Origin: Kordia sp.
Lineage (GTDB): Bacteria; Bacteroidota; Bacteroidia; Flavobacteriales; Flavobacteriaceae
Direction of reading: 5' to 3'
DNA: 64,000 bases
Assembly (NCBI RefSeq): GCF_022447245.1
Contig: NZ_JAKVBC010000031.1
Location: forward strand, 1-64,000
Part shown: piece by piece, positions 1 through 64,000 of the stretch
Layout of the letters: each line of letters starts with the position of its first letter
How positions within the stretch are numbered: the first letter of the stretch is position 1
Notes under the pieces: model-generated
Database searches by the model: none
What the model was told of the DNA's origin: nothing
What the model saw: only the letters and a program-made list of their open reading frames with translations
Translations under genes and position numbers: made by a program

Positions 1-4
1 TTTT

Positions 5-439
5 ATGAAAAAAGTATTCGCAGTATTGGCCTTAGCAGGAATTGTCGTCTATTCATGTTCGAGTCCACAAAAAACAATGACCCAAAAAAAAGACGACATC
101 CAAAAAGTGTCTGATACCATTCGTATTGCTAGTGATGAACTAGAACACGAAATCATCATCTTTGAGCCTGGTTTTAGTGCTTGGTTACAAGGATATGCGC
201 GACCAAGAGATTACTATTCGCAACAATTCTTAGAAAATAAGAATATTATTTATGTTACTGAATGGAATCAGCGCGTCATTGAACCAGCTCGTTACGACAA
301 TACCTTGTATCAACAGCAAATCAATTACCGATCAAATGTAGATTATGGGTATGAAGTCAACTACCAACTGTATTATTATTTTGTATTCTTTCAACAAAAA
401 TACAAGCAACAGTTAGCAGCCTTTCCTGCTCGGATATAA
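5..439 (+). CDS. DUF6146 family lipoprotein
   Basis: Small predicted lipoprotein of 144 residues. The N-terminus is a hydrophobic signal peptide ending in a lipobox-like VVYSC, so Cys18 would be lipidated and the protein anchored in the envelope. The mature part is rich in Tyr, Gln and Asn and contains a WLQGYARP segment and a YYYFVFF segment near the C-terminus, which I recognise as the flavobacterial DUF6146 family. Function unknown. It lies directly upstream of a DUF6787 membrane protein; these two families often occur together (family knowledge), suggesting a shared envelope role. The start is at the very edge of the window, so its promoter is not visible. Confidence 0.8.
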   Translation: MKKVFAVLALAGIVVYSCSSPQKTMTQKKDDIQKVSDTIRIASDELEHEIIIFEPGFSAWLQGYARPRDYYSQQFLENKNIIYVTEWNQRVIEPARYDNTLYQQQINYRSNVDYGYEVNYQLYYYFVFFQQKYKQQLAAFPARI

Positions 440-452
440 TGCAGAAGTTATG

Positions 453-460
453 TATATTTG
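453..460 (+). promoter_or_regulatory. Candidate Bacteroidota -7 element (TATATTTG)
   Basis: Exact match to TAnnTTTG just upstream of the DUF6787 gene. If used, transcription starts after the first possible ATG (450) and favours ATG 480. No clear -33 TTG is seen, so it is a motif match only. Confidence 0.35.
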
Positions 461-479
461 CATGCGCAAAAAAATACAC

Positions 480-1007
480 ATGACCTCATTTAAAAAACGT
501 TGGGAAATTAAACACAACTGGCAACTAATCTTTCCTTTTTTAGGAATCCTTTCGTTACTCTATACTGCATATCTTTTTTCAAAAAATATCATTCGTTCTT
601 TTGTGGATCGTCATGAAGACAAAATTCTCTATTATGCGCTAGTCGCTGTTGGTGTATTACTTTTTTACTACATCATGTTGCGCTTCTTTTTATGGTGTTT
701 TAAAAAGCTTGAAAGCAAATGGGTTACCAACTACCGTTGGGAAATCATTGCCATATTTTTGGTATTTGCCCTAACAGGAACAAGCTCTGTGCGGATTGCT
801 AAACCTTTGTTAGAATGGGTTGGTTTTACACCTTCGATCTTTCCTGAAGGCTTTTTTGGAAGTTTTTTATATTGGACGACTCGTATCATTATTATTCTTC
901 CTATTTATCAAGTTTTATTAATTGTTTTTGGAGCACTCTTAGGTCAATTCAAATTTTTCTGGGAATTTGAAAAGAAAATGCTCAAGCGCATGCGCATTAT
1001 CAAATAA
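480..1007 (+). CDS. DUF6787 family membrane protein
   Basis: Integral membrane protein with about four hydrophobic segments (after NWQLIFPFLG, around LLFYYIMLRFFLW, IIAIFLVFALTGTSS and IIIILPIYQVLLIVFGALLG) and a basic C-terminal tail. The NYRWEIIAIFLVFALTGTSS block matches the DUF6787 family. Function unknown. In-frame ATGs exist at 450, 462 and 480. I chose 480 because the first residues then read MTSFKKRW, like family members, and because a TATATTTG promoter-like element covers 453-460. The gene follows the DUF6146 lipoprotein by about 40 bp and probably works with it. Confidence 0.75.
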   Translation: MTSFKKRWEIKHNWQLIFPFLGILSLLYTAYLFSKNIIRSFVDRHEDKILYYALVAVGVLLFYYIMLRFFLWCFKKLESKWVTNYRWEIIAIFLVFALTGTSSVRIAKPLLEWVGFTPSIFPEGFFGSFLYWTTRIIIILPIYQVLLIVFGALLGQFKFFWEFEKKMLKRMRIIK

Positions 1008-1027
1008 AACTTTAAAAGCAATTAAGC

Positions 1028-2122
1028 ATGAATTTTTTCAAATCACTATTTGGTTCAAAAGAAGAAACCATACACTCCTATGCTGATTTTTGGAAATGGT
1101 TTGAAAAAAATGAAGGTAGATTCTATAAAGTTGTAAAAAATAACGGTGATATTCAACATGCCTTTTTTGATAAAATTGCTCCAAAACTAAAGCAATTAAA
1201 GGAAGGCTTTTGGTATGTTGCTGGTATGTTTGATGATGATACAGCAGAACTCATTTTAACAGCAGATGGTATTACTAAAAACATTGCTTTTGTAGAAGAA
1301 ATGGTAGCCGCTGCACCAAATATGAAACGTTGGAAAATAACAGCACTCAAACAAGCTTCTAACATTGCTGAATATAAACTAGAGATGAATGGGTATGTAT
1401 TTGGTGTAAATACAATGCATTTCTATTCAAATGATCATTCAGAATTGCCAGATGAAATTGATATTACCATAACGCATCAAGATTTTAATGACGAAAACAA
1501 AAACATTATTATCAATGGCGTATACCTTACCTTAGATAATTTTTTTGGCGAATTGAATACTGTTACCACTATAGATAATATAAACATCATCAACACAAAA
1601 GATGCTGCGCAAGAATTAGTTCCTATAGAAAAGCTAAAAGATTTTTTAATCTGGAGAGAAAAAGAATTCGTAGAAAAATACAAAGGATTGCGACACAATA
1701 CCGAAAACGACAGTTATGCAGGACTTGAAGCAACACTCGAAAATGGACTGCCACTATTGGCTGTTGTAAATACAGATGTATTACATTGGGATAGCAAAGC
1801 TTCACATCCATGGGTTGTTGTGGTAGAACTCAAATACGACGGAACAAACACCAATGGAATGCCTGATGAAACTACCTATCAACTACTTTCTGAAATAGAA
1901 GAAAAGATAATGGCTGTTTTAAAAGATGAAGATGGTTATATCAATATTGGAAGGCAAACAGCGAATGGTCTGAGAGAAATATACTTTGCATGCATCGATT
2001 TTAGAAAACCATCAAAAATTCTATACAGCATTCAACAGAAATACAAAAATCGTATTCAAATTGATTTTGATATTTATAAAGACAAATACTGGCAATCTTT
2101 TAATCGTTTCAAGGTGAATTAA
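1028..2122 (+). CDS. DUF695 domain protein
   Basis: Predicted cytoplasmic protein of 364 residues with no signal peptide or membrane segment. The C-terminal third (from about residue 225, NDSYAGLEATLENGLPLLAVVN onward) resembles DUF695, recognisable by the LPLLAVVN, WVVVVELKYDG and REIYFACIDF stretches. The N-terminal part has a WKWFEKNEGRFY block and alternating strand-like segments found in proteins that pair this region with DUF695. No catalytic motif is visible and the biochemical role is unknown. It follows the DUF6787 gene by 20 bp and may be cotranscribed. Nothing links it to the downstream metal cassette except position. Confidence 0.65.
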   Translation: MNFFKSLFGSKEETIHSYADFWKWFEKNEGRFYKVVKNNGDIQHAFFDKIAPKLKQLKEGFWYVAGMFDDDTAELILTADGITKNIAFVEEMVAAAPNMKRWKITALKQASNIAEYKLEMNGYVFGVNTMHFYSNDHSELPDEIDITITHQDFNDENKNIIINGVYLTLDNFFGELNTVTTIDNINIINTKDAAQELVPIEKLKDFLIWREKEFVEKYKGLRHNTENDSYAGLEATLENGLPLLAVVNTDVLHWDSKASHPWVVVVELKYDGTNTNGMPDETTYQLLSEIEEKIMAVLKDEDGYINIGRQTANGLREIYFACIDFRKPSKILYSIQQKYKNRIQIDFDIYKDKYWQSFNRFKVN

Positions 2123-2221
2123 GTACAAACTTTTACTTATTCATTTCCTACAAACCCTACCAACTTTGTTATAATTTAGTAATTCTATCGATACTAATTT
2201 TTTTTACTGGAAAGCTTTTTC

Positions 2222-2229
2222 TACTTTTG
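2222..2229 (+). promoter_or_regulatory. Candidate -7 element (TACTTTTG) for the TonB cassette
   Basis: Exact TAnnTTTG match about 24 bp before the first gene of the receptor cassette. The -33 element is not clear. Confidence 0.4.
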
Positions 2230-2252
2230 TTTGATAATTTTCAATGCTGTAA

Positions 2253-2600
2253 TTGATGATAAACCCAATGAAAACCGTAATTAACATAAAGGAAATACTT
2301 ATTGCTTCTTTGTTACTTGTAACAATGGCGCTTCCTGCATATATACAGTTTTCGCATCAATTAGAAGAAGATCACGGATACACTATATGTCACGAACAAG
2401 AAGATCATGTTCATGAAAATGTAGTGCATTGTGAAATGTGTGACTGTCAATTCTCAACATTTATTTTTGAGTTTACTAGTTACCCTGAAACAGTAATAAC
2501 TCCATTTATATCAAAAATAGCACTTGGTACTACAACTCCTTTGTGCTACTACTCACCTTTAACGAATACACAACTTCGTGCACCTCCGGTGTTGTCTTGA
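2253..2600 (+). CDS. His/Cys-rich small membrane or secreted protein
   Basis: 115 residues. A hydrophobic segment (about residues 14-30) is followed by a segment with a dense run of His, Cys, Asp and Glu (HQLEEDHGY, CHEQEDHVHE, HCEMCDCQ), a plausible soft-metal site. The C-terminus ends in LRAPPVLS, a tail often seen in small proteins encoded just before Bacteroidota TonB receptors. Possible starts are 2253, 2256 and 2268; the last would give a tighter signal sequence. It is 40 bp upstream of the receptor and probably in its operon. A role in metal sensing or hand-over is inferred from composition and context only. Confidence 0.6.
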   Translation: MMINPMKTVINIKEILIASLLLVTMALPAYIQFSHQLEEDHGYTICHEQEDHVHENVVHCEMCDCQFSTFIFEFTSYPETVITPFISKIALGTTTPLCYYSPLTNTQLRAPPVLS

Positions 2601-2640
2601 ATGCAAGAAAAAACACATTATTTTTAATTAAAGAATTTAC

Positions 2641-5043
2641 ATGCGAACATATTTATTTATGTTAATGCTCTTTAGTGCTATGGTTATGCAAAGTCAAAAC
2701 TGCAACTATACACTATCTGGTAAGGTTATCGATTTACACGATGATTCTGTACTCCCAGGAGCTACATTAATCATTGCAGGACTAGAGAAAATTTCACAAT
2801 CAGATATCAATGGAAATTATACATTTTCAAATCTATGCGAAGGAAATTATACGATTCAAGTGTCACATCCAAATTGTGCAACACAAGCTTTTAAAGTGAA
2901 AGTTAAAGGTAACATACAAAAAACCTTTCGCCTCGAACATCATTTAGAAGAGCTAAATGCAATTACGTTAAATGCTTCGGTTTATGGTAGTAAAACTAAG
3001 ACGAATTTTGAGCAGAAAATAACGGAACAGCAATTAGATCGCTATAGCAGTGCCTCATTTGGAGATGTACTCAACACCTTAAGTGGGGTTTCATCATTAA
3101 ATACAGGAAATGCTGTAGTGAAGCCAATTATAAATGGATTACACAGTAGTCGCGTCGTTGTCATGAACAACGGAGTCCGAATGGAAGATCAGGAATGGGG
3201 AGCTGAACACGCTCCAAGTATCGATGTAAACGCTATTGGAAATATCACACTTATCAAAGGCGCTGGTGCATTGAAATATAGTGGTGATGCCATTGGTGGA
3301 ATTATCGTTACTGAAGCTTCCAAAATTCCTGTCAAAGATACCATCTACGGCAAAACGCATGTCACAGCTGCAACCAATGGTCGCGGCGGAAATATTACTT
3401 CGTCCCTTACCAAAAGCTATGTAAATGGCTGGTATGGTTCTATTCAAGGCAACCTCAAACGATTTGGTGATTATGAAGCACCAGATTATGTATTAAGTAA
3501 TACAGGGGTTTTTGAACGTAGTATTTCAGCAAGAATAGGGATCAATCGTTTTGATTACGGTCTTGAAGCTTATTATTCTTTCTTTAAAAATGAAATCGGC
3601 ATTTTGCGTGCTTCACATGTTGGTAATGCTGGCGATTTAGTTCGCGCTATCAACAGTGGTTTTCCGATAGTTGTTAGGGATTTCACGTATGACATTAACG
3701 CTCCAAAGCAAGATGTAACACATCATTTGTTCAAAGTACGTGCGTTCAAAAACTTTAAGAATTTTGGAAAGATAACGCTCCAATATGACTTTCAACAAAA
3801 CGAACGCCTCGAATTTGATGTTCGTAGAAACAGTGAAGATGATGACAGAGCAGCAGTGGATTTAGCATTAAGCTCACAAACAATTCGTTTGGATTTAGAG
3901 ACAGATAATACCAAGCTTTATAACTTGAAAACTGGAATCATGGCACAATATCAAAAAAATGTGGCGGATCCAAGTACAGGTGTACGAAGACTTATTCCTG
4001 ATTATGAAAGATATAATTTTGGAATTTACGGTATTGCTGACTTTTCAATAACGGACAACTTTTTGGTCGAAGTTGGTGGTAGATTTGATTATTTTAATAT
4101 AGATGCCCAAAAGTTTTATAGAAGTTCTTTTTGGCAAAATAGAAACTATGATATACTTTTTCCTGAACTCGTTGTGGAAGATTTAGGAACTCAAGTACTT
4201 ACCAACCCTAAATTGGATTATTCAAACGTCTCCGCAACCTTGGGAGCACGCTATACACTGAATGAAAATTATAAAATATTCGCAAATTATTCGATGGCTT
4301 CCCGCGCTCCGAATCCATCTGAATTATTTAGCGAAGGCTTACATCATTCTGCTTCAAGAATTGAATTAGGCGATTTACGTTTTGACTCGGAAATTGCACA
4401 CAAGATGTCGATTACTTTACAGAAGCAAGGATCTATTTTCGGATTCTCTGTAAATCCATACATAAATTTTATCAATGACTTTATACTCATTGAACCTACA
4501 GGTGACAACCAAACTAATAGAGGGATTTTCCCTGTTTGGGAATACCGACAAACCGATGCAACGCTTGTAGGTGTTGATATTGATGCATCAGTTACATTAA
4601 ATGAATATTTTAATTTTTACCATCAATTTTCTCTAGTAAAAGGATATGATGAAAAACTTGATATTCCCTTAATAAACATGCCGCCAGTAAACACAATGAA
4701 CGGCTTAGTATACCAAAACAAAAAATTAAAAAACCTACGAATTGAACTGCAAAGCGAGTATACATTTGCACAAAATGAGTATCCTGATAATGATTTTCAA
4801 TCATTTATTCCAGAATTAGATTCAGAAGAAACAGTGCGTATAAGCGAACCTCCAAGTGCGTATCACTTATTGCATTTACATACAAATGTTGATTTTTCAT
4901 TGAGTAAAAAATCAACGCTACATCTAGGGTTATCAATGACTAATATATTCGATACAAATTATCGAAACTACTTAAATCGTTTACGATATTATGCAGACGA
5001 TTTAGGAAGAAACTTTTTATTAAATCTAAAATTCACTTATTAA
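2641..5043 (+). CDS. TonB-dependent outer-membrane receptor (metal-type)
   Basis: 800 residues: signal peptide (1-18), carboxypeptidase-like regulatory beta-sandwich (about 22-100, with LSGKVIDLHDDSVLPGA), plug domain (about 115-230, with NTLSGVSSLN and VVVMNNGVRMEDQEW) and a beta-barrel to the C-terminus, which ends in an aromatic strand (LLNLKFTY). Such receptors import ligands across the outer membrane using TonB/ExbBD energy. The plug stretch EWGAEHAPSIDV is reminiscent of zinc receptors of the ZnuD type, and the upstream gene encodes a His/Cys-rich protein, so a divalent metal substrate is my inference. Length is typical. The lipoprotein gene 15 bp downstream is probably cotranscribed. 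Confidence 0.9.
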   Translation: MRTYLFMLMLFSAMVMQSQNCNYTLSGKVIDLHDDSVLPGATLIIAGLEKISQSDINGNYTFSNLCEGNYTIQVSHPNCATQAFKVKVKGNIQKTFRLEHHLEELNAITLNASVYGSKTKTNFEQKITEQQLDRYSSASFGDVLNTLSGVSSLNTGNAVVKPIINGLHSSRVVVMNNGVRMEDQEWGAEHAPSIDVNAIGNITLIKGAGALKYSGDAIGGIIVTEASKIPVKDTIYGKTHVTAATNGRGGNITSSLTKSYVNGWYGSIQGNLKRFGDYEAPDYVLSNTGVFERSISARIGINRFDYGLEAYYSFFKNEIGILRASHVGNAGDLVRAINSGFPIVVRDFTYDINAPKQDVTHHLFKVRAFKNFKNFGKITLQYDFQQNERLEFDVRRNSEDDDRAAVDLALSSQTIRLDLETDNTKLYNLKTGIMAQYQKNVADPSTGVRRLIPDYERYNFGIYGIADFSITDNFLVEVGGRFDYFNIDAQKFYRSSFWQNRNYDILFPELVVEDLGTQVLTNPKLDYSNVSATLGARYTLNENYKIFANYSMASRAPNPSELFSEGLHHSASRIELGDLRFDSEIAHKMSITLQKQGSIFGFSVNPYINFINDFILIEPTGDNQTNRGIFPVWEYRQTDATLVGVDIDASVTLNEYFNFYHQFSLVKGYDEKLDIPLINMPPVNTMNGLVYQNKKLKNLRIELQSEYTFAQNEYPDNDFQSFIPELDSEETVRISEPPSAYHLLHLHTNVDFSLSKKSTLHLGLSMTNIFDTNYRNYLNRLRYYADDLGRNFLLNLKFTY

Positions 5044-5058
5044 ATTAAAAATTCGAAC

Positions 5059-5622
5059 ATGAGAAAATTCAAAATTTCAATTTTAACAGCAATTGCTATT
5101 ACAGGAACACTTTTTACAAGTTGTTCTAATGACGATGATGCAGCGCCAGTGCCAGTAAATGAAGAAGAGGTAATTACAACGATTACTGTAACTTTGACCC
5201 CTAATGGAGGAGGAACAGCAGTTACCTTACAATCTAGAGATTTAGATGGTGACGGACCAAATGCTCCTGTAGTAACTGTTTCTGGAAACTTAGTTGCTAA
5301 CACAACATACAACGGAGCTATAGTATTGTTAAACGAAACAGAGGATCCTGCTGAAAATGTTACTGAAGAAGTAGAAGAAGAAGATGATGAGCACCAATTT
5401 TTCTACACAATCGGTGGCGGACTTGACTTAACAACAACGTACACAAACTTTGATGGAAACAACAATCCATTAGGAACTACGTTTGATGCCGCTGCTGGAG
5501 CTGCTGGCACAGGTACAATTACGTTTACCTTACGTCATGAGCCAACAAAACCAAATACTGGTTTGGCAAATGCTGGAGGATCTACGGATATCGAAGTAAC
5601 TTTTGATGTAACTATTCAATAA
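5059..5622 (+). CDS. Acidic lipoprotein of the TonB cassette
   Basis: 187 residues with a signal peptide and lipobox (LFTSC, Cys21), then a short acidic linker (SNDDDAAP) typical of surface-directed Bacteroidota lipoproteins. The body is a predicted beta-sandwich with LTPNGGGTAV, DLDGDGPNAPV and an acidic segment (TEEVEEEDDEHQFFY) that could chelate metal. Homologues next to TonB receptors are sometimes annotated as type 1 periplasmic-binding-fold proteins, although it is far too short for that fold. A ligand-capturing partner of the adjacent receptor is the likely role (inference). A strong terminator follows. Confidence 0.65.
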   Translation: MRKFKISILTAIAITGTLFTSCSNDDDAAPVPVNEEEVITTITVTLTPNGGGTAVTLQSRDLDGDGPNAPVVTVSGNLVANTTYNGAIVLLNETEDPAENVTEEVEEEDDEHQFFYTIGGGLDLTTTYTNFDGNNNPLGTTFDAAAGAAGTGTITFTLRHEPTKPNTGLANAGGSTDIEVTFDVTIQ

Positions 5623-5643
5623 AGTAAACCTACTACCGAACAT

Positions 5644-5680
5644 AAAAAATCCCTTAGCATTCAACTATGGGATTTTTTTT
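5644..5680. terminator. Bidirectional rho-independent terminator
   Basis: A-rich ATCCC arm, short loop and GGGAT arm followed by eight T. The A-run on the other side lets it serve the convergent small-peptide gene as well. The stem is interrupted by one mismatch. Confidence 0.8.
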
Positions 5681-5694
5681 ATTCATACTATTTG

Positions 5695-5901
5695 TTAGCA
5701 AACGTCTCGCCAATTAAAGGTGTACACACAAATTCCTGAACAACAAATAGATGGTATTGTATTCGTTGCTGCACAATCGTTACTATCTACACAAGGACCT
5801 CCAAAACCCTCTCCTATGATACTGGCGTTAATTGTTTTTTGATTTTCTTTTGTGAGTTTTTCAACACCTTTGAGTTCTACTACCTTTTTTAACTTGATCA
5901 A
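5695..5901 (-). CDS. Orphan Cys-containing precursor-like peptide
   Basis: 68 residues. The N-terminus (IKLKKVVELKGVEKLTKENQK) looks like the leader of Bacteroidota natural-product or bacteriocin-like precursors, followed by a Gly-rich IGEGFGGPC junction and a C-terminal core with six Cys (positions in GPC, NDC, ICC, GIC and VC). A TAA lies three codons upstream in frame and no ATG is available, so TTG at 5901 must be the start if the gene is intact. No modification enzyme, protease or transporter lies nearby, so processing would rely on distant genes. It could equally be a small secreted disulfide-rich protein. Confidence 0.55.
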   Translation of the reverse strand: MIKLKKVVELKGVEKLTKENQKTINASIIGEGFGGPCVDSNDCAATNTIPSICCSGICVYTFNWRDVC

Positions 5902-6079
5902 TTTTTTTGATTAAGAATTCTAAATTACAGACTATATGAGAATACATTCAATAATTTTACAATAAAAATTGTTAGTTTTCACATCGTATTAAGTAAGAAA
6001 TAAACTCCTATTATTTAATATGCTTTGTCAAGACATTTTCTGTAAAGCTAGTATATTTAAGCAACCCAATTACTTCTAT

Positions 6080-7231
6080 ATGAAAAATAGTATTTTGATA
6101 TTTTGTAGTGCCCTTTTACTATGGAATTGTACAGAGTCGAAACAGCAAATTTCATTACAAAATAAAATACAAGGCACATGGATATACGCTAGATATGCTG
6201 AAAGTGAAAAGAAAAAAGATACTGATTTAATTATAGAATCTGTCAAACCATCTATTTTTAGAATCCCAATTGGAATCAACTTTCAAGAAAACAAACTAGA
6301 ATATTTCAGGCAATTTATTGAATATAACTTTGATACTATTACTGGAAAAAGAAGCTATAACACTTTCGTGGGATTTGTTCCGTATCAATTAAAAACGGAT
6401 AGTTTATTTGTACAGCATCCTTTGCAGCAAAAACTTGTGTTTAAGTGTACGATTGATGCTTCTCTGAAAGATACACTCATTTTAAAACGAAAGGATGGCA
6501 CATACCTTAGGCTAGTACCATTGGAAAAAAAAGAAAAAGATCCGCTTTACTTCGATCAAGTTGTATTGTCGCGTTCTGGTTGTTTTGGCAGATGTCCTAT
6601 CATGAATATTTCTATTAAAAGAGACGGTTCCGTTACGTATTATGGAGAAAAGTTTACTAACAACATCGGATTATATAAAGGAAAAATTTCGCCAGAATTT
6701 ACCAAATATATTTTCAAAAAATTAGAAGACATTCAAATTTCAAAAGTAAAAACGTCCTATAGTGTTGGTCATACAGATGACGAAACTGTTTCTTCTACAT
6801 TCCTGAATAATGGTACAATTGTAAAAACCATTAGTGATTACGGACAAGCTGGCACAAAGGAATTGCTCTGGGCATATTGTGCAACTTTGAATTTAGATCA
6901 ACAAATACAACTTGCTGCAATTCCATTCAATGAAAAAATATCAAATTTAGATCTTATCTATTTTGAAAAGGATAACAAACGATTATTTCTAAGCAAATCA
7001 GAAACTTTTCTACTATGGAAAGCACTTCAAAGTGCAACCATTATACCATCAGATTTTGAAAAGAAATATGTGTTTCATGGCGGTTATTTTAATTCAGATA
7101 TAAAAAGAATAGAATCTAACGGACACTTGTATACAATCTATCTAAAAAATGGGCACATAACTACATATGATATTGGATATAACTTTATGGAAGATAACTT
7201 TTCGGAAGCTGATTTTAGAACTTTAAACTAA
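6080..7231 (+). CDS. DUF6438 domain lipoprotein
   Basis: 383 residues from ATG 6080, chosen because it gives a clean lipoprotein signal (MKNSILIFC...LLLWNC); an upstream ATG at 6020 would bury it. The central region (about 155-290) contains SRSGCFGRCP and a conserved TYYGEKFTNNIGLYKG block typical of DUF6438, which often sits in lipoproteins of unknown role. The N-terminal part resembles a lipocalin-like GTWIYARY segment, and the C-terminal third has no recognised domain. The two Cys of GCFGRC may pair. Monocistronic, between the precursor-like peptide and decayed genes. Function unknown. Confidence 0.7.
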   Translation: MKNSILIFCSALLLWNCTESKQQISLQNKIQGTWIYARYAESEKKKDTDLIIESVKPSIFRIPIGINFQENKLEYFRQFIEYNFDTITGKRSYNTFVGFVPYQLKTDSLFVQHPLQQKLVFKCTIDASLKDTLILKRKDGTYLRLVPLEKKEKDPLYFDQVVLSRSGCFGRCPIMNISIKRDGSVTYYGEKFTNNIGLYKGKISPEFTKYIFKKLEDIQISKVKTSYSVGHTDDETVSSTFLNNGTIVKTISDYGQAGTKELLWAYCATLNLDQQIQLAAIPFNEKISNLDLIYFEKDNKRLFLSKSETFLLWKALQSATIIPSDFEKKYVFHGGYFNSDIKRIESNGHLYTIYLKNGHITTYDIGYNFMEDNFSEADFRTLN

Positions 7232-7245
7232 ATGGGTATTTGGTG

Positions 7246-7958
7246 TTAAGTGTTAGATTTTAGCAGAGCATAAATTTCTGTTCTTGCAAGTAAGATTGCT
7301 GCACTCGTGTCTGCATCCAGTTTTTGAAAACGATTCTTTTTAAGAAGTTTTATTTGAAGTTGCTTCCAAGCAGCTAAAACTGTATCAAAATGCTTTTTTT
7401 CAAATATCCATTTCGTAAACCTGCTGTTACACAGTAAATCATAAGTGCCTTTATCCTTGATGTTTTGCCAAAATATTGAGATTGTAATACTTCTAACAAA
7501 TATCCTATTGATTTTGTATAATTCGCTTTCACTTGATCTATCGCAAGCATATAATTCTCGTAGTTTTTAACGGCATATATTTGCGAGGCAAATGCTAAAC
7601 TCACTTCGTAATCATCAAAATCCTCTAAGGTTAAAGATTCTATTTTTTGAAGTGCATTCAGATCATTTTCTATTCTATATGACCAAATTAAGTCACACAA
7701 ATCAATTTCTTCTTCATCTATATCATCGTTTTCTTCAGTTTGATATTGTTGAATATTTCGCAATTCGTTTTTATAGCGTTCTTCCTTAGAAATTTGATAA
7801 AAGGCATCAATTCCAGCAAATCGTATTCCATAACGCCAATCGTTTTGAGCCAAATCACAATCAGGGTTTTCTAATAAACGCTCCGTAATTTGACGTAACA
7901 GCTCTTTTAAATTAGCTAAAGTGAATTCTGAATTTAGAGTTGTTTTCTTCAAATTCAT
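7246..7958 (-). pseudogene. Frameshifted uncharacterised cytoplasmic protein
   Basis: From ATG 7958 the frame reads MNLKKTTLNSEF onward as a plausible helical, acidic protein (with DDIDEEEIDLCD), then runs into non-homologous residues after LLEVLQSQ. Shifting frame at about 7470-7480 restores a sensible C-terminus (IFWQNIKDKGTYDLL, FTKWIFEKKHFDTVLAAWKQ and a tail ending ALLKSNT) that stops at 7246. A single indel therefore disrupts the gene. The family is not recognised. It is directly preceded by another decayed gene on the same strand. Confidence 0.65.
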
Positions 7959-8217
7959 TTTCACTGCCGTTTGATATCGATCTTTAAAATCTAACGAAGT
8001 TTCTTTTCCACGTGTAACATGCGTATAATAAATATAATTAGTATTCTGTAACCACAATACTTGTACAGGATTGCCTTTCTAAACGCCTCGAACCGCAAAA
8101 GGACGTACATTAACTTTGGTAGAATTTATTGTAATTTGTTTTGCCTTCCAAGACTTTCCTTGATCGTTTGTAGTCCACTCCTCTATCTCAAAAATATCTT
8201 CCTTTTTTACAGAAAGA
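7959..8217 (-). pseudogene. Remnant of a BNR-4-like repeat protein (C-terminal end)
   Basis: The reverse strand encodes EIEEWTTNDQGKSW, then VNVRPFAVRGV, a TAG stop at 8079-8081, and KGNPVQVLWLQNTNYIYYTH in the same frame, ending near DRYQTAVKMN. The EEWTTNDQGKSW and NVRPF patterns resemble the last blades of secreted BNR-4 repeat proteins. The 5' part is missing: at 8222 an unrelated plus-strand gene begins. So this is a 5'-truncated fossil with an internal stop. The family call is tentative. Confidence 0.5.
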
Positions 8218-8221
8218 TAAA

Positions 8222-9004
8222 ATGTACAAAAAATTCTTAATCACTTCGTTACTTGCTTTAGTTACAAGTTTCGGGTATACACAATCTGAAAAAATCAACA
8301 TAAAGTCTGAACACCTTAAAGAAGTGAATTACCTCAAAATACATGATTTCTACTTAACACATTATTTATATATCGATGTGTTTTTGAGAGAGAATCTATT
8401 TCCTGAAGCAACTCCCGAAGATGTTTCCGCTATATTTAAAGCAGTAAAAAAATATGTTTCTATAGAAAACAGATTGGATGTTGAAATTGAAAAACCTGGA
8501 GACCGAAATTATTTGATCAAGTTTGCCATCCTCAAGAAAGATGATGGTACAGAGCTTTTAATTGCGTTTACCAACTGGAGCCCTCAGAAAAGAGAGTTTG
8601 AAAAGGAAATAAAAATGGAGAACGACTCCTACACAAGATGGTATTTTTTAAATAGAAACAAAATGATCTATCGAAAAGACATGTCTGATCAAAATGATTA
8701 TGCTAGCATAAACAAGTCTGATTTGGCCAATGCGTATCTTTTTGATGAATTACCTGAAAATGATGCTAAAATTAAAATTGCTATTGATGCAGCTTTGAAA
8801 GAAAAAGATATCAATCTATCAGATGAAATTATGGGTAATTTAATTCTTTTAAAATATCTAATCTTTCAAAGAGATACTGATAATATCGAAAAACAAACAA
8901 AACATCTGAACAGTTTGTTTGAAATTGGCGCACTTGAATCTAATCTTAAAGGCTTAGAAGTGGCGTTTAACGCAACAAAATTCCAAATAGCATTAATGAA
9001 ATAA
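8222..9004 (+). CDS. Secreted protein of unknown function
   Basis: 260 residues. The N-terminus is a signal peptide (LITSLLALVTSFGYTQ, cleavage after about residue 21). The mature part is hydrophilic and mixed alpha/beta, with an aromatic cluster (HDFYLTHYLYIDVF) and a RWYFLNRNKMIYRKD segment, then a helical C-terminus. I recognise no family and see no catalytic motif. It starts exactly where a truncated antisense fossil ends, so this locus has probably been rearranged. A GTG-started acetyltransferase ORF follows five bases after the stop and may be cotranscribed. Confidence 0.6.
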   Translation: MYKKFLITSLLALVTSFGYTQSEKINIKSEHLKEVNYLKIHDFYLTHYLYIDVFLRENLFPEATPEDVSAIFKAVKKYVSIENRLDVEIEKPGDRNYLIKFAILKKDDGTELLIAFTNWSPQKREFEKEIKMENDSYTRWYFLNRNKMIYRKDMSDQNDYASINKSDLANAYLFDELPENDAKIKIAIDAALKEKDINLSDEIMGNLILLKYLIFQRDTDNIEKQTKHLNSLFEIGALESNLKGLEVAFNATKFQIALMK

Positions 9005-9009
9005 GTATT

Positions 9010-9469
9010 GTGAAAATAGAAGTAATCACAAAAAATAATCATTTACTCGAAAAAGGAATCGCCTACTTTTGGAAACAATGGGGAAGCGATTCCAATTTCG
9101 ACTTTTATAGAGATTGTATTAAAAATTCAGTTTCTGAAAATAACGCGTTGCCTAAATTTTATCTATTGTTACATAACGATGAAATCATAGCCAGTTATGC
9201 ATTATTAATCAATGATATTATTAGCAGACAAGATATATTTCCTTGGTTCGCTTGCCTGTTTGTGGATGAAAACTTCAAAAATCAAGGAATTGCCAAAAAA
9301 TTGATAACAAATGCTATAAACGAATGTAAAAACAAAGGTTTTAAAACGGTATATCTTTCTACAGATTTAAAAAAACTTCTATGAAAAAAGCGGATGGATT
9401 TTTTTTGCTAAAGGATACAATCTATTTGGAGAAGAAATAAAAATCTATTCCTTCACTCTCACTTCATAA
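9010..9469 (+). pseudogene. GNAT acetyltransferase broken in a 7-A run
   Basis: From GTG 9010 the frame encodes a GNAT-fold protein: motif A is visible as CLFVDENFKNQGIAKKL, followed by KGFKTVYLSTDL. The frame then stops at TGA 9382. One base fewer in the A-run at 9369-9375 would continue as NFYEKSGWIFFAKGYNLFG, exactly the expected GNAT C-terminal strand, to TAA 9467-9469. So it is either a one-base insertion mutation, a sequencing error, or slippage. The restored tail overlaps the 3' end of the convergent regulator gene by 25 bp. Confidence 0.75.
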
Positions 9470-10929
9470 AGTGTATTTTTTAGCCTTCTAATTAATTCAT
9501 GAATCTCTACTGCATTGTAAGAAGCAAAACCGATTCGTATATAATTATGTCCAACATTCGCCAAGTCATAACGTTCCCATTCGCCTATTTCTAATTGATG
9601 CTTTTTTGCAATTTCTGACACAATTGACCAATCATATCTTGTATCCAGTTTTGCCCAAACTGCCATACCGCCTTTGGGAATTTCAAATTCGAAAAAATCA
9701 CTCAATTCTTCTTTCAAAAGCTTACAAAACAGATCGCGACGTTGCTTGTAAGTTTTCAATACTTTCCGAATATGTCTGTCTAAATCGCCAGATTTAATAA
9801 AACTAGCAAAAGTCAATTCCAACAGGGCATCTCCTTGCCTATCTACAAATCCTCTCAACTTGGCAGCTTCTGCCACAAACTCTTTGGAAGCAATCAAATA
9901 TCCTACTCTAAACACAGGTGCAACTGTTTTACATACTGAACCAATGTAAATTACATTGCCATTAGCGTCATGACTCGCAAGCGGTAAAATTGGCGCATGA
10001 TTGTAATTAAAATCATAATCGTAATCATCTTCAATAATTGCAAAATGATAACGCTTGGCAAGATTTAAAAGATGTATTCGCCTTTTGGCAGAAAGTGTTA
10101 CCGTAGTTGGATGATGATGATGTGAAGTAACATAAACAGCTTTTATAGGTTGCTGCTTGCATAATTTTTCTATTTCTTCAGTGACAATTCCGTCCATATC
10201 AACAGAAACCCGTTTTATAATTGCATTGCGATTCAAAAAAGTGGAATCTGCAGATCCATAATTTGTATTTCCTACAATAATCACATCTTCTTTTTCAAGT
10301 AATAGTTGTGATGACAACCAAATTCCCATCTGACTTCCACGCGTAATAAGTATGTTATCTTTTGTAATATGTAACCCTCTGGTTGAATTCAAATAATCTA
10401 CTAATACTTCGCGCAATGAAGCATTTCCATACGTTGTTCCATACGACAAGTGTTTGAATACATTTTTCTTGGCAGAAATTCTCCTGTAGGTTCTGGCAAT
10501 TTCATCTAGTGGAGTCAATCTTCCATCAGAAATACCATCATTCAGATATATAAAATCTGCTAGTTTTTCATTTGGTTTATGCGGCAAGATGTCATTTTTA
10601 TAAAAAGAAAAACCAGTCGTTGTTTTAGAATTTAACACAACTCCATCGTCTAGTTTTTGTTGTTCCAATTCTGGCAAATTGTGATGCACAAATGTTCCTT
10701 TTTTAGGAATACTCTCTACCCAACCTTGTAGTAACAACTCTTCATAACAAGCAACAATTGTTTTTCGATGTACATTCAATTGCTCCGCAAGTGTTCTGCT
10801 TCCTGGCAACTTTGTATTAGACGGAAGTTGCTGATTTTTGATGAATTGAATAATTTGATTCGACAATTGTAAATACAAAGGCTGATTTCCCTTTCTATCA
10901 AACTGAATACTGGTTTTATATGGAAACAT
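9445..10929 (-). CDS. MocR/PdxR-type regulator (GntR HTH fused to aminotransferase fold)
   Basis: 494 residues. N-terminal GntR winged helix (about 12-80; LPGSRTLAEQLNVHRKTIVACYEEL), a linker with a GF-rich stretch, then a fold-type I aminotransferase domain (about 120-490). The PLP-binding lysine is Lys334 in GSVCKTVAP, with EDDYDYDFNY upstream as expected for this family. Such proteins use PLP as ligand to regulate vitamin B6, GABA or neighbouring genes and usually are not active aminotransferases. It is divergent from DinB/DUF1272/GNAT/PPOX genes, and the PPOX gene fits regulation around B6 or flavin chemistry. Length is typical and all key residues are present. Confidence 0.9.
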   Translation of the reverse strand: MFPYKTSIQFDRKGNQPLYLQLSNQIIQFIKNQQLPSNTKLPGSRTLAEQLNVHRKTIVACYEELLLQGWVESIPKKGTFVHHNLPELEQQKLDDGVVLNSKTTTGFSFYKNDILPHKPNEKLADFIYLNDGISDGRLTPLDEIARTYRRISAKKNVFKHLSYGTTYGNASLREVLVDYLNSTRGLHITKDNILITRGSQMGIWLSSQLLLEKEDVIIVGNTNYGSADSTFLNRNAIIKRVSVDMDGIVTEEIEKLCKQQPIKAVYVTSHHHHPTTVTLSAKRRIHLLNLAKRYHFAIIEDDYDYDFNYNHAPILPLASHDANGNVIYIGSVCKTVAPVFRVGYLIASKEFVAEAAKLRGFVDRQGDALLELTFASFIKSGDLDRHIRKVLKTYKQRRDLFCKLLKEELSDFFEFEIPKGGMAVWAKLDTRYDWSIVSEIAKKHQLEIGEWERYDLANVGHNYIRIGFASYNAVEIHELIRRLKNTLYEVRVKE

Positions 10930-10982
10930 CTGGACTACTTATTATATAAATTCTGGATCACTTTAAGAGTCCATAAATATAG

Positions 10983-10990
10983 TATTTTTG
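10983..10990 (+). promoter_or_regulatory. Candidate -7 element (TATTTTTG) for the DinB operon
   Basis: Exact TAnnTTTG match, 19 bp before ATG 11010, in the 80-bp divergent region shared with the MocR-type regulator. This is where an autoregulatory operator would be expected. Confidence 0.45.
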
Positions 10991-11009
10991 AATTATAAAA
11001 CTGAAACAC

Positions 11010-11528
11010 ATGACAAAATCAGATTTAAACTCCTCAGAATTTGATGAGTATTACAAAAGATATATTGATAAATTAGCCAACGATACACAACTGCGAAAAG
11101 GTTTTGAAGTTGGAAAAAAATCGGTGGTCAATTTCTTTACATCTATTCCTGAAGAAAAGCTAAGCTTCCGTTATCAACCAACTAAATGGAGCGTTAAAGA
11201 AGTACTGCAACATCTGATTGATACAGAACGTATTTTTATGTATCGTTGCTTTCGAATTGCCCGAAGAGATACTACCGCGTTAACAGGCTTTGATCAAAAT
11301 ATTTATGTTGAACCTTCAAAAGCGCATGATAAATCTATTCAAGATTTATTGAATGAATTCATTATAAACCGTAACAATTTCATTGCTTTACTAAACAGTG
11401 TATCCGATGACGATTTAGCATTTATAGGAAATTCTAATGGAGGCGCTATGTCAGCTAGAGCTGCTGCTTTTACCATTTTAGGACATGATATTTGGCACAT
11501 AGATGTAATTACAAATAAATATTTATAA
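11010..11528 (+). CDS. DinB family protein
   Basis: 172 residues forming a predicted four-helix bundle. The segments KWSVKEVLQHLIDTERIF, FRIARRDTT and ILGHDIWHIDVI match the DinB/YfiT family, with His residues (H in LQHLID, and HDIWH) in the usual metal-ligand positions. Members are metal-dependent transferases or thiol-linked enzymes with poorly defined substrates in Bacteroidota. The protein is cytoplasmic. It opens an operon divergent from a MocR-type regulator; the DUF1272 gene starts two bases after its stop, so cotranscription is very likely. Confidence 0.85.
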   Translation: MTKSDLNSSEFDEYYKRYIDKLANDTQLRKGFEVGKKSVVNFFTSIPEEKLSFRYQPTKWSVKEVLQHLIDTERIFMYRCFRIARRDTTALTGFDQNIYVEPSKAHDKSIQDLLNEFIINRNNFIALLNSVSDDDLAFIGNSNGGAMSARAAAFTILGHDIWHIDVITNKYL

Positions 11529-11530
11529 TT

Positions 11531-11821
11531 ATGTTAGAAATAAGACCTAATTGCGAACATTGTAATAAAGAATTACCAAACACCTCTACCGAAGCAATGA
11601 TATGCACTTTTGAATGTACTTATTGTAAAAGTTGTGCGCTAGAAGTCTTTGAAAATGTTTGTCCAAGTTGCTCTGGAAATTTTGTAACTCGTCCTATTCG
11701 CCTCAAAAAAATCATTGAGAAATATCCAGCTTCTACTATAGAAGTATTAAAACCAAAAGATTTGGAGAAAGCCAAGCTACATTCTGATGTGCATAAAAAT
11801 ATTCCTCCAGAAAAAAGATAA
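11531..11821 (+). CDS. DUF1272 zinc-ribbon-like protein
   Basis: 96 residues. The first 60 match DUF1272 almost end to end: MLEIRPNCEHCNKELP, then ICTFECTYCKSCA, then CPSCSGNFVTRP. Eight or more Cys arranged as CxxC pairs suggest a treble-clef or double zinc ribbon. The last 35 residues are a charged extension without a known domain. Function unknown; it is found scattered in operons with stress or acetyltransferase genes. Here it lies between DinB and a broken GNAT gene in the MocR-controlled cluster. Confidence 0.9.
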   Translation: MLEIRPNCEHCNKELPNTSTEAMICTFECTYCKSCALEVFENVCPSCSGNFVTRPIRLKKIIEKYPASTIEVLKPKDLEKAKLHSDVHKNIPPEKR

Positions 11822-11834
11822 AGTCTAAATACAA

Positions 11835-12334
11835 ATGATTACCATAAAAATAGTAAATGAAGCTGACACAAGTGTTTTGACTGTATTGGGAAGAATTACT
11901 TATGTAGAATCGCATGGACATTTTATTCCGAATAAAAACAATTTATCAAAGTATTGTGACGGTGCTTTTTCAGTTGCAAAAACCAGAAATGATTTAAAGA
12001 ATACTAACAATATTTTCTTTCTGATCTATTCAAATGATTATCCTATTGGTTATGCAAAATTCATATTGAATGCTACACATGAAAGTGTGGCTTCTGATAA
12101 TGTGTGTCGCTTGGAACGAATTTATTCCTTTAAAAATCGGGCAGCAATTTCTAGATTTAATTGAAGACAAAGCAAAAATAGCACAAATGGATACAGATAT
12201 GGCTTTCTATCCATAATAAAAATGATAGAGCTATCAAATTTTACCAACGAAATCAATTTAAAAACGTGGGAACACTAAATTTTCTAGTCAATGGTACTAT
12301 TTACGAAAATATAGTATTCTCAAAAAACATATAA
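11835..12334 (+). pseudogene. GNAT acetyltransferase with two frameshifts
   Basis: Three frames together encode one GNAT protein: ITIKIVNEADTSVLTVLGR to VCRLERIY in the first frame; after about 12125 the next frame reads IPLKIGQQFLDLIEDKAKIAQMD; after about 12197 a third reads IWLSIHNKNDRAIKFYQRNQF to the end at 12334. The IHNKNDRAIKFY block is the classic C-terminal GNAT motif. Two indels make sequencing error less likely than true decay. The PPOX gene begins two bases after the restored stop, so the ancestral operon arrangement is intact. Confidence 0.8.
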
Positions 12335-12336
12335 AT

Positions 12337-12999
12337 ATGCAAGAATATTCAAAATCAAAAACGAACAGAGTAAAACGTGGGCAAAATAGAGCAACGTATG
12401 ATATAGCTACCATCAATACCATCTTAGATTCAGGTTTTATCGGATATGTAAACTATATCTATGAAGACCAAGCGATTAGTTTACCTATGGCGTATGGAAG
12501 AAAAGACAATAAAATTTACTTACATGGCTCACAAGCTAATAGAATGTTACTTGCTTTGCTTAAAGCCAAAAAAATGAGCATGACCGTCATGCATTTAGAT
12601 GCCTTGGTTTTGGCGCGTTCTGGACTGCATCATTCGGTAAACTATCGTTCGGCAACACTATTTGGTTCCCTAAAAAAAGTAGAAGATCCAAAAGAAAAAG
12701 ATGCTGCTTTATTTTGTTTTATGGAACACATGATGAAAGGTCGTTGGGACGGAATTAGAGAAATGACTAAAGAAGAATTAGACAGAACACTTGTGGTAGA
12801 AATGACCATTGAAACTGCTTCCGCAAAAATTAGAGATGTTGGTGTAAATGATGAACCTGAAGATTATAATTTAGATGTTTGGGCAGGTTTGATTCCTATA
12901 AGACAGATAGCTGAATATCCTATTCCAGATGAAGGTTTACCTCAGAAAATGAACATTCCAAAGCATATTTTGGAATATTATGAGGAAAATAGAATTTGA
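12337..12999 (+). CDS. Pyridoxamine 5'-phosphate oxidase-like FMN-binding protein (NimA-like)
   Basis: 220 residues with a split-barrel flavin-binding fold of the PPOX superfamily. Typical segments are GFIGYVNYIYEDQAISLPM, KIYLHGSQANRML, and LARSGLHHSVNYRSATLFG, the last being the conserved FMN-contact region of the nitroimidazole-resistance-like subgroup. Such proteins bind FMN or F420-type cofactors and act as oxidoreductases of uncertain substrate; true PdxH activity cannot be claimed. It is last in the operon divergent from the MocR-type regulator. That pairing is recurrent and suggests a PLP- or flavin-linked stress function (inference). Confidence 0.85.
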   Translation: MQEYSKSKTNRVKRGQNRATYDIATINTILDSGFIGYVNYIYEDQAISLPMAYGRKDNKIYLHGSQANRMLLALLKAKKMSMTVMHLDALVLARSGLHHSVNYRSATLFGSLKKVEDPKEKDAALFCFMEHMMKGRWDGIREMTKEELDRTLVVEMTIETASAKIRDVGVNDEPEDYNLDVWAGLIPIRQIAEYPIPDEGLPQKMNIPKHILEYYEENRI

Positions 13000-13096
13000 T
13001 ACTAACTAAAATTCTTATAGTTTTATAACTTAATGTACTTGAAAAGTTTAAGTTTGAAAATTCAAGTCACAGAAAGTATAAAAAAGCTTATAACTT

Positions 13097-13615
13097 ATGT
13101 TTACTCCATTCTCGCGAATCTTATTAATAATTCTATCCATAGTTTTCGCATTCTATCTTTACCCAAAAGACGAATATATAAGCGTAGGTATAATACTATT
13201 TTCATCACTTCTTTTTGTGTATGGATATTACAGATATGGAACTGTTTACATTGCATTTGAAGAGATTAAAAAAGGAAGATTTGACAAGGCTGAAAAATTA
13301 ATTTCAACAATTAAAAATCCTATGCGACTCAGTAAAAGTCATAAAAGTTATTACCATTTTACTCTTGGATATATTTTTTCAAACAAACAAGAATGGGAAA
13401 AGAGCTTTACTGAATTTAACAAGGCTTTGGAAATTGGTTTAAGAACAAAAAACGATACCTCAATAGTCTTGTTAAATTTAGCGAGTACTGCATTTGAGCA
13501 AAAGAATTTTAAAGAAGCTAAAGAGTTTATTATTAAGACTCGCACGTATAAATTAAAACCTATTATAGCATCTGAAGTAGCGAAATTAGAAATAGAAATT
13601 AATGCAGTAGCATGA
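13097..13615 (+). CDS. Membrane-anchored TPR-like protein
   Basis: 172 residues. Two adjacent hydrophobic segments (about 5-20 and 28-44: ILLIILSIVFAFYLYP and VGIILFSSLLFVYGYY) are followed by helical hairpins with TPR-like spacing: YYHFTLGYIFSNKQEWEKSFTEFNKALEIG and LLNLASTAFEQKNFKEAKEFI. The soluble part probably faces the cytoplasm and mediates protein contacts. No partner is apparent, since neighbours on both sides belong to unrelated units. An upstream ORF from 13033 in another frame is a shadow. Family naming beyond TPR-like is not possible. Confidence 0.65.
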   Translation: MFTPFSRILLIILSIVFAFYLYPKDEYISVGIILFSSLLFVYGYYRYGTVYIAFEEIKKGRFDKAEKLISTIKNPMRLSKSHKSYYHFTLGYIFSNKQEWEKSFTEFNKALEIGLRTKNDTSIVLLNLASTAFEQKNFKEAKEFIIKTRTYKLKPIIASEVAKLEIEINAVA

Positions 13616-13745
13616 TAGAGTTTTAGAAACATACAAATTCATCTAAATACTAACATGCGGGACTGATTCAAAAGTAAGTGTATCTAACATGTCTAAAATC
13701 TAGTAGCTTAGCGATCTTAATTCATGGCGTCAGCGATCTAAAAAT

Positions 13746-15059
13746 CTACTTCCAAAAAATCTCAGAATCCATTACGGAAAAAGGCAATGCTCCATTTTCT
13801 AAAATCTTTGTATGGAACTGTAACCACGGAAAAGCTTCCCCAGATGGCAACATTTTTTTAAGCTTTGCTTTCCATTTTGAAATTTTATTTGCACCATATT
13901 TATAAGTAATAACTTGTGCTGGCCAACGTTTCATACGTCCAATTTCACGTTTTGCAATATCATCTTGACCTTGAATATGTTGTTGCCAAAATTCCAATGC
14001 TTTTTCGTCGCTCCAACCATAATAATTCAAGCCAACATCCATAGAAACACGTACAGAACGAATAATATCCCATTCCCACTTTCCTAATTCATCGTATTTG
14101 GTTGTTTCAGGTCCAAAATCATAGATTAATTCTTCTACATACGCTGCCCAACCTTCACGATAGCCATTGCTTGTAAATAAGCTTCGAATAGCAGATTGTT
14201 CTAGTTGCTGTTCATATTTAATTTGATAATGATGTCCCGGCATAGCTTCATGCATGTAAATCCAAGCTACTTGACGTTTGTTGAAAGGTTTATCAAAAAA
14301 GTTATAATAAAAAGTGTTTCTAACTTCTGCATAGTACGCAGGAACTTGTGCATAGGCTTTATTTGTTCCTCGTTCAATTTTTACATCAGGTAATTGATCT
14401 ATTTTTGGAAAAAAGCCAATCAAATTTGGATAAATTGCTTTTTTATAACTTTCAAATACATATTGAACCGTTTTGACATCATTTAAAAAAAAAATATCAC
14501 TATTGATATATTTTTGATATTCCAAACTATCCAAACCAGAAGCTTTTTCTATCGCTTTCATGGCTTTTTTAGCACGTTCAATTTCTGATAAACCAAATTG
14601 AAACAAAGTATCAGGCGTCACTTCTGCATCTACCCATTTTTTTAAGAAATAGGCATACCATTCCTTTCCCATTGGAACATTTCTCAAACCTTCTTGGGAA
14701 ATCTTTCTAGGCTTTATGTTCAACCATTTTTTTTCAAGAGCAATTCGTTCTAGGTGTAACTTAATTTCATAAGAAACCAAAGCATAATCCAATTGTTGTT
14801 CTTGGGTAAGCTTTGTTTTATCAATGGATTGCAATGCTTTTTGATATTGTTGAAACATCTTTTCTTGCTTCTCCACATTCCGCTTGCTCTTTATTAACTC
14901 CAAATTATCTACATAGTAAATTTGTAAATCCGCAATATGCAAACGATTATAGCTCTTAACAAACGACTTTTCAAAAGTATTCCAATCGGAAAACTTTTCT
15001 TGTCCAAAAGCAAAATTGCCAAAAAAGAATAGCAGTAATATGTAGTTGTAAATCTTCAA
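13746..15059 (-). CDS. DUF885 family secreted zinc metallopeptidase-like protein
   Basis: 437 residues with a signal peptide (YILLLFFFGNFAFGQ). The metal site HEAMPGHH is at 270-277, followed by REGWAAYVEEL at about 301-311, the two hallmark motifs of DUF885 putative carboxypeptidases. The protein is shorter than the usual 550-600 residues, mainly in the N-terminal half, but nothing looks truncated internally. The start codon is TTG, forced because the folE stop is in the same frame four codons earlier. It lies 9 bp downstream of folE and is probably cotranscribed, though no functional link is known. Confidence 0.85.
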   Translation of the reverse strand: MKIYNYILLLFFFGNFAFGQEKFSDWNTFEKSFVKSYNRLHIADLQIYYVDNLELIKSKRNVEKQEKMFQQYQKALQSIDKTKLTQEQQLDYALVSYEIKLHLERIALEKKWLNIKPRKISQEGLRNVPMGKEWYAYFLKKWVDAEVTPDTLFQFGLSEIERAKKAMKAIEKASGLDSLEYQKYINSDIFFLNDVKTVQYVFESYKKAIYPNLIGFFPKIDQLPDVKIERGTNKAYAQVPAYYAEVRNTFYYNFFDKPFNKRQVAWIYMHEAMPGHHYQIKYEQQLEQSAIRSLFTSNGYREGWAAYVEELIYDFGPETTKYDELGKWEWDIIRSVRVSMDVGLNYYGWSDEKALEFWQQHIQGQDDIAKREIGRMKRWPAQVITYKYGANKISKWKAKLKKMLPSGEAFPWLQFHTKILENGALPFSVMDSEIFWK

Positions 15060-15068
15060 AAGAGCAAA

Positions 15069-15665
15069 CTAAGATAAATCTGAACTAATAAGTTTTAAAA
15101 ACTCCGTTCGGGTTTCTATTTTTTCAAAAGCACCTCTAAAACCTGATGTCGTTGTCACTGAGTTTTGTTTTTGTACACCACGCATCATCATGCACATGTG
15201 CGATGCTTCAATCACCACGGCTACACCTTTAGGCTTCAACGTATTATTGATACATTCTAAAATATCGTGCGTTAAACGTTCTTGCACTTGCAATCTTCTC
15301 GCAAAAACATCTACAATACGAGGCAATTTGCTCAATCCTACAATATGTCCATTTGGAATATAAGCAATATGCGCTTTCCCGAAGAATGGTAAAATATGAT
15401 GTTCACACAACGAATACAACTCAATATCTTTTACAATGACCATATCATCATAATCCTCCGAAAACATCGCTCCTTTCAATATTTCTGCAGCATCCATTTC
15501 GTATCCTTGTGTCAAAAACTGCATAGCTTTGGCTGCACGCTCTGGCGTTTTTAACAAACCTTCACGTGTTGTATCTTCTCCAAGTTCCTCTATAATAGTC
15601 TTATAACGATCTTTTACTTCATTAGTTACTTGTATGTTGTATTCTTCTAATTTTCTGTAAGGCAT
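15069..15665 (-). CDS. folE: GTP cyclohydrolase I
   Basis: 198 residues; converts GTP to 7,8-dihydroneopterin triphosphate, the first step to tetrahydrofolate and also feeding queuosine and pterin synthesis. Zinc ligands are visible as Cys87 and His90 ([10 protein letters not shown]) and Cys158 (SHMCMMMRG). The [19 protein letters not shown] and [10 protein letters not shown] motifs complete the active site. The N-terminal helix region is normal and the length fits the bacterial enzyme. Cytoplasmic homodecamer. It precedes the DUF885 gene in a two-gene unit and is divergent from the DUF5916 gene. Confidence 0.97.
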
Positions 15666-15802
15666 TGCTCAATAATTTCATTTTCATTGTTGTTAAAGAT
15701 ACTCAAAAAAAGGACTATCAAAACATCGTAAATGACTATAAATGTTAACATTTTTAAAGGATATTTAACTTTTTTTTAGGATAAAAAAGCAAAGTATCCG
15801 AG

Positions 15803-15810
15803 TAGTTTTG
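15803..15810 (+). promoter_or_regulatory. Candidate -7 element (TAGTTTTG)
   Basis: Exact TAnnTTTG match 75 bp before the DUF5916 start at 15885, consistent with a leader of about 65 bases. Confidence 0.45.
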
Positions 15811-15884
15811 CGACAGTCTTACTGTAATAATCATTGATTCCCAATCTCTTTAAGACGTCAATCAATCAAAAAAAATTAAAAATA

Positions 15885-18365
15885 ATGAGCCGTTTTTTAG
15901 TATTCGTACTACTTCTTTCTTTTACAGTAAGCAGTTTTGCTCAAGATAGCATACCCAAAAAAGTATATAACATAAAGCGTACAACAACACCTCCAATAAT
16001 AGATGGAGTGTTAGATGATGACGTTTGGAAAGATACTGATATAGCTACTGATTTTGTACAGTTTCGTCCATCAATTGGGAATACTTTACCTGAAGATCAA
16101 AAAACGATTGTTAGAATGACGTATGACGATGAAGCTATTTATGTAGCTGCCTATTTGCGTGATAAGCCTGAAAACATCATGCGACAGTTTACGAGTCGTG
16201 ATAATTTTGGAATTAACGATTTTTTTATTATTTCCATCAATCCAAATAACGATGGTCAAAACGATACAAATTTTGTGGTTTTTCCAAGTGGAAATCAAGC
16301 AGATGCCATAGCCAATCCTAGTGTTGGAGAAGATTTTAGTTGGAATGCCGTTTGGCAAAATGCTTCTAAACTAGTAGATGATGGTTGGATTGCCGAAGTA
16401 AAAATTCCTTATAGAACACTTCGTTTTACCAATCAAAAAGAACCAACTTGGGGAATTCAATTTCACAGACAATTCAGAAAAACAAGAAAACAATATACAT
16501 GGAACCCGTTTGATCCTACAAAAGGGTATATTGGATTATATGCTGGCGAGTTGAAAGGTTTACGCGACATTCAACCACCAACTCGTTTGATTTTTTATCC
16601 GTTTGCCTCTACGGTAATTCGTTCTAGAGATGGAGAAACAACCGATGAATATAATTTTGGAATGGATGTAAAATATGGAATTACCGAAAATTTTACACTT
16701 GATGCTACTTTAGTTCCTGATTTCAGTCAAGCTGGATTTGACAATTTGCAATTAAACCTCGGTCCATTTGAACAAACATTTTCGGAGCAACGACAATTCT
16801 TTACCGAAGGTGTCGATTTGTTCAACAAAGGGAATTTATTCTTCTCGCGCCGCATTGGAAATGCTCCTTCGGGAAGTGTCGATACTGCTGACAATGAGGA
16901 AGTAGTTGATTTTCCAAGTGAAGTAAAACTCATCAATGCTGTGAAAGTTTCTGGTAGAACTAAAAATGGTTTGGGAATTGGATTTTTTAATGCGATTACT
17001 GAAAAGACTATAGCTACAGTTCGAAATAATGATACAAGTGAATTCCGAGAAGAAGTTGTAGAACCGTTGACAAACTATAATATAATGGTTGTTGATCAAC
17101 AGTTCAACAAAAACTCTTCTGTTAGTTTAATTAACACCAACGTAACTAGAAACGGAAGTCGATTTAGAGATGCTAATGTTACTGCACTTGTAGCTGATAT
17201 CGTGAATAAAAAGAATACAGTTAATATTGATGCGCAATTAAAATTGAGCAACAGAAATTTAACCACAGGAACAGAAACTGGATTCAATTCGTTCTTTGCG
17301 ATTCGTAAGATTAGCGGAAAATTTAGATACAGTTTCGATCACAGTTTTTCCAATACTACATTTGATATCAACGACTTAGGGTTAAATTTACGAAATAACT
17401 TTAACAACTTTGGTTTGGACGCTTCATACCAAATATTTGAACCTACAGAAAAACTAAATAACTTTAGAATCAATACGTGGATAAATTATCGTCGTTTGTA
17501 CGATCCTAATGTATATACAGGTGCAAATTTTGGAGTAAATATGTTTGCCGTTGCTAAGAAGAGTTTAATGGCTTTTGGAGCAAATGCAAGTTTTGCACCA
17601 GGGAAGCAATTTGATTACTTTGAACCACGTGATTTTGATAACAGACGCTTCTTTATTACAGAAAATCGTTTTAATGTCAGAGGATTTATTTCCACGGATT
17701 ATAACAAAACATTTGCAATAGATGTCAATGCAAACTTTGCTACTTTCTTTGAAAAAGAACAAGGTTTTACAAGATATCGCGTGAACATAGAACCTAGAGT
17801 TCGCGTGAATGATAAGTTCATTTTAAGTTATAGTTCTTCTCTGAATGTTCAAAACAATCGCAGAGGCTATGCAAATAATTCGAACGATCTTGAAGACGAA
17901 ATTATCTTTGGCCAACGTGATCAAATTGAATTGGTGAATCGTATTTCGGGTAATTATAGCTTTAATCCTTTCCATACACTGAATTTAACCTTTAGAAATT
18001 ATTGGACAACGGTAGATTATGATGATACTCCATACTTTCTTCAAGAGAATGGTCGCTTAGAGCAATCGCAAAGTTCCTTTGAAGATTTAAGTTTAGGAAA
18101 CTCAAATATCAACTTTAGCACATGGAATTTAGACTTTAGCTATACATGGCAATTTGGTCCTGGTAGTTTCTTAACAGCATTGTATAGAAATCAAATCTTT
18201 AACCAAACTGAAGAATCTGAAGCAACGTATTTTGATAGTTTGAATCGACTTTTTGACGAACCTATTGATCATACCTTATCGATTCGTTTGGTATACTTTA
18301 TTGATTACAACAATGTAAAAAACCTCTTTAGAAGCAAAAAAAGAAGCGGGAATATCAATTCATAA
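15885..18365 (+). CDS. DUF5916 outer-membrane protein with CBM9-like N-terminus
   Basis: 826 residues from ATG 15885, chosen because MSRFLVFVLLLSFTVSSFAQ is an ideal signal peptide; an ATG 51 bp upstream would bury it. Residues about 30-225 form a CBM9-like beta-sandwich (IDGVLDDDVWKD, DDEAIYVAAYLRD, WIAEVKIPYRTLRF). The rest is DUF5916, a predicted outer-membrane beta-barrel with alternating aromatic strands (ATLVPDFSQAGFDN, RQFFTEGVDLF, FSRRIG). Widespread in Bacteroidota; possibly surface glycan or substrate handling, unproven. Monocistronic, with a -7 promoter element at 15803. Confidence 0.85.
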   Translation: MSRFLVFVLLLSFTVSSFAQDSIPKKVYNIKRTTTPPIIDGVLDDDVWKDTDIATDFVQFRPSIGNTLPEDQKTIVRMTYDDEAIYVAAYLRDKPENIMRQFTSRDNFGINDFFIISINPNNDGQNDTNFVVFPSGNQADAIANPSVGEDFSWNAVWQNASKLVDDGWIAEVKIPYRTLRFTNQKEPTWGIQFHRQFRKTRKQYTWNPFDPTKGYIGLYAGELKGLRDIQPPTRLIFYPFASTVIRSRDGETTDEYNFGMDVKYGITENFTLDATLVPDFSQAGFDNLQLNLGPFEQTFSEQRQFFTEGVDLFNKGNLFFSRRIGNAPSGSVDTADNEEVVDFPSEVKLINAVKVSGRTKNGLGIGFFNAITEKTIATVRNNDTSEFREEVVEPLTNYNIMVVDQQFNKNSSVSLINTNVTRNGSRFRDANVTALVADIVNKKNTVNIDAQLKLSNRNLTTGTETGFNSFFAIRKISGKFRYSFDHSFSNTTFDINDLGLNLRNNFNNFGLDASYQIFEPTEKLNNFRINTWINYRRLYDPNVYTGANFGVNMFAVAKKSLMAFGANASFAPGKQFDYFEPRDFDNRRFFITENRFNVRGFISTDYNKTFAIDVNANFATFFEKEQGFTRYRVNIEPRVRVNDKFILSYSSSLNVQNNRRGYANNSNDLEDEIIFGQRDQIELVNRISGNYSFNPFHTLNLTFRNYWTTVDYDDTPYFLQENGRLEQSQSSFEDLSLGNSNINFSTWNLDFSYTWQFGPGSFLTALYRNQIFNQTEESEATYFDSLNRLFDEPIDHTLSIRLVYFIDYNNVKNLFRSKKRSGNINS

Positions 18366-18416
18366 TTGTACATGACAGGTTTATATAGTACATTGTGGCA
18401 TTATTAGATATTTTGC

Positions 18417-19085
18417 ATGATTACAGCTAAGAATATACGCAAGCAATACGGAAATTTAGAGGTCTTAAAAGGCATTGATTTAGAAATAAAAAAAGGTGAA
18501 GTTGTCTCTATCATAGGTGCTTCTGGTGCTGGAAAAACCACCTTATTACAAATATTAGGAACCTTAGATAAAATGTCTCCATCAAAAGGCAGTTCGCTTG
18601 TAATCAACAATGTAAAAACAGAAGAACTTTCTGAAAAAGAACTCGCAAAATTTCGCAATCATCATATTGGATTTATTTTTCAGTTTCACCAATTACTTCC
18701 TGAGTTTACAGCTATTGAAAATGTATGTATTCCAGCGTTCATTCAAAAAACAGACAAGGTTGCTGCAGAAAAAAGAGCGAAGGAATTGCTGGACTTTTTA
18801 GGATTGTCTGGTCGTTACCATCACAAACCCAATGAACTTTCTGGTGGAGAACAACAACGTGTCGCGGTTGCAAGAGCATTGATGAACAAACCTGCGATCA
18901 TTTTTGCCGATGAACCGAGTGGAAATTTAGATTCAGAATCCGCAGAAAACTTACACAACTTATTCTTTAAACTTCGAGAAGAATTTGGGCAAACCTTTGT
19001 CATCGTTACCCATAACAAAGAACTTGCTGATATGGCTGATAGGACTATTGAGATGCGTGATGGGAATATTGTGACTTCGAATTAG
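18417..19085 (+). CDS. lolD: ABC transporter ATPase, LolD type
   Basis: 222 residues with all ABC motifs: Walker [10 protein letters not shown] at 34-42, Q-loop [15 protein letters not shown], signature LSGGEQQ at 141-147, Walker B IIFADEP ending near 167, and the switch His in VTHNKE. The MacB/LolD subgroup is indicated by the short length and the [14 protein letters not shown] and [19 protein letters not shown] stretches. Predicted to power lipoprotein release from the inner membrane with a LolC/E-type permease, which is not encoded next to it here (often unlinked in Bacteroidota). No terminator is obvious upstream. Confidence 0.85.
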
Positions 19086-19146
19086 GTTTTAGGAAAATCG
19101 TAAATTATAAATTAGATAAGTATACAATCGAATAACTAAAACAAAC

Positions 19147-19512
19147 ATGAGACTAATATACGTACTTCTTATTGTATCATTTGTTTCCTGTAAAAAAGAG
19201 GAAATACAAATTGATTATCCGAAAGATATTCATGAGATCAAAAGTGTAGAATTAGTAAGACCTGATGAAAAATCGAATGGGAAGTTTGCTGAAATAAAAA
19301 AGCTCAAAGAAAGTGAAATTGTTGAGTTACTAGCAGCCATCAAGAACTCAAAAAAAGCTGGTATTATTAAATTTAAACCCAATTTTTATATTGTATTCGT
19401 GACAAAGAACAACGAAACCAAACGAATAAAAGTAAACGGAAACATCATAAAAGGCTATACAAATGATATCGGATATACCATTTCTAAATTAGCATTTATG
19501 GCTGACTTTTAA
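19147..19512 (+). CDS. Small lipoprotein of unknown function
   Basis: 121 residues: signal peptide with lipobox FVSC (Cys15), a charged linker, and a compact beta-rich domain (IHEIKSVELVRPD, KFKPNFYIVFVTKNNETKRIKVNG). No family recognised. A second lipoprotein-like reading frame begins at its 3' end and overlaps the stop, suggesting a two-lipoprotein unit. Confidence 0.6.
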   Translation: MRLIYVLLIVSFVSCKKEEIQIDYPKDIHEIKSVELVRPDEKSNGKFAEIKKLKESEIVELLAAIKNSKKAGIIKFKPNFYIVFVTKNNETKRIKVNGNIIKGYTNDIGYTISKLAFMADF

Positions 19513-20024
19513 ATACAAAATTTTCAACGAATAGAATTTTCATCTTCATATTTGTACTATCACTTTTTGGATGTGAACAAAACAAATCGCAAAAAGCAAC
19601 TAATAATCTTCAAAAAAAATATGAAGCAACAACGATAGAGCTCAATATTGATGATGAATCTTCCTTAGTCATATTACTTCACAAAGACGGTACAATTAAC
19701 CGCAAAGGAGATGGAACGCAAGAAATTGATCCTAACTTCTACATCGGAATTCAGCAAGACAGCATATTCACAAAATTGACAAAAACAATTACACCAGATT
19801 TTGAATCGTTATTGAACGGCGTTTATGAAGATCCTGACAAAAAAGGAAAAACATGCATGTTAGAAATTACACTTTCTGATGGAAAAGAAACCAAAGGCGT
19901 TCGATATACGTATGGCTTTGAATCTATGGGACCACCAAAACCTATTGTCGATTATGTATTGAAAGCCATAGAGTTAACTGATCCATGGTTTAAGGAACAA
20001 GCTAAAATGACTGAAACGGAATAG
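19506..20024 (+). CDS. Lipoprotein-like reading frame without a standard start codon
   Basis: After an in-frame TGA at 19503-19505 the frame reads KFSTNRIFIFIFVLSLFGCEQN, a near-perfect lipoprotein signal with lipobox LFGC. It then continues for about 150 residues (SSLVILLHKDGTINRKGDG, YIGIQQDSIFTKL, KGKTCMLEITLSDGKETKG) to 20024. No ATG, GTG or TTG precedes the signal; the first TTG is at 19776, in the middle of the domain. Either the start codon has mutated (a codon near 19509 or 19536), or initiation uses ATT/ATA, or a single-base error hides it. Function unknown. Coordinates give the open frame, not a proven start. Confidence 0.5.
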   Translation, partial: LLNTKFSTNRIFIFIFVLSLFGCEQNKSQKATNNLQKKYEATTIELNIDDESSLVILLHKDGTINRKGDGTQEIDPNFYIGIQQDSIFTKLTKTITPDFESLLNGVYEDPDKKGKTCMLEITLSDGKETKGVRYTYGFESMGPPKPIVDYVLKAIELTDPWFKEQAKMTETE

Positions 20025-20217
20025 ATGAATTCGTATCGTATTAAGTTGTTAATAATCAGTAAAATCTATACAAAAGCATCTCTATAAAATAAAAAAATCC
20101 ACACTTAAAAAAACGTCTTTACAGTAAGTTTATACAAACTTAAACTCGAAACGTTTCCTTAATATACGCATAATCGTAAAACAATATTTGGCTAAAAATT
20201 CACTAACACAACATCGA

Positions 20218-20225
20218 TAGTTTTG
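20218..20225 (+). promoter_or_regulatory. Candidate -7 element (TAGTTTTG)
   Basis: Exact TAnnTTTG match 31 bp before the PhoX-like gene start. A TTTG at 20187-20190 lies upstream but the 27-bp spacing is longer than the usual -33/-7 distance. Confidence 0.45.
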
Positions 20226-20255
20226 TGCAACTAAAAATTCGCAAACTAATAATCG

Positions 20256-21725
20256 ATGAAAACCATTTCAAAAATTTTTGCATTAGCAGGACTTATTTCT
20301 TTAGCGTCTTGTAATAATGATGACAACAACGGTACAACTACAACTCCTGGAGGCAACACTAGTGTTATTGACCTTAAAAACCACTCTATGACTCCTGCTT
20401 TTGTTACAAAGCAAGCTGGTTTTGAAAACGTAGAAGTATACAGTATTTTAAGCTCAGAAGATGCCTTGCCAGAATCTCCAAACTTTGTGTATGGAAGTAT
20501 GGCTGACGGTTGTGGGCTTTTAAAAAATGATGACGGAACGTACACCCTAATCAATAATATTGAGGCTGATTATGCCATTGCACGTGTTACTTTAGATGCT
20601 ACTTTTAAGCCAATTAAAGGTGAATACATTTTAAACTCTGATGCCACTGGAAATACTGCACAATGTTCAGGAAGTTTAGCTACGCCAGAAGAGCACGGTT
20701 ATGGACCTATATATTTAAGTGGTGGAGAATGGGGAGCAATGCCAACAAACAATGTATTTGTGGTTGATCCTTATAAATCTGCTGATGATGCAAGCGTTGC
20801 TGAAATTTTACCTGCCATGGGACAATGGACTATTGAAAATGCAGTGCCAATTGGAAAAGATGCATTCCCAGGGAAAACAGTGGTAATGATTGGTGATGAT
20901 AGCCGTGGAGACGCTGGAGGACAGTTAGCAATGTATGTATCTAACACTGTTGGTGACTTACACGGAGGAAACTTATACGGATTAAAAGTTGGTGACGGTA
21001 GCGTTACGGATAAAGATTTAATTATTGGGAATGAGTATGATATTGAGTTTGTTCAATTAGATCAAACTACGTACAACGAGTTAAATAACGAAAGCATCGC
21101 CAAAGGTGTGATGGCTTTCAACCGTGTAGAAGATATCGACTATAGAAAAGGTTCTGCTGCGGCAAACAGAGAAATCTATTTCAATGCTACAGGTCACACT
21201 TCAAACTCAGATACGCGTACAAAATATGGTCGTGTGTACAAACTAGTATTAGACGAAGGAAATCCTTTAGCTGGAAAATTGACTTTAGTATTAGATGGAG
21301 ATGATTTAACTAGTAAAGCAAAAACTTTCCACAGTCCTGATAACATCTTAGTCACTGAAAACTACGCATACATTCAAGAAGATCCTAACGGATATGTAGA
21401 TGATATGGTAAAACAACACGATGCATACTTATACCAATATGATTTAAATACAGGAGCATTAAAAGTTGTGTTAGAATCTGCTCATAGAACTGTAGAAGCA
21501 GTAGATAATGGATATGCAAGTTTTGACGATCGTTGGGGAAAATGGGAATTAACTGGAATGATTGATATTTCTGATATCATTGGAGAGCCAGATACGTTCT
21601 TACTAATTCAACAAGCACATTCGTGGAAAGACGACGCTTTCTTAAATCCTGATGGTGCCGGAACTGCTGAAAATAGTAGAAACGAAGGTAGTATTTTATT
21701 AGTAGTAAAAGGACTTGCTAGATAA
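20256..21725 (+). CDS. PhoX/DUF839-like beta-propeller lipoprotein
   Basis: 489 residues with a lipobox (LISLASC, Cys19) and a DDDNNG linker, so probably exported and anchored. The body reads like a propeller: MADGCGLLKNDDGTYTLINN, TAQCSGSLATPEEHGYG, VVMIGDDSRGDAGGQLAMYVS, KTFHSPDNILVTENYAYIQED. The SPDNI and Cys-containing motifs recall PhoX-type (DUF839) proteins, which are Ca/Fe alkaline phosphatases, but I cannot place all metal ligands. It is three bases upstream of a di-haem peroxidase gene, so the two are surely cotranscribed and may act together. A non-phosphatase propeller is an alternative. Confidence 0.6.
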   Translation: MKTISKIFALAGLISLASCNNDDNNGTTTTPGGNTSVIDLKNHSMTPAFVTKQAGFENVEVYSILSSEDALPESPNFVYGSMADGCGLLKNDDGTYTLINNIEADYAIARVTLDATFKPIKGEYILNSDATGNTAQCSGSLATPEEHGYGPIYLSGGEWGAMPTNNVFVVDPYKSADDASVAEILPAMGQWTIENAVPIGKDAFPGKTVVMIGDDSRGDAGGQLAMYVSNTVGDLHGGNLYGLKVGDGSVTDKDLIIGNEYDIEFVQLDQTTYNELNNESIAKGVMAFNRVEDIDYRKGSAAANREIYFNATGHTSNSDTRTKYGRVYKLVLDEGNPLAGKLTLVLDGDDLTSKAKTFHSPDNILVTENYAYIQEDPNGYVDDMVKQHDAYLYQYDLNTGALKVVLESAHRTVEAVDNGYASFDDRWGKWELTGMIDISDIIGEPDTFLLIQQAHSWKDDAFLNPDGAGTAENSRNEGSILLVVKGLAR

Positions 21726-21728
21726 ACC

Positions 21729-23576
21729 ATGCTAAAAAAAATTAATCTACCTAAAGAGGCTTATGGTGTGGTAAGCCTCTTTCTCGTATCTATAAATTTA
21801 CTGGTTTCATGCAAAAATACAGCTGATACAATTCCGATTCCTGTACCTGAAAATGAAACCATTACTGCTGCTATTAAAGCGCAATATGAAGACGACTTAA
21901 AGAATTGCATTGCCGATGTAAAAGCCTTAAGCAAAGCCATTATAAAAGATAGTATTCTGTACTATTTTAAAGCTGCTCGTATCGATTTTAAACGTATGGA
22001 GCCAATCATGTCATTTTACAATAGTTCAAATTATTACGGGTTAAATAAAGCCAATTTACCAAAAGTTGATGAAGGTGATAATGCTGAAAAAGTGATAGAA
22101 GCATCAGGTTTTCAAGCTTTGGAAGAAGCCATTGCAGAAACTAAAATAGATACAGTTGCAATTCATGGATATGCAAATGACATTTACAGTAAGTTGAAGC
22201 TCGAACAAAAGTACAATTCCATCTTAAAACATACAGATTATAAGTTTTTGTGGCTTACACGCCAAGCATTAGTCAGAGTCATGTCGATGGGAATTTCAGG
22301 ATTTGATTCACCTGTACTATTACTTTCGATTCCTGAAAACAAAGAAGTTTTTGCGAGTTTGGAAAAATATTTCCATATCTACAAGTCGCATTTTAAAAGC
22401 GAGCAATTATTTAAAGACTGGATTGCTGCGTTGAAAGCTGCGCAAGAGGCCCTTGATGAAGCTGAAAATTTTAATGATTTTGATCGTTATAGTTTTATTA
22501 AAGATCAACTACAACTAATGCTTTCGTTATGGAATCAAACCGTAACAGATTGGCAAGTACAATTTCCATTGAAACAAAAATTAAACTATGGAATAGATTC
22601 GTTCTATGATGCTAATACGTTCAATCCAAATGCATTTAAACCGAGTTATAGTCCAGAAATATCCCCAGAATTAGCAGCATTAGGTAAAGATTTATTCTTT
22701 GACGCTTCACTTTCTAAATCTGGTACGATGAATTGCGCAAGTTGCCATCAACCAGAAAAAGCGTTTACTGATGGAATGCGTTTTTCAAAAGACAACCAAG
22801 GAAACTTTGTGCAACGCAACTCTCCTACACTACTCTATTCGAGCATTCAACAATCACAATTTTATGATGGACGTGTAGAAAACTTAGAAAATCAGATTTT
22901 GGACGTCATCAATAATGAAAAAGAGTTTCACGCTAACACTGAAATGATCGTTGAAAAACTAAAAAAATCCGAAACCTACACAAAACGTTTTCAAGAGTTA
23001 TACAAGCAGGGAATTGATCATAAATCGGTTCGTAATGCTATTGCGATGTATATCCGAACATTGACGCCTTTCAATTCAAAATTTGATCGAAATATTTCTG
23101 GAAAGGAAGATACATTTACCGCGGAAGAGACACTTGGTTTTAATCTTTTTATGGGAAAGGCAAAATGTGCTACTTGTCACTTTGCCCCAACGTTTAACGG
23201 AACAGTTCCGCCATATTTTGCCGAAAGTGAATTGGAAGTTTTAGGCGTTCCAAATACCAAAGTATGGGAAAACGCTATGGTAGATGAAGATTTAGGACGT
23301 TATTATGTTGCGAAAGCTGAATTAAAAAAACATGCTTTTAAAACACCAACGGTTCGAAATATCTCCAAAACAGCTCCGTACATGCACAATGGTGTATATG
23401 ATACTTTGGAAGAAGTCTTAAAGTTTTACAATCTTGGAGGTGGCGCTGGTATTGGAATTGAATTGGAAAACCAAACATTGCCACCAGATCCTTTAGAACT
23501 TTCTCCAGAAGAAATAAAAGCAATCATTGCGTTTATGAATTCTCTTGAAGATCAGTTAAACGAACAAAGCTTATAA
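21729..23576 (+). CDS. Di-haem cytochrome c peroxidase-family lipoprotein with extra N-terminal helical domain
   Basis: 615 residues. Signal with lipobox LLVSC (about residue 27). Residues about 45-290 are helical and resemble imelysin-like regions fused to peroxidases in Bacteroidota (LARQALVRVMSMGISGFDSP-type helices). Residues about 300-610 are a CcpA/MauG-like domain with haem motifs CASCH (336-340) and CATCH (480-484); APYMHNGVYDTLEEV near the C-terminus is also typical. Predicted periplasmic electron-transfer or peroxidase enzyme. It follows the PhoX-like gene by 3 bp. Its 3' end overlaps the convergent gene by 6 bp. Confidence 0.85.
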   Translation: MLKKINLPKEAYGVVSLFLVSINLLVSCKNTADTIPIPVPENETITAAIKAQYEDDLKNCIADVKALSKAIIKDSILYYFKAARIDFKRMEPIMSFYNSSNYYGLNKANLPKVDEGDNAEKVIEASGFQALEEAIAETKIDTVAIHGYANDIYSKLKLEQKYNSILKHTDYKFLWLTRQALVRVMSMGISGFDSPVLLLSIPENKEVFASLEKYFHIYKSHFKSEQLFKDWIAALKAAQEALDEAENFNDFDRYSFIKDQLQLMLSLWNQTVTDWQVQFPLKQKLNYGIDSFYDANTFNPNAFKPSYSPEISPELAALGKDLFFDASLSKSGTMNCASCHQPEKAFTDGMRFSKDNQGNFVQRNSPTLLYSSIQQSQFYDGRVENLENQILDVINNEKEFHANTEMIVEKLKKSETYTKRFQELYKQGIDHKSVRNAIAMYIRTLTPFNSKFDRNISGKEDTFTAEETLGFNLFMGKAKCATCHFAPTFNGTVPPYFAESELEVLGVPNTKVWENAMVDEDLGRYYVAKAELKKHAFKTPTVRNISKTAPYMHNGVYDTLEEVLKFYNLGGGAGIGIELENQTLPPDPLELSPEEIKAIIAFMNSLEDQLNEQSL

Positions 23577-24581
23577 ATTATAATTCAACGGCAAGGTATT
23601 CGCAATGCGCTTGTCTCCTAACACGCCTCCGAAAGACAATCTTCTCGGAGGTGTATAATTTCCATACTTATCAATCACAAATTCTTTATCGTCTTCCAAA
23701 ATCGTTAAGAATGATTTTTGAAAACGATCATACACAATCACCAACCGATCTGCAGTAAGCTTTACTTTGGTATCTTCTCCCATCGGTGTGATTTTAAAGT
23801 ATTTGTATGGTGGTACAATAAATCCTTTACGAAAGATTTGAAATCCATTCTCTTTCAATTGTTTTTTTGCTAAAGAACGCATAAAATACAAAACAGACTC
23901 GCCATATTCCTTTTCTCTTGCTTTTCGATGTCTTCTACGGACTCTTTTATGTCGTTCGGTATAAAAAGTAGAACCAGCTACATATACGCTTCTAGTCAAA
24001 ACATCGCCTCTTTTTGTTAATCGCAAATCAGCTTCAAACGATTCTAGTGTATACTCAACGGTATATCCTAAGTACTTATTTCTAATAATAATTGGTTTAT
24101 CTGCATATGCGTTGAGTTTTTGTGTGGTAGGATTGTACACTAATTCAATAGCGTCCAAATTGACAATTCTACACATATACGGTTCAACCGTTTTTCCTAT
24201 AAATTCTCGTTTAAAGATTTCCATTTTTTTTCGGCGCGACCAAGGATCGTTTTCTAAATATACGGTTCCTAAAGCTTGTGGCTTCAATTTCATATAAATC
24301 TTGGCTCCACTTTCTAACTTTCGCACATCAAATAACAAAGTTTCATATCCTATGTAACTAATAACCAAAGGTGATTGTGTAGAAGCCTTATAATCGATAG
24401 AGAACTTCCCATTTTCGTTCGTGGTAGTTCCAATGGTAGTTCCATCAAAATAAACAGATACACCAAATAATGGCTCTTGTGTTTTTCCATCAAATACAGA
24501 TGCTTCAAGGGTTTGTGTGTATGAAATGCTTGTAAATAGCAGACTTACATAAAGAAAAAGTAGTGTGTAATTTTTTTTCAT
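23571..24581 (-). CDS. Carboxypeptidase-like regulatory domain protein
   Basis: 336 residues with a signal peptide (LLFLYVSLLFTSISYTQ). Residues about 24-105 form the CarbopepD_reg-like beta-sandwich (EASVFDGKTQEPLFGVSVYF, NENGKFSIDY, PLVISYIGYETLLF). The remaining 230 residues contain KMEIFKREFIGKT, a basic RHKRVRRRHRKAREK patch and GFIVPPYKYFKI, a C-terminal region seen in many Bacteroidota proteins of unknown role. Probably periplasmic or outer-membrane associated. It overlaps the 3' end of the peroxidase gene by 6 bp, tail to tail, with no room for a separate terminator. Confidence 0.75.
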   Translation of the reverse strand: MKKNYTLLFLYVSLLFTSISYTQTLEASVFDGKTQEPLFGVSVYFDGTTIGTTTNENGKFSIDYKASTQSPLVISYIGYETLLFDVRKLESGAKIYMKLKPQALGTVYLENDPWSRRKKMEIFKREFIGKTVEPYMCRIVNLDAIELVYNPTTQKLNAYADKPIIIRNKYLGYTVEYTLESFEADLRLTKRGDVLTRSVYVAGSTFYTERHKRVRRRHRKAREKEYGESVLYFMRSLAKKQLKENGFQIFRKGFIVPPYKYFKITPMGEDTKVKLTADRLVIVYDRFQKSFLTILEDDKEFVIDKYGNYTPPRRLSFGGVLGDKRIANTLPLNYNL

Positions 24582-24616
24582 GCATTTTTTGATTGATTAG
24601 TACTAAAAATAATAAT

Positions 24617-24624
24617 TATTTTTG
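24617..24624 (+). promoter_or_regulatory. Candidate -7 element (TATTTTTG) with upstream TTG
   Basis: Exact TAnnTTTG match 20 bp before ATG 24645. A TTG at 24593-24595, 21 bp upstream, is at an acceptable -33 spacing. This makes the TTG start at 24633 unlikely. Confidence 0.5.
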
Positions 24625-24644
24625 TCAAAAGATTGCCACATCTT

Positions 24645-25406
24645 ATGAATTTAACTGAACTTAAATCCTTTCTAGACGAAAAAGTAATTGAATACAATCA
24701 ACCAAAATTCGTAGAAAGTGACCCGATACAAATTCCACATAAATTTAACCGAAAAGAAGACATTGAAATTGCTGCTTTTTTAACGGCTACCATTGCATGG
24801 GGTAATCGAAAGATGATCAATAATAATGCCAAAAAAATGATGGAGTTGTTAGGAAATTCTCCGTATGATTTTGTACTAAATCATTCAGAAGAAAACCTAG
24901 AATCTTTAGAAAACTTTGTGCACAGAACCTTCAATGGGACTGATTTTGTGTTCTTCATAAAGGCTTTACAAAATATCTATAATCATCATGGTGGATTGGA
25001 AGTGGTTTTTGCTAATACCGAAGAAGAACGCATGCAAAATGTGATTTCTACTTTTAAAGAAACTTTCTTTAGCATTCCGCATCCAGAACGTACTCGAAAG
25101 CATGTATCTGATCCCAAAAAAGGAAGTGCAGCTAAGCGTATTAATATGTTTCTTCGATGGATGGTTCGCAATGACCAAACAGGTGTTGATTTTGGTATTT
25201 GGAAAACACTTTCTCCTTCTCAATTATCATGTCCACTAGATGTACATTCAGGAAATGTAGCGCGAAAATTAGGTTTATTAAAACGCAAACAGAATGATGC
25301 CAAAGCCTTACGAGAATTGGATACTAGACTGAGAAAATTAGATTCTAATGATCCTGTGAAGTATGATTTTGCGCTGTTTGGTTTGGGTGTTTTTGAGAAG
25401 TTTTAA
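24645..25406 (+). CDS. TIGR02757 family protein
   Basis: 253 residues from ATG 24645; an in-frame TTG 12 bp earlier lies too close to the promoter element. The segments NRKEDIEIAAFLTATIAWGNRKMI, FVHRTFNGTDFVFF, KRINMFLRWMVRND and LSCPLDVHSGNVARKLGLL are characteristic of TIGR02757, a conserved cytoplasmic Bacteroidota family that has a helical, HhH-glycosylase-like appearance but no assigned activity. Full length, no lesion. Standalone gene; degenerate coding remnants follow downstream. Confidence 0.9.
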   Translation: MNLTELKSFLDEKVIEYNQPKFVESDPIQIPHKFNRKEDIEIAAFLTATIAWGNRKMINNNAKKMMELLGNSPYDFVLNHSEENLESLENFVHRTFNGTDFVFFIKALQNIYNHHGGLEVVFANTEEERMQNVISTFKETFFSIPHPERTRKHVSDPKKGSAAKRINMFLRWMVRNDQTGVDFGIWKTLSPSQLSCPLDVHSGNVARKLGLLKRKQNDAKALRELDTRLRKLDSNDPVKYDFALFGLGVFEKF

Positions 25407-25427
25407 AATAGTTAAATACGCTTTCAG

Positions 25428-25716
25428 AAACCCTTATATGACTGGAAAAAATTGAAAAGCCAAGCAATGTTTGAAGCGATACCAGAAAATGATCTTGAAT
25501 TAGTTTGATTGTATTTCCATGATTTAATTGATACGCATAATCAACATCTAGAATTTTTGGGGCTTGCATTGACTGAAAGTGAGCTGTAACCATCATGAGA
25601 TTAAAGTATTATAACTTATTCAAGAGACCAATCCTTTACTCAATGAACCTGAAAAAGGTATTAATAGTGTAGAAATCGCATGCATATTGAAACGTAAAAA
25701 AGATATTTACTTTTAA
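25428..25716 (+). other. Degenerate coding remnants
   Basis: Two short protein-like stretches on the plus strand, in different frames: LYDWKKLKSQAMFEAIPEN, then LYFHDLIDTHNQHLEFLGLA interrupted by a TGA, and further on LIQETNPLLNEPEKGINSVE to TAA 25716. They look like leftovers of one decayed gene. No family recognised. The rest of this 0.4-kb gap shows nothing else. Confidence 0.4.
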
Positions 25717-25824
25717 TTTCTCACTCAAAAAATAGGCTTCACTTTTTTCTCTTTGCAAAATAAAAACATGGCCAGAAGCTAACTTCCAGCCAATGTTTAG
25801 ATCAAAATTTAACTTATTACTTCA

Positions 25825-26085
25825 TTAAGCACATGCAGTAGCCGATTGACACTGCGGAAGTGCACAGTTAGACATAGCTACTGAATCTACTGTACAATTA
25901 AGAGCTTCCGTTGCATTTGGAGTACCACATCTTCCTCTTTGGCTAAGTAAATTACAGTCTTTGTTACATGTATGATCTTCATCAATTGTAATTGTTAACC
26001 AATCTCCCCCAAGAATATTGTTAAGATGTAAATTGGAAATTGATGTTTTGTTTAATGTTAAACTGTTTAATTTTTGTTTTTTCAT
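25825..26085 (-). CDS. Class I lanthipeptide-type precursor peptide
   Basis: 86 residues from ATG 26085; the open frame extends upstream to 26211 but the leader starts here. MKKQKLNSLTLNKTSISNL is the typical Bacteroidota class I lanthipeptide leader (LNKxxIS), followed by a GG junction (NNILGGDW). The core has nine Cys and many Ser/Thr (HTCNKDCN, GRCGTPNATEALNC, SNCALPQC, ATACA), suitable for dehydration and thioether formation. Predicted to be modified, cleaved after GG and exported. No LanB/LanC, peptidase-transporter or immunity gene lies within the window, so it would depend on enzymes elsewhere, or be an orphan. Confidence 0.75.
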   Translation of the reverse strand: MKKQKLNSLTLNKTSISNLHLNNILGGDWLTITIDEDHTCNKDCNLLSQRGRCGTPNATEALNCTVDSVAMSNCALPQCQSATACA

Positions 26086-26242
26086 AATACAAGTTTTAAT
26101 AATTATTATTGAAGCAAATCTATCCTGAAAAAACAGACAAAACAACAAAAGTAAGCTAGAATACGACAATTCTAGGCTTAAAAAAAACCGAGTTAAAAAA
26201 CTCATAAACAAATACTTACATATGAAAATAAAAAATCAGATC

Positions 26243-26270
26243 ATAAAAAAACCTCATCAACAGATGAGGC
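26243..26270 (-). terminator. Rho-independent terminator
   Basis: Perfect 7-bp stem (CCTCATC/GATGAGG) with a 4-base loop. Read on the minus strand it is followed by seven T, so it terminates the gene ending at 26302. Confidence 0.8.
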
Positions 26271-26301
26271 TAATTTTTATATAAATTTTAGTGTTTTCAA
26301 G

Positions 26302-26724
26302 TTATTTGACACGTCTAAAGACAATAGCATCTTCTGAAAAATCTGTTGGTCTTCCTGCAGTACCTCCAAATCGTAATGCCATTTGCATTTCGTCTCTAGA
26401 TTTCATTTTGATAATACCTTTTAGACGTCCTAATTCTCGCTTTGAACCATTATCTATAATCATAAAATCAATTGCTTTTGGCGAAGTACCACTATTTATG
26501 GTATACTTCATAGCAGCTTTTGTACCATTATGATCATAAGATTTTCCTCCTAAAGTTTGTCCATTAAATTCAAAAACAGCATAACCATCACTTGTTAAGG
26601 TTAAATATCCTATATCTCCTTTATCTTGTCCTTTCCACTTTCCAACATGATCGTCTGGTGCTGTAAAAGAAAATAATAATAGTAAAGTAACAAGTGCAAA
26701 CGACAGTTTTTTCAAAATTTTCAT
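26302..26724 (-). CDS. Small secreted beta-barrel-like protein
   Basis: 140 residues with a signal peptide (FALVTLLLLFSFTAP). The mature region starts VGKWKGQDKGDIGYLTLTSDGYAVF, a lipocalin-like or TIGR03067-like opening, followed by FEFNGQTLGG, IDFMIIDNGSKRELGRLKGII and a final VFRRVK strand. A small beta-barrel binding a hydrophobic ligand is plausible, but no binding residues can be assigned. A strong terminator lies 30 bp downstream, and a promoter for this strand is not obvious. Function unknown. Confidence 0.65.
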   Translation of the reverse strand: MKILKKLSFALVTLLLLFSFTAPDDHVGKWKGQDKGDIGYLTLTSDGYAVFEFNGQTLGGKSYDHNGTKAAMKYTINSGTSPKAIDFMIIDNGSKRELGRLKGIIKMKSRDEMQMALRFGGTAGRPTDFSEDAIVFRRVK

Positions 26725-26808
26725 AATCGGGATTTTTAATATGTTTTAGCGTTACACAATATATATCAATATTTTAACACAAACAATTGTTTTTCAAATT
26801 GACTAGTA

Positions 26809-27054
26809 ATGGAGATGTTATTATTGTTTCTTAGAGTTGTTTTAATCTTTTTAAGTATTATTTTAATCATTGGAAGCATTGATGTAATACTTTCAAGCGT
26901 TATTTTAATCATTATAAACATCATTTTAATACTGGTAAGCTTTTATCTAACGCTACAAAACGTTATTTTGACCATTATAAATACTAAAGTATCAGCTCAA
27001 AAGATGATGCTAAGGGATTACACCATATTGGCAAGGGATAAAACTCAGGTTTAA
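26809..27054 (+). CDS. Possible hydrophobic heptad-repeat miniprotein
   Basis: An 81-residue frame made almost wholly of 7-residue units (VVLIFLS, IILIIGS, IDVILSS, VILIIIN, IILILVS, FYLTLQN, VILTIIN), each encoded by exactly 21 bp. If translated it would be a membrane or amyloid-like peptide. The frame is open throughout, whereas the opposite strand contains a stop in the sixth unit. The 3' end overlaps the convergent FAD-dehydrogenase gene by 4 bp. No homologue is known to me, so coding status is doubtful. Confidence 0.3.
   Translation: MEMLLLFLRVVLIFLSIILIIGSIDVILSSVILIIINIILILVSFYLTLQNVILTIINTKVSAQKMMLRDYTILARDKTQV
26836..26982 (+). repeat. Seven tandem 21-bp degenerate repeats
   Basis: Seven consecutive units of exactly 21 bp. 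Most share an ATTTTAATC-like core and a trailing AAGC/AAAC. Units 2, 4, 5 and 7 are the closest to each other; unit 6 is the most divergent. The period is a multiple of three, so the reading frame is kept on both strands. Confidence 0.75.
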
Positions 27055-28607
27055 AGTCCAATAATTGCTGCTTCGGCACAACGCTCACCATCCATAGCTG
27101 CAGAAACAATTCCACCAGCATAACCACCACCTTCTCCACAAGGAAATAATCCTGTCACTTCTGGATGCTCTAAGTTTTCTTTTCTAGGAATGTTGACAGG
27201 TGAAGATGTACGTGATTCCACGCCAACAATATTCGCTTGGTCTGTGTAATATCCGTTCATTTTTTGTCCAAACGCAGCAAATCCTTTTCGTAAACGGCCT
27301 CCAATAGCTTTGGGTAGTAATGAATGTAATGGCGAAGATTTTAAACCAGGTTGATAGGAAGTTGGATTCAAATCCGTTGATAATCTTCCTTCCACAAAAT
27401 CTGTCAATCGTTGTGCAGGTGCTACTTGACTCCTACCTCCTGCCGTAAATGACAAACGTTCCAAATCTTTTTGAAATTCCAGACCTTTTAATACACCATG
27501 TTGTTCATATTTGAATAAATCTTTCTCTGCATTGATCTCTACGACAATTCCAGAATTGGCAAATTTATTATTACGTCTTGATGGTGACATTCCGTTGACT
27601 ACAACTTCTCCATTCGCAGTTGCCGCTGGCACGATAAATCCTCCCGGACACATACAAAATGAATACACTCCACGATCGCGCACTTGATGCACCAAACTAT
27701 ACGCAGCAGCTGGTAACAGTTCATTACGCTCACCTGTACAATGATATTGAATATTATCTATGATTTCTTGTGGATGTTCCACACGAACTCCCATAGCAAA
27801 TGATTTTGCTTTTAAAGCTACTTCTTTTTTATGCAATAGCTCATAAATATCTCGGGCTGAATGTCCTGTGGCTAAAATCACGCGGTTTACTGACATTTCA
27901 CGTCCATCAAGTAATTGTATCGCTCGTATTTTATCTTCCTTAATGATCAAATCAGTTACACGTGTTTCAAAATGTACTTCTCCCCCATATTTTATAATAG
28001 TTTCACGAATATTTTTGACAACATTAGGTAATTTATTTGTTCCAATATGCGGATGCGCATCTACTAAAATTTGATCCGTAGCACCATGATATACTAGATT
28101 TTCAAAGATTCTGCGTACATCGCCACGTTTCAAACTTCGTGTATACAGTTTTCCATCAGAATAGGTCCCTGCACCACCTTCCCCAAAACAATAATTAGAA
28201 TCTTCATTCACAAAATGTTCTTGGTTAATGGCTCGTAAATCACGACGACGTTCTTGCACTTTCTTTCCACGTTCTAATACTACAGGTTTATAACCCAATT
28301 CTACACAACGCAATGCAGCATACATTCCTGCAGGTCCAAAACCTACAATATGAATTTCTTTGGCATTAGACACATCTTTATAATCAAATTTATATTCGCT
28401 AGCTTCAGGAAGTGCTTCATTAATATACACCGCGACTTTATAGTTAAAAATAATCAATGGTTTACGTGCATCAATTGATTTTCGCAGTACTTTTATTCCC
28501 GTGATACCATCTGCCAATGCGCCAAGTTTTTGCTTGGTTTTTTGTAGCAAAATATCTTCAATTCTTTCTTCCTCTAGCGTAATGCGTATTTGGATTTCTT
28601 TGATCAT
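27051..28607 (-). CDS. FAD-dependent dehydrogenase (COG2509-like)
   Basis: 518 residues. An N-terminal ferredoxin-fold-like segment (1-80) is followed by a Rossmann FAD motif (IVGFGPAGMYAALRCVELG, about 87-105). Further blocks typical of this NAD(FAD)-utilising dehydrogenase family are NYCFGEGGAGTYSDGKLYTR, VILATGHSARD, CMCPGGFIVPAATANGEVVVNGMS and a final GLFPCGEGGGYAGGIVSAA. Cytoplasmic; the physiological substrate is unknown despite wide distribution. Length is normal and no motif is missing. A near-match -7 element (TACCTTCG) lies just upstream. Convergent with the repeat region downstream. Confidence 0.9.
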   Translation of the reverse strand: MIKEIQIRITLEEERIEDILLQKTKQKLGALADGITGIKVLRKSIDARKPLIIFNYKVAVYINEALPEASEYKFDYKDVSNAKEIHIVGFGPAGMYAALRCVELGYKPVVLERGKKVQERRRDLRAINQEHFVNEDSNYCFGEGGAGTYSDGKLYTRSLKRGDVRRIFENLVYHGATDQILVDAHPHIGTNKLPNVVKNIRETIIKYGGEVHFETRVTDLIIKEDKIRAIQLLDGREMSVNRVILATGHSARDIYELLHKKEVALKAKSFAMGVRVEHPQEIIDNIQYHCTGERNELLPAAAYSLVHQVRDRGVYSFCMCPGGFIVPAATANGEVVVNGMSPSRRNNKFANSGIVVEINAEKDLFKYEQHGVLKGLEFQKDLERLSFTAGGRSQVAPAQRLTDFVEGRLSTDLNPTSYQPGLKSSPLHSLLPKAIGGRLRKGFAAFGQKMNGYYTDQANIVGVESRTSSPVNIPRKENLEHPEVTGLFPCGEGGGYAGGIVSAAMDGERCAEAAIIGL

Positions 28608-28754
28608 GCTGCGAAGGTATTAAATTTATTGAGAGTTGGTTAATGCTTATTTTAACATTCATTATGAAAAAGCACATTGCGCATATATATTCTTTAGTTT
28701 ACATTTATACAGCATAAAAAAATCTCGATTTCACATATACTCCAAAACATTCGT

Positions 28755-29897
28755 ATGAAAAACTGCCCAACGAAACTATTATTTATTTTTATTACCTGTG
28801 CATTTCTGAGCACAATATCACTCGCACAAAAAAATGACTCTCATATTACTATTGGAAAAAAGCATATTATTAACTCATCTGTCTTACAGGAGGAAAGAGT
28901 AATTCAAATATACACTCCTGATGGATACTCAGAATCAACACAAAAATATCCTGTATTATATATTTTAGATGGACAACAATATTTTTTAAGTGGTGTTGGT
29001 TTGCTAAAATCGATGCGTACACCGCGTGCTATTCCAGAAATGATTATAGTAGGTATCAGTGATAACGAAGCATCCAGATGGACTTGGTTTGCAGATAAAA
29101 AAGAGAAATTCTCAAGTTTTTTGATAGATGAACTTATTCCTTTTATCAACTCAAACTACAGAACTAATAAAGAATGTATCATTTTTGGATGGGAAGGCGC
29201 AGCTTATTATGCCAGTGAATTGCTCTTAAAGCATCCTGAGGTCTTTAATGGAGCTATCTTAAGTAATGGAGGTTATGCTTCTAAGGATATGCTAAACGCT
29301 TTTGACGCCAATAAAGCTAAGTATTTATACATGGCGAATTCAAAAAGGGATATTTATAATATAAGTTATACTCAGGAATTCCATGAAACTTTGAAAAAAC
29401 ATAGTCCTGAACATCTTATTTGGAAGTATGATTTGTTCAATGATGAAATACATGAAAGTCTTGCGCATTTGGCTTTATACAAAGGATTAAAATTTTATTA
29501 TCACAACTACAATTCGCTCGTTTTTGAAAGTATACAACAATATATTGATTTGGGCGAAATGGACTACTTGAAGACTTATTTTAAAGAACGAGGAAAACGG
29601 TTTGGCTTCGACAGCAGTATAGATAATAGCACAAAAAACTCTTTAATTTGGTTGGCTTGGAACAGAGATAATTTTGAGTATTTTAAATTCTTTGTGAATG
29701 AATTCAAAGATGTTTTAAAAACGAAAAGATATGATTCTGCATATTGGCAGTATCGTTTTGGACAATTCTATCTAAAGCATAAAGACTATACTAATGCAAT
29801 AAAATATTTTAATGCTGGACTTACCAAATACCCAAACTCAAGATTTGAAAAGCAGATGAAGGAAGGATTGATTGAAGCAAAAAGTAAGAAAGCATAA
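28755..29897 (+). CDS. Secreted esterase-fold protein with altered nucleophile elbow
   Basis: 380 residues: signal peptide (FIFITCAFLSTISLAQ), an alpha/beta hydrolase domain of the esterase D / PF00756 type (about 30-255; VIQIYTPDGY, YPVLYILDGQQYF, MIIVGISDNE) and a TPR-like C-terminus (YWQYRFGQFYLKHKDYTNAIKYFNAGL). In this family the elbow should read GxSxG. Here it is GWEGA at 145-149, with Glu147 in place of the catalytic Ser, while the DEIHES His region (His233) is retained. So hydrolysis by the usual mechanism looks impossible; it may be a binding protein. Followed by decayed DNA. Confidence 0.75.
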   Translation: MKNCPTKLLFIFITCAFLSTISLAQKNDSHITIGKKHIINSSVLQEERVIQIYTPDGYSESTQKYPVLYILDGQQYFLSGVGLLKSMRTPRAIPEMIIVGISDNEASRWTWFADKKEKFSSFLIDELIPFINSNYRTNKECIIFGWEGAAYYASELLLKHPEVFNGAILSNGGYASKDMLNAFDANKAKYLYMANSKRDIYNISYTQEFHETLKKHSPEHLIWKYDLFNDEIHESLAHLALYKGLKFYYHNYNSLVFESIQQYIDLGEMDYLKTYFKERGKRFGFDSSIDNSTKNSLIWLAWNRDNFEYFKFFVNEFKDVLKTKRYDSAYWQYRFGQFYLKHKDYTNAIKYFNAGLTKYPNSRFEKQMKEGLIEAKSKKA

Positions 29898-30096
29898 TCT
29901 ACCAAAAACAAAAAGTATAAAAACGATATGCTATTAATTCTAACAAATAACTGAGTTTCTTTACATATATAATTCAAAACCACTCTTTTGATTTCACCAA
30001 AATCTTAAGTACCATACAGTAGAATTTAACATATGAAAAAAATCAAGTGTAAATAATAAAGAAATACTTCACAATACCATACGGAATTTTACATAT

Positions 30097-30483
30097 AGAG
30101 AATCATTTGATTTAATACGACACGATGATGACCTAAAATTTGAATTAGGAACTTTAAGGTTTTTTCATAAGAACATGATCAAAAATACGAGAATAAAGTT
30201 GCTAATGAGTTGAATAAATTGATCAAAATGGTGGAAGAAGCTTTATAAACGTTACATAATCAAAAAAGTTAATACAGATTTACATCCCATAAAAAAACAC
30301 AAACAGCATCTGTACGGCTTACCATGATTTGCGTTATTGTTGAAATCATAATCCCGATTTTTTCATAAATCTCCTAATGTATTGGTTGTAATTCCAGATG
30401 CACCTGCTATTGGAGGTTTGATTGGAACTATTACAGATAAAAAAAGAATACAACATAAAAATTCGCACGAACAAGAATCTTAA
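30097..30483 (+). other. Degenerate coding remnants
   Basis: Plus-strand protein-like pieces in changing frames: RESFDLIRHDDDLKFELGTL, then YENKVANELNKLIKMVEEAL ending TAA 30248, then SPNVLVVIPDAPAIGGLIGT to TAA 30483. Stops separate them. They look like one or two small decayed genes of unknown family. The rest of the 0.6-kb gap between 29897 and 30504 shows no feature. Confidence 0.4.
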
Positions 30484-30503
30484 AATAGTATGCTACAAAA
30501 CTC

Positions 30504-31598
30504 TTAATACCAGTCTTTTACCAAAAAAAACTGTTTCCAAAATTCCGAATCCTTCCAGCGTGTTTCTTGTCGATACAAATTGTTTTTAGAAATTAGATAT
30601 TGCTGATATATAGTCTGCATTGCTTCTCCATATTCTGCAAACACATCTGGATCCGCTTCTGATAATTTCTTTTCTATGGTTTCTGTTGCTCTCGCTGCTG
30701 TATAGATAGCATTTGTGATTCCATGTGAAGACAACGGATCAAAGGACATGGCAGCATCACCAAGTGCCAACCAATTGCTTCCTGAAATCCGTTTGGCTAC
30801 AGAAGAGTTTGCATTGCCTCCTTTGAATTTAGCTTGATTGACTTGTGCTATGAAATCTTTTAAATAGATCGTTTCTGATAAAGCAGATTTACATTGCGAA
30901 ATATCTTTAAGTTTGGACAAGATTTCGTGTCCTTTATTTGTATACATTGTACAGATATTCTCCGTTTCATTCAATGCAGAAACAATTCCCCAACCTTGTT
31001 CAAAACTTTCTACATATACTTCATGTGTCAATTTTGGATGTTTGATTTTTGGTACGTGACAACTTACAGCGACCAATTCATCATGTATTTCACTATCAAC
31101 TTTTAGTTTTTGTAATACTGCTCGATTTCTCCCTGTAGCATCAACAAGAATTTGTCCTTGTACCATTTTTACGCCATCATTTTTAGCCAAAACAACCGTA
31201 TTTCCATGTGCTTCATGAATAATTTCAAAACCTTTTGTATACGAAACCATATCATCGCGAATCAAGTCTCGCATATACTCTAAGGTTTGATACTTATTGA
31301 TCTTCAAACCATTCTTAAATGGATTGTGATGGTAAAAATTGATATCTGTTACTCGCGAACTTCCCCACATGGAATGATATCCATAGGTTTTTCGATACGC
31401 ATTCTCTTCAAAAGTGTTTAACAACTGTAACTTCTGTAAGAAAGGCATTGCCGAAGGTGGAAGCGTTTCTCCTAGTGCAAAAGGTGGCTTCTCTCCTTTT
31501 CTATGTAACAGTGAAAACGATATTCCTTTACGTTGCAAAAGCACTGCCAGCGTTATGCCAGCAATGCCGTTGCCTATTATAATTACTTCTTTTCGCAT
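30504..31598 (-). CDS. LodB-like flavoprotein (quinoprotein maturation)
   Basis: 364 residues. N-terminal FAD-binding motif IIIGNGIAGITLAVLLQRKG (about 6-25), conserved GETLPPSAMPFLQKL stretch as in tryptophan-halogenase-like and LodB flavoproteins, then ILVDATGRNRAVLQKL and the second FAD motif WLALGDAAMSFDPLSSHGI (about 276-294). In Marinomonas, LodB is needed to form the cysteine tryptophylquinone cofactor of LodA. Its gene lies 174 bp downstream of a LodA-like gene on the same strand, the standard arrangement. A stand-alone halogenase is less likely given this context. Confidence 0.85.
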   Translation of the reverse strand: MRKEVIIIGNGIAGITLAVLLQRKGISFSLLHRKGEKPPFALGETLPPSAMPFLQKLQLLNTFEENAYRKTYGYHSMWGSSRVTDINFYHHNPFKNGLKINKYQTLEYMRDLIRDDMVSYTKGFEIIHEAHGNTVVLAKNDGVKMVQGQILVDATGRNRAVLQKLKVDSEIHDELVAVSCHVPKIKHPKLTHEVYVESFEQGWGIVSALNETENICTMYTNKGHEILSKLKDISQCKSALSETIYLKDFIAQVNQAKFKGGNANSSVAKRISGSNWLALGDAAMSFDPLSSHGITNAIYTAARATETIEKKLSEADPDVFAEYGEAMQTIYQQYLISKNNLYRQETRWKDSEFWKQFFLVKDWY

Positions 31599-31772
31599 GT
31601 AATTTTATGACGAATTTGTTATAAAAATCAAACTAAGGCTCTATCTATGAAACGTCTTTGCGTGGAAGTATGATAAAGCAATCTGTGACTTCAAAAAGCA
31701 GATAAATTTCATTATCAAACAGATTACTAAGTCGCAAGCTTCTCGGAATGACTTTCACAAAAGAATTACGGT

Positions 31773-33890
31773 CTAATGTTTCTTCATATCTTTAGAATCA
31801 TACGCTACATATAAAAGTTTTGGAATGCCATCAATATCTTCTTCTAGCCACCTTCCGGTAACTACACCAATATCTTTCCACTGATATACCATATTGATCA
31901 AGCCATTCATATAGCCTCCTTCTGCATGATATCCAATAAATCCAGTATCTGCAGTATGCAACCAAGCCAAACGATTGGCATAAATATTACGCTTAGTATC
32001 CGGTAAAATATTTGGATCTTTTAGTTTTTCAAAACTCGCAGCTGGCAAAACAAACACTGGTAAGTTTGCTGCCCACCAAGACGGTACTGGATATTGTTCT
32101 TCCACATATACTGCCTGACAACTTCCTGCGTCTGACTGCCATGGAATTCCCATCCATTTGGTCATATCTCCTGGTGTAACTTTCCAAAACCAAGCATCTT
32201 CACTGCCAGGTATCATAGATTTACGTACATCATCAGAAGTCATAGAGAAACCAAAATTGTTATAAAATATTTCTTCTTGTTCTTCTCTAGAAGCTACATT
32301 TAATCGAACTTCACGTAAGCCATAAGCTCCTATTCTATATTCAGCATTATCAACAATTAACTTATAGGTTTCTGAGTTCTCGGAATATAACTGATTGTGA
32401 CGCATTGGCCAGGTCAATTCTACTCCAGGATGGAATCCTCCACCGTATAAAGTTTCTAAAACTGCTCTAGTCATCAATAACGGCTTGCGTGCTTCATCTC
32501 TTGCAGATTCTAAAAATCGCTCACGATAGAATTCTCCCATTTGATCCATATTTTCAAAATGGAAACTATCTGGAGTATAAAAATTACCATCGCGCCATTG
32601 TCTGAGTTGTTCATAAATCATTGGCGGAATGGCAAACCATTGTGCTGGACTTCCTGGATAATCAATCGCATCTCCTGGATAATATGGTAACTTTAACTCT
32701 TCTGTTCCACTACTACGATTGACTAAATCTGTTTTGTTTTTACTTGGAATAATAGGTTCGTTTGACATATTATATGCAGGATTACGGAACATATTAAAAA
32801 TGCGTTCACGTACCGCATCTGCTTCTGCTTTTGGTTCTTTTTGATAGATATATTTAAATTGATCTTTGGCGATTAATTCATCAATTGTTTCTTTGAAAGA
32901 TGGCGCTAAAAAGTCTCCTAAGTTTACCCATTGCATTCTATATAAACGATACATCATTGGGAAAACCGTTGCCAATTCTGGTTGATGGTATTCATCAGCT
33001 GCACCCGTAATTAAATCAAACATTGTTGAAATTGGTTGAATTTGTGGTGCATAATCTGGTGGTGCAGACGCTACCCAAGCTGAAGATTTTGCATCGTCTA
33101 AACGATATAATTCTCCTGTATCTCTTCTACGAATGTTTGCAGTTACTCTTCCATCACAAATATCATCATACCAATTGGAATTATCTGCGAAATCTGTATT
33201 TAAGTCAGACGGATTCAATGCTGCAGAAATTCCGTCTGCTCCATAAAATATCATTGTTCCATCATCGTCAAATTCAACTGTCCCAAGATTCACGTCTTTA
33301 GCATCAACTTTCATCAATTTTGCCAACATACTCACTCCATCCTTTGAAAATCTTGAAGAAGGAAATTGCCCTCTGATTTCTTTGTGTTTTTCACCTTCAT
33401 GAACACTTACCATTCCTGGATGATTTACCAAGTCTTTACGATAATTATAACCATTCGGCACACGCAATCCTTGATCTAACACATTTGGGTTTCTATATTC
33501 TGCGCTAATGCCTGGAGCCAATTTATCTTTTGCAAAATTTGGTGATAAATTTTGATGATCTTCTATCATTACAGATAAGTCTAAACTGTTGTTGAAGTCG
33601 TACCAAAACGGTTTTTTATTGGCAACTTCCACTGACCATTCAATTTCGTAATCATCCGTATTAATTTGACGAAATGGATTTCCGTTTTCATCACATTCAT
33701 AAATATAGAAACGTTGTGCTTGCTTCTTTAAACGCCCATCTTCTGTAAGATAATTTTGTTCTGTTTCGTATAAGTTTGCCCAAGGGATTTCTGGACTAAA
33801 AATTACATCTTCTTTCCTTGCAGGACCATTTCCAAGTCGCGCAATTCCTATAGAAGGATAAATTCTAAATTTTGGATTTGAGTTTGCCAT
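31773..33890 (-). CDS. LodA/GoxA-like cysteine tryptophylquinone oxidase
   Basis: 705 residues, no signal peptide. IYPSIGIARLGNGPA at the N-terminus is the hallmark of LodA/CtdP proteins. LodA oxidises L-lysine and GoxA oxidises glycine, releasing H2O2, which is antibacterial. The cofactor is built from one Cys and one Trp: candidates are Cys591 in SDAGSCQAV and Trp671 in QWKDIGVV, the latter matching the W-x-x-[LI]-G-[FV]-V pattern I recall for the family. Other conserved stretches are LARLMKVDAKD-like, WWAANLPVFVLP and GGFHPGVELTWP. Substrate cannot be told from sequence. The LodB-like partner lies downstream. Confidence 0.85.
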   Translation of the reverse strand: MANSNPKFRIYPSIGIARLGNGPARKEDVIFSPEIPWANLYETEQNYLTEDGRLKKQAQRFYIYECDENGNPFRQINTDDYEIEWSVEVANKKPFWYDFNNSLDLSVMIEDHQNLSPNFAKDKLAPGISAEYRNPNVLDQGLRVPNGYNYRKDLVNHPGMVSVHEGEKHKEIRGQFPSSRFSKDGVSMLAKLMKVDAKDVNLGTVEFDDDGTMIFYGADGISAALNPSDLNTDFADNSNWYDDICDGRVTANIRRRDTGELYRLDDAKSSAWVASAPPDYAPQIQPISTMFDLITGAADEYHQPELATVFPMMYRLYRMQWVNLGDFLAPSFKETIDELIAKDQFKYIYQKEPKAEADAVRERIFNMFRNPAYNMSNEPIIPSKNKTDLVNRSSGTEELKLPYYPGDAIDYPGSPAQWFAIPPMIYEQLRQWRDGNFYTPDSFHFENMDQMGEFYRERFLESARDEARKPLLMTRAVLETLYGGGFHPGVELTWPMRHNQLYSENSETYKLIVDNAEYRIGAYGLREVRLNVASREEQEEIFYNNFGFSMTSDDVRKSMIPGSEDAWFWKVTPGDMTKWMGIPWQSDAGSCQAVYVEEQYPVPSWWAANLPVFVLPAASFEKLKDPNILPDTKRNIYANRLAWLHTADTGFIGYHAEGGYMNGLINMVYQWKDIGVVTGRWLEEDIDGIPKLLYVAYDSKDMKKH

Positions 33891-34085
33891 CTGGTTGATT
33901 TTTTAAGTTGCTTAAAGATATCGGTCAAAGGCATTTTATACTAGCGTAATTTTACCTGTTTTTATAGTTTATGTATTTACATGCGTAAGGATCAATAACT
34001 ATAATAAGTGACAATCTGTCAATATTTGAAGTTTATGGGTTTAAGAGCTACGTTTTTAGAGTGTCTCATGGGGAAACCGTAAGTA

Positions 34086-34146
34086 ATAATAAAATACTGA
34101 TTTTATTATCACTATTTAATGTAAACTAATCATACTCCATGAGTAT
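34086..34146. repeat. Two inverted repeats upstream of the 34180 gene
   Basis: A 9-bp AT-only stem (34086-34094 with 34101-34109, 6-base loop) and a 6-bp stem ATACTC/GAGTAT (34132-34137 with 34141-34146, 3-base loop). Together with the start-codon palindrome they fill much of the 289-bp space between the quinoprotein gene and the next gene. Otherwise this gap shows nothing. Confidence 0.55.
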
Positions 34147-34161
34147 TGTCAATAAAAGGTA

Positions 34162-34184
34162 TTCATAGTTAAGTTAACTATGAA
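34162..34184. promoter_or_regulatory. Perfect 23-bp palindrome covering a start codon
   Basis: Two 11-bp arms (TTCATAGTTAA and its complement) around a single central G. The right arm contains ATG 34180. It could be an operator for a dimeric repressor, or an mRNA hairpin that hides the start codon. Confidence 0.6.
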
Positions 34185-34656
34185 AAAAGCAATCATTTTC
34201 ATCTCTCTTTTTATGTTCAGTCATAGTATATATGGACAATCTAGTGAAATAATAGCCACTGCATACAAACAGGTTTTTAGAATGAATAATACACGGGGAG
34301 AATGGCCAGATCATTGGACTACTTATGAATCTGAAGGAAGATCTAATCCTGTTATTCGCACAACAAAAATTAGTGGAGGATCTTCAGGATATATTTACAG
34401 ATTACAAATGTATATCAACAATATCGTACAAGCAGATTTTTATGTCACATATGATTCGCAAAAATCAGTTGAGATGAGAAAAGAATGGAATGATCATTAT
34501 GTTAACTGCTATAAAGGATCAGGTGGAGACTATGTTTTTACTCAAAAAGTTTCTCTTGAATCTATTTCGATAGATAATTCAGAATGGAAGTATAATGAAA
34601 ACTCTCAATTATATCTGATGATTTATTCAGAAGATTATTGCGTGGTTATAAGTTAA
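34180..34656 (+). CDS. Secreted protein of unknown function
   Basis: 158 residues. Signal peptide (AIIFISLFMFSHSIYGQ, cleavage near residue 20) followed by a compact beta-rich domain with many aromatic and Gly/Ser residues (GEWPDHWTTYESEGRSNP, GGSSGYIYRLQMYINN, NDHYVNCYKGSGGDYVF). Two Cys (about 112 and 154) may pair. No family recognised. Divergent from the LodA-like gene. Its start codon lies inside a perfect palindrome, which suggests tight control. Confidence 0.6.
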   Translation: MKKAIIFISLFMFSHSIYGQSSEIIATAYKQVFRMNNTRGEWPDHWTTYESEGRSNPVIRTTKISGGSSGYIYRLQMYINNIVQADFYVTYDSQKSVEMRKEWNDHYVNCYKGSGGDYVFTQKVSLESISIDNSEWKYNENSQLYLMIYSEDYCVVIS

Positions 34657-34826
34657 CTACTAATTATTTACACGATCTAATCTTATGTAGTATGTAGAAT
34701 GATTAAATAACGATATAATTATTATCACTCTTCAACTATACACAATATTAACATTGGTAAAAACGACAAGCCAAAATTAACACTTCTTTATAAACCTCAA
34801 CCTATGGTTAAATAAATATAAACGTT

Positions 34827-34834
34827 TATATTTG
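34827..34834 (+). promoter_or_regulatory. Candidate -7 element (TATATTTG)
   Basis: Exact TAnnTTTG match ending 18 bp before ATG 34853. It overlaps the in-frame TTG at 34832, which therefore cannot be the start if this promoter is used. Confidence 0.45.
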
Positions 34835-34852
34835 ACAAACGATTATTTAGGA

Positions 34853-36778
34853 ATGCAATTCAAACACCCAGAAGTACTTTACGCCTTATTATTACTCCTC
34901 ATTCCTATTCTAGTCCACCTATTTCAACTACGACGCTTTGAGAAAACAGCTTTTACAAATGTAAAGTTTCTACAAAATGTAATTTTACAAACTCGAAAAA
35001 GTTCTCAGTTAAAAAAATGGTTGATTCTTTGTGCGCGACTCTTAGCAATGGCAGGATTAGTATTTGCCTTTGCGCAACCGTATTTTGCAAATAGAGATAT
35101 TGTAAAAACGGAGAAAGAAACAGTGATTTATCTAGACAATTCGTTTAGCATGCAAAGCAAAGGAGAAAAGGGCGATTTGCTAAAACGTGCAGTTCAAGAG
35201 TTACTGAATACCGTTCCTGAAGATGAAGAAGTTTCTATTTTCACAAATACAGACACATATAAAAACACAACTGTTAAGAGTATTCGAAATGACTTGCTAC
35301 GTTTGGAATATTCGCATCAGCAAGAAGCCATTCCTGCAGTTTTATTGAAAGGACGTAAGTTGTTTTCAAAGCAAAAGAATTCAGTAAAGAATCTAATTTT
35401 AATCTCAGATTTTCAGCAAAACGGACAGCTTTCAACGCAAACAGACAGCACATTTACTACAAATTATATTCAACTGAAACCTGCAAATTCCAATAATATT
35501 GCTCTTGACAGTCTGTATATTGCTGAACAAGATGTAAATTCGGTAAAGATAGCTGTTGTCGTTAAAAACTCTGGTGTTCCTGTACAAGATGTGCCAGTTT
35601 CATTGTACGATGGAGGAAGCTTGATTGCCAAATCGTCGGTGAATTTAGATTCGCAAAAAAGTTCGGAAGTCAACTTTTCGATTCCTTCTAACAAAGTAAT
35701 TGAAGGAGAAATTCGTATCGATGACAACACACTACAATTTGACAATACGCTATTTTTCAACATCAATTCGCCAGAAAAAATTAATGTGCTTGCCGTAAAT
35801 GAAGCAGATGATGAATTCCTTAAAAAATTGTACACAGAAGACGAGTTTAACTTAGTTTCTACTCCATTAAATCAATTGAATTATAATGATATTGCCACAC
35901 AACAATTGATCATTTTGAATGAATTGAAAAACATTCCGAATCCATTGTTAACAGCATTGAGAAGTTTCAAACAAAATGGAGGTTCACTCGTCATCATTCC
36001 CGCCAAAGAAAGCAATCTAGCTAATTACAGTGAACTTTTAAAAAACAACAATTTCAGCTCTTTACAAGAAGTTAAGGAAGTTACAGAAAAGAAAATCACA
36101 AAGATCAACTTCTCGCATCCGTTATTTACAAATGTATTTGAAAAAGAAGTGACCAATTTCCAATACCCGAAAGTGAATCACTATTTCGGAATTGTGAGTA
36201 CTGCTGCTATATTACGATTTGAAAATAACTTGCCGTTTTTAATAGCGAATAACGAAACATACATGTTTACGGCGCCAATTAATACTGAAAATTCCAACTT
36301 TAAAAACTCGCCATTAATTGTTCCTATCTTATACAACATTGGGAAGAACAGTCTAAAATTGACCGACTTATATTATACCTTAGGAAGAGAAAATTCTTTT
36401 GATGTGCAAACTTCCCTTGGTCAAGATGCCGTTTTGACGATTGCCAAAGGAGAAGAAGAGTTTATTCCGCTACAGCGAACTACAAATACGAAAGTGCGTT
36501 TGACAACTGATGAATTTCCTTCAAACGCAGGAATTTATAGTATTAAAAATCAAAACACAGAATTACAGCAGATTAGCTATAATTTTGATCGAAAAGAAAG
36601 TACACTACAATACCATAATATTGCCAATTTATATCCTGAAAACACACATACAACTGTAGCGCAGTTTTTTGAAGATTTAAAAAATGAACAGTCCGTAGCT
36701 TCGCTTTGGAAATGGTTTATTATTTTTGCGCTAGTATTTTTAGGTATTGAAATTTTGATTTTAAAATTCGTTAAATGA
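34853..36778 (+). CDS. BatA/vWA-type inner-membrane protein
   Basis: 641 residues from ATG 34853. The N-terminus has the two-helix BatA/TIGR02226 signature (FKHPEVLYALLLLLIPILVHLFQLRRFEKTAF, then LLAMAGLVFAFAQPYF). A von Willebrand A-like domain follows (about 80-220), with VIYLDNSFSMQSKG as a DxSxS MIDAS motif. The large central periplasmic region is beta-rich and a final membrane helix (FIIFALVFLGIEILIL) precedes a KFVK tail. Such proteins are common in Bacteroidota envelopes with unclear role. The next gene starts inside its stop codon, so translation is probably coupled. Confidence 0.85.
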   Translation: MQFKHPEVLYALLLLLIPILVHLFQLRRFEKTAFTNVKFLQNVILQTRKSSQLKKWLILCARLLAMAGLVFAFAQPYFANRDIVKTEKETVIYLDNSFSMQSKGEKGDLLKRAVQELLNTVPEDEEVSIFTNTDTYKNTTVKSIRNDLLRLEYSHQQEAIPAVLLKGRKLFSKQKNSVKNLILISDFQQNGQLSTQTDSTFTTNYIQLKPANSNNIALDSLYIAEQDVNSVKIAVVVKNSGVPVQDVPVSLYDGGSLIAKSSVNLDSQKSSEVNFSIPSNKVIEGEIRIDDNTLQFDNTLFFNINSPEKINVLAVNEADDEFLKKLYTEDEFNLVSTPLNQLNYNDIATQQLIILNELKNIPNPLLTALRSFKQNGGSLVIIPAKESNLANYSELLKNNNFSSLQEVKEVTEKKITKINFSHPLFTNVFEKEVTNFQYPKVNHYFGIVSTAAILRFENNLPFLIANNETYMFTAPINTENSNFKNSPLIVPILYNIGKNSLKLTDLYYTLGRENSFDVQTSLGQDAVLTIAKGEEEFIPLQRTTNTKVRLTTDEFPSNAGIYSIKNQNTELQQISYNFDRKESTLQYHNIANLYPENTHTTVAQFFEDLKNEQSVASLWKWFIIFALVFLGIEILILKFVK

Positions 36779-38028
36779 ATCTCCTTATAAAATCCGCTAC
36801 TATCATTGATGCAGCAAGTGAATATCATCAGGCTATAAACGATATTTTGATAGAAAACGGAGTCATTACTCAGATTGCCACTTCCATTGAAAATTCTCAT
36901 AATTACGACACTATTTCGCTAGAAAACCTTCATATCTCACAAGGTTGGTTTGACAGTAGTGTGAGTTTGGGAGAACCAGGATTTGAAGAACGTGAAACCA
37001 TAGAGAATGGTTTGAAAACGGCTGCAAAAAGTGGTTTTACTGCCATTGCGGTGAATCCGAACGCAAATCCAATTGCTGATACCAAAGCTGATATTGCTTT
37101 TTTAAAAAGTAAAGCTTTTGGAAATGCAGTCAATCTCCATCCTATTGGTGCGTTGACAAATGCCAGTAAAAGTATGGATTTGGCAGAGTTGTTTGATATG
37201 AAAAATGCCGGAGCGATTGCCTTTGGCGATTATCAAAAAGCTATTAGAAATCCGAATTTACTAAAGATTGCTCTACTGTATGCTGATAATTTTGATGGCT
37301 TAGTGATGTCATTCCCACAAGAGAATCAAATTGTTGGAAAAGGAATTGTCAACGAAGGACCAAACAGTACACGATTGGGCTTAAAAGGAATTCCATCCTT
37401 AGCGGAAGAATTACATATTGCGCGCGATTTATTTTTGCTAGCTTATACCAAAGGAAAATTGCACATTCCAACGATTTCTACAGCAACATCAGTGCAATTG
37501 ATTCGTGAAGCCAAATCCAAAGGTTTGAATGTGAGTTGTTCTGTTGCTATTCATAATTTGATGATGACAGATGACGAATTAGAAACGTTTGACACGCAAT
37601 ATAAAGTACTACCACCATTACGTACCGAAAACGATCGAAACGCTTTGATTGAAGGTTTAAAAGACGGTACAATTGATATGGTAACAAGCGATCATAACCC
37701 GATTGATATAGAACATAAAAAAGTAGAATTTGACAATGCCATGTACGGAACTATCGGTTTAGAAAGTGCTTTTGGTACCTTGCAAACTATTTTTGATACC
37801 GAAACTAGCATTCAACTTATTACTTCAGGGAAAGAACGATTTGGAATTGAAACCTCAACAATTGCAGTTGGACAACAAGCAAATCTGACACTTTTTAATC
37901 CTGAAGGAAACTATACTTTTACCAAAGAACATATTCACAGTAGCTCTCAAAACAGTGCTTTTTTAGGCAAAGAATTGAAAGGAACTGTTTACGGAATCAT
38001 TCATAACCAACAAAAAGTTATTTCGTAA
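36775..38028 (+). CDS. Dihydroorotase-like protein lacking metal ligands
   Basis: 417 residues with the amidohydrolase fold of dihydroorotases. Active enzymes have DxHxHxREPG; here residues 60-69 read DSSVSLGEPG, so both His are Ser and Arg66 is Gly. The later Asp is kept (SDHNP, Asp307), and other usual His positions are also replaced (SFPQE, LHIPTIST). This resembles non-catalytic PyrC-prime/PyrX proteins that support aspartate transcarbamoylase. Some Bacteroidota rely on this form plus a separate active enzyme. It overlaps the vWA gene by 4 bp and the next gene by 1 bp, a tight operon. Not expected to cleave dihydroorotate by the standard mechanism. Confidence 0.8.
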   Translation: MNLLIKSATIIDAASEYHQAINDILIENGVITQIATSIENSHNYDTISLENLHISQGWFDSSVSLGEPGFEERETIENGLKTAAKSGFTAIAVNPNANPIADTKADIAFLKSKAFGNAVNLHPIGALTNASKSMDLAELFDMKNAGAIAFGDYQKAIRNPNLLKIALLYADNFDGLVMSFPQENQIVGKGIVNEGPNSTRLGLKGIPSLAEELHIARDLFLLAYTKGKLHIPTISTATSVQLIREAKSKGLNVSCSVAIHNLMMTDDELETFDTQYKVLPPLRTENDRNALIEGLKDGTIDMVTSDHNPIDIEHKKVEFDNAMYGTIGLESAFGTLQTIFDTETSIQLITSGKERFGIETSTIAVGQQANLTLFNPEGNYTFTKEHIHSSSQNSAFLGKELKGTVYGIIHNQQKVIS

Positions 38029-38354
38029 TGGACTCAAAAACTATAGAAAACGGGAGACAAATTGCCATTATTTCGTACCTGTTAACGCTCGGATTAATCA
38101 TTGCATTTGTAATGAATATGGATCCTAAAAATAAATACGCTGCCATGCATATCCGTCAATCTTTAGGTTTAAATATTCTATTCTATGCAATTGCATTTCT
38201 TACAGGTTATTTTACTGGTTGGATGGTTGCAACTCCGTTTTATGTCTTTTTTATTGTCCTTTGGGCATTTGGGCTTACCAATGCCATACAACGTGAATAC
38301 ACACCTATTCCACTAGTTGGCGATTACTTTCAAGAATGGTTTAAATCTATTTAA
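38028..38354 (+). CDS. DUF4870/Tic20-like small membrane protein
   Basis: 108 residues with three or four hydrophobic segments (IAIISYLLTLGLIIAFVMN, SLGLNILFYAIAFLTGYFTG, MVATPFYVFFIVLWAFGL). A HIRQSLGLN motif precedes the second helix and IPLVGDYFQEWF closes the protein, as in DUF4870-like proteins. Inner membrane; function unknown. Its ATG overlaps the last base of the dihydroorotase-like stop codon, and an esterase gene follows 11 bp later. Confidence 0.8.
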   Translation: MDSKTIENGRQIAIISYLLTLGLIIAFVMNMDPKNKYAAMHIRQSLGLNILFYAIAFLTGYFTGWMVATPFYVFFIVLWAFGLTNAIQREYTPIPLVGDYFQEWFKSI

Positions 38355-38365
38355 CAAATTACTCC

Positions 38366-39019
38366 ATGGAAACTCAAAAATTATCATTACACCATTTAAT
38401 CAGAACTCCAAAAACTGCCACTGAAAACGCGCCTGTTATAATCTTATTACACGGTTATGGAAGTAATGAAGAAGATTTATTTTCGTTTGCAGCAGAATTG
38501 CCAGATCATTTATTTGTAGTATCTGCACGTGCACCAAGAGATTTACAACCGTATGGATATTCTTGGTATGATATTCATTACACTACTACTGAAAAAATAA
38601 GTAATGATGAACAAGCTATTGAATCTAGAGATTTGGTGGCTACATTTATTGATGAAGTCGTTGCCAACTATCCTGTAGATGCCAATAATGTAAGTTTGTT
38701 AGGATTCAGTCAAGGAACCATTTTGAGTTATGCAGTAGCGTTTACCTATCCTGAAAAAATAAAAAATGTAGTGGCATTGAGCGGTTATTTGAATCACAAA
38801 ATCTTTGAAGTTAGTGACGACAAAAAATACGATCATTTAAACTTTTATTGTTCTCATGGTAGCGTAGATCAAGTGATTCCTGTACAAGCAGCTCGAGAAA
38901 TCACACCTTTTATGGAATTAAACAATCTGAGTCACGTATACCAAGAATATCCTGTAGGACATGGTGTGGCACCACAAAACTTCTATTCTTTTAAAGCTTG
39001 GTTGGAGAAGCGCATTTAA
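38366..39019 (+). CDS. Phospholipase/carboxylesterase family hydrolase
   Basis: 217 residues, a complete alpha/beta hydrolase of the YpfH/carboxylesterase type. Oxyanion stretch LLHGYGSNEEDLF, nucleophile Ser115 in GFSQG, acid Asp168 in GSVDQVIP, and catalytic His199 in VGHGV. Cytoplasmic, without signal peptide. Hydrolyses small acyl esters in characterised relatives; natural substrate unknown. Last gene of the vWA/dihydroorotase-like/DUF4870-like operon. The region downstream is occupied by decayed genes. Confidence 0.9.
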   Translation: METQKLSLHHLIRTPKTATENAPVIILLHGYGSNEEDLFSFAAELPDHLFVVSARAPRDLQPYGYSWYDIHYTTTEKISNDEQAIESRDLVATFIDEVVANYPVDANNVSLLGFSQGTILSYAVAFTYPEKIKNVVALSGYLNHKIFEVSDDKKYDHLNFYCSHGSVDQVIPVQAAREITPFMELNNLSHVYQEYPVGHGVAPQNFYSFKAWLEKRI

Positions 39020-39166
39020 TTCTAAATTAATTACTTAAAATATTACGCAAAAGACGTTGAATTTTTCATAAAAAAGAGACTGCTTTTTTAAACAGTATCT
39101 TCTCATTAACCTAAAATAAAATGTGTAAATCCACACGACGCTAAACAGTCTAGTTAGTTAGTTAGT

Positions 39167-39560
39167 TTATAACACCTCAATAACTGTAAATGTTTCCCAA
39201 GGACCAATTTGATCGCGATTAGCTTGTAATGTATTACCTCCCAATATTTCTCGAGATACATACTAATTATTTTCTGCTTTTAAAGCAATTTTATTGCAAC
39301 CTACCCAAACAACTATAAATTCTCTGTTACTTACCTTACTATTAGCACTCATTATAATATCTTCTCCATCTGAGGAAACAAAATCATTTCCCGCTTGGAA
39401 CATCATTTTTGTCGGATCTGGAGTACCATGTCCTCCTGTCTTTATTACAACAAGTTCCAAAGCAGTTGATTCCTCTGTTCTAAAGCTACTAATTTCGTTG
39501 GATTCTCTCCTTGATTATCGGTAAATGTGCTGTCATCTGCTTGTAATTTAATTGTACATA
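39167..39560 (-). pseudogene. Decayed beta-trefoil (fascin-like) protein
   Basis: The minus strand encodes LQADDSTFTDNQGENPTKL, then after a frameshift ELVVIKTGGHGTPDPTKMMF, IVVWVGCNKIALKAENN, an in-frame stop, and YVSREILGGNTLQANRDQIG ending in PWETFTVIEVL. The KIALKAENN-stop-YVSRE junction and GPWETFTV are typical of fascin-like trefoil repeats. At least one frameshift and one stop disrupt it. The 5' limit is approximate. A (TAGT)4 microsatellite lies just beyond its 3' end. Confidence 0.6.
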
Positions 39561-39857
39561 TAATCTAAAGTTTTAATTGTTCATATTTAATTGTGCAATT
39601 AAGAATAGATAGTAGCTACTGAATTAAATATCAAACACTTAATTACAATACAAATGTTGAAATTTTACAGATATATTGCATTGAAATTACCTTAACTGTC
39701 ATTTTTTTGACTACGGGTGTACTCATTTTGATCATGAGTTCTAAAAGAAATTAATACTACAGCTAAAACACTTATATTTAGAATCAAGTATTTATACGTT
39801 AAAATGCTTTTCGATTGCGTAGTATATTTATACAACAACAAATTAGAATCTGCAACC

Positions 39858-40261
39858 ATGAAAACACCAGAAGAAAAGAAAAAGTTAGAGGAAACTGCTC
39901 CAAAGTTCAAAGATTTTGACAAACCTATTATAGTAAATACTAAAGACTACATTTTAAGGCTTTTGTAAGACTATAACTTGGAAACTCTAAAGTGTTATTC
40001 ATTCTCGCGAATGATTATTATTACCCAACTACAGAAGTACACTTATATCTTTGAGCTGCGAAAGATGGTGAATATAACCAAATCCAAAACAATTCTGTAG
40101 TTTCCCTCGGATTAAAAACCTACTTAAGTGCTCAAATCACTTCTGGAAAAGGAATAGTACACATAGAAAATACAGTTACCACATAAGATGCTCATGGAAA
40201 ACACAGTGTAGAAATAGAATCTTTATGTAAGACCATTCGGATCAAACAAAAAAAGCGCTAA
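39858..40261 (+). pseudogene. Decayed gene of unknown family
   Basis: Starts MKTPEEKKKLEETAPKF and DKPIIVNTKDYILRL, then TAA. After a frame change the sequence continues FILANDYYYPTTEVHLYL, TGA, AAKDGEYNQIQNNSVVSLGL and ITSGKGIVHIENTVTT, TAA, DAHGKHSVEIESL to 40261. At least three stops and one frameshift. It is followed by a strong terminator that once may have served it. Confidence 0.6.
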
Positions 40262-40282
40262 ATATTGAGTTTAGCGCTTTTT
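40250..40282. terminator. Bidirectional rho-independent terminator
   Basis: Perfect stem GCGCTAAA/TTTAGCGC extended by an A5/T5 run, loop of seven bases. It serves the minus-strand gene ending at 40311 and formerly the decayed gene on the plus strand. Confidence 0.85.
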
Positions 40283-40310
40283 ACTTATACTATTTACGTT
40301 AAGAAATAAA

Positions 40311-40841
40311 TTATTCTTTATACTTAGGATACAACACTTCTCTTATCAACTCAAAAGTTAGTTCTTTAGTTGTATCATTTACGTCGTAGCGTAAAATCAT
40401 TTCTCCCCAAAAATCGCCATCAGTAAAACTACATAAAATCCACTTATGGTTAATTACTTTTACCTTATCAACGGACATGAATTTTCCACCAGTACCATCA
40501 AAAGGAACCAAAGGATTGTTTGCCGAAGCCGAATTTTGATCGTAAATGGCATCTGTAATTCTTTGGGTAAGGTTCTCTGTGTTAACACCTGATCCTTCAA
40601 AATATTCTTTAGCTTCACCGTTATTTTCAAAAGAAAAATAGCGCAAATCTAAATTCTCATTATACAACATATTCGTTGTATCCTTATATGCTTTTATATT
40701 ATTTTGTAGAGTTTCTGTCTTTCCACGCAAGTCTTCAATTTTAGAATTCTGCTGCTCGTACATTTTATTCATACTCACATATTGGTATATGGCTAATAAT
40801 ATCAAAAAAATGACTGCATATAATAAGATTCTCTTTTTCAT
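40311..40841 (-). CDS. Single-pass membrane protein with coiled coil
   Basis: 176 residues. One N-terminal membrane anchor (LLYAVIFLILLAIYQYV), a short coiled-coil-like helix (MYEQQNSKIEDLRGKTETLQNNIKAY region) and a mixed alpha/beta C-terminal domain (VDKVKVINHKWILCSFTDGDFWGEMILRYDV). No catalytic motif. It follows the metallo-beta-lactamase-fold hydrolase by 13 bp, so they form an operon, and the pair appears conserved in flavobacteria (recollection). Function unknown. Confidence 0.7.
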   Translation of the reverse strand: MKKRILLYAVIFLILLAIYQYVSMNKMYEQQNSKIEDLRGKTETLQNNIKAYKDTTNMLYNENLDLRYFSFENNGEAKEYFEGSGVNTENLTQRITDAIYDQNSASANNPLVPFDGTGGKFMSVDKVKVINHKWILCSFTDGDFWGEMILRYDVNDTTKELTFELIREVLYPKYKE

Positions 40842-40854
40842 GGTACTGCTATTT

Positions 40855-41619
40855 TTAAATCGTGATTGTTAAGGTATCGTATGCCAAAAATACATTTTCT
40901 GGCAATTCTTTGGAAACTTCTGCATGAAAACCTAACAAATGACTGATATGTGTTAAATACGCACGTTCTGGTTTAATTTCTGCAATAAAATCCAACGCTT
41001 CCTGCAACGAAAAATGTGATATATGTTCTTGAATTCGCAACGCATTGACTACTAATACTTTTAAACCTTTCAACTTATCCTTTTCCGCTTGTTCCATCGT
41101 TTTTACATCTGTCAAATACGCAAAATCATCAAAGCGATAACCAAAGACTTGTAACTTATAATGAAACGCATTAATTGGTGTTATTCGTACACCTTCGAGT
41201 TCAAAAGAATGATTATTTTTTACTTCATGTTGAATCACGCCTGGTGCGCCCGGATATTTATTTTCAGTAGCAAAAATATAATCAAAACGTCGTTGTAATT
41301 CTCCAAATACACGTTTATGAGCATAGGTATGAATATCGCCTTGGCGAAAATAAAAAGGTCTAATATCATCCAAACCAGCCGTATGATCAGCATGTTCGTG
41401 TGTAAACAAAATACCATCAATATGACGACAATTGGCACGCAACATTTGCTGGCGAAAATCAGGTCCACAATCCACCACATAAGTTGCGTTTGCCCAAGAA
41501 ATCAAAATAGAAACTCGCAGGCGTTTGTCACGAGGATCATCACTTAAGCAGACAGGATGATCGCTTCCTATAATGGGAATCCCTTGAGAAGTTCCAGTTC
41601 CTAAAAAAGTTATTTGCAT
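40855..41619 (-). CDS. MBL-fold metallo-hydrolase (PhnP/RNase Z-like)
   Basis: 254 residues. Begins ITFLGTGTSQGIPIIGSDHPVC, as in PhnP-like phosphodiesterases, with the dinuclear metal motif HEHADH at 74-79 and further ligands in VVDCGPDFR, FHYKLQVFG and LTHISHLLG. Predicted to hydrolyse a phosphodiester (cyclic or nucleotide-like), substrate not determined. Cytoplasmic and full length. The downstream membrane-anchored protein is in the same operon. The long gene on the other strand starts 165 bp away with its own promoter. Confidence 0.88.
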   Translation of the reverse strand: MQITFLGTGTSQGIPIIGSDHPVCLSDDPRDKRLRVSILISWANATYVVDCGPDFRQQMLRANCRHIDGILFTHEHADHTAGLDDIRPFYFRQGDIHTYAHKRVFGELQRRFDYIFATENKYPGAPGVIQHEVKNNHSFELEGVRITPINAFHYKLQVFGYRFDDFAYLTDVKTMEQAEKDKLKGLKVLVVNALRIQEHISHFSLQEALDFIAEIKPERAYLTHISHLLGFHAEVSKELPENVFLAYDTLTITI

Positions 41620-41754
41620 AGCAAAATTTGATAAATTGTTAAGAATTAGACAATTTTAAATACATATCTGTGTATTTTACCAATCATTCTTCAAATTTAA
41701 CTGATTATTTAACAAAAAACCTTAAATATTTAGTTCAAAAAAAATCTGAATGTT

Positions 41755-41762
41755 TATTTTTG
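41755..41762 (+). promoter_or_regulatory. Candidate -7 element (TATTTTTG)
   Basis: Exact TAnnTTTG match 22 bp before ATG 41785. Confidence 0.5.
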
Positions 41763-41784
41763 TACTAAACAAATTTATCCACGC

Positions 41785-43248
41785 ATGGCTATTGTCTACA
41801 AAGGTGATAAGGTGATAGAGAATGTACCTTCCATCAAAGCGAAAGCATTACGAATTAACTTAAACAGTCAAATCTACGGAACATTTGCAGAAATTGGTGC
41901 TGGGCAAGAAACTGTCCGTCACTTTTTTAGGTCAGGTGGTGCTTCCGGTACTATTGCAAAGGCAATGAGTGCGTATGATAAAGATTTTAGTGACGCCATA
42001 TATGGTGTTGAAAACGATCGCCGTTATGTAACCGAAGCACGTTTAAAGAAAATGTTATCGCATGAAATGTCGCTAATTGAAGCACGTATTACTCGCGAGA
42101 AACATCCTGATAAAATGTTTTTCAGTTTTGCAAATACCGTTGCTACAATTGACTTTGCTAAGAAATACAAAGGTCACGGATGGATGGGAATCAAGTACCA
42201 AATTGACCCATCTCAAGAATACAACGAAATCGTTTTACACGTACGTTTCCACGAAATTGATGCAAAATTACAGCAAGAAACCCTGGGAATTATGGGTGTT
42301 AACCTAATTTTTGGTGCGTTTTATAAATATGATAATCCTAAACAGTTACTCAAAAGCTTGTATGATCATATTGACAAGGATAAGATTGAAATTGATACGA
42401 TTAACTTTTCTGGCCCGCAATTTGACGAAGTTGATAACCGTTTGATGAGTTTACAACTCTTGAAAAATGGTATGACGGAAGCCGTTATTTTTGGTCCTGA
42501 CGGTAACAATATACTTCCAGCACGTTTATTGTACAAAAAAAATGTATTGGCACTTCGCGGAAGCTATAGACCTGTGACTAAGGTAAATATGGATATGTTT
42601 AAAAAGTCGTACGAAATTTTTATTCGTGAAAATAAAGTTGAAGAAGAAAAAACAGTTGTACTTTTTGAAATCACGTTATCTAATCTTCGTGCAGAAGGTG
42701 AAATTGATGAACAAGATTTTATGGACAGAGCACAATTACTCGGTTCGCTTGGACAAACGGTTATGATTTCAAACTTCAAAGAATATTACCGTTTGGTTGA
42801 TTACTTCTCTAACTACACCAAAGAGCGTATGGCATTGACTATGGGAGTTAATAATTTAGTCGATATTTTTGATGAAAAATACTATCGTCATGTAAGTGGA
42901 GGAATTCTAGAAGCATTTGGAAAACTCTTCTACAAAGACTTAAAAGTATACTTGTATCCAATGAAGCGAAAGGAAACTGGTGAATTGGTAAATAGTAACA
43001 ACTTAAAAGTACATCCACGTATGAAAGAGCTGTACAAGTTCTTTAAATACAATGGTAAAGTAGTTGATATCTTTGATTTTGAAAACGACATTCTCCACAT
43101 TTTCTCTAGAAAAGTATTAAAAATGATTGCTGACAATGAAGAAGGTTGGGAAGAAATGCTTCCAGATGGTGTTGCCGAAATCATTAAAGAGAAAAACTTA
43201 TTCGGTTATTTGCAACAAGGTAAAAGTGAATTGATAGAAAACAAATAA
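41785..43248 (+). CDS. Conserved uncharacterised cytoplasmic protein
   Basis: 487 residues, no signal peptide or membrane helix. I recognise it as a conserved protein often mislabelled as a TonB receptor or nicotinate-nucleotide adenylyltransferase; the sequence supports neither. Distinct blocks are YGTFAEIGAGQETVRHFFRSGGASGT, KMFFSFANTVATIDFAKKYKGHGWMG and NVLALRGSYRPVTKVNMDMF. The opening GAGQE and the KGHGWMG loop are nucleotide-site-like but not diagnostic. It stands alone between a promoter element and a good terminator, implying separate control. Function unknown; high conservation suggests a core role. Confidence 0.75.
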   Translation: MAIVYKGDKVIENVPSIKAKALRINLNSQIYGTFAEIGAGQETVRHFFRSGGASGTIAKAMSAYDKDFSDAIYGVENDRRYVTEARLKKMLSHEMSLIEARITREKHPDKMFFSFANTVATIDFAKKYKGHGWMGIKYQIDPSQEYNEIVLHVRFHEIDAKLQQETLGIMGVNLIFGAFYKYDNPKQLLKSLYDHIDKDKIEIDTINFSGPQFDEVDNRLMSLQLLKNGMTEAVIFGPDGNNILPARLLYKKNVLALRGSYRPVTKVNMDMFKKSYEIFIRENKVEEEKTVVLFEITLSNLRAEGEIDEQDFMDRAQLLGSLGQTVMISNFKEYYRLVDYFSNYTKERMALTMGVNNLVDIFDEKYYRHVSGGILEAFGKLFYKDLKVYLYPMKRKETGELVNSNNLKVHPRMKELYKFFKYNGKVVDIFDFENDILHIFSRKVLKMIADNEEGWEEMLPDGVAEIIKEKNLFGYLQQGKSELIENK

Positions 43249-43252
43249 TATG

Positions 43253-43281
43253 AGAAGCTCCTTTTTTAGGAGCTTTTTTTA
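43253..43281 (+). terminator. Rho-independent terminator
   Basis: AGCTCC/GGAGCT stem with a 7-base T/A loop, followed by seven T, just after the stop at 43248. Confidence 0.8.
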
Positions 43282-43328
43282 GATTTTCAATTGAAATAAT
43301 GTACCTTGGTTTCTTCCAAAACAATTAC

Positions 43329-44190
43329 GTGAAAAAACTACTCGTTCTATTTTTGTTAAGTGTTTCTTTTCAAGGCTTTTCTCAAGATTTTGATACTATT
43401 AATGCAGAAATCATGAAGGAAGCTACCAAGCTTTATGAGTTACAAGTTATAGCATAAAAAGGAGCCGATTTATATTTAAAGAAATATAAAAACCGTGATA
43501 ATATTGGTGGATATATCTCTTATAAGCAAGATTCCGTTTCAAAGTTCATATTCTACTCAAAAGCAAAAAATGCAAAAGTGATTGCAGGAATTACACTTGA
43601 TGCTTCTCACAATTTAACAGAAACTGGAATTGACGTCACTGAACGTAACTTTAATGCTTACGAAACTGATTTATGCGAAATTCGTTCTAAATCGGAGCAA
43701 CGTATCAGAACTGATAAGCTTTTTAAAACGTATAATAATATCCAGTTAAAGATTCTTCCATTAATCTATAAAGGAAAAAAGAAAGCGTATATCGTAACAG
43801 GTTCTAAAAAAAACTGGCATGGCTGTTTTTGGAAATGATTATTGTATTGATTTTGACAAAGACAATAAAATAGTTGGTGTAAAACGACTTCAAGCAGAAG
43901 TTACTCCTATTGAATATCAAAATGACAACAAAGAATATAACGCTATTCATATACACACAAAATATGCTGGAGATGCAATGACAGTAACGGATGTTTTTAC
44001 CTTATTGATGCATTGGAAATATTCAAATTGGGAAACACACATGGTGGTTTCTAAAGATTATTTGAGCGTGCTACACCTAAGAAGTTAACGACTTATTTCT
44101 ATGACTAAGGAAGCTTATGAAAAAATGATAGAACGAATTGACAAGGCAAAAGAAAAGCAAAAACAAAAGGCTCAAAAGACGAAAAACTAG
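43329..44190 (+). pseudogene. Decayed secreted protein
   Basis: From GTG 43329 the frame gives a signal peptide (KKLLVLFLLSVSFQGFSQ) and continues to an in-frame TAA at 43455-43457. It then resumes in the same frame (GADLYLKKYKNRDNIGGYIS, ERNFNAYETDLCEIRSKSEQ). A frameshift near 43820 leads to VFGNDYCIDFDKDNKIVGVK and KYAGDAMTVTDVFTLLMHWKY. A third lesion near 44085-44105 leads to AYEKMIERIDKAKEKQKQKA, ending 44190. Clearly one ancestral gene of about 285 residues, no family recognised. The 29-residue ORF at 44101-44190 is probably its tail, not a separate gene. Confidence 0.75.
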
Positions 44191-44344
44191 TTATAAAAAA
44201 ACAGACTCTACAATTTAGTAAAGTCTGTTAGTATATTTTAAAATATCACTTCAATCGAAAATTACTGAGAAAATAACAACTTCACAATCATCTCGACTGC
44301 GTCCGATGTGAAAAAAATATTTTCAAATCATCAAATCAATCCCA

Positions 44345-44806
44345 TTAATTCAAAAGTGCCAAAATCTGAGCTGCATGATCTTTGGTTTTCACTTTATCAA
44401 TCACATGGTCTACAACTCCGTTTTCATTTACTAAGAAGGTTTTACGGTGAATTCCATCATAAATTCTTCCCATAAATTTCTTTTCGCCCCAAACACCAAA
44501 AGCTTCAATGACTTCTTTGTTTTCGTCGGCTAGTAAAGGAAAAGGAAATTCGTATTTATTTTTAAAATTGGTTTGTCTTTTCTCTGAATCGGCACTTACA
44601 CCTAACAACTCAAAACCTTGGCTTTGCAATTCTGCATAATTATCTCTCAAATTACAAGCTTCTGCAGTACAACCTGGCGTACTCGCTTTTGGATAAAAGA
44701 AGACAATTAATTTTTTTCCTGCATAATCTGATAACGAAACTGCATTTCCATCTTGATCATTTACAGTAAAATCAGGTACTTTATCTCCACTTTTTAAGGT
44801 ATTCAT
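44345..44806 (-). CDS. bcp: Thiol peroxidase (peroxiredoxin Q/BCP)
   Basis: 153 residues from ATG 44806; an in-frame TTG nine bases upstream is ignored. Peroxidatic Cys46 and resolving Cys51 lie in STPGCTAEAC, the BCP-type atypical 2-Cys arrangement. PDFTVNDQDGNAVSLSDYAGK and IVFFYPKA precede it. It reduces H2O2 and organic hydroperoxides using thioredoxin in the cytoplasm. Divergent from endonuclease III with only 47 bp between the starts, so the two promoters overlap; both would be useful under oxidative stress. Confidence 0.95.
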   Translation of the reverse strand: MNTLKSGDKVPDFTVNDQDGNAVSLSDYAGKKLIVFFYPKASTPGCTAEACNLRDNYAELQSQGFELLGVSADSEKRQTNFKNKYEFPFPLLADENKEVIEAFGVWGEKKFMGRIYDGIHRKTFLVNENGVVDHVIDKVKTKDHAAQILALLN

Positions 44807-44828
44807 AGCTTTCAATTTTATTATTGAT

Positions 44829-44836
44829 TATTTTTG
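44829..44836 (+). promoter_or_regulatory. Candidate -7 element (TATTTTTG)
   Basis: Exact TAnnTTTG match 17 bp before ATG 44854, within the short region divergent from the peroxiredoxin gene. Confidence 0.5.
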
Positions 44837-44853
44837 TTCAAAAATACTGAAAA

Positions 44854-45519
44854 ATGACTAAACAAGAAAAAGTTCAGTTTGTAATTGACACTTTAGAAGA
44901 ATTTTATCCTGATATTCCAGTTCCACTCGATCACAAAGATCCTTATACTTTATTAATTGCCGTATTAATGTCCGCACAAAGTACCGATGTTCGTGTAAAT
45001 CAAATTACACCGTTACTTTTTGAAAGAGCAGATAATCCGCACGATATGGTAAAATTGACCGTAGAAGAAATCCGAGAAATCATCAAGCCTGTTGGTTTAT
45101 CGCCAATGAAATCGAAAGGAATTCACGGTTTGTCACAAATCTTGATTGATAAACATAACGGAGAAGTTCCTAAAACCTTAGAAGAATTAGAACAATTGCC
45201 TGCGGTTGGTCATAAAACGGCAAGCGTTGTAATTAGTCAAGCCTTCGGTATTCCTGCATTTCCAGTAGATACACACATTCACAGATTGATGTATCGTTGG
45301 AATCTATCTAATGGAAAAAATGTAGTACAGACCGAAAGAGATGCAAAGCGTTTGTTTCCAAGAGAAAAATGGAACGATTTACATTTACAAATTATTTGGT
45401 ACGGTAGAGAATATTCTCCTGCACGCGGTTGGGATTTAGAAAAAGATATTATTACCAAAACCATCGGTAGAAAAACTGTAATAAATGACTATTTAAAAGC
45501 GAAAAAGACTCGCAGCTAA
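44854..45519 (+). CDS. nth: Endonuclease III homologue without Fe-S loop
   Basis: 221 residues. Helix-hairpin-helix LPAVGHKTASVV (115-126) with the catalytic Lys121, and catalytic Asp139 in VDTHIHRL: the complete active site of a bifunctional DNA glycosylase/AP lyase for oxidised pyrimidines. The usual C-terminal C-x6-C-x2-C-x5-C cluster is absent: the corresponding region (REYSPARGWDLEKDIITKTI) has no Cys at all. The C-terminus is otherwise full length. Other flavobacterial enzymes seem to share this (recollection). Its stop codon lies in the loop of a terminator. Confidence 0.92.
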   Translation: MTKQEKVQFVIDTLEEFYPDIPVPLDHKDPYTLLIAVLMSAQSTDVRVNQITPLLFERADNPHDMVKLTVEEIREIIKPVGLSPMKSKGIHGLSQILIDKHNGEVPKTLEELEQLPAVGHKTASVVISQAFGIPAFPVDTHIHRLMYRWNLSNGKNVVQTERDAKRLFPREKWNDLHLQIIWYGREYSPARGWDLEKDIITKTIGRKTVINDYLKAKKTRS

Positions 45520-45530
45520 CGAGTCTTTTT
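45502..45530. terminator. Bidirectional terminator overlapping the nth stop
   Basis: Perfect AAAAAGACTCG/CGAGTCTTTTT stem with a 7-base loop that contains the TAA of nth (45517-45519). It also faces the convergent small gene ending at 45538. Confidence 0.85.
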
Positions 45531-45537
45531 CCAAAGT

Positions 45538-45681
45538 TTAGTTGAGAAGTGTTTCAAACTTCATCCTTTTGTAATTAATAACACTTAAAGCTTTCGAATA
45601 GTTCAATAAGAAACTGATGGTTTCCTTCTTAGGAAGCATTTTTTTCATTTCTGGTGAACTCCTAGTGTAATTTTTTGCCAT
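45538..45681 (-). CDS. 47-residue conserved small protein
   Basis: MAKNYTRSSPEMKKMLPKKE, then TISFLLNYSKALSVINYKRM, ending FETLLN. It is short, basic and without a signal peptide. I recall near-identical small proteins in other flavobacteria, always hypothetical, which supports that it is real. It lies about 50 bp downstream of an ECF sigma factor gene on the same strand and is probably cotranscribed. A modulator of the sigma factor is possible but there is no direct evidence. It would be missed by a 60-residue ORF cutoff. Confidence 0.7.
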   Translation of the reverse strand: MAKNYTRSSPEMKKMLPKKETISFLLNYSKALSVINYKRMKFETLLN

Positions 45682-45733
45682 ACGTCGGTGTTTATATTTT
45701 AAACAACAACGTATGATTTATTACTTTATTGTA

Positions 45734-46315
45734 TTAGTTTGTTAAAACTATGTTATGTTTATCAATCACTTTTCGCAAATTGATAAGTGCATAACGCATT
45801 CTTCCTAAAGCGGTATTAATACTAACGCCTGTTTTTTCTGAAATTTCTTTGAAACTTAAATCTTGATACATACGCATTAACAACACTTCTTTTTGGTCTG
45901 CTGGTAATTCCTCAACCAAACGACGTACATCATTTTCCACCTGAGATTTAATAATTCTGTTTTCCGCGTTTAAATTTGTATCGCTCAACACTGAGAAAAT
46001 ATTAAAATCTCCATTATTATCGTACTTAGGCATTCTGTTATTTTTTCTAAAATGGTCAATGACCAAATTATGTGAAATACGCATTACCCAAGGCAAAAAT
46101 TTTCCCTCTTCATTATAATTTCCTTTTTTCAAAGTTCTGATGACTTTGATAAAAGTGTCTTGAAAAATGTCTTCTGTGATATCTCTATCTAACACTTTAG
46201 AGTATATAAAGCTGTATATACGTTGTTTGTGACGCTCTATTAACACGCCTAAAGCGCATTCGTCACCTTTGATGTAATTAGATACCATTACTGAATCTTG
46301 CAGGATCTGTCCCAT
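45734..46315 (-). CDS. ECF-type RNA polymerase sigma factor
   Basis: 193 residues. Region 2 is clear: ALGVLIERHKQRIYSFIYSKV, DITEDIFQDTFIKVI and LPWVMRISHNLVIDHFRKN. Region 4 is LPADQKEVLLMRMYQDLSFKEISEKTGVSINTALGRMRYALINLRK, a standard helix-turn-helix for -35 recognition. No anti-sigma factor of the transmembrane type is adjacent; the only neighbour in the unit is a 47-residue protein. Target genes cannot be predicted. Well conserved in flavobacteria next to uvrA (recollection). The 305-bp gap to uvrA holds only the promoters. Confidence 0.92.
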   Translation of the reverse strand: MGQILQDSVMVSNYIKGDECALGVLIERHKQRIYSFIYSKVLDRDITEDIFQDTFIKVIRTLKKGNYNEEGKFLPWVMRISHNLVIDHFRKNNRMPKYDNNGDFNIFSVLSDTNLNAENRIIKSQVENDVRRLVEELPADQKEVLLMRMYQDLSFKEISEKTGVSINTALGRMRYALINLRKVIDKHNIVLTN

Positions 46316-46596
46316 AACACTACTTTTTTACATAATAATTATCGAGGCTGATAATTTGTCCGAATTTTTAAAAAAAGTAGTTTTTCGTTATACGCAGATG
46401 TTTTGTAGAGTTTGATTAATGATTCTCAAATATAACAACATTCGTTAAAAAAATGCAAATAAATTCCAATATTTTAACATTTTCACTGAATTTATCGCGC
46501 TAAAACGGTCATTTTAAAAGATTTATTTATAGAAAAAGTAAATACTTAAAAAGTTGCTTTACTATAAAATGATTTTATTTCAAGGTGTAAAAGCAG

Positions 46597-46604
46597 TATC
46601 TTTG
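46597..46604 (+). promoter_or_regulatory. Candidate -7 element (TATCTTTG)
   Basis: Exact TAnnTTTG match 16 bp before the uvrA start codon. Confidence 0.5.
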
Positions 46605-46620
46605 CAATTATTTTTTTCCA

Positions 46621-49401
46621 ATGACACAAGATCTCGCAACTATAAATCCAAAAGAAAATATCATCATTAAAGGTGCAAAACTGCACAACCTTAAAAATAT
46701 TGATGTGGTGATTCCACGAAATAAATTGGTTGTGATTACTGGACTTTCAGGTTCAGGAAAATCAAGTCTGGCTTTTGACACCTTATATGCTGAAGGACAA
46801 CGGCGTTATGTAGAGAGCTTATCATCGTATGCGCGACAGTTTTTAGGTCGTTTGCACAAACCAAAAGTGGATTATATCAAAGGAATTGCTCCTGCTATCG
46901 CCATTGAGCAAAAGGTAAATTCTACCAATCCGCGTTCGTCAGTAGGAACAACAACCGAGATTTATGATTATTTAAAGTTATTGTATGCACGTATTGGAAA
47001 AACCTACTCTCCCATTTCGGGTGAAGAAGTAAAAAAACATACGGTAACCGATGTTATCAACTGCGTAAAAACATTCGAAGAACGCAGTAAGTTGCTATTA
47101 TTGGCGCCTGTAACGATTCCTGAAGATCGTAGCGCATTTCATACCATTAAAGTCTTAACGCAACAAGGATATGCCAGAATTAAGAAAAATGATGAAATTA
47201 TACGTATTGATGAGATCAATGAAGACTTCTCGGAAGATTTCTCATTAGTCGTGGATCGTATTGTGGTTGCTCATGATGAAGATTTTTACAATCGCTTAGG
47301 AGACGCTATACAAACTGCTTTCTTTGAAGGCAAAGGCGAATGCTATATTGAAACTGTTAGCGATAAAAAAATGATGCATTTTAGTAACAAGTTCGAGCTT
47401 GATGGTATGAAATTTTTAGAACCTAATGTGCATTTGTTCAGTTTTAATAACCCGTATGGAGCTTGCCCAAAGTGTGAAGGTTATGGAGATGTGATTGGAA
47501 TTGATGAAGATTTGGTAATCCCAAACACTGGACTTTCAGTGTATGAAAATGCTATTTTCCCTTGGCGTGGCGAAAGTATGAGTTGGTACAGAGATCAATT
47601 GGTAAATAATGCATATCAATTTGATTTTCCAATTCACAAGCCTTGGTTTGAGTTAACAGACGCGCAAAAGAAACTAGTTTGGGACGGAAATGAATACTTT
47701 GAAGGATTGCATCAGTTTTTTGCTTTCTTAGAAGAGAAAAGTTATAAAATTCAAAATCGTGTGATGCTTTCGCGTTACCGTGGAAAAACAAAATGCACAG
47801 TTTGTGATGGGAAACGTTTGCGCCCAGAAGCGAATTATGTGAAAATTGGAGGAAAAACCATTACTGATTTAGTTGTATTGCCACTAAAAGAGTTAGTACA
47901 GTTTTTTGATGCTTTGAAATTGAGCGAGCATGATGAGCAAATCGCTACACGTTTATTGAAAGAAATCAAAAATCGTTTGCAGTTTTTAACCAATGTCGGA
48001 TTGGATTATTTGACACTGAATCGTAAATCGAATTCACTTTCTGGTGGAGAATCGCAACGTATTAACTTGGCAACTTCGTTGGGAAGTAGTTTAGTTGGTT
48101 CCATGTATATTTTAGACGAACCTAGTATTGGACTGCATCCAAAAGACAGTGAACGTTTGATACAAGTGTTACTATCATTGCGCGATTTAGGAAATACGGT
48201 AATCGTTGTAGAACACGACGAAGATATCATGCATGCAGCCGATGAAATTATCGATATTGGTCCAGAAGCAGGAACACACGGAGGAAATGTAGTAGCCTTT
48301 GGGGATTACAAAACCATTTTAAAAGCGGATTCGCTGACTGCAAAATACCTCAACAAGTCCATGGAGATTGAAGTTCCAAAAAAACGTAGAACTTCCAATC
48401 AGTATATTGAGATTATTGGCGCTCGCGAAAATAATCTAAAAAATATCAATGTAACATTTCCATTAAACATGCTCACCGTAGTAACAGGTGTTTCTGGAAG
48501 TGGGAAAAGTTCGTTGGTTAAAAAGATATTATATCCTTCTATGTTGAAAGAAACTGGCGGTTATGGAGAAAAACCAGGTCAATTTACCAAATTGGATGGA
48601 AAATATAGTACTGTAAAACATATTGAGTTTGTTGATCAGAATCCGATTGGACGTTCTTCACGTTCTAATCCGGTAACCTATATCAAAGCTTATGATGATA
48701 ATAGAGCCTTGTATGCAAGTCAGAAGTTATCAAACATACGCGGTTATAAAACAAAGCATTTCTCTTTTAATGTAGATGGCGGACGTTGTGAAACTTGTAA
48801 AGGTGAAGGACAAGTAACCATTGAAATGCAGTTTATGGCCGATGTACACTTGGAATGTGAAACTTGTGGAGGAAAACGTTTTAAGAAAGAAATTCTAGAG
48901 GTTACTTATGAAGGGAAAAATATTGATGATATTTTGACCATGACGATTGATGATGCAATGGATTTCTTTACAAAGCACGATCAAAAGAAGATTTACCGAA
49001 AGCTGAAACCTTTACAAGATGTTGGTTTAGGCTATGTAACACTTGGGCAAAGCTCTTCTACCCTTTCTGGTGGAGAAGCACAACGAATCAAGCTTGCATC
49101 ATTTTTGGTAAAAGGAAACACAAAAGAAAAAGCCTTGTTTATTTTTGATGAGCCAACAACGGGACTACATTTTCACGATATCAAAAAACTACTCGCTTCT
49201 TTTGATGCATTAATTGAAAAAGGACATTCTATCATTGTGGTTGAACATAATATTGAATTGATTAAATGTGCCGATCATATCATTGATTTAGGTCCAGAAG
49301 GAGGAAAAAACGGTGGAACATTACTTGCTTCAGGAACTCCAGAGGAAATTGCAAAACATAAAAACTCTTTTACTGGAAAGTATTTAAAGGAAAAACTCTG
49401 A
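46621..49401 (+). CDS. uvrA: Excinuclease ABC subunit A
   Basis: 926 residues. Two ABC ATPase modules: Walker [10 protein letters not shown] at 41-49 and GVSGSGKSS at 623-631; signatures LSGGESQRI and LSGGEAQRI; Walker B ILDEPS and IFDEPT. Zinc-binding CxxC pairs are visible in [26 protein letters not shown] and CETCGGKRF. Scans DNA for bulky lesions and loads UvrB in nucleotide excision repair. Length close to the usual 940. Monocistronic with its own -7 element; a decayed gene follows. Confidence 0.98.
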
Positions 49402-49422
49402 AAGCTATTTACGAATTAAAAA

Positions 49423-49795
49423 ATGAGTCTAATCGTTTATGCATACAGAATTGACCCAACTGTAAATAAAAGGATTAAACATAAACGGGAAGGCCAAAGC
49501 ACCTTTTAATGATTTATTTGGTTTTGAAAGTTGGCGGAAAACTATTTGGAATGCTCCTATTTTACAAAAACTTAGTTGTCGCTTATTAAATTCATTAGCT
49601 TTTGAGGACATTTAGGCTCATGGTAAAGAATTAGTGCAACTTAAAAGTAAACTAGAGTTAGTGAAAGAAAATAGTATCACTATTGGAGCAACACAACATT
49701 TAGATCAAAAGTCATTAGAATTTAGAGTTAACAATGCTCTTGAAGCAATTAGAATTGCTCTGAACATAGAGAATGGAATTGTGTACATTGGCTAA
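49423..49795 (+). pseudogene. Decayed gene of unknown family
   Basis: Opens MSLIVYAYRIDPTVNKR, then shifts frame to NGKAKAPFNDLFGFESWRKT and NAPILQKLSCRLLNSLAFED, followed by an in-frame TAG and continuation as AHGKELVQLKSKLELVKENS and EFRVNNALEAIRIALNIENG to TAA 49793-49795. So at least one frameshift and one nonsense mutation. The opening resembles small cytoplasmic proteins of unknown role. Confidence 0.6.
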
Positions 49796-49840
49796 ATATG
49801 CAAAACTCATTGATATTATCAAAAAACAATATCAATAATG

Positions 49841-50959
49841 CTAGTATAATAAAAATGATACTATTGAAAGTATTACAAATGTCAGCGGCACCACAAAAAT
49901 CAAATAGATAGACGTCAACAAAAGGGTTTTAAAAAACGTTTTAAAGTATCCTTGTTCGTAAAAATGCTTCAAGCTTAAGATTAAGTAAATCAGCATTGAA
50001 AGAAGTAACGTAATATCAATCCAATCAGGAATTTCTAAAATCAAATTCGTGGTAATAATAATACTCGATGCTAAGAATATAAAAGCAAAAAAGTAAAAAC
50101 TAAATACCATGTGATGCGCAAAGCATCCGCGTTTTCTGTAGGATAACTTTAGTAATAACGCAAAAATTGGAATTAGAAAAAACATGGAAATTGGAATAGT
50201 ATCCATAAATGCTTTTAAAATTCCATCTCCTTTTTTTTCACGAAGTTTAATAAATTGTTTTCCAAAAAATCTGGCAAATAATCCATCGGATTCTACATAA
50301 CCTATTGCTTTAAGTTTTTCATCCATAGTAGCACCTGCTAGGTATAACGAATCGAGCTTTTTAGTATCAAAATTAAAACCAAAAACAGTATTGTTTTCAT
50401 ATGTAGGATTGCTTTTTTTACGTAGCTTAATACGTGTAGTATCATTTAGAATGCTATCATGTGGCTCTACATATCCGGTTGTAAGGAAATTGGTAAGTTT
50501 TTGAATCGATATACTATCTTTTCCCTTGGTTTCAACCAAATCATTCTCTAGTACTTGTACAATAGAATCACGAATCCGCTCTGCTTTTTTTACTAATGCA
50601 TTTTCTTTTCCAAAGGAGTTTACAAAACCATCTTCAATACGTTCTTGTGTAGCTCTTGTAGATACCGAAAAAATAAAGAAAAAGACAATAGACGCAAACA
50701 AGTAAAATTGTGCTGGATGCAAATACATGAGTCGCTTTCCAGATACAAATTTCTTAGCCAAATAACCTGGTCTGGTTAATAAAGGAATAAAGCTTCTAAA
50801 AAAACGTGCATCTACCGAAAAATAGTTCATCACTGTATTATGAAATAACACAAGCATATTGAGTTTATCATCTACCTTTTGCCCACAATTAGGACAATAG
50901 TTATGATAACGTGTTAGTTGATAATCACAGTTGGGACAATGTTTACTTTTGACAGACAT
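49841..50959 (-). CDS. DUF3667 zinc-ribbon membrane protein
   Basis: 372 residues. N-terminal zinc ribbon with Cys8, Cys11, Cys22 and Cys25 (CPNC and CPNC), then FRSFIPLLTRPGYLAKKFVSGKR and YLHPAQFYLFASIVFFFIFS, the DUF3667 core. A long hydrophilic periplasmic or cytoplasmic insert (about 105-265) carries charged helices. The C-terminal third has four membrane helices (ISMFFLIPIFALLLKLSY, MVFSFYFFAFIFLASSIIIT and two more). Found throughout Bacteroidota, function unknown. Monocistronic, followed by the decayed locus near uvrA. Confidence 0.9.
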   Translation of the reverse strand: MSVKSKHCPNCDYQLTRYHNYCPNCGQKVDDKLNMLVLFHNTVMNYFSVDARFFRSFIPLLTRPGYLAKKFVSGKRLMYLHPAQFYLFASIVFFFIFSVSTRATQERIEDGFVNSFGKENALVKKAERIRDSIVQVLENDLVETKGKDSISIQKLTNFLTTGYVEPHDSILNDTTRIKLRKKSNPTYENNTVFGFNFDTKKLDSLYLAGATMDEKLKAIGYVESDGLFARFFGKQFIKLREKKGDGILKAFMDTIPISMFFLIPIFALLLKLSYRKRGCFAHHMVFSFYFFAFIFLASSIIITTNLILEIPDWIDITLLLSMLIYLILSLKHFYEQGYFKTFFKTLLLTSIYLIFVVPLTFVILSIVSFLLY

Positions 50960-51002
50960 ATACTTTGGTTGGCTATATTCAGTAGTACAAATATGCTAAA
51001 AT

Positions 51003-51690
51003 CTATTCACAATTATTCAAAACCATCTCTATTGATTCGTAATAACTTAATAATAGATTCTGTTTCACCAATAATACTCTCCAATTGTTTACAAAATCTT
51101 GAGTGCTTTCTGTACTTTTCACAGAACCCATGTGAAACAACTTATTTTTCCATGTTTCTTTAATGGTATTGGCTTCTTTTTGTAAAATGTAAAATGTTTC
51201 TACATTGGTCATACATTTAAAATTTGTAATCGATAAGAAATCTGTTTGCTTATATGAATCCCACACCAAGCTTGATAAGTTTTTTGCCATTGGTTTAGAT
51301 TCTAACTCAATATTCAAATCTCAGCGCAATTGAATCATAGTATCATTTACAGCAGTGAATCCTTCATAGGTAAACGCTTTGTTTGTTTTATCAATAAATA
51401 CTTGCAATGAATCTTTAGGAATCACTAATTTCATATTTGCATTCAAACTTGACGTTATAATAGCCATTGGTGCATATTTTTCATCTAATTTTTCTTGAAA
51501 ATCCTTCAACAAGACATAATTAAAGTTTAGTTAACCTTTCACTTGTATCAATGCCTTTTCTTTAGCTTGATACAACTTTCTTTCCTGAAAATGACTTGTA
51601 ATATACAATCCGACTATAACACCTACTATGGTAGAAATTATTGTGACCAACCATGGATTATTCAAGTTTAATTTTTTATTTCCCGTATAG
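51003..51690 (-). pseudogene. Decayed membrane-anchored protein
   Basis: The minus strand reads KKLNLNNPWLVTIISTIVGV (membrane helix), a coiled SHFQERKLYQAKEKALIQVK segment, a frameshift near 51530, LKDFQEKLDEKYAPMAIITS and KLVIPKDSLQVFIDKTNKAF. A TGA follows at 51321-51323, and then in the same frame IELESKPMAKNLSSLVWDSY and STQDFVNNWRVLLVKQNLLL, ending 51003. No start codon is evident for the first segment. One frameshift plus one nonsense; family unknown. Confidence 0.65.
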
Positions 51691-51832
51691 CATTTGAGTA
51701 TATATAATTGTCAACAACTGTCTAAAGAAACTTCAAATTGTTACAGATTTCAACTATCGCTTATGAATATACTTTAAAAAATACTTATCAAAAACTACGT
51801 TTAAAATTCTAATTATCAACATATTACATTTT

Positions 51833-51847
51833 TGGCACGAAATTGGT
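51833..51847 (+). promoter_or_regulatory. Sigma-54-like -24/-12 element (3-base spacer)
   Basis: TTTTTGGCACG, then AAA, then TTGGT. The -24 half is a perfect TGGCACG. The -12 half resembles TTGCT, but the spacer is one base shorter than the canonical four. Located 66 bp before the start of the first YD-repeat protein. Confidence 0.5.
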
Positions 51848-51913
51848 TTTACTAAAAGCAAATAGCGCACGCCGAAAAGCTAAAGAGTAGGCATAACCCT
51901 AAAAGTACAGAAT

Positions 51914-52558
51914 ATGAAAAACTTTTATCTTTTATTCGTAGGATTGTTACTGAGTGTAACTTCTACACAGGCAAATGTAATGAGCGACCAAACATACGGA
52001 AGCGAAAATGGGTTAACCAATCGCTATCGTTATGCACAACCAATTCAGTTTGTAGAGCGAGGTGTAGAATTTTTTGTTTTCTTAAATGGAGAATTCGATT
52101 TTAACACACATCCTGTAAACTACAGACGAGGACGAAGAAGCTATGTAAATACAACGTATGGTGCACCAAGAGTGAGGACAAGGGCAAATCGTTACAACAC
52201 CAGAAATGTTGGTGTACGCGTAGAGCACGATCACAACGGAAGAGTTCGAAGAATTGGAAATTTATTCATCAACTATGATCGTTTTGGTAGAGTAAAAAGA
52301 ATTGGATCTATTTACATGCGTTACCACGACAGACATGGGAAACTAAGACAAATTGGTGGATTGCGTTTAAAGTACAACCGTTGGGGAAGATTGATCAGAC
52401 AGACTGGATCGGTAAAACCAATTGTAGTTGGTGGTTCTTGTGGAGTGGATGGTGGAGACATTTATATAGATGACGAGTATCAAGATGGACACAATGTGCC
52501 AGCAGATGATGAAGATTTATATTATTATAGAAGAAAAGGAGGAAAACAAAAGAAATAA
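51914..52558 (+). CDS. Secreted basic YD-repeat protein
   Basis: 214 residues. Signal peptide (FYLLFVGLLLSVTSTQA), a conserved FVERGVEFFVFLNGEFDF block, a basic stretch (RRGRRSYVN) and four tandem units of about 16-17 residues of the type Y-x-R-x-G-R-V-x-R-I-G (HDHNGRVRRIGNLF, YDRFGRVKRIGSIY, HDRHGKLRQIGGLR, YNRWGRLIRQTGS). The C-terminus is acidic then lysine-rich (KGGKQKK). It shares the GEFDF block and repeat type with the next gene, so they are paralogues. Exported; role unknown. A sigma-54-like element precedes it and a strong terminator follows. Confidence 0.75.
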   Translation: MKNFYLLFVGLLLSVTSTQANVMSDQTYGSENGLTNRYRYAQPIQFVERGVEFFVFLNGEFDFNTHPVNYRRGRRSYVNTTYGAPRVRTRANRYNTRNVGVRVEHDHNGRVRRIGNLFINYDRFGRVKRIGSIYMRYHDRHGKLRQIGGLRLKYNRWGRLIRQTGSVKPIVVGGSCGVDGGDIYIDDEYQDGHNVPADDEDLYYYRRKGGKQKK

Positions 52559-52593
52559 AAAAGACTAATCTTAATTAGTTTTTTAAAACATAA

Positions 52594-52634
52594 AACCTCG
52601 TGAAGTGTGTTACGCTTCACGAGGTTATTTTTTT
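52594..52634 (+). terminator. Rho-independent terminator
   Basis: Perfect 12-bp stem (AACCTCGTGAAG and complement), 9-base loop, then a T-run. Nothing else is evident in the following 270 bp apart from a short AGTATGG/CCATACT inverted repeat near 52830. Confidence 0.85.
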
Positions 52635-52908
52635 ATAGTATAAAGAAAACGCTCCAATTATTTCTTCGCTGCGTTCGTATTTTTATAAACATAAAGAAGG
52701 AGCCAACTAAACTACAAAATTTATCATATCAAACGATTATAACTAAATTCTTCATGTAACTTTATGTACGGCTACAGCACTACTATATTTTCGCTGACTA
52801 AAGTAATTATTTGCAACTACTTTATAGTATGGCAAAACCATACTTTACATCAGTTAATAAACTCGTTTTACGCTCTTTACTTTTTTCTAAAAAGGATTCT
52901 TTAATTTT

Positions 52909-52924
52909 TGGCACGCTGTTTGGT
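52909..52924 (+). promoter_or_regulatory. Sigma-54-like -24/-12 element
   Basis: TGGCACG, four bases, TTGGT: spacing as in the canonical TGGCACG-N4-TTGCT. It is preceded by the same T-run as the element upstream of the paralogue and lies 31 bp before ATG 52956. Confidence 0.65.
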
Positions 52925-52955
52925 TACTATTAATTGAATATTAAAACCTTATGTT

Positions 52956-54182
52956 ATGAAAAAAGTACTCATTACACTCACAGGATTGTTTTTCTTAGCG
53001 GTTAGTACTGCTGAGGCAAAACGGATGGACACTACAGTAGCGAATTCTTTATTATCTAACGAAGCATTTACTTTCGTTGAAAATGGAATTACGTTTTCAG
53101 TATATAATGATGGAGAGTTTGATTTTTTCATCAATCGCTTACACTCTAATGTTAGCGCTAATGTAAACGTTGGCGGTTTACAAATTTCTTTTAATTCTGG
53201 ATACGATTATAATCCATTTGTTCAGTATGATGATTACGGAGCAATTATTCAAATAGAAAACACACCTATCTTTTACGATTATTACGGAAGGGTCTACAGA
53301 ATTGGAGATGTTAACTTTAATTATAATCATTTTGGAAATTTAGTACAAGTTGGTGGATTGTTTATTTACTATGATTCGTTTTCAAGATTCTCGCATACCA
53401 GAGGCTTTATAAACCCATATAACCGAATTTACAGACGAACGGCTTATTACAATACCGTATTTTTCCGTCCAAGAGTTAACTTTTGTTTGGTAAGCGTTAA
53501 TCCATATAGAAGATTTTATACGCCAGTTCGTTACACGTATTGCAGTCCGTATAGAAACAACTTCAGATATAGATATTCAAGAGCTAGAGTTGGACATATT
53601 TACCACAGTGCTGCTCGTGCGAATACTAATAGAAGAAGTATTTACAGAAACGATCGTAGAGTATCTCGTAGAAATGATGCTGCAATATACAACACACGTG
53701 GAACTGTAACGCGTACAAATACACGCAACACACGTCAAGCAACAACAACACGTTCAACAACACGTAACAATACAAGAAGTGTTAATACAAGAACTACACG
53801 TAACAACAACACAAGAATAGGTGGCGTTCGTAGCAGTAATAGTAATAATGCACGCATTGAACGCGGAAACACAAGAACAACTCGAAATAATAATAGTAGT
53901 GTTAGTTCTAATACAACAAGAAATAATACAAGAGCTACACGTAGCAACTCACGAACGTCGAGAGATGTAAGAGCAACAAGAAGTACACGTAATAATAGCT
54001 CAGCAAGAAACAATAGAAGTTCTAGCAGAAGAACCATAGCAAAGCCACAAAGAAGCAATTCTTCTGGAGCTACAAGATCAAATCGTTCTTCTCAGCGAAA
54101 ATCTGCAACATCACGCTCAAATCGTTCTTCAAAAAAGGCAACCAGCAATAGCAGAAAAAGAAGTTCAAGAAGTAGAAACTAA
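52956..54182 (+). CDS. Secreted YD-repeat protein with Arg/Asn/Thr-rich tail
   Basis: 408 residues. Signal peptide (VLITLTGLFFLAVSTAEA), a FVENGITFSVYNDGEFDF block shared with the preceding paralogue, and YD-type units (YDDYGAIIQIENTPI, YDYYGRVYRIGDVNF, YNHFGNLVQVGGLFI). From about residue 215 to the end the chain is low complexity, almost only Arg, Asn, Ser and Thr (TRNNTRS-like repeats), strongly basic and surely disordered. An exported polycationic tail could bind extracellular DNA or acidic polysaccharide (inference). A sigma-54-like element precedes it. Confidence 0.75.
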   Translation: MKKVLITLTGLFFLAVSTAEAKRMDTTVANSLLSNEAFTFVENGITFSVYNDGEFDFFINRLHSNVSANVNVGGLQISFNSGYDYNPFVQYDDYGAIIQIENTPIFYDYYGRVYRIGDVNFNYNHFGNLVQVGGLFIYYDSFSRFSHTRGFINPYNRIYRRTAYYNTVFFRPRVNFCLVSVNPYRRFYTPVRYTYCSPYRNNFRYRYSRARVGHIYHSAARANTNRRSIYRNDRRVSRRNDAAIYNTRGTVTRTNTRNTRQATTTRSTTRNNTRSVNTRTTRNNNTRIGGVRSSNSNNARIERGNTRTTRNNNSSVSSNTTRNNTRATRSNSRTSRDVRATRSTRNNSSARNNRSSSRRTIAKPQRSNSSGATRSNRSSQRKSATSRSNRSSKKATSNSRKRSSRSRN

Positions 54183-54205
54183 TATAGTTGTTCAATTTCT
54201 ACTGC

Positions 54206-54240
54206 ACCTTACTTGATGTAAAAATTGAGTAAGGTTTTTT
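54206..54240. terminator. Terminator between convergent genes
   Basis: ACCTTACT/AGTAAGGT stem followed by T8 on the plus strand, between the stops at 54182 and 54241. The loop of 14 bases is rather long. Confidence 0.7.
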
Positions 54241-54834
54241 TTATGGAATCAATTTTCTTTTTAATACTTCTTTATTGTCGTAGTTACCAGCATCAATGAC
54301 TTTGTAAAGTCTTTCTTTAAATACTTCTAAGTCTGCAAGCGCTTGATTTAATTCCGTTGCAAACGCACCTCTACTCCATGTCATTTTTCCTTGAATATCA
54401 TCATCATCTGGTATATCATCATAATACTCAGACAATTCTATATTGACACCATTATATCGATAAAATATCCATGGATGTCCAATCCAGATTTGTTTCCAAG
54501 TTTGTGATTTTTTCGAAATGACTTTTTCCCATTCTACAGCATCTCCCAAATCTGTACAACACTGATAATCTATACTTAAATCGTCTTTTTCTATTCGCAA
54601 ACCTCCATCAAAAGGAGGTAATTCTTCTTCATAGTTTTTTGGCTCAGTATCTTCAATATGCGAATCAATAGTAGCCTTGATCAATTCATCTGTTACCTTT
54701 GATATTGAAAGTACATTGTTGTATGTATCAAAATTGATCAGTGCGCCCAGTCCTGCAGCTTTCTTATATAAAGCAGTATCTTTAAATTCTTCTTGAATAG
54801 GATATGAATAGAATACGAAGTCGATTTTTTTCAA
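54241..54834 (-). CDS. Acidic cytoplasmic protein of unknown function
   Basis: 197 residues, no signal peptide or membrane segment. Acidic and aromatic, with IDFVFYSYPIQEEF at the start, DYQCCTDLGDAVEWEKV in the middle, IGHPWIFYRYNG and an acidic loop YYDDIPDDDD; the end is helical. The general look is like SMI1/Imm-type small proteins, but I cannot assign a family. The start codon appears to be TTG, since no in-frame ATG precedes it closely. It lies 20 bp downstream of the glycosyltransferase gene on the same strand, and may be cotranscribed. Confidence 0.6.
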   Translation of the reverse strand: MKKIDFVFYSYPIQEEFKDTALYKKAAGLGALINFDTYNNVLSISKVTDELIKATIDSHIEDTEPKNYEEELPPFDGGLRIEKDDLSIDYQCCTDLGDAVEWEKVISKKSQTWKQIWIGHPWIFYRYNGVNIELSEYYDDIPDDDDIQGKMTWSRGAFATELNQALADLEVFKERLYKVIDAGNYDNKEVLKRKLIP

Positions 54835-54853
54835 TTGAAATCTATTTATAACA

Positions 54854-56137
54854 TTAAAGTGAATGCAGAACTTCCGCTAATTTTTGTGTCAACGCTTTGC
54901 GCGAATACTGTTGCAGTCCAATTGCAGAAACGTTTAATTTTTGCTGCTTATATGCTTCGTAATAAGCTGCAATTTGTGTTTTCAGTTTCTCTTTTTCAGT
55001 ATATAAAAAATAAGTGCCTGTATTGGTCTCTTGAATGATCTTTGCAATATCTGCATCTTTTGGACCTAATCCAATAATTGGACGTTCTGCAGCCATACAT
55101 TCAAATAGCTTTCCTGCAATGATTCCTTTGGTTTTTTCTGCGTCAATTTCAATAACTAATAAAAGTTGCGATGCACGTTGTAATTGTAATGCTCTTTGAT
55201 GCGAAACGTATCCAAAATAAGTAGTATACTTTTCCAGTCCTGTCTCACGAATGACAGATTGAATATCTTCACTAACTACACCCGCAAACTGTAACTGAAC
55301 ATCTTTTGCAAAATCTTGATCTTCTTGAACCAATTCTTCTACAACTTCCCATAAAATCAAAGGATTTCGTTCAGAAAGCAGCGAACCTATATGTGAGATG
55401 GTGAATTTTTCATCCATTGGAGTTGGAGTATATTTTTCAACGTCATATCCATTGGTAATAACTTCTATAGGTTGATTTGTAAGTGCTGAAAACTCTTCTT
55501 TAGTTGTAAAACTTGTGGTCACAACCTGATCGGCAGTTTGTAGTACTTCCGATTCAAATTGAAGATGTTTTTGATGTGACTTTTTTGTCAATCGTAACTT
55601 TTCATGATAGCCAATACTTGTCCACGGATCTCTAAAATCTGCCAACCATTTTATATTCAGTTCTCTTCGAAGTTGGAGTCCAATCAAATGCAAACTATGT
55701 GGCGGACCAGTAGTTACCACAGCGTCTATATTGTTATCTTTTAAATATTTTTTCAAAAACTTTACAGAAGGTTTCACCCAATATTTTCGCGCATCAGGAA
55801 TAAAAAAGTTTCCTCTAATGTACAGCAATAACTTTTCTACAAACGATTGCTTTTCATTTGCTATAATTCCTTTACTAATGGTTTTGGATTTCTTTTTGGA
55901 GAATATTTCTGCAAATTTATAAGGCTCAAAAATAGGTTGTTTGATAATTGTGACGTCTTCAGGAATATCTGCTGAGAAAGTTTCGTCAATCATCGGGTAA
56001 CTAGGATTTTTTGGAACAAAAAGTATGGGCTCTATATCAAAATTTCGCAAATATTTTACGAATTTCAACCATCGTTGCACGCCTGGTCCACCCGCAGGTA
56101 TCCAGTAGTATGTAATAATTACTACCTTTTTTGCCAT
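54854..56137 (-). CDS. Glycosyltransferase, GT4-like
   Basis: 427 residues from ATG 56137 (a TTG 15 bases upstream is rejected). The N-terminal GT-B domain begins KKVVIITYYWIPAGGPGVQRWLKFVKYL, a typical sugar-transferase glycine loop, and includes DAVVTTGPPHSLHLIGLQL and WLADFRDPWTS. The C-terminal domain has ISHIGSLLSERNP, IVIEIDAEKTKGIIAGKLFECMAAERPIIGLG, the nucleotide-sugar site. Probably adds a sugar to a surface polysaccharide or glycoprotein. It starts 15 bp after the YfhO gene ends, same strand. No acceptor can be named. Confidence 0.88.
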   Translation of the reverse strand: MAKKVVIITYYWIPAGGPGVQRWLKFVKYLRNFDIEPILFVPKNPSYPMIDETFSADIPEDVTIIKQPIFEPYKFAEIFSKKKSKTISKGIIANEKQSFVEKLLLYIRGNFFIPDARKYWVKPSVKFLKKYLKDNNIDAVVTTGPPHSLHLIGLQLRRELNIKWLADFRDPWTSIGYHEKLRLTKKSHQKHLQFESEVLQTADQVVTTSFTTKEEFSALTNQPIEVITNGYDVEKYTPTPMDEKFTISHIGSLLSERNPLILWEVVEELVQEDQDFAKDVQLQFAGVVSEDIQSVIRETGLEKYTTYFGYVSHQRALQLQRASQLLLVIEIDAEKTKGIIAGKLFECMAAERPIIGLGPKDADIAKIIQETNTGTYFLYTEKEKLKTQIAAYYEAYKQQKLNVSAIGLQQYSRKALTQKLAEVLHSL

Positions 56138-56152
56138 ACACTTAGAAACCAA

Positions 56153-58630
56153 TTAATCTTTTGCTAACGTTTGTTTTTTTCGCCTAAATTCATAATAGAT
56201 TCCTCCGAGAATTAATAGCATCAAAATAATGCTGCTTGTCAACGAAACAGTTATTCCATTTTTAACAACTTCAGGTTCAAACTTAAATTGAACAGTCTGT
56301 TTTCCTGCTGGTACTTCCAAACCTCTTAACACATAATTCACACGATAATGAGGCACCAATTTTCCATCAATATATGCATTCCATCCATGAGGATAATGCA
56401 TCTCTGAGAATACTGCAAATCCTTGTTTTGAGTTTTCCGTAGTATACTCTAAATTATCTGGTTTATAGTTTGTTAGTGTTACACTGGCCAAAGAATCTTT
56501 TCCATATACGTTTTTGATCGTTGTGGCTCCTTCTTGTTTTTTCCTGAAAAGTACTTCGTTTTTTGTATCAAAACCATAAAGTGAAAGTAATTCCTCATCT
56601 GCTGTCTCCACAAAATTTACTTTTTCAATAAACCAAGCATTTCCATTTGGGTACGGATTTTTAATTTTTACTAGCCCGATGGTTCTTCCTTGTTCATCTC
56701 TCTTTTCATCAATAGTATACTTTACATTCAACATGTTTAAGATGTTGACGTTTCTAGCATTAAATTCAAACTTTCTTCCGTAATCTAAATAGAAATCATA
56801 CAGTTCTTGAAACTGTCTAGGTTTTGCCGCATGATATCCACCTAAAGAATTATGAAAATATGCTGTACGCGAATGTGCTAGTCGCAATCTTGGTTCAAAT
56901 ACTCTGTAATGTCCTTTATCTTTTAAAATATTTCTATCTACCTCGTATGTTTCAAACGGATTATCAAATTCTGCTTTTGTTACATATCGATCACCGTCAT
57001 CATATACATAACGTTGTGCTACACCTACCAAATCAAACAATAGCAAACCACCTATGATCACAATGACAATATTTTCTTTTATTTTTTTATGTATAAGTGC
57101 CCATAAAACACCTGCCGTAGCCAGTATTAAAAGTAAAGAACGAATTGCGTCTTGTGAAAAAATAGCCGATCTATCTTCTTTTAAAATCTCTAAAAACACA
57201 GGATTTATCCCTTTATCCCCAGGGCCTTCAAAATTGAATAAGCTAGATTTGAATAACAGGAAAAATAAAATGATTCCGGCAATAATTCCTGTACTGATGT
57301 ACAGTGCTTTTTGTTTCTCTTCAGTTGTATTTCTTTCTTTTCGGAACAAGGCTGCCAATCCTAATATTCCTAAGATAGGAATGCATAATTCTAAAATTAC
57401 TTGTATCGACGAAACTGCTCTGAATTTATTGTAAAACGGGAAGTAATCAATCATAAAGTCAGTCAAAAAGTTCAAGTTTTTCCCCCATGACAACAATAAT
57501 GACATTAAAATCCCTCCAACAAGCCACCATTTTGTTCTGTCTTTGACCAAGAATAACGCCAATAATGCTAAGAAAATAATTACTGCGCCAACATACGCTG
57601 GTGCTGCTAAAATTGGTTGGTCTCCCCAATATCCTGGCAATCTTCGAACTGTTTCTCGAGCTTTAGCAACTGAATAGTTATTTTGAAGTAAGAAATTAAA
57701 TGTTTTAGAATCTGTACCAAAGTTTTCAGCATCTCCTCCTCCCATGAATCTTGGAATTAGAAGATTGAATGTTTCTGTTTTTCCGTAACTGTATTCTGTT
57801 ATATATTTTTTTGAAAGTCCCTCTCTCTTCTTCTTTGTACCATCAGGATTTACAGTTAGTTCGCTTTTTCCACGAATACTCCAATCGGCATACTCTTTTG
57901 TCGTCATTAAACTTGCGCTGTTAACTCCTAAACTTAAAACAACAGCTACTATTAATAATCCAACAGACTTAAAAAAATGCGGAATTTGTTTTTCTTGATA
58001 CGCTTTTGATAAATACACAGCTCCAAGAACTAATACCAACAACATTAAATAGTAGGTCATTTGTGGATGTGATGTCATTACTTCCAGTGACATGGCGACT
58101 GCTGTAAGTAAAAATCCCCAAATATAGTTTTTCCGAAATGTGAGCAGTATTCCTGCTAAGACCAGAGGGAAATAAGCAATAGCATGTGCTTTTGCGTTAT
58201 GACCAACTCCAAGAATTATGATTAAATAAGTGGAAAACCCAAAAGCTATGGCTCCTAAAATAGCGAGTTTCCAATTGACTCGAAGTACCAGTAATAGTAC
58301 ATATATCCCTAAAAAGTAAAGAAATAAATAATCTGCTGGACGTGGTAAAAAGCGTAAGGTTCTATCAAGTGTTTTGATATACGAATGTGGATATCTTGCT
58401 CCTAAGAGATACGTAGGCATACCAGCAAAAGCATTATCCGTCCAATACAACTCTTTACCAGTTTGATCCCTATAATCATTTTGTTTTTTTGCCATTCCTG
58501 AGTACAAGGTAATGTCTTGTTGTACCATTTTTTTTCCTTGTGCTACAGGGTAAAAATATGCCAATGACATTCCTATAAAAAGCAGTAATGCAATTGCATG
58601 TGGGATTAATTTTTTTATATCTAAATTCAC
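56153..58630 (-). CDS. YfhO family membrane protein
   Basis: 825 residues, apparently GTG-started. About a dozen membrane helices spread over residues 10-540 (HAIALLLFIGMSLAYFYPVA, YLFLYFLGIYVLLLVLRV, LAILGAIAFGFSTYLIIILG and others), then a periplasmic beta-rich domain (about 560-790) and a last helix (VSLTSSIILMLLILGGIYY) with a lysine-rich tail. LGVGHNAKAHAIAYFPLVLAG and FAGMPTYLLGARYP are typical for Bacteroidota YfhO proteins, GT-C-like transferases thought to act on lipid-linked sugars. It lies between DUF4834 and the GT4 gene, an envelope-glycosylation unit. Confidence 0.9.
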   Translation of the reverse strand: MNLDIKKLIPHAIALLLFIGMSLAYFYPVAQGKKMVQQDITLYSGMAKKQNDYRDQTGKELYWTDNAFAGMPTYLLGARYPHSYIKTLDRTLRFLPRPADYLFLYFLGIYVLLLVLRVNWKLAILGAIAFGFSTYLIIILGVGHNAKAHAIAYFPLVLAGILLTFRKNYIWGFLLTAVAMSLEVMTSHPQMTYYLMLLVLVLGAVYLSKAYQEKQIPHFFKSVGLLIVAVVLSLGVNSASLMTTKEYADWSIRGKSELTVNPDGTKKKREGLSKKYITEYSYGKTETFNLLIPRFMGGGDAENFGTDSKTFNFLLQNNYSVAKARETVRRLPGYWGDQPILAAPAYVGAVIIFLALLALFLVKDRTKWWLVGGILMSLLLSWGKNLNFLTDFMIDYFPFYNKFRAVSSIQVILELCIPILGILGLAALFRKERNTTEEKQKALYISTGIIAGIILFFLLFKSSLFNFEGPGDKGINPVFLEILKEDRSAIFSQDAIRSLLLILATAGVLWALIHKKIKENIVIVIIGGLLLFDLVGVAQRYVYDDGDRYVTKAEFDNPFETYEVDRNILKDKGHYRVFEPRLRLAHSRTAYFHNSLGGYHAAKPRQFQELYDFYLDYGRKFEFNARNVNILNMLNVKYTIDEKRDEQGRTIGLVKIKNPYPNGNAWFIEKVNFVETADEELLSLYGFDTKNEVLFRKKQEGATTIKNVYGKDSLASVTLTNYKPDNLEYTTENSKQGFAVFSEMHYPHGWNAYIDGKLVPHYRVNYVLRGLEVPAGKQTVQFKFEPEVVKNGITVSLTSSIILMLLILGGIYYEFRRKKQTLAKD

Positions 58631-58719
58631 TTGATGTAAGTTTTAAAAGTGTGCGGATTGAAAGCAATATACTAAACCTTTTCGAAAAGACTTTTATTAC
58701 GTGGAAAATTGACAAAATG

Positions 58720-58986
58720 TTAATCTACCTCTTCAAAATCTATATATTCTCCGACATCTTTAGAGGATTTTCGATTATTTGGCATGGTATCAATAGTAGT
58801 TTCTCCCTCTTTAGCGCGTTTTTTCTGTTGAAACTGAGCTTCTTGTCTAAATTGTTCCGAAAAACGCTTTTCCGCTTTTTTGGCAACATAGCGAATCATA
58901 AAAGGTGCAAAAAGTCTGCCTATGATGCGTAATGCATATATAACCAGAATTATGATTGCTATTGTTCTTAATAAATTTATCAACAT
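58720..58986 (-). CDS. DUF4834 family small membrane protein
   Basis: 88 residues: one N-terminal membrane helix (LLRTIAIIILVIYALRIIGRLF), a positively charged helix (FMIRYVAKKAEKRFSEQFRQEA) and an acidic C-terminus (DVGEYIDFEEVD). This matches DUF4834, commonly encoded immediately before YfhO genes in flavobacteria. Function unknown; probably an accessory of the YfhO/glycosyltransferase unit downstream, from which it is separated by 89 bp. Confidence 0.88.
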   Translation of the reverse strand: MLINLLRTIAIIILVIYALRIIGRLFAPFMIRYVAKKAEKRFSEQFRQEAQFQQKKRAKEGETTIDTMPNNRKSSKDVGEYIDFEEVD

Positions 58987-59060
58987 ATTCTCTAAACCAA
59001 TATTTTTTCAAAAATACAATTTATGCAGATTTAATATCGTTTTTACTAGATAAAAAACTA

Positions 59061-59078
59061 TAATTTTGTGTAGTTTTG
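59061..59078 (+). promoter_or_regulatory. Two tandem candidate -7 elements (TAATTTTG, TAGTTTTG)
   Basis: Two exact TAnnTTTG matches ten bases apart, about 115 bp before the start of the beta-barrel gene, implying a long leader or alternative starts. Confidence 0.35.
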
Positions 59079-59192
59079 ACTTAACCTGTTAAAATTTTAA
59101 GAAAAAAACATGTCATGTCATTTTTGTAGTATTCATGCTATCTTTATTGACAGATGTTTACTTAACAGACAAAAAATAATCTTTTAAAATAT

Positions 59193-60188
59193 ATGAAAAC
59201 ATCATCTTTCTTAGCAGTTATCGTTTTTCTATTTTCCGCTACTGCTGCATTTGCTCAGTATACAGAAGTAATTAATTCCAATCGACCTGGAGCATCCATA
59301 AGTGCATATTCTGTGGGTAAAAGAGTAATTCAGTTTGAAGGCGGAATGTTTGTAGATAAACAAGAACATAAAAAGTTAAATACAGAAGTAAATGCCTTTG
59401 GTCTCGATTTCGCATTGCGTTATGGGTTATTTAAAGAACAATTAGAGATTAGTTGGGAAGGAGCATATCAATTTGATACGTTTACAAACAATGCTTTAAG
59501 TCCTGCGTTTGAGTTTAACAGAAATGGCTTTTTATCTCATACAATTGGTGCGAAATACATGATTTATGATCCATATTTAAAATCTGAATTAGAAAAACCG
59601 AATTTATATAGTTGGAAAGCGAATAATTCATTCCGTTGGAAAGATTTAATTCCAGCTATTGGTGTGTATGCTGGTGCAAATTTTGTGTTTTCAGACAACC
59701 CATATTTTCCGCGCACAGAACCTTCCGTAAGTCCAAAAGTTACCGTAGCCACACAAAGTCACTTTGCAGGTCGTTGGGTTTTTGTAACCAATATTACCTA
59801 CGATCGTATTACATCTGATTCTAAAGAATTGAGCTATATTTTAACGTTAACACACGCGTTTGACAATCCAAAATGGTCTGCTTTTATAGAACATCAAGGA
59901 ATTGATAGTGATTTGTATGCAGATGGTTTGTTTAGAGCTGGTGGCGCATATTTATTAGGAGAAGATTTTCAGTTAGATGGTTATATTGGTGCTGGTATTA
60001 AAAACACTCCAACACGTATTTTTGCAGGTTTTGGAATTTCGTACCGATTTGATGACTGGCACGAGGATGAATTGATTCCTATTGAAGAACAAGATCCTAA
60101 TGGTGAAGCCCCTAAAAACAAGAAGAAAAAAGACGAGAAAGAAATAGAGAAGTTTGAAGATGATGGAGGTAACGACAATGACAACTAA
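59193..60188 (+). CDS. Outer-membrane beta-barrel, transporter-like
   Basis: 331 residues with signal peptide (FLAVIVFLFSATAAFAQ). INSNRPGASISAYSVGKRVIQFEGG at the start of the mature part is typical of the MetA-pathway/phenol-degradation transporter family found in Bacteroidota. Alternating hydrophobic strands follow up to FAGFGISYRFDDW, the likely last strand (about residue 285). The C-terminal 45 residues are an unusual Lys/Glu/Asp-rich tail (KNKKKKDEKEIEK, DDGGNDND) that would lie outside the barrel. Substrate unknown. The downstream GNAT-like gene starts 29 bp after the stop. Confidence 0.75.
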   Translation: MKTSSFLAVIVFLFSATAAFAQYTEVINSNRPGASISAYSVGKRVIQFEGGMFVDKQEHKKLNTEVNAFGLDFALRYGLFKEQLEISWEGAYQFDTFTNNALSPAFEFNRNGFLSHTIGAKYMIYDPYLKSELEKPNLYSWKANNSFRWKDLIPAIGVYAGANFVFSDNPYFPRTEPSVSPKVTVATQSHFAGRWVFVTNITYDRITSDSKELSYILTLTHAFDNPKWSAFIEHQGIDSDLYADGLFRAGGAYLLGEDFQLDGYIGAGIKNTPTRIFAGFGISYRFDDWHEDELIPIEEQDPNGEAPKNKKKKDEKEIEKFEDDGGNDNDN

Positions 60189-60217
60189 TATTTTTTTGCC
60201 AACCAAATTTATAGTTA

Positions 60218-61336
60218 ATGATTGAAGTTCGAGAAGTAGTCAATAAAAAAGAATTAAAAGCATTTGTAAAATTTCCTTTTAGTCTTTACAAAGGTTCTGA
60301 ATATTGGGTTCCACCTATTATTAAAGATGAATTAGAAACGTTTAACAAAGATAAAAATCCAGCATTTTTAGATGCAGATGCACAATTTTTCTTAGCATAT
60401 AGAGAAGGAAAAATTGTAGGTCGTGTAGCCGCTATTGTGAATTGGATAGAAGTGAAAGAACAAAAACTTTCCAAAATGCGATTCGGCTGGTTTGATATGA
60501 TTGACGATCTAGAAGTTTCTGGTGCATTGCTTGATAAAGTCGCTGAAGTTGGTCGTTCGCATAATTTAGAATATATGGAAGGTCCTGTTGGATTTTCTAA
60601 CTTAGATAAAGTTGGTGTTCTTACGGAAGGTTTTGATCATATTGGAACCATGATTACTTGGTATAATCATCCGTATTATGAGAAGCACTTAATTCATCAC
60701 GGATTGGTTAAAGAGAAAGAATATTTAGAAAATAAGTTTCCTTTTGAAAATGTAAAACCAGAGAACTTTGAGCGCATTCAAAATCTAATCAAAAAAAGAT
60801 ATCAACTACGCCCGCTCAATTTTACAAAAACAAAAGAGATAATGCCTTATGTAGATGAAATGTTTGATTTATTCAACGCTTCATATGCGTCGTTGGCATC
60901 TTTTGTTCCTATAAACGATATTCAAAAAGAATATTTTAAGAATCGATATATTGGATTTATCAATCCTGAATTTATTAAGTTTGTTGTTGATAAAGATGAC
61001 AAGTTAGTTGCCTTTGCCATAGTAATGCCTTCCTTTGCTAAAGCTTTACAAAAGGTAAACGGGAAGCTATTTCCATTCGGGATTTTTCACATGTTGAAAG
61101 CGCGCAAAAAGCCAAAAAACATCACGTTTTATTTGATTGGCGTACATCCTGAATACCAGAACAAAGGATTGACTGCCATTATATTTTTAGAATATTACTT
61201 AACTTTCAAAGAAAAAAATGTGTTTGAATGTATTAGAACTCCCGAATTGATCGAAAACACTGCTATCAATAAAATATGGAAACATTTTGACCCTGTAACG
61301 CACAAGCGCAGGAAAACTTATAAAAGATTGTTATAA
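60218..61336 (+). CDS. GNAT-like N-acetyltransferase family protein
   Basis: 372 residues, cytoplasmic. Residues about 1-200 include PFSLYKGSEYWVPPI, FFLAYREGKIVGRVAAIVN and EGPVGFSNLDKVGVLTEGFD; the C-terminal half holds a second GNAT-like region with YLIGVHPEYQNKGLTAIIFLEYYL, a recognisable acetyl-CoA loop. This belongs to the long GNAT-like family of Bacteroidota sometimes mis-annotated as GTP cyclohydrolase; no cyclohydrolase motif is present. Acceptor unknown; lipid or peptide acylation is possible. Probably cotranscribed with the preceding beta-barrel gene. Confidence 0.8.
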   Translation: MIEVREVVNKKELKAFVKFPFSLYKGSEYWVPPIIKDELETFNKDKNPAFLDADAQFFLAYREGKIVGRVAAIVNWIEVKEQKLSKMRFGWFDMIDDLEVSGALLDKVAEVGRSHNLEYMEGPVGFSNLDKVGVLTEGFDHIGTMITWYNHPYYEKHLIHHGLVKEKEYLENKFPFENVKPENFERIQNLIKKRYQLRPLNFTKTKEIMPYVDEMFDLFNASYASLASFVPINDIQKEYFKNRYIGFINPEFIKFVVDKDDKLVAFAIVMPSFAKALQKVNGKLFPFGIFHMLKARKKPKNITFYLIGVHPEYQNKGLTAIIFLEYYLTFKEKNVFECIRTPELIENTAINKIWKHFDPVTHKRRKTYKRLL

Positions 61337-61391
61337 TACCTGTTTTTACTTTTTATTTTACAACCACAACACCTCAGAAAAACAATTTAGA

Positions 61392-64000
61392 ATGAAAAAA
61401 ACTACCGTACTCTTCATATTAATTATTTTTTTGACTTACGTTGCTAATGCCCAAAACAGAGATCGTTCTAAAGCTGAAGAATATTTGAGGCAAAAAGGAG
61501 AAGTTTGTTTTCAATTTACAGCGCAAAATGAGGCACAATTACAAGAAATTGCCTCGTTTCTTTCTTTTGGACACAAATCAATTAATAGACAAACACTAAA
61601 AGTCGAAGCCTATGCAAATCCTACTACATTCAATCGGTTTTTAACTTACGGTTTAGATTATGAAGTTTCTTCGGAAGACAACGAATTCAATCCACATGCA
61701 AACCAAACTGAACACACACTAGCTCAGTGGGATACAGAGTGGAACTTATACCCAACCTATTCACAATATGTTGCTAAAATGCAATCTTTTGTAACTGATT
61801 ATCCAAATTTATGTTCATTAGAAAGCATAGGAACTACTCCAAATGGAAGAGAATTATATGTTTTGAAAATTTCTGATAATGTAGCTATAAAAGAAGCAGA
61901 ACCTGAATTCTTCTATTCTTCTTCTATGCATGGAGATGAACTAGCTGGATATCCATTAATGATTAGACTCATTGACTATTTACTTTCAAACTACGCAACA
62001 AATAATGAGATAGCTGATATAGTAAATTCTACAGAAATTTATATCAATCCATTAGCAAATCCAGACGGAACTTATGGTCCTGCTGGAAGTAACACGATCA
62101 ATAATCCTACTAGATCCAATTCTTCTGGACAAGATTTAAACCGTAACTATCCTGATAACTTAGGCGGAATTCACACTAATGCTGTAAGTGGTAATTATGA
62201 AGCAGAAACTGAATTTTTTATGAATTTCCAAGCTTCACGAAACTTTGTACTTGTGGCAAATCTTCATGGCGGAACAGAATTAGTAAACTATCCGTATGAC
62301 AACACAACAACGCAACATGCCGATCATGATTATTATGAGCGTATTTCTGTAATATATGCTACCAGTGCACAAAATGCCAGTGATCTTTTAGGAGACACAA
62401 CTTATATGACTGTTGATGAAGACTCCCATATATATCCAAGTCCTGGTGTGACGAATGGAGTACAATGGTTTTTAGTGTATGGCGGAAGACAAGATTATAC
62501 CAACTTTTACCTCCATAGTAAAGAAGTAACCTTAGAATTATCTGACATCAAATTTCTACCTCAAGCAGAATTACCTAATCACTGGGAATTTAACAGACAA
62601 GCTTTCTTAGACTATATGAAACAAGCTAATTATGGTTTTCAAGGAAAGATAACTGATGAATCTGGAAATCCTATTGTGGCACAAATTTCCATTGCTGGAC
62701 ATGATAAATTAAATTCTTATGTTTTTTCTTATGAAGAACACGGAGATTATTACAGACTTATAGATGGAGGAACTTACAGTGTTACTTATGAAGCTCCGGG
62801 ATATGTACCACAAACAATATCAGTTACCGTAACTGACAATGCTAAAACAGTACAGAACGTTACTATGACAGCTACTACAGCGACACCAGTAGCAAATGGA
62901 ACTGATTTTTGTGATTCAGGATCTGCTATGTTATCTGCTACTGGAAATGGTGATTTAAATTGGTATACAACTATTAATGGAGATACACCTATAGCTACGG
63001 GAAGTACTTACAATACACCTACTTTAACTTCCACAACAAGTTATTATGTAGAAGATGTTATTAGCAAAGCAAATGTTGGTATTACAGATAGCACTTCGGG
63101 CGGATCTCAGTTTACAAATGTTGCTCAATACTTAATATTCGATTGTGTCGAATCTGTGATGTTAGATGAAGTAGCAATAAATTCTAACCAAGCAGGAGAG
63201 CTTGAAATACAATTACAAGATAGTTCAGGTAATATGCTAGATTCAAGAATTGTAATTCTTCCAACCTCGGGCGTACAAACAGTAGATTTGGATTTCATTT
63301 TACCTATAGCTAACAATCTACGTTTAGCGATAAAAGAATTATCATCAGGTTTATCAGTTTATAGAACTAATTCTGGAGTAAATTACCCGTATACCAACGG
63401 AAGTATCTCAATCAAAAATAGCAGTGCAGGCGCAGATTTCTATTATTTCTTTTATGATTGGAAAATAAATTCATTAAAAAGCGCTCGGAAAGAAGTTACT
63501 GTTACAATAAACCCTTCTCCTACTCCTGATTATACATTTCAAGTTAGTGGAGCAGATGATGGAAACGTAACTTTCACAAACACTTCTTCTGATGCTACTT
63601 CATATTCTTGGGATTTTGGTGACGGAAATATGTCTACAGATGTAAGTCCAACGCACACCTATGCTGCTTCTGGAGATTATACAGTCACACTAACGGCTAC
63701 AAATACACAATGCGGAAGTAATGCTATAAACAAAACGGTAAATGTTACCGTGACTAATTTAGGAGTTGATGATGAGCTTTTAACTAACGTGAATATATAT
63801 CCAAATCCTGTAAAAGATAAACTCTACATCGATACGGCCAATCATTCATTGCATAACATTACGCTCTATAATTTACTAGGATCACAAATTTTACAACATC
63901 CTGTTCCTGGAAATACATCACTAACCACATTAGATATACAACAAATAAAGCAAGGACTTTATATTATAAAATTAGATTTTACAGAAGGTAGTTTAATTAA
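61392..64000 (+). CDS. Secreted M14 zinc carboxypeptidase with PKD and T9SS sorting domains (3' end cut)
   Basis: The open frame from ATG 61392 runs off the window after about 869 codons. Signal peptide (VLFILIIFLTYVANAQ), propeptide, then an M14 domain: zinc ligands His180 and Glu183 (MHGDE) and His292 (NLHGGTE), substrate Arg251 in LNRNYPD, catalytic Glu382 in TLELSD. Next come a regulatory-type beta-sandwich (GFQGKITDESGNPIVA), an Ig-like domain with two Cys, a PKD domain (about 705-790; SWDFGDGNMSTD) and a type A sorting domain (VNIYPNPVKDKLYI, LKQGLYIIKL-like end). Exported through the type IX system; all catalytic residues present. Only a few residues are missing. Confidence 0.93.
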   Translation, partial: MKKTTVLFILIIFLTYVANAQNRDRSKAEEYLRQKGEVCFQFTAQNEAQLQEIASFLSFGHKSINRQTLKVEAYANPTTFNRFLTYGLDYEVSSEDNEFNPHANQTEHTLAQWDTEWNLYPTYSQYVAKMQSFVTDYPNLCSLESIGTTPNGRELYVLKISDNVAIKEAEPEFFYSSSMHGDELAGYPLMIRLIDYLLSNYATNNEIADIVNSTEIYINPLANPDGTYGPAGSNTINNPTRSNSSGQDLNRNYPDNLGGIHTNAVSGNYEAETEFFMNFQASRNFVLVANLHGGTELVNYPYDNTTTQHADHDYYERISVIYATSAQNASDLLGDTTYMTVDEDSHIYPSPGVTNGVQWFLVYGGRQDYTNFYLHSKEVTLELSDIKFLPQAELPNHWEFNRQAFLDYMKQANYGFQGKITDESGNPIVAQISIAGHDKLNSYVFSYEEHGDYYRLIDGGTYSVTYEAPGYVPQTISVTVTDNAKTVQNVTMTATTATPVANGTDFCDSGSAMLSATGNGDLNWYTTINGDTPIATGSTYNTPTLTSTTSYYVEDVISKANVGITDSTSGGSQFTNVAQYLIFDCVESVMLDEVAINSNQAGELEIQLQDSSGNMLDSRIVILPTSGVQTVDLDFILPIANNLRLAIKELSSGLSVYRTNSGVNYPYTNGSISIKNSSAGADFYYFFYDWKINSLKSARKEVTVTINPSPTPDYTFQVSGADDGNVTFTNTSSDATSYSWDFGDGNMSTDVSPTHTYAASGDYTVTLTATNTQCGSNAINKTVNVTVTNLGVDDELLTNVNIYPNPVKDKLYIDTANHSLHNITLYNLLGSQILQHPVPGNTSLTTLDIQQIKQGLYIIKLDFTEGSLI

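Follow-up and report, generated by a model that had tools for sequence, protein, structure and literature searches.

Promoters of the sigma-54 (RpoN) type consist of -24 and -12 elements with a GG-N10-G spacing and a TTGC consensus at -12. Small RNAs under an alternative sigma factor include RybB, MicA and MicL, the sigma-E-dependent envelope-stress sRNAs of enteric bacteria. To our knowledge, the alternative-sigma regulons of the Bacteroidota are known in few species. For Flavobacterium psychrophilum, mapped transcription starts with predicted sigma-54 (SM4) sites are described for dnaK (Table 2A of PMC9723704), for groES, lon and clpB, for gliding genes and for a number of exported proteins of unknown function; mutation was used to test the SM4 site in front of the gliding operon (PMC9723704). 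Chaperones are also enriched in the predicted sigma-54 regulons of Flavobacteriia (PMC12316311). The remark of a first-pass annotation of the present locus, that RpoN targets are poorly known in Bacteroidota, is true only in part, since chaperone and envelope targets are described in these two papers.

The window analysed here is a stretch of 64,000 nucleotides from Kordia sp. (contig NZ_JAKVBC010000031.1), in which two neighbouring genes, termed A and B, are each preceded by a -24/-12 element. We consider it highly probable, from sequence comparison, that A and B form separate RpoN transcription units for small exported YD-like proteins, within a Flavobacteriaceae-wide sigma-54 regulon that also includes dnaK and a set of short RNAs. 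The comparison yields a family-wide set of predicted sigma-54 targets with a clean motif, together with a family of small, apparently exported repeat proteins for which there is no Pfam or NCBIfam model.

Two -24/-12 elements and the genes behind them

The locus comprises the following features:

51829..51847, forward strand: sigma-54-type promoter of gene A, TTTTTGGCACG-AAA-TTGGT; start of transcription predicted near 51859
51862..51893, forward strand: DUF805b RNA (RF02914), 38.2 bits against a gathering score of 35.6; H-type pseudoknot by covariation; ends 20 nt before the gene A ATG
51914..52558, forward strand: gene A, 214 aa, with a signal-like N-terminus, a GEFDF block and YD-like beta repeats
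52594..52626, forward strand: hairpin AACCTCGTGAAG..CTTCACGAGGTT and T run, probable terminator of gene A
52634..52787, reverse strand: candidate non-coding RNA, strongly conserved in 11 of the 11 Kordia genomes examined; no Rfam match
52905..52924, forward strand: sigma-54-type promoter of gene B, TTTTTGGCACG-CTGT-TTGGT; start of transcription predicted near 52935
52956..54182, forward strand: gene B, 408 aa, with a signal-like N-terminus, a GEFDF block, YD-like repeats and a long basic tail rich in Arg, Ser, Thr and Asn

Upstream of gene A (ATG at 51914), TGGCACG occupies positions 51833-51839 and TTGGT positions 51843-51847; the corresponding positions for gene B (ATG at 52956) are 52909-52915 and 52920-52924. 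The distances of 66 and 31 nt to the start codons given in the first-pass annotation are exact, as is the spacing of N3 for gene A versus N4 for gene B. The spacing that is one base shorter is explained by the TTGG at -12: the second G of TTGGT stands in for the first, so that in the GG-N10-G register the -12 of gene A reads TGGT (G at 51846) and the register is retained. Among the Kordia genomes the gene A spacing is N3 in five and N4 in the other six, and all five N3 genomes have TTGGT at -12. The heptamer TGGCACG by itself is not unusual in the window, since its five copies are reached by 9 of 100 shuffles (mean 2.57). The remaining three copies (27627, 41433 and 60057) sit within ORFs; the first-pass annotation had noticed none in any other upstream region of the window. 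The fuller pattern TTGGCACG-N3/4-TTGG is unique to the gene A and gene B sites in the 5.24-Mb genome (backward control, 0).

Conservation upstream of homologues had been proposed as a check of the element; homologues were collected by a protein search that was blind to the promoter. The protein family was recovered from 31 of 60 genomes (21 of 46 genera), a count that includes the present genome, and from 22 loci of named contigs; the ten further Kordia genomes have two family matches each, and the named Kordia contigs match at up to 93% identity. The pattern TGGCA[CT]-N4/5-TTG was found no more than 130 nt from the ATG in 61 of 62 distinct homologue upstreams, compared with none of 143 further ORFs taken from these loci. 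The sole exception, L017, reads ATGA at -12. The register GG-N10-G (GGCA[CT]-N7-G) is present in all 62, compared with 2 of the 143 other ORFs, and neither pattern occurs in the same 62 upstreams read backward. These are not 62 independent cases, since 22 of them come from 11 Kordia genomes and about 40 from elsewhere; excluded from the count were L035-L042 (Kordia genomes already represented as L006-L015), upstreams of less than 150 nt, and duplicates. Between genera the flanking DNA changes while the element persists. Its distance to the ATG is 64-68 nt in 26 of the 27 A-type upstreams (97 nt in one) and 31-72 nt in the B-type. The -12 reads TTGA (13), TTGG (8), TGGT (5) or ATGA (1) in the 27 A-type promoters, and TTGT (17), TTGG (14) or TTGA (4) in the 35 B-type promoters. 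The consensus C after the -12 G is thus found in 0 of the 62 protein-gene promoters of both types, the base being G, T or A; among the 33 promoters of this class that precede short RNAs, 9 have TTGC, and the dnaK promoter has TTGA.

The paralogy of A and B, with common GEFDF and Y-x-x-G-R-V blocks, holds at a BLASTP E-value of 4e-10 (27% identity over 172 columns), and their signal-like N-termini suggest that both proteins are exported. The label "YD-repeat" given to them earlier is appropriate as YD-like, in view of a weak similarity to teneurins, but a curated YD/RHS model is not matched and the proteins are not classed here as RHS. Specifically, a family profile search matched teneurins at E 0.03, and the Pfam and NCBIfam repeat models gave no match to the family. 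The structure models are confident over the repeats only (mean pLDDT 54.9 for A and 50.7 for B; repeat blocks about 68-84 and 64-80, respectively). In Foldseek searches teneurin shells ranked top for both proteins, and an Rhs core was also among the gene B matches; the top E-values were 0.034 and 0.013, with none at or below 0.001, a probability of about 1.0 and a query TM of about 0.3. A plasmid search with gene B gave no match.

The leader of gene A contains a DUF805b RNA, which would be nearly the first thing transcribed if the start lies at about 51859, and a pseudoknot at this end of the mRNA would probably tune translation. DUF805b exceeds the Rfam threshold in 19 of 27 A-type leaders and in 0 of the 32 B-type leaders scanned (those of L032-L034 were outside the scan). 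Conservation of CATAACCCTAAA, the segment after the element, extends beyond Kordia to L047, L049, L051 and L052 (Lutibacter, Tenacibaculum and another member of the Flavobacteriaceae). The whole genome has 30 DUF805b matches (L079-L108), 15 of them over threshold; an ORF follows 22 of these copies, in 21 cases 21-29 nt from the GAGTA core, and a -24/-12 element is present within 120 nt upstream of a single copy, that of gene A. Several of the ORFs code for short peptides with Gly-Gly leaders that resemble natural-product precursors. Both helices of the H-type pseudoknot covary in 26 of the 30 copies (L091, which mirrors L090, and the weak L106-L108 were left out), with 87.7% of the cells paired and 39 two-sided changes compared with 11.8 in shuffles; slid registers fail.

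Between genes A and B, AACCTCGTG and CACGAGG of the gene A terminator region are kept in 11 of 11 Kordia rows. For the conserved stretch that follows, the best explanation is an RNA of 154 nt or more, whose minus-strand orientation is suggested by G-U pairs. Six marker strings chosen from this stretch do not occur between genes A and B in other genera. Its identity with 6S RNA was considered and rejected, as 6S-Flavo is located elsewhere in the genome. On the other side of gene A lies a divergent DUF3667 gene (49841-50959, reverse strand), whose leader has CCAACCAAA just 5' of the ATG; this segment is complementary to nine bases of the tag described below, and the match varies among Kordia species.

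Putative short RNAs and their 3' tag

The strict motif TTGGCACR-N4-TTG has 12 sites in the genome (two inside ORFs), compared with 7 for the backward control. This enrichment is only mild, too weak to serve as sole evidence. At four of the 12 sites (L059-L062) the motif begins a unit of roughly 100 nt, with TTGGTTGGTTAG, a hairpin and a T run at its end, and another site, L057, resembles a variant of such a unit. The genome holds six copies of TTGGTTGGTTAG (backward control, 3): one lies in a CDS and five in short units, that at L112 having a weaker -24. The five tag-bearing short RNAs are found at C21:24741-30285 and C15:46401-46518, four of them within 6 kb.

The combination TTGGCAC-N58/88-TTGGTTGGTTAG was detected in 40 of 199 Flavobacteriaceae genomes, this one included, with 47 matches (control, 0 of 199). 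All 47 matches listed have a -12 TTG at the exact spacing, a feature outside the search pattern. For L124 and L126, which fall wholly or partly within a CDS, the match is probably due to chance, which indicates that the -12 TTG can also occur by chance. With these two removed, 33 of 35 distinct units were kept; a scripted count found the -12 TTG in every one of the 33, and 25 of them passed a simple terminator test. In a class-level sample of 149 genomes, G271 alone matched beyond this genome, twice, both times without the -12 TTG. A covariance model built without the promoter provided units taken as independent, defined as the 19 loci of at least 56 bits in genomes without a match to the TTGGCAC-tag pattern; GGCA[CT]-N4/6-TTG lies just 5' of 15 of these 19 (L168 being a sixteenth), compared with 125 of 7600 random windows. 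The low-scoring tail of that model (88 of 120 genomes, with rough E-values up to 0.001) was not trusted.

Rfam (release 15) scans of 10 and 18 short-unit loci, covering 16 of the 30 loci L116-L145, gave 0 matches over the gathering score. RNAalifold on 23 members supported the terminator alone; of five members folded singly, two clearly surpassed their shuffles (z near -3) and the others did not. A dyad of the TGATATTAAAATGATATCA type occurs upstream of the promoters of seven units (L059, L123, L131, L132, L140, L141 and L142); in several cases it lies near the start of an apparent divergent gene and may be the operator of that gene.

The tag UUGGUUGGUUAG also occurs after gene B outside Kordia. 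The tag or a close variant is located 3' of the gene B stop codon in 18 of 21 non-Kordia relatives, nine of them letter for letter, compared with 1 of 18 A-type genes and 0 of 214 control ORFs. In Kordia itself the tag is found at the gene B 3' end in 0 of 2 and in 0 of 8 further loci. The terminator after the tag contains GCC[TC]CAAAGCA in 7 of the 21 non-Kordia 3' ends (L016, L019, L022, L023, L026, L033 and L046), so that conservation of the gene B 3' UTR extends beyond the tag, a sign that the UTR may itself be under selection. A common 3' signature thus links protein genes to short RNAs with the same class of promoter. Gene B at L025 and L029 is immediately preceded by a separate tag unit that has a TTGGCAC element of its own. 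A further copy of the tag, at L173, stands behind the apparent stop codon of another protein gene, with no -24/-12 element in the upstream sequence read.

The short RNAs form a probable sRNA arm of the Flavobacteriaceae sigma-54 regulon. One or several copies per genome would be switched on by RpoN and end in UUGGUUGGUUAG and a terminator, and outside Kordia the gene B mRNA of most genera examined would bear the tag or a variant just past its stop codon. How the tag acts can be read in two ways. The more interesting is that it is a seed before the terminator with which the RpoN-dependent sRNA pairs with target mRNAs, and that the gene B 3' UTR, with the same seed, is a source or sponge of the sRNA; we put this forward tentatively, at somewhat under an even chance. 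The targets would then carry ACCAACCAA-like leaders. The plainest reading is that UUGGUUGGUUAG is a signal for termination or RNA stability, or the site of an RNA-binding protein, with the short units as decoys or by-products, a proposal that likewise has somewhat under an even chance. It is consistent with the position of the tag just 5' of the hairpin in short units, as well as in the gene B 3' UTR, and with the recurrence of GGUUA in GUGGUUAC, a segment conserved among the short RNAs. It is also favored by the pairing tests: pairing of the short RNA or of the tag with the A or B leaders was not above that of shuffles, and complementary sites at start codons have no clear enrichment, CCAACCAA being present in 3 of 475 start windows and 0 of 475 windows inside ORFs (its reversal, a poor control as it is itself complementary to the tag, gave 3). 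On the other hand, the tag is no general companion of terminators, being absent after all 214 control ORFs, and five of its six exact genome copies belong to short units, with three copies of the backward 12-mer. Should the seed reading be true, the sRNAs would constitute a post-transcriptional arm of a sigma-54 stress circuit, confined to Flavobacteriaceae on the samples searched, and a counterpart of the enteric sigma-E sRNAs that evolved on another sigma factor.

Promoter or operator

The genome codes for RpoN (E 1.4e-52) and has ten matches to activator domains, three of them strong (E below 1e-65). Its dnaK gene has TTGGCACAATCATTGA (TTGGCAC-N5-TTGA) starting 95 nt 5' of the ATG. Together with the family-wide conservation and the invariant GG-N10-G, these findings support the view of the first-pass annotation that A and B belong to an RpoN-controlled family of exported proteins. 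Since RpoN is found in 60 of 60 genomes searched, its co-occurrence with the family is uninformative. In the predicted course of events, RNA polymerase with RpoN would bind the GG-N10-G of the A and B elements, and an AAA+ activator would open the two promoters. A search for an activator-binding dyad common to the A or the B promoters gave none that exceeded the commonest shuffled dyad; TGAT-N1-ATCA is in small excess (3 of 22 gene B promoters). This result, the mild genome-wide enrichment of the strict motif and the base after the -12 G, which is the weakest link, tell against the RpoN reading. From these sequence features we infer promoter activity for both elements, and the promoter type common to A, B, their relatives and the short RNA genes points to a shared stress-response circuit.

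It is unlikely that the conserved element is instead the operator of some DNA-binding protein beside an ordinary sigma-A promoter. Such an operator would agree with the base after the -12 G, which is never C in A or B, with the lack of strong genome-wide enrichment of the motif, and with start sites that are predicted here; nevertheless, the positions that are invariant in 62 of 62 upstreams are those of sigma-54, the distances to the ATG are set (64-68 nt in 26 of 27 for A, 31-72 nt for B), the element opens short terminator-ended units, and it precedes dnaK, whose F. psychrophilum counterpart has a mapped start and a predicted sigma-54 site (PMC9723704). It is most improbable that the element reflects chance or the simple shared ancestry of upstream DNA without function: the heptamer is near its chance frequency in the window and many homologues come from one genus, yet the element persists while flanks diverge between genera, and the counts for homologues and controls (0 of 143 control ORFs with the motif) speak strongly against it.

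Comparison with known systems

The promoters resemble the SM4 promoters of F. psychrophilum in the TTGGCAC at -24, the GG-N10-G, the presence of rpoN and a dnaK member (PMC9723704). Three activators are counted in that species, as are three strong activator domains here, and exported proteins without known function are among the targets in both (PMC9723704). Unlike in the SM4 set, the -12 G in A and B is followed by G, T or A, and the predicted targets consist of YD-like proteins together with a short RNA family. This family, for which the loci scanned gave no match in Rfam 15, is not recognisable in the accessible portions of PMC9723704 and PMC12316311; the SM4 list nevertheless has one putative regulatory RNA, Rfp36 (PMC9723704), which may be a member.

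As in the YD/RHS shells of teneurins and bacterial Rhs proteins, the A and B proteins have a Y-(D/N)-x-x-G-(R/K)-(V/L) repeat with a paired-strand pattern, whereas they are small, with few repeats, no shell and no other recognised domain, and the matches are weak (E 0.01-0.2). The DUF805b element differs from the printed model of RF02914, which has one helix, in a second covarying helix that makes it an H-type pseudoknot.

Finally, the short RNAs are comparable to the enteric sigma-E sRNAs in being short, in ending at a terminator and in their dependence, here predicted, on an alternative sigma factor tied to protein quality control, and the tag common to short RNAs and an mRNA 3' UTR is counted here among the likenesses. 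They differ in the sigma factor and the phylum and in their unrelated sequence.
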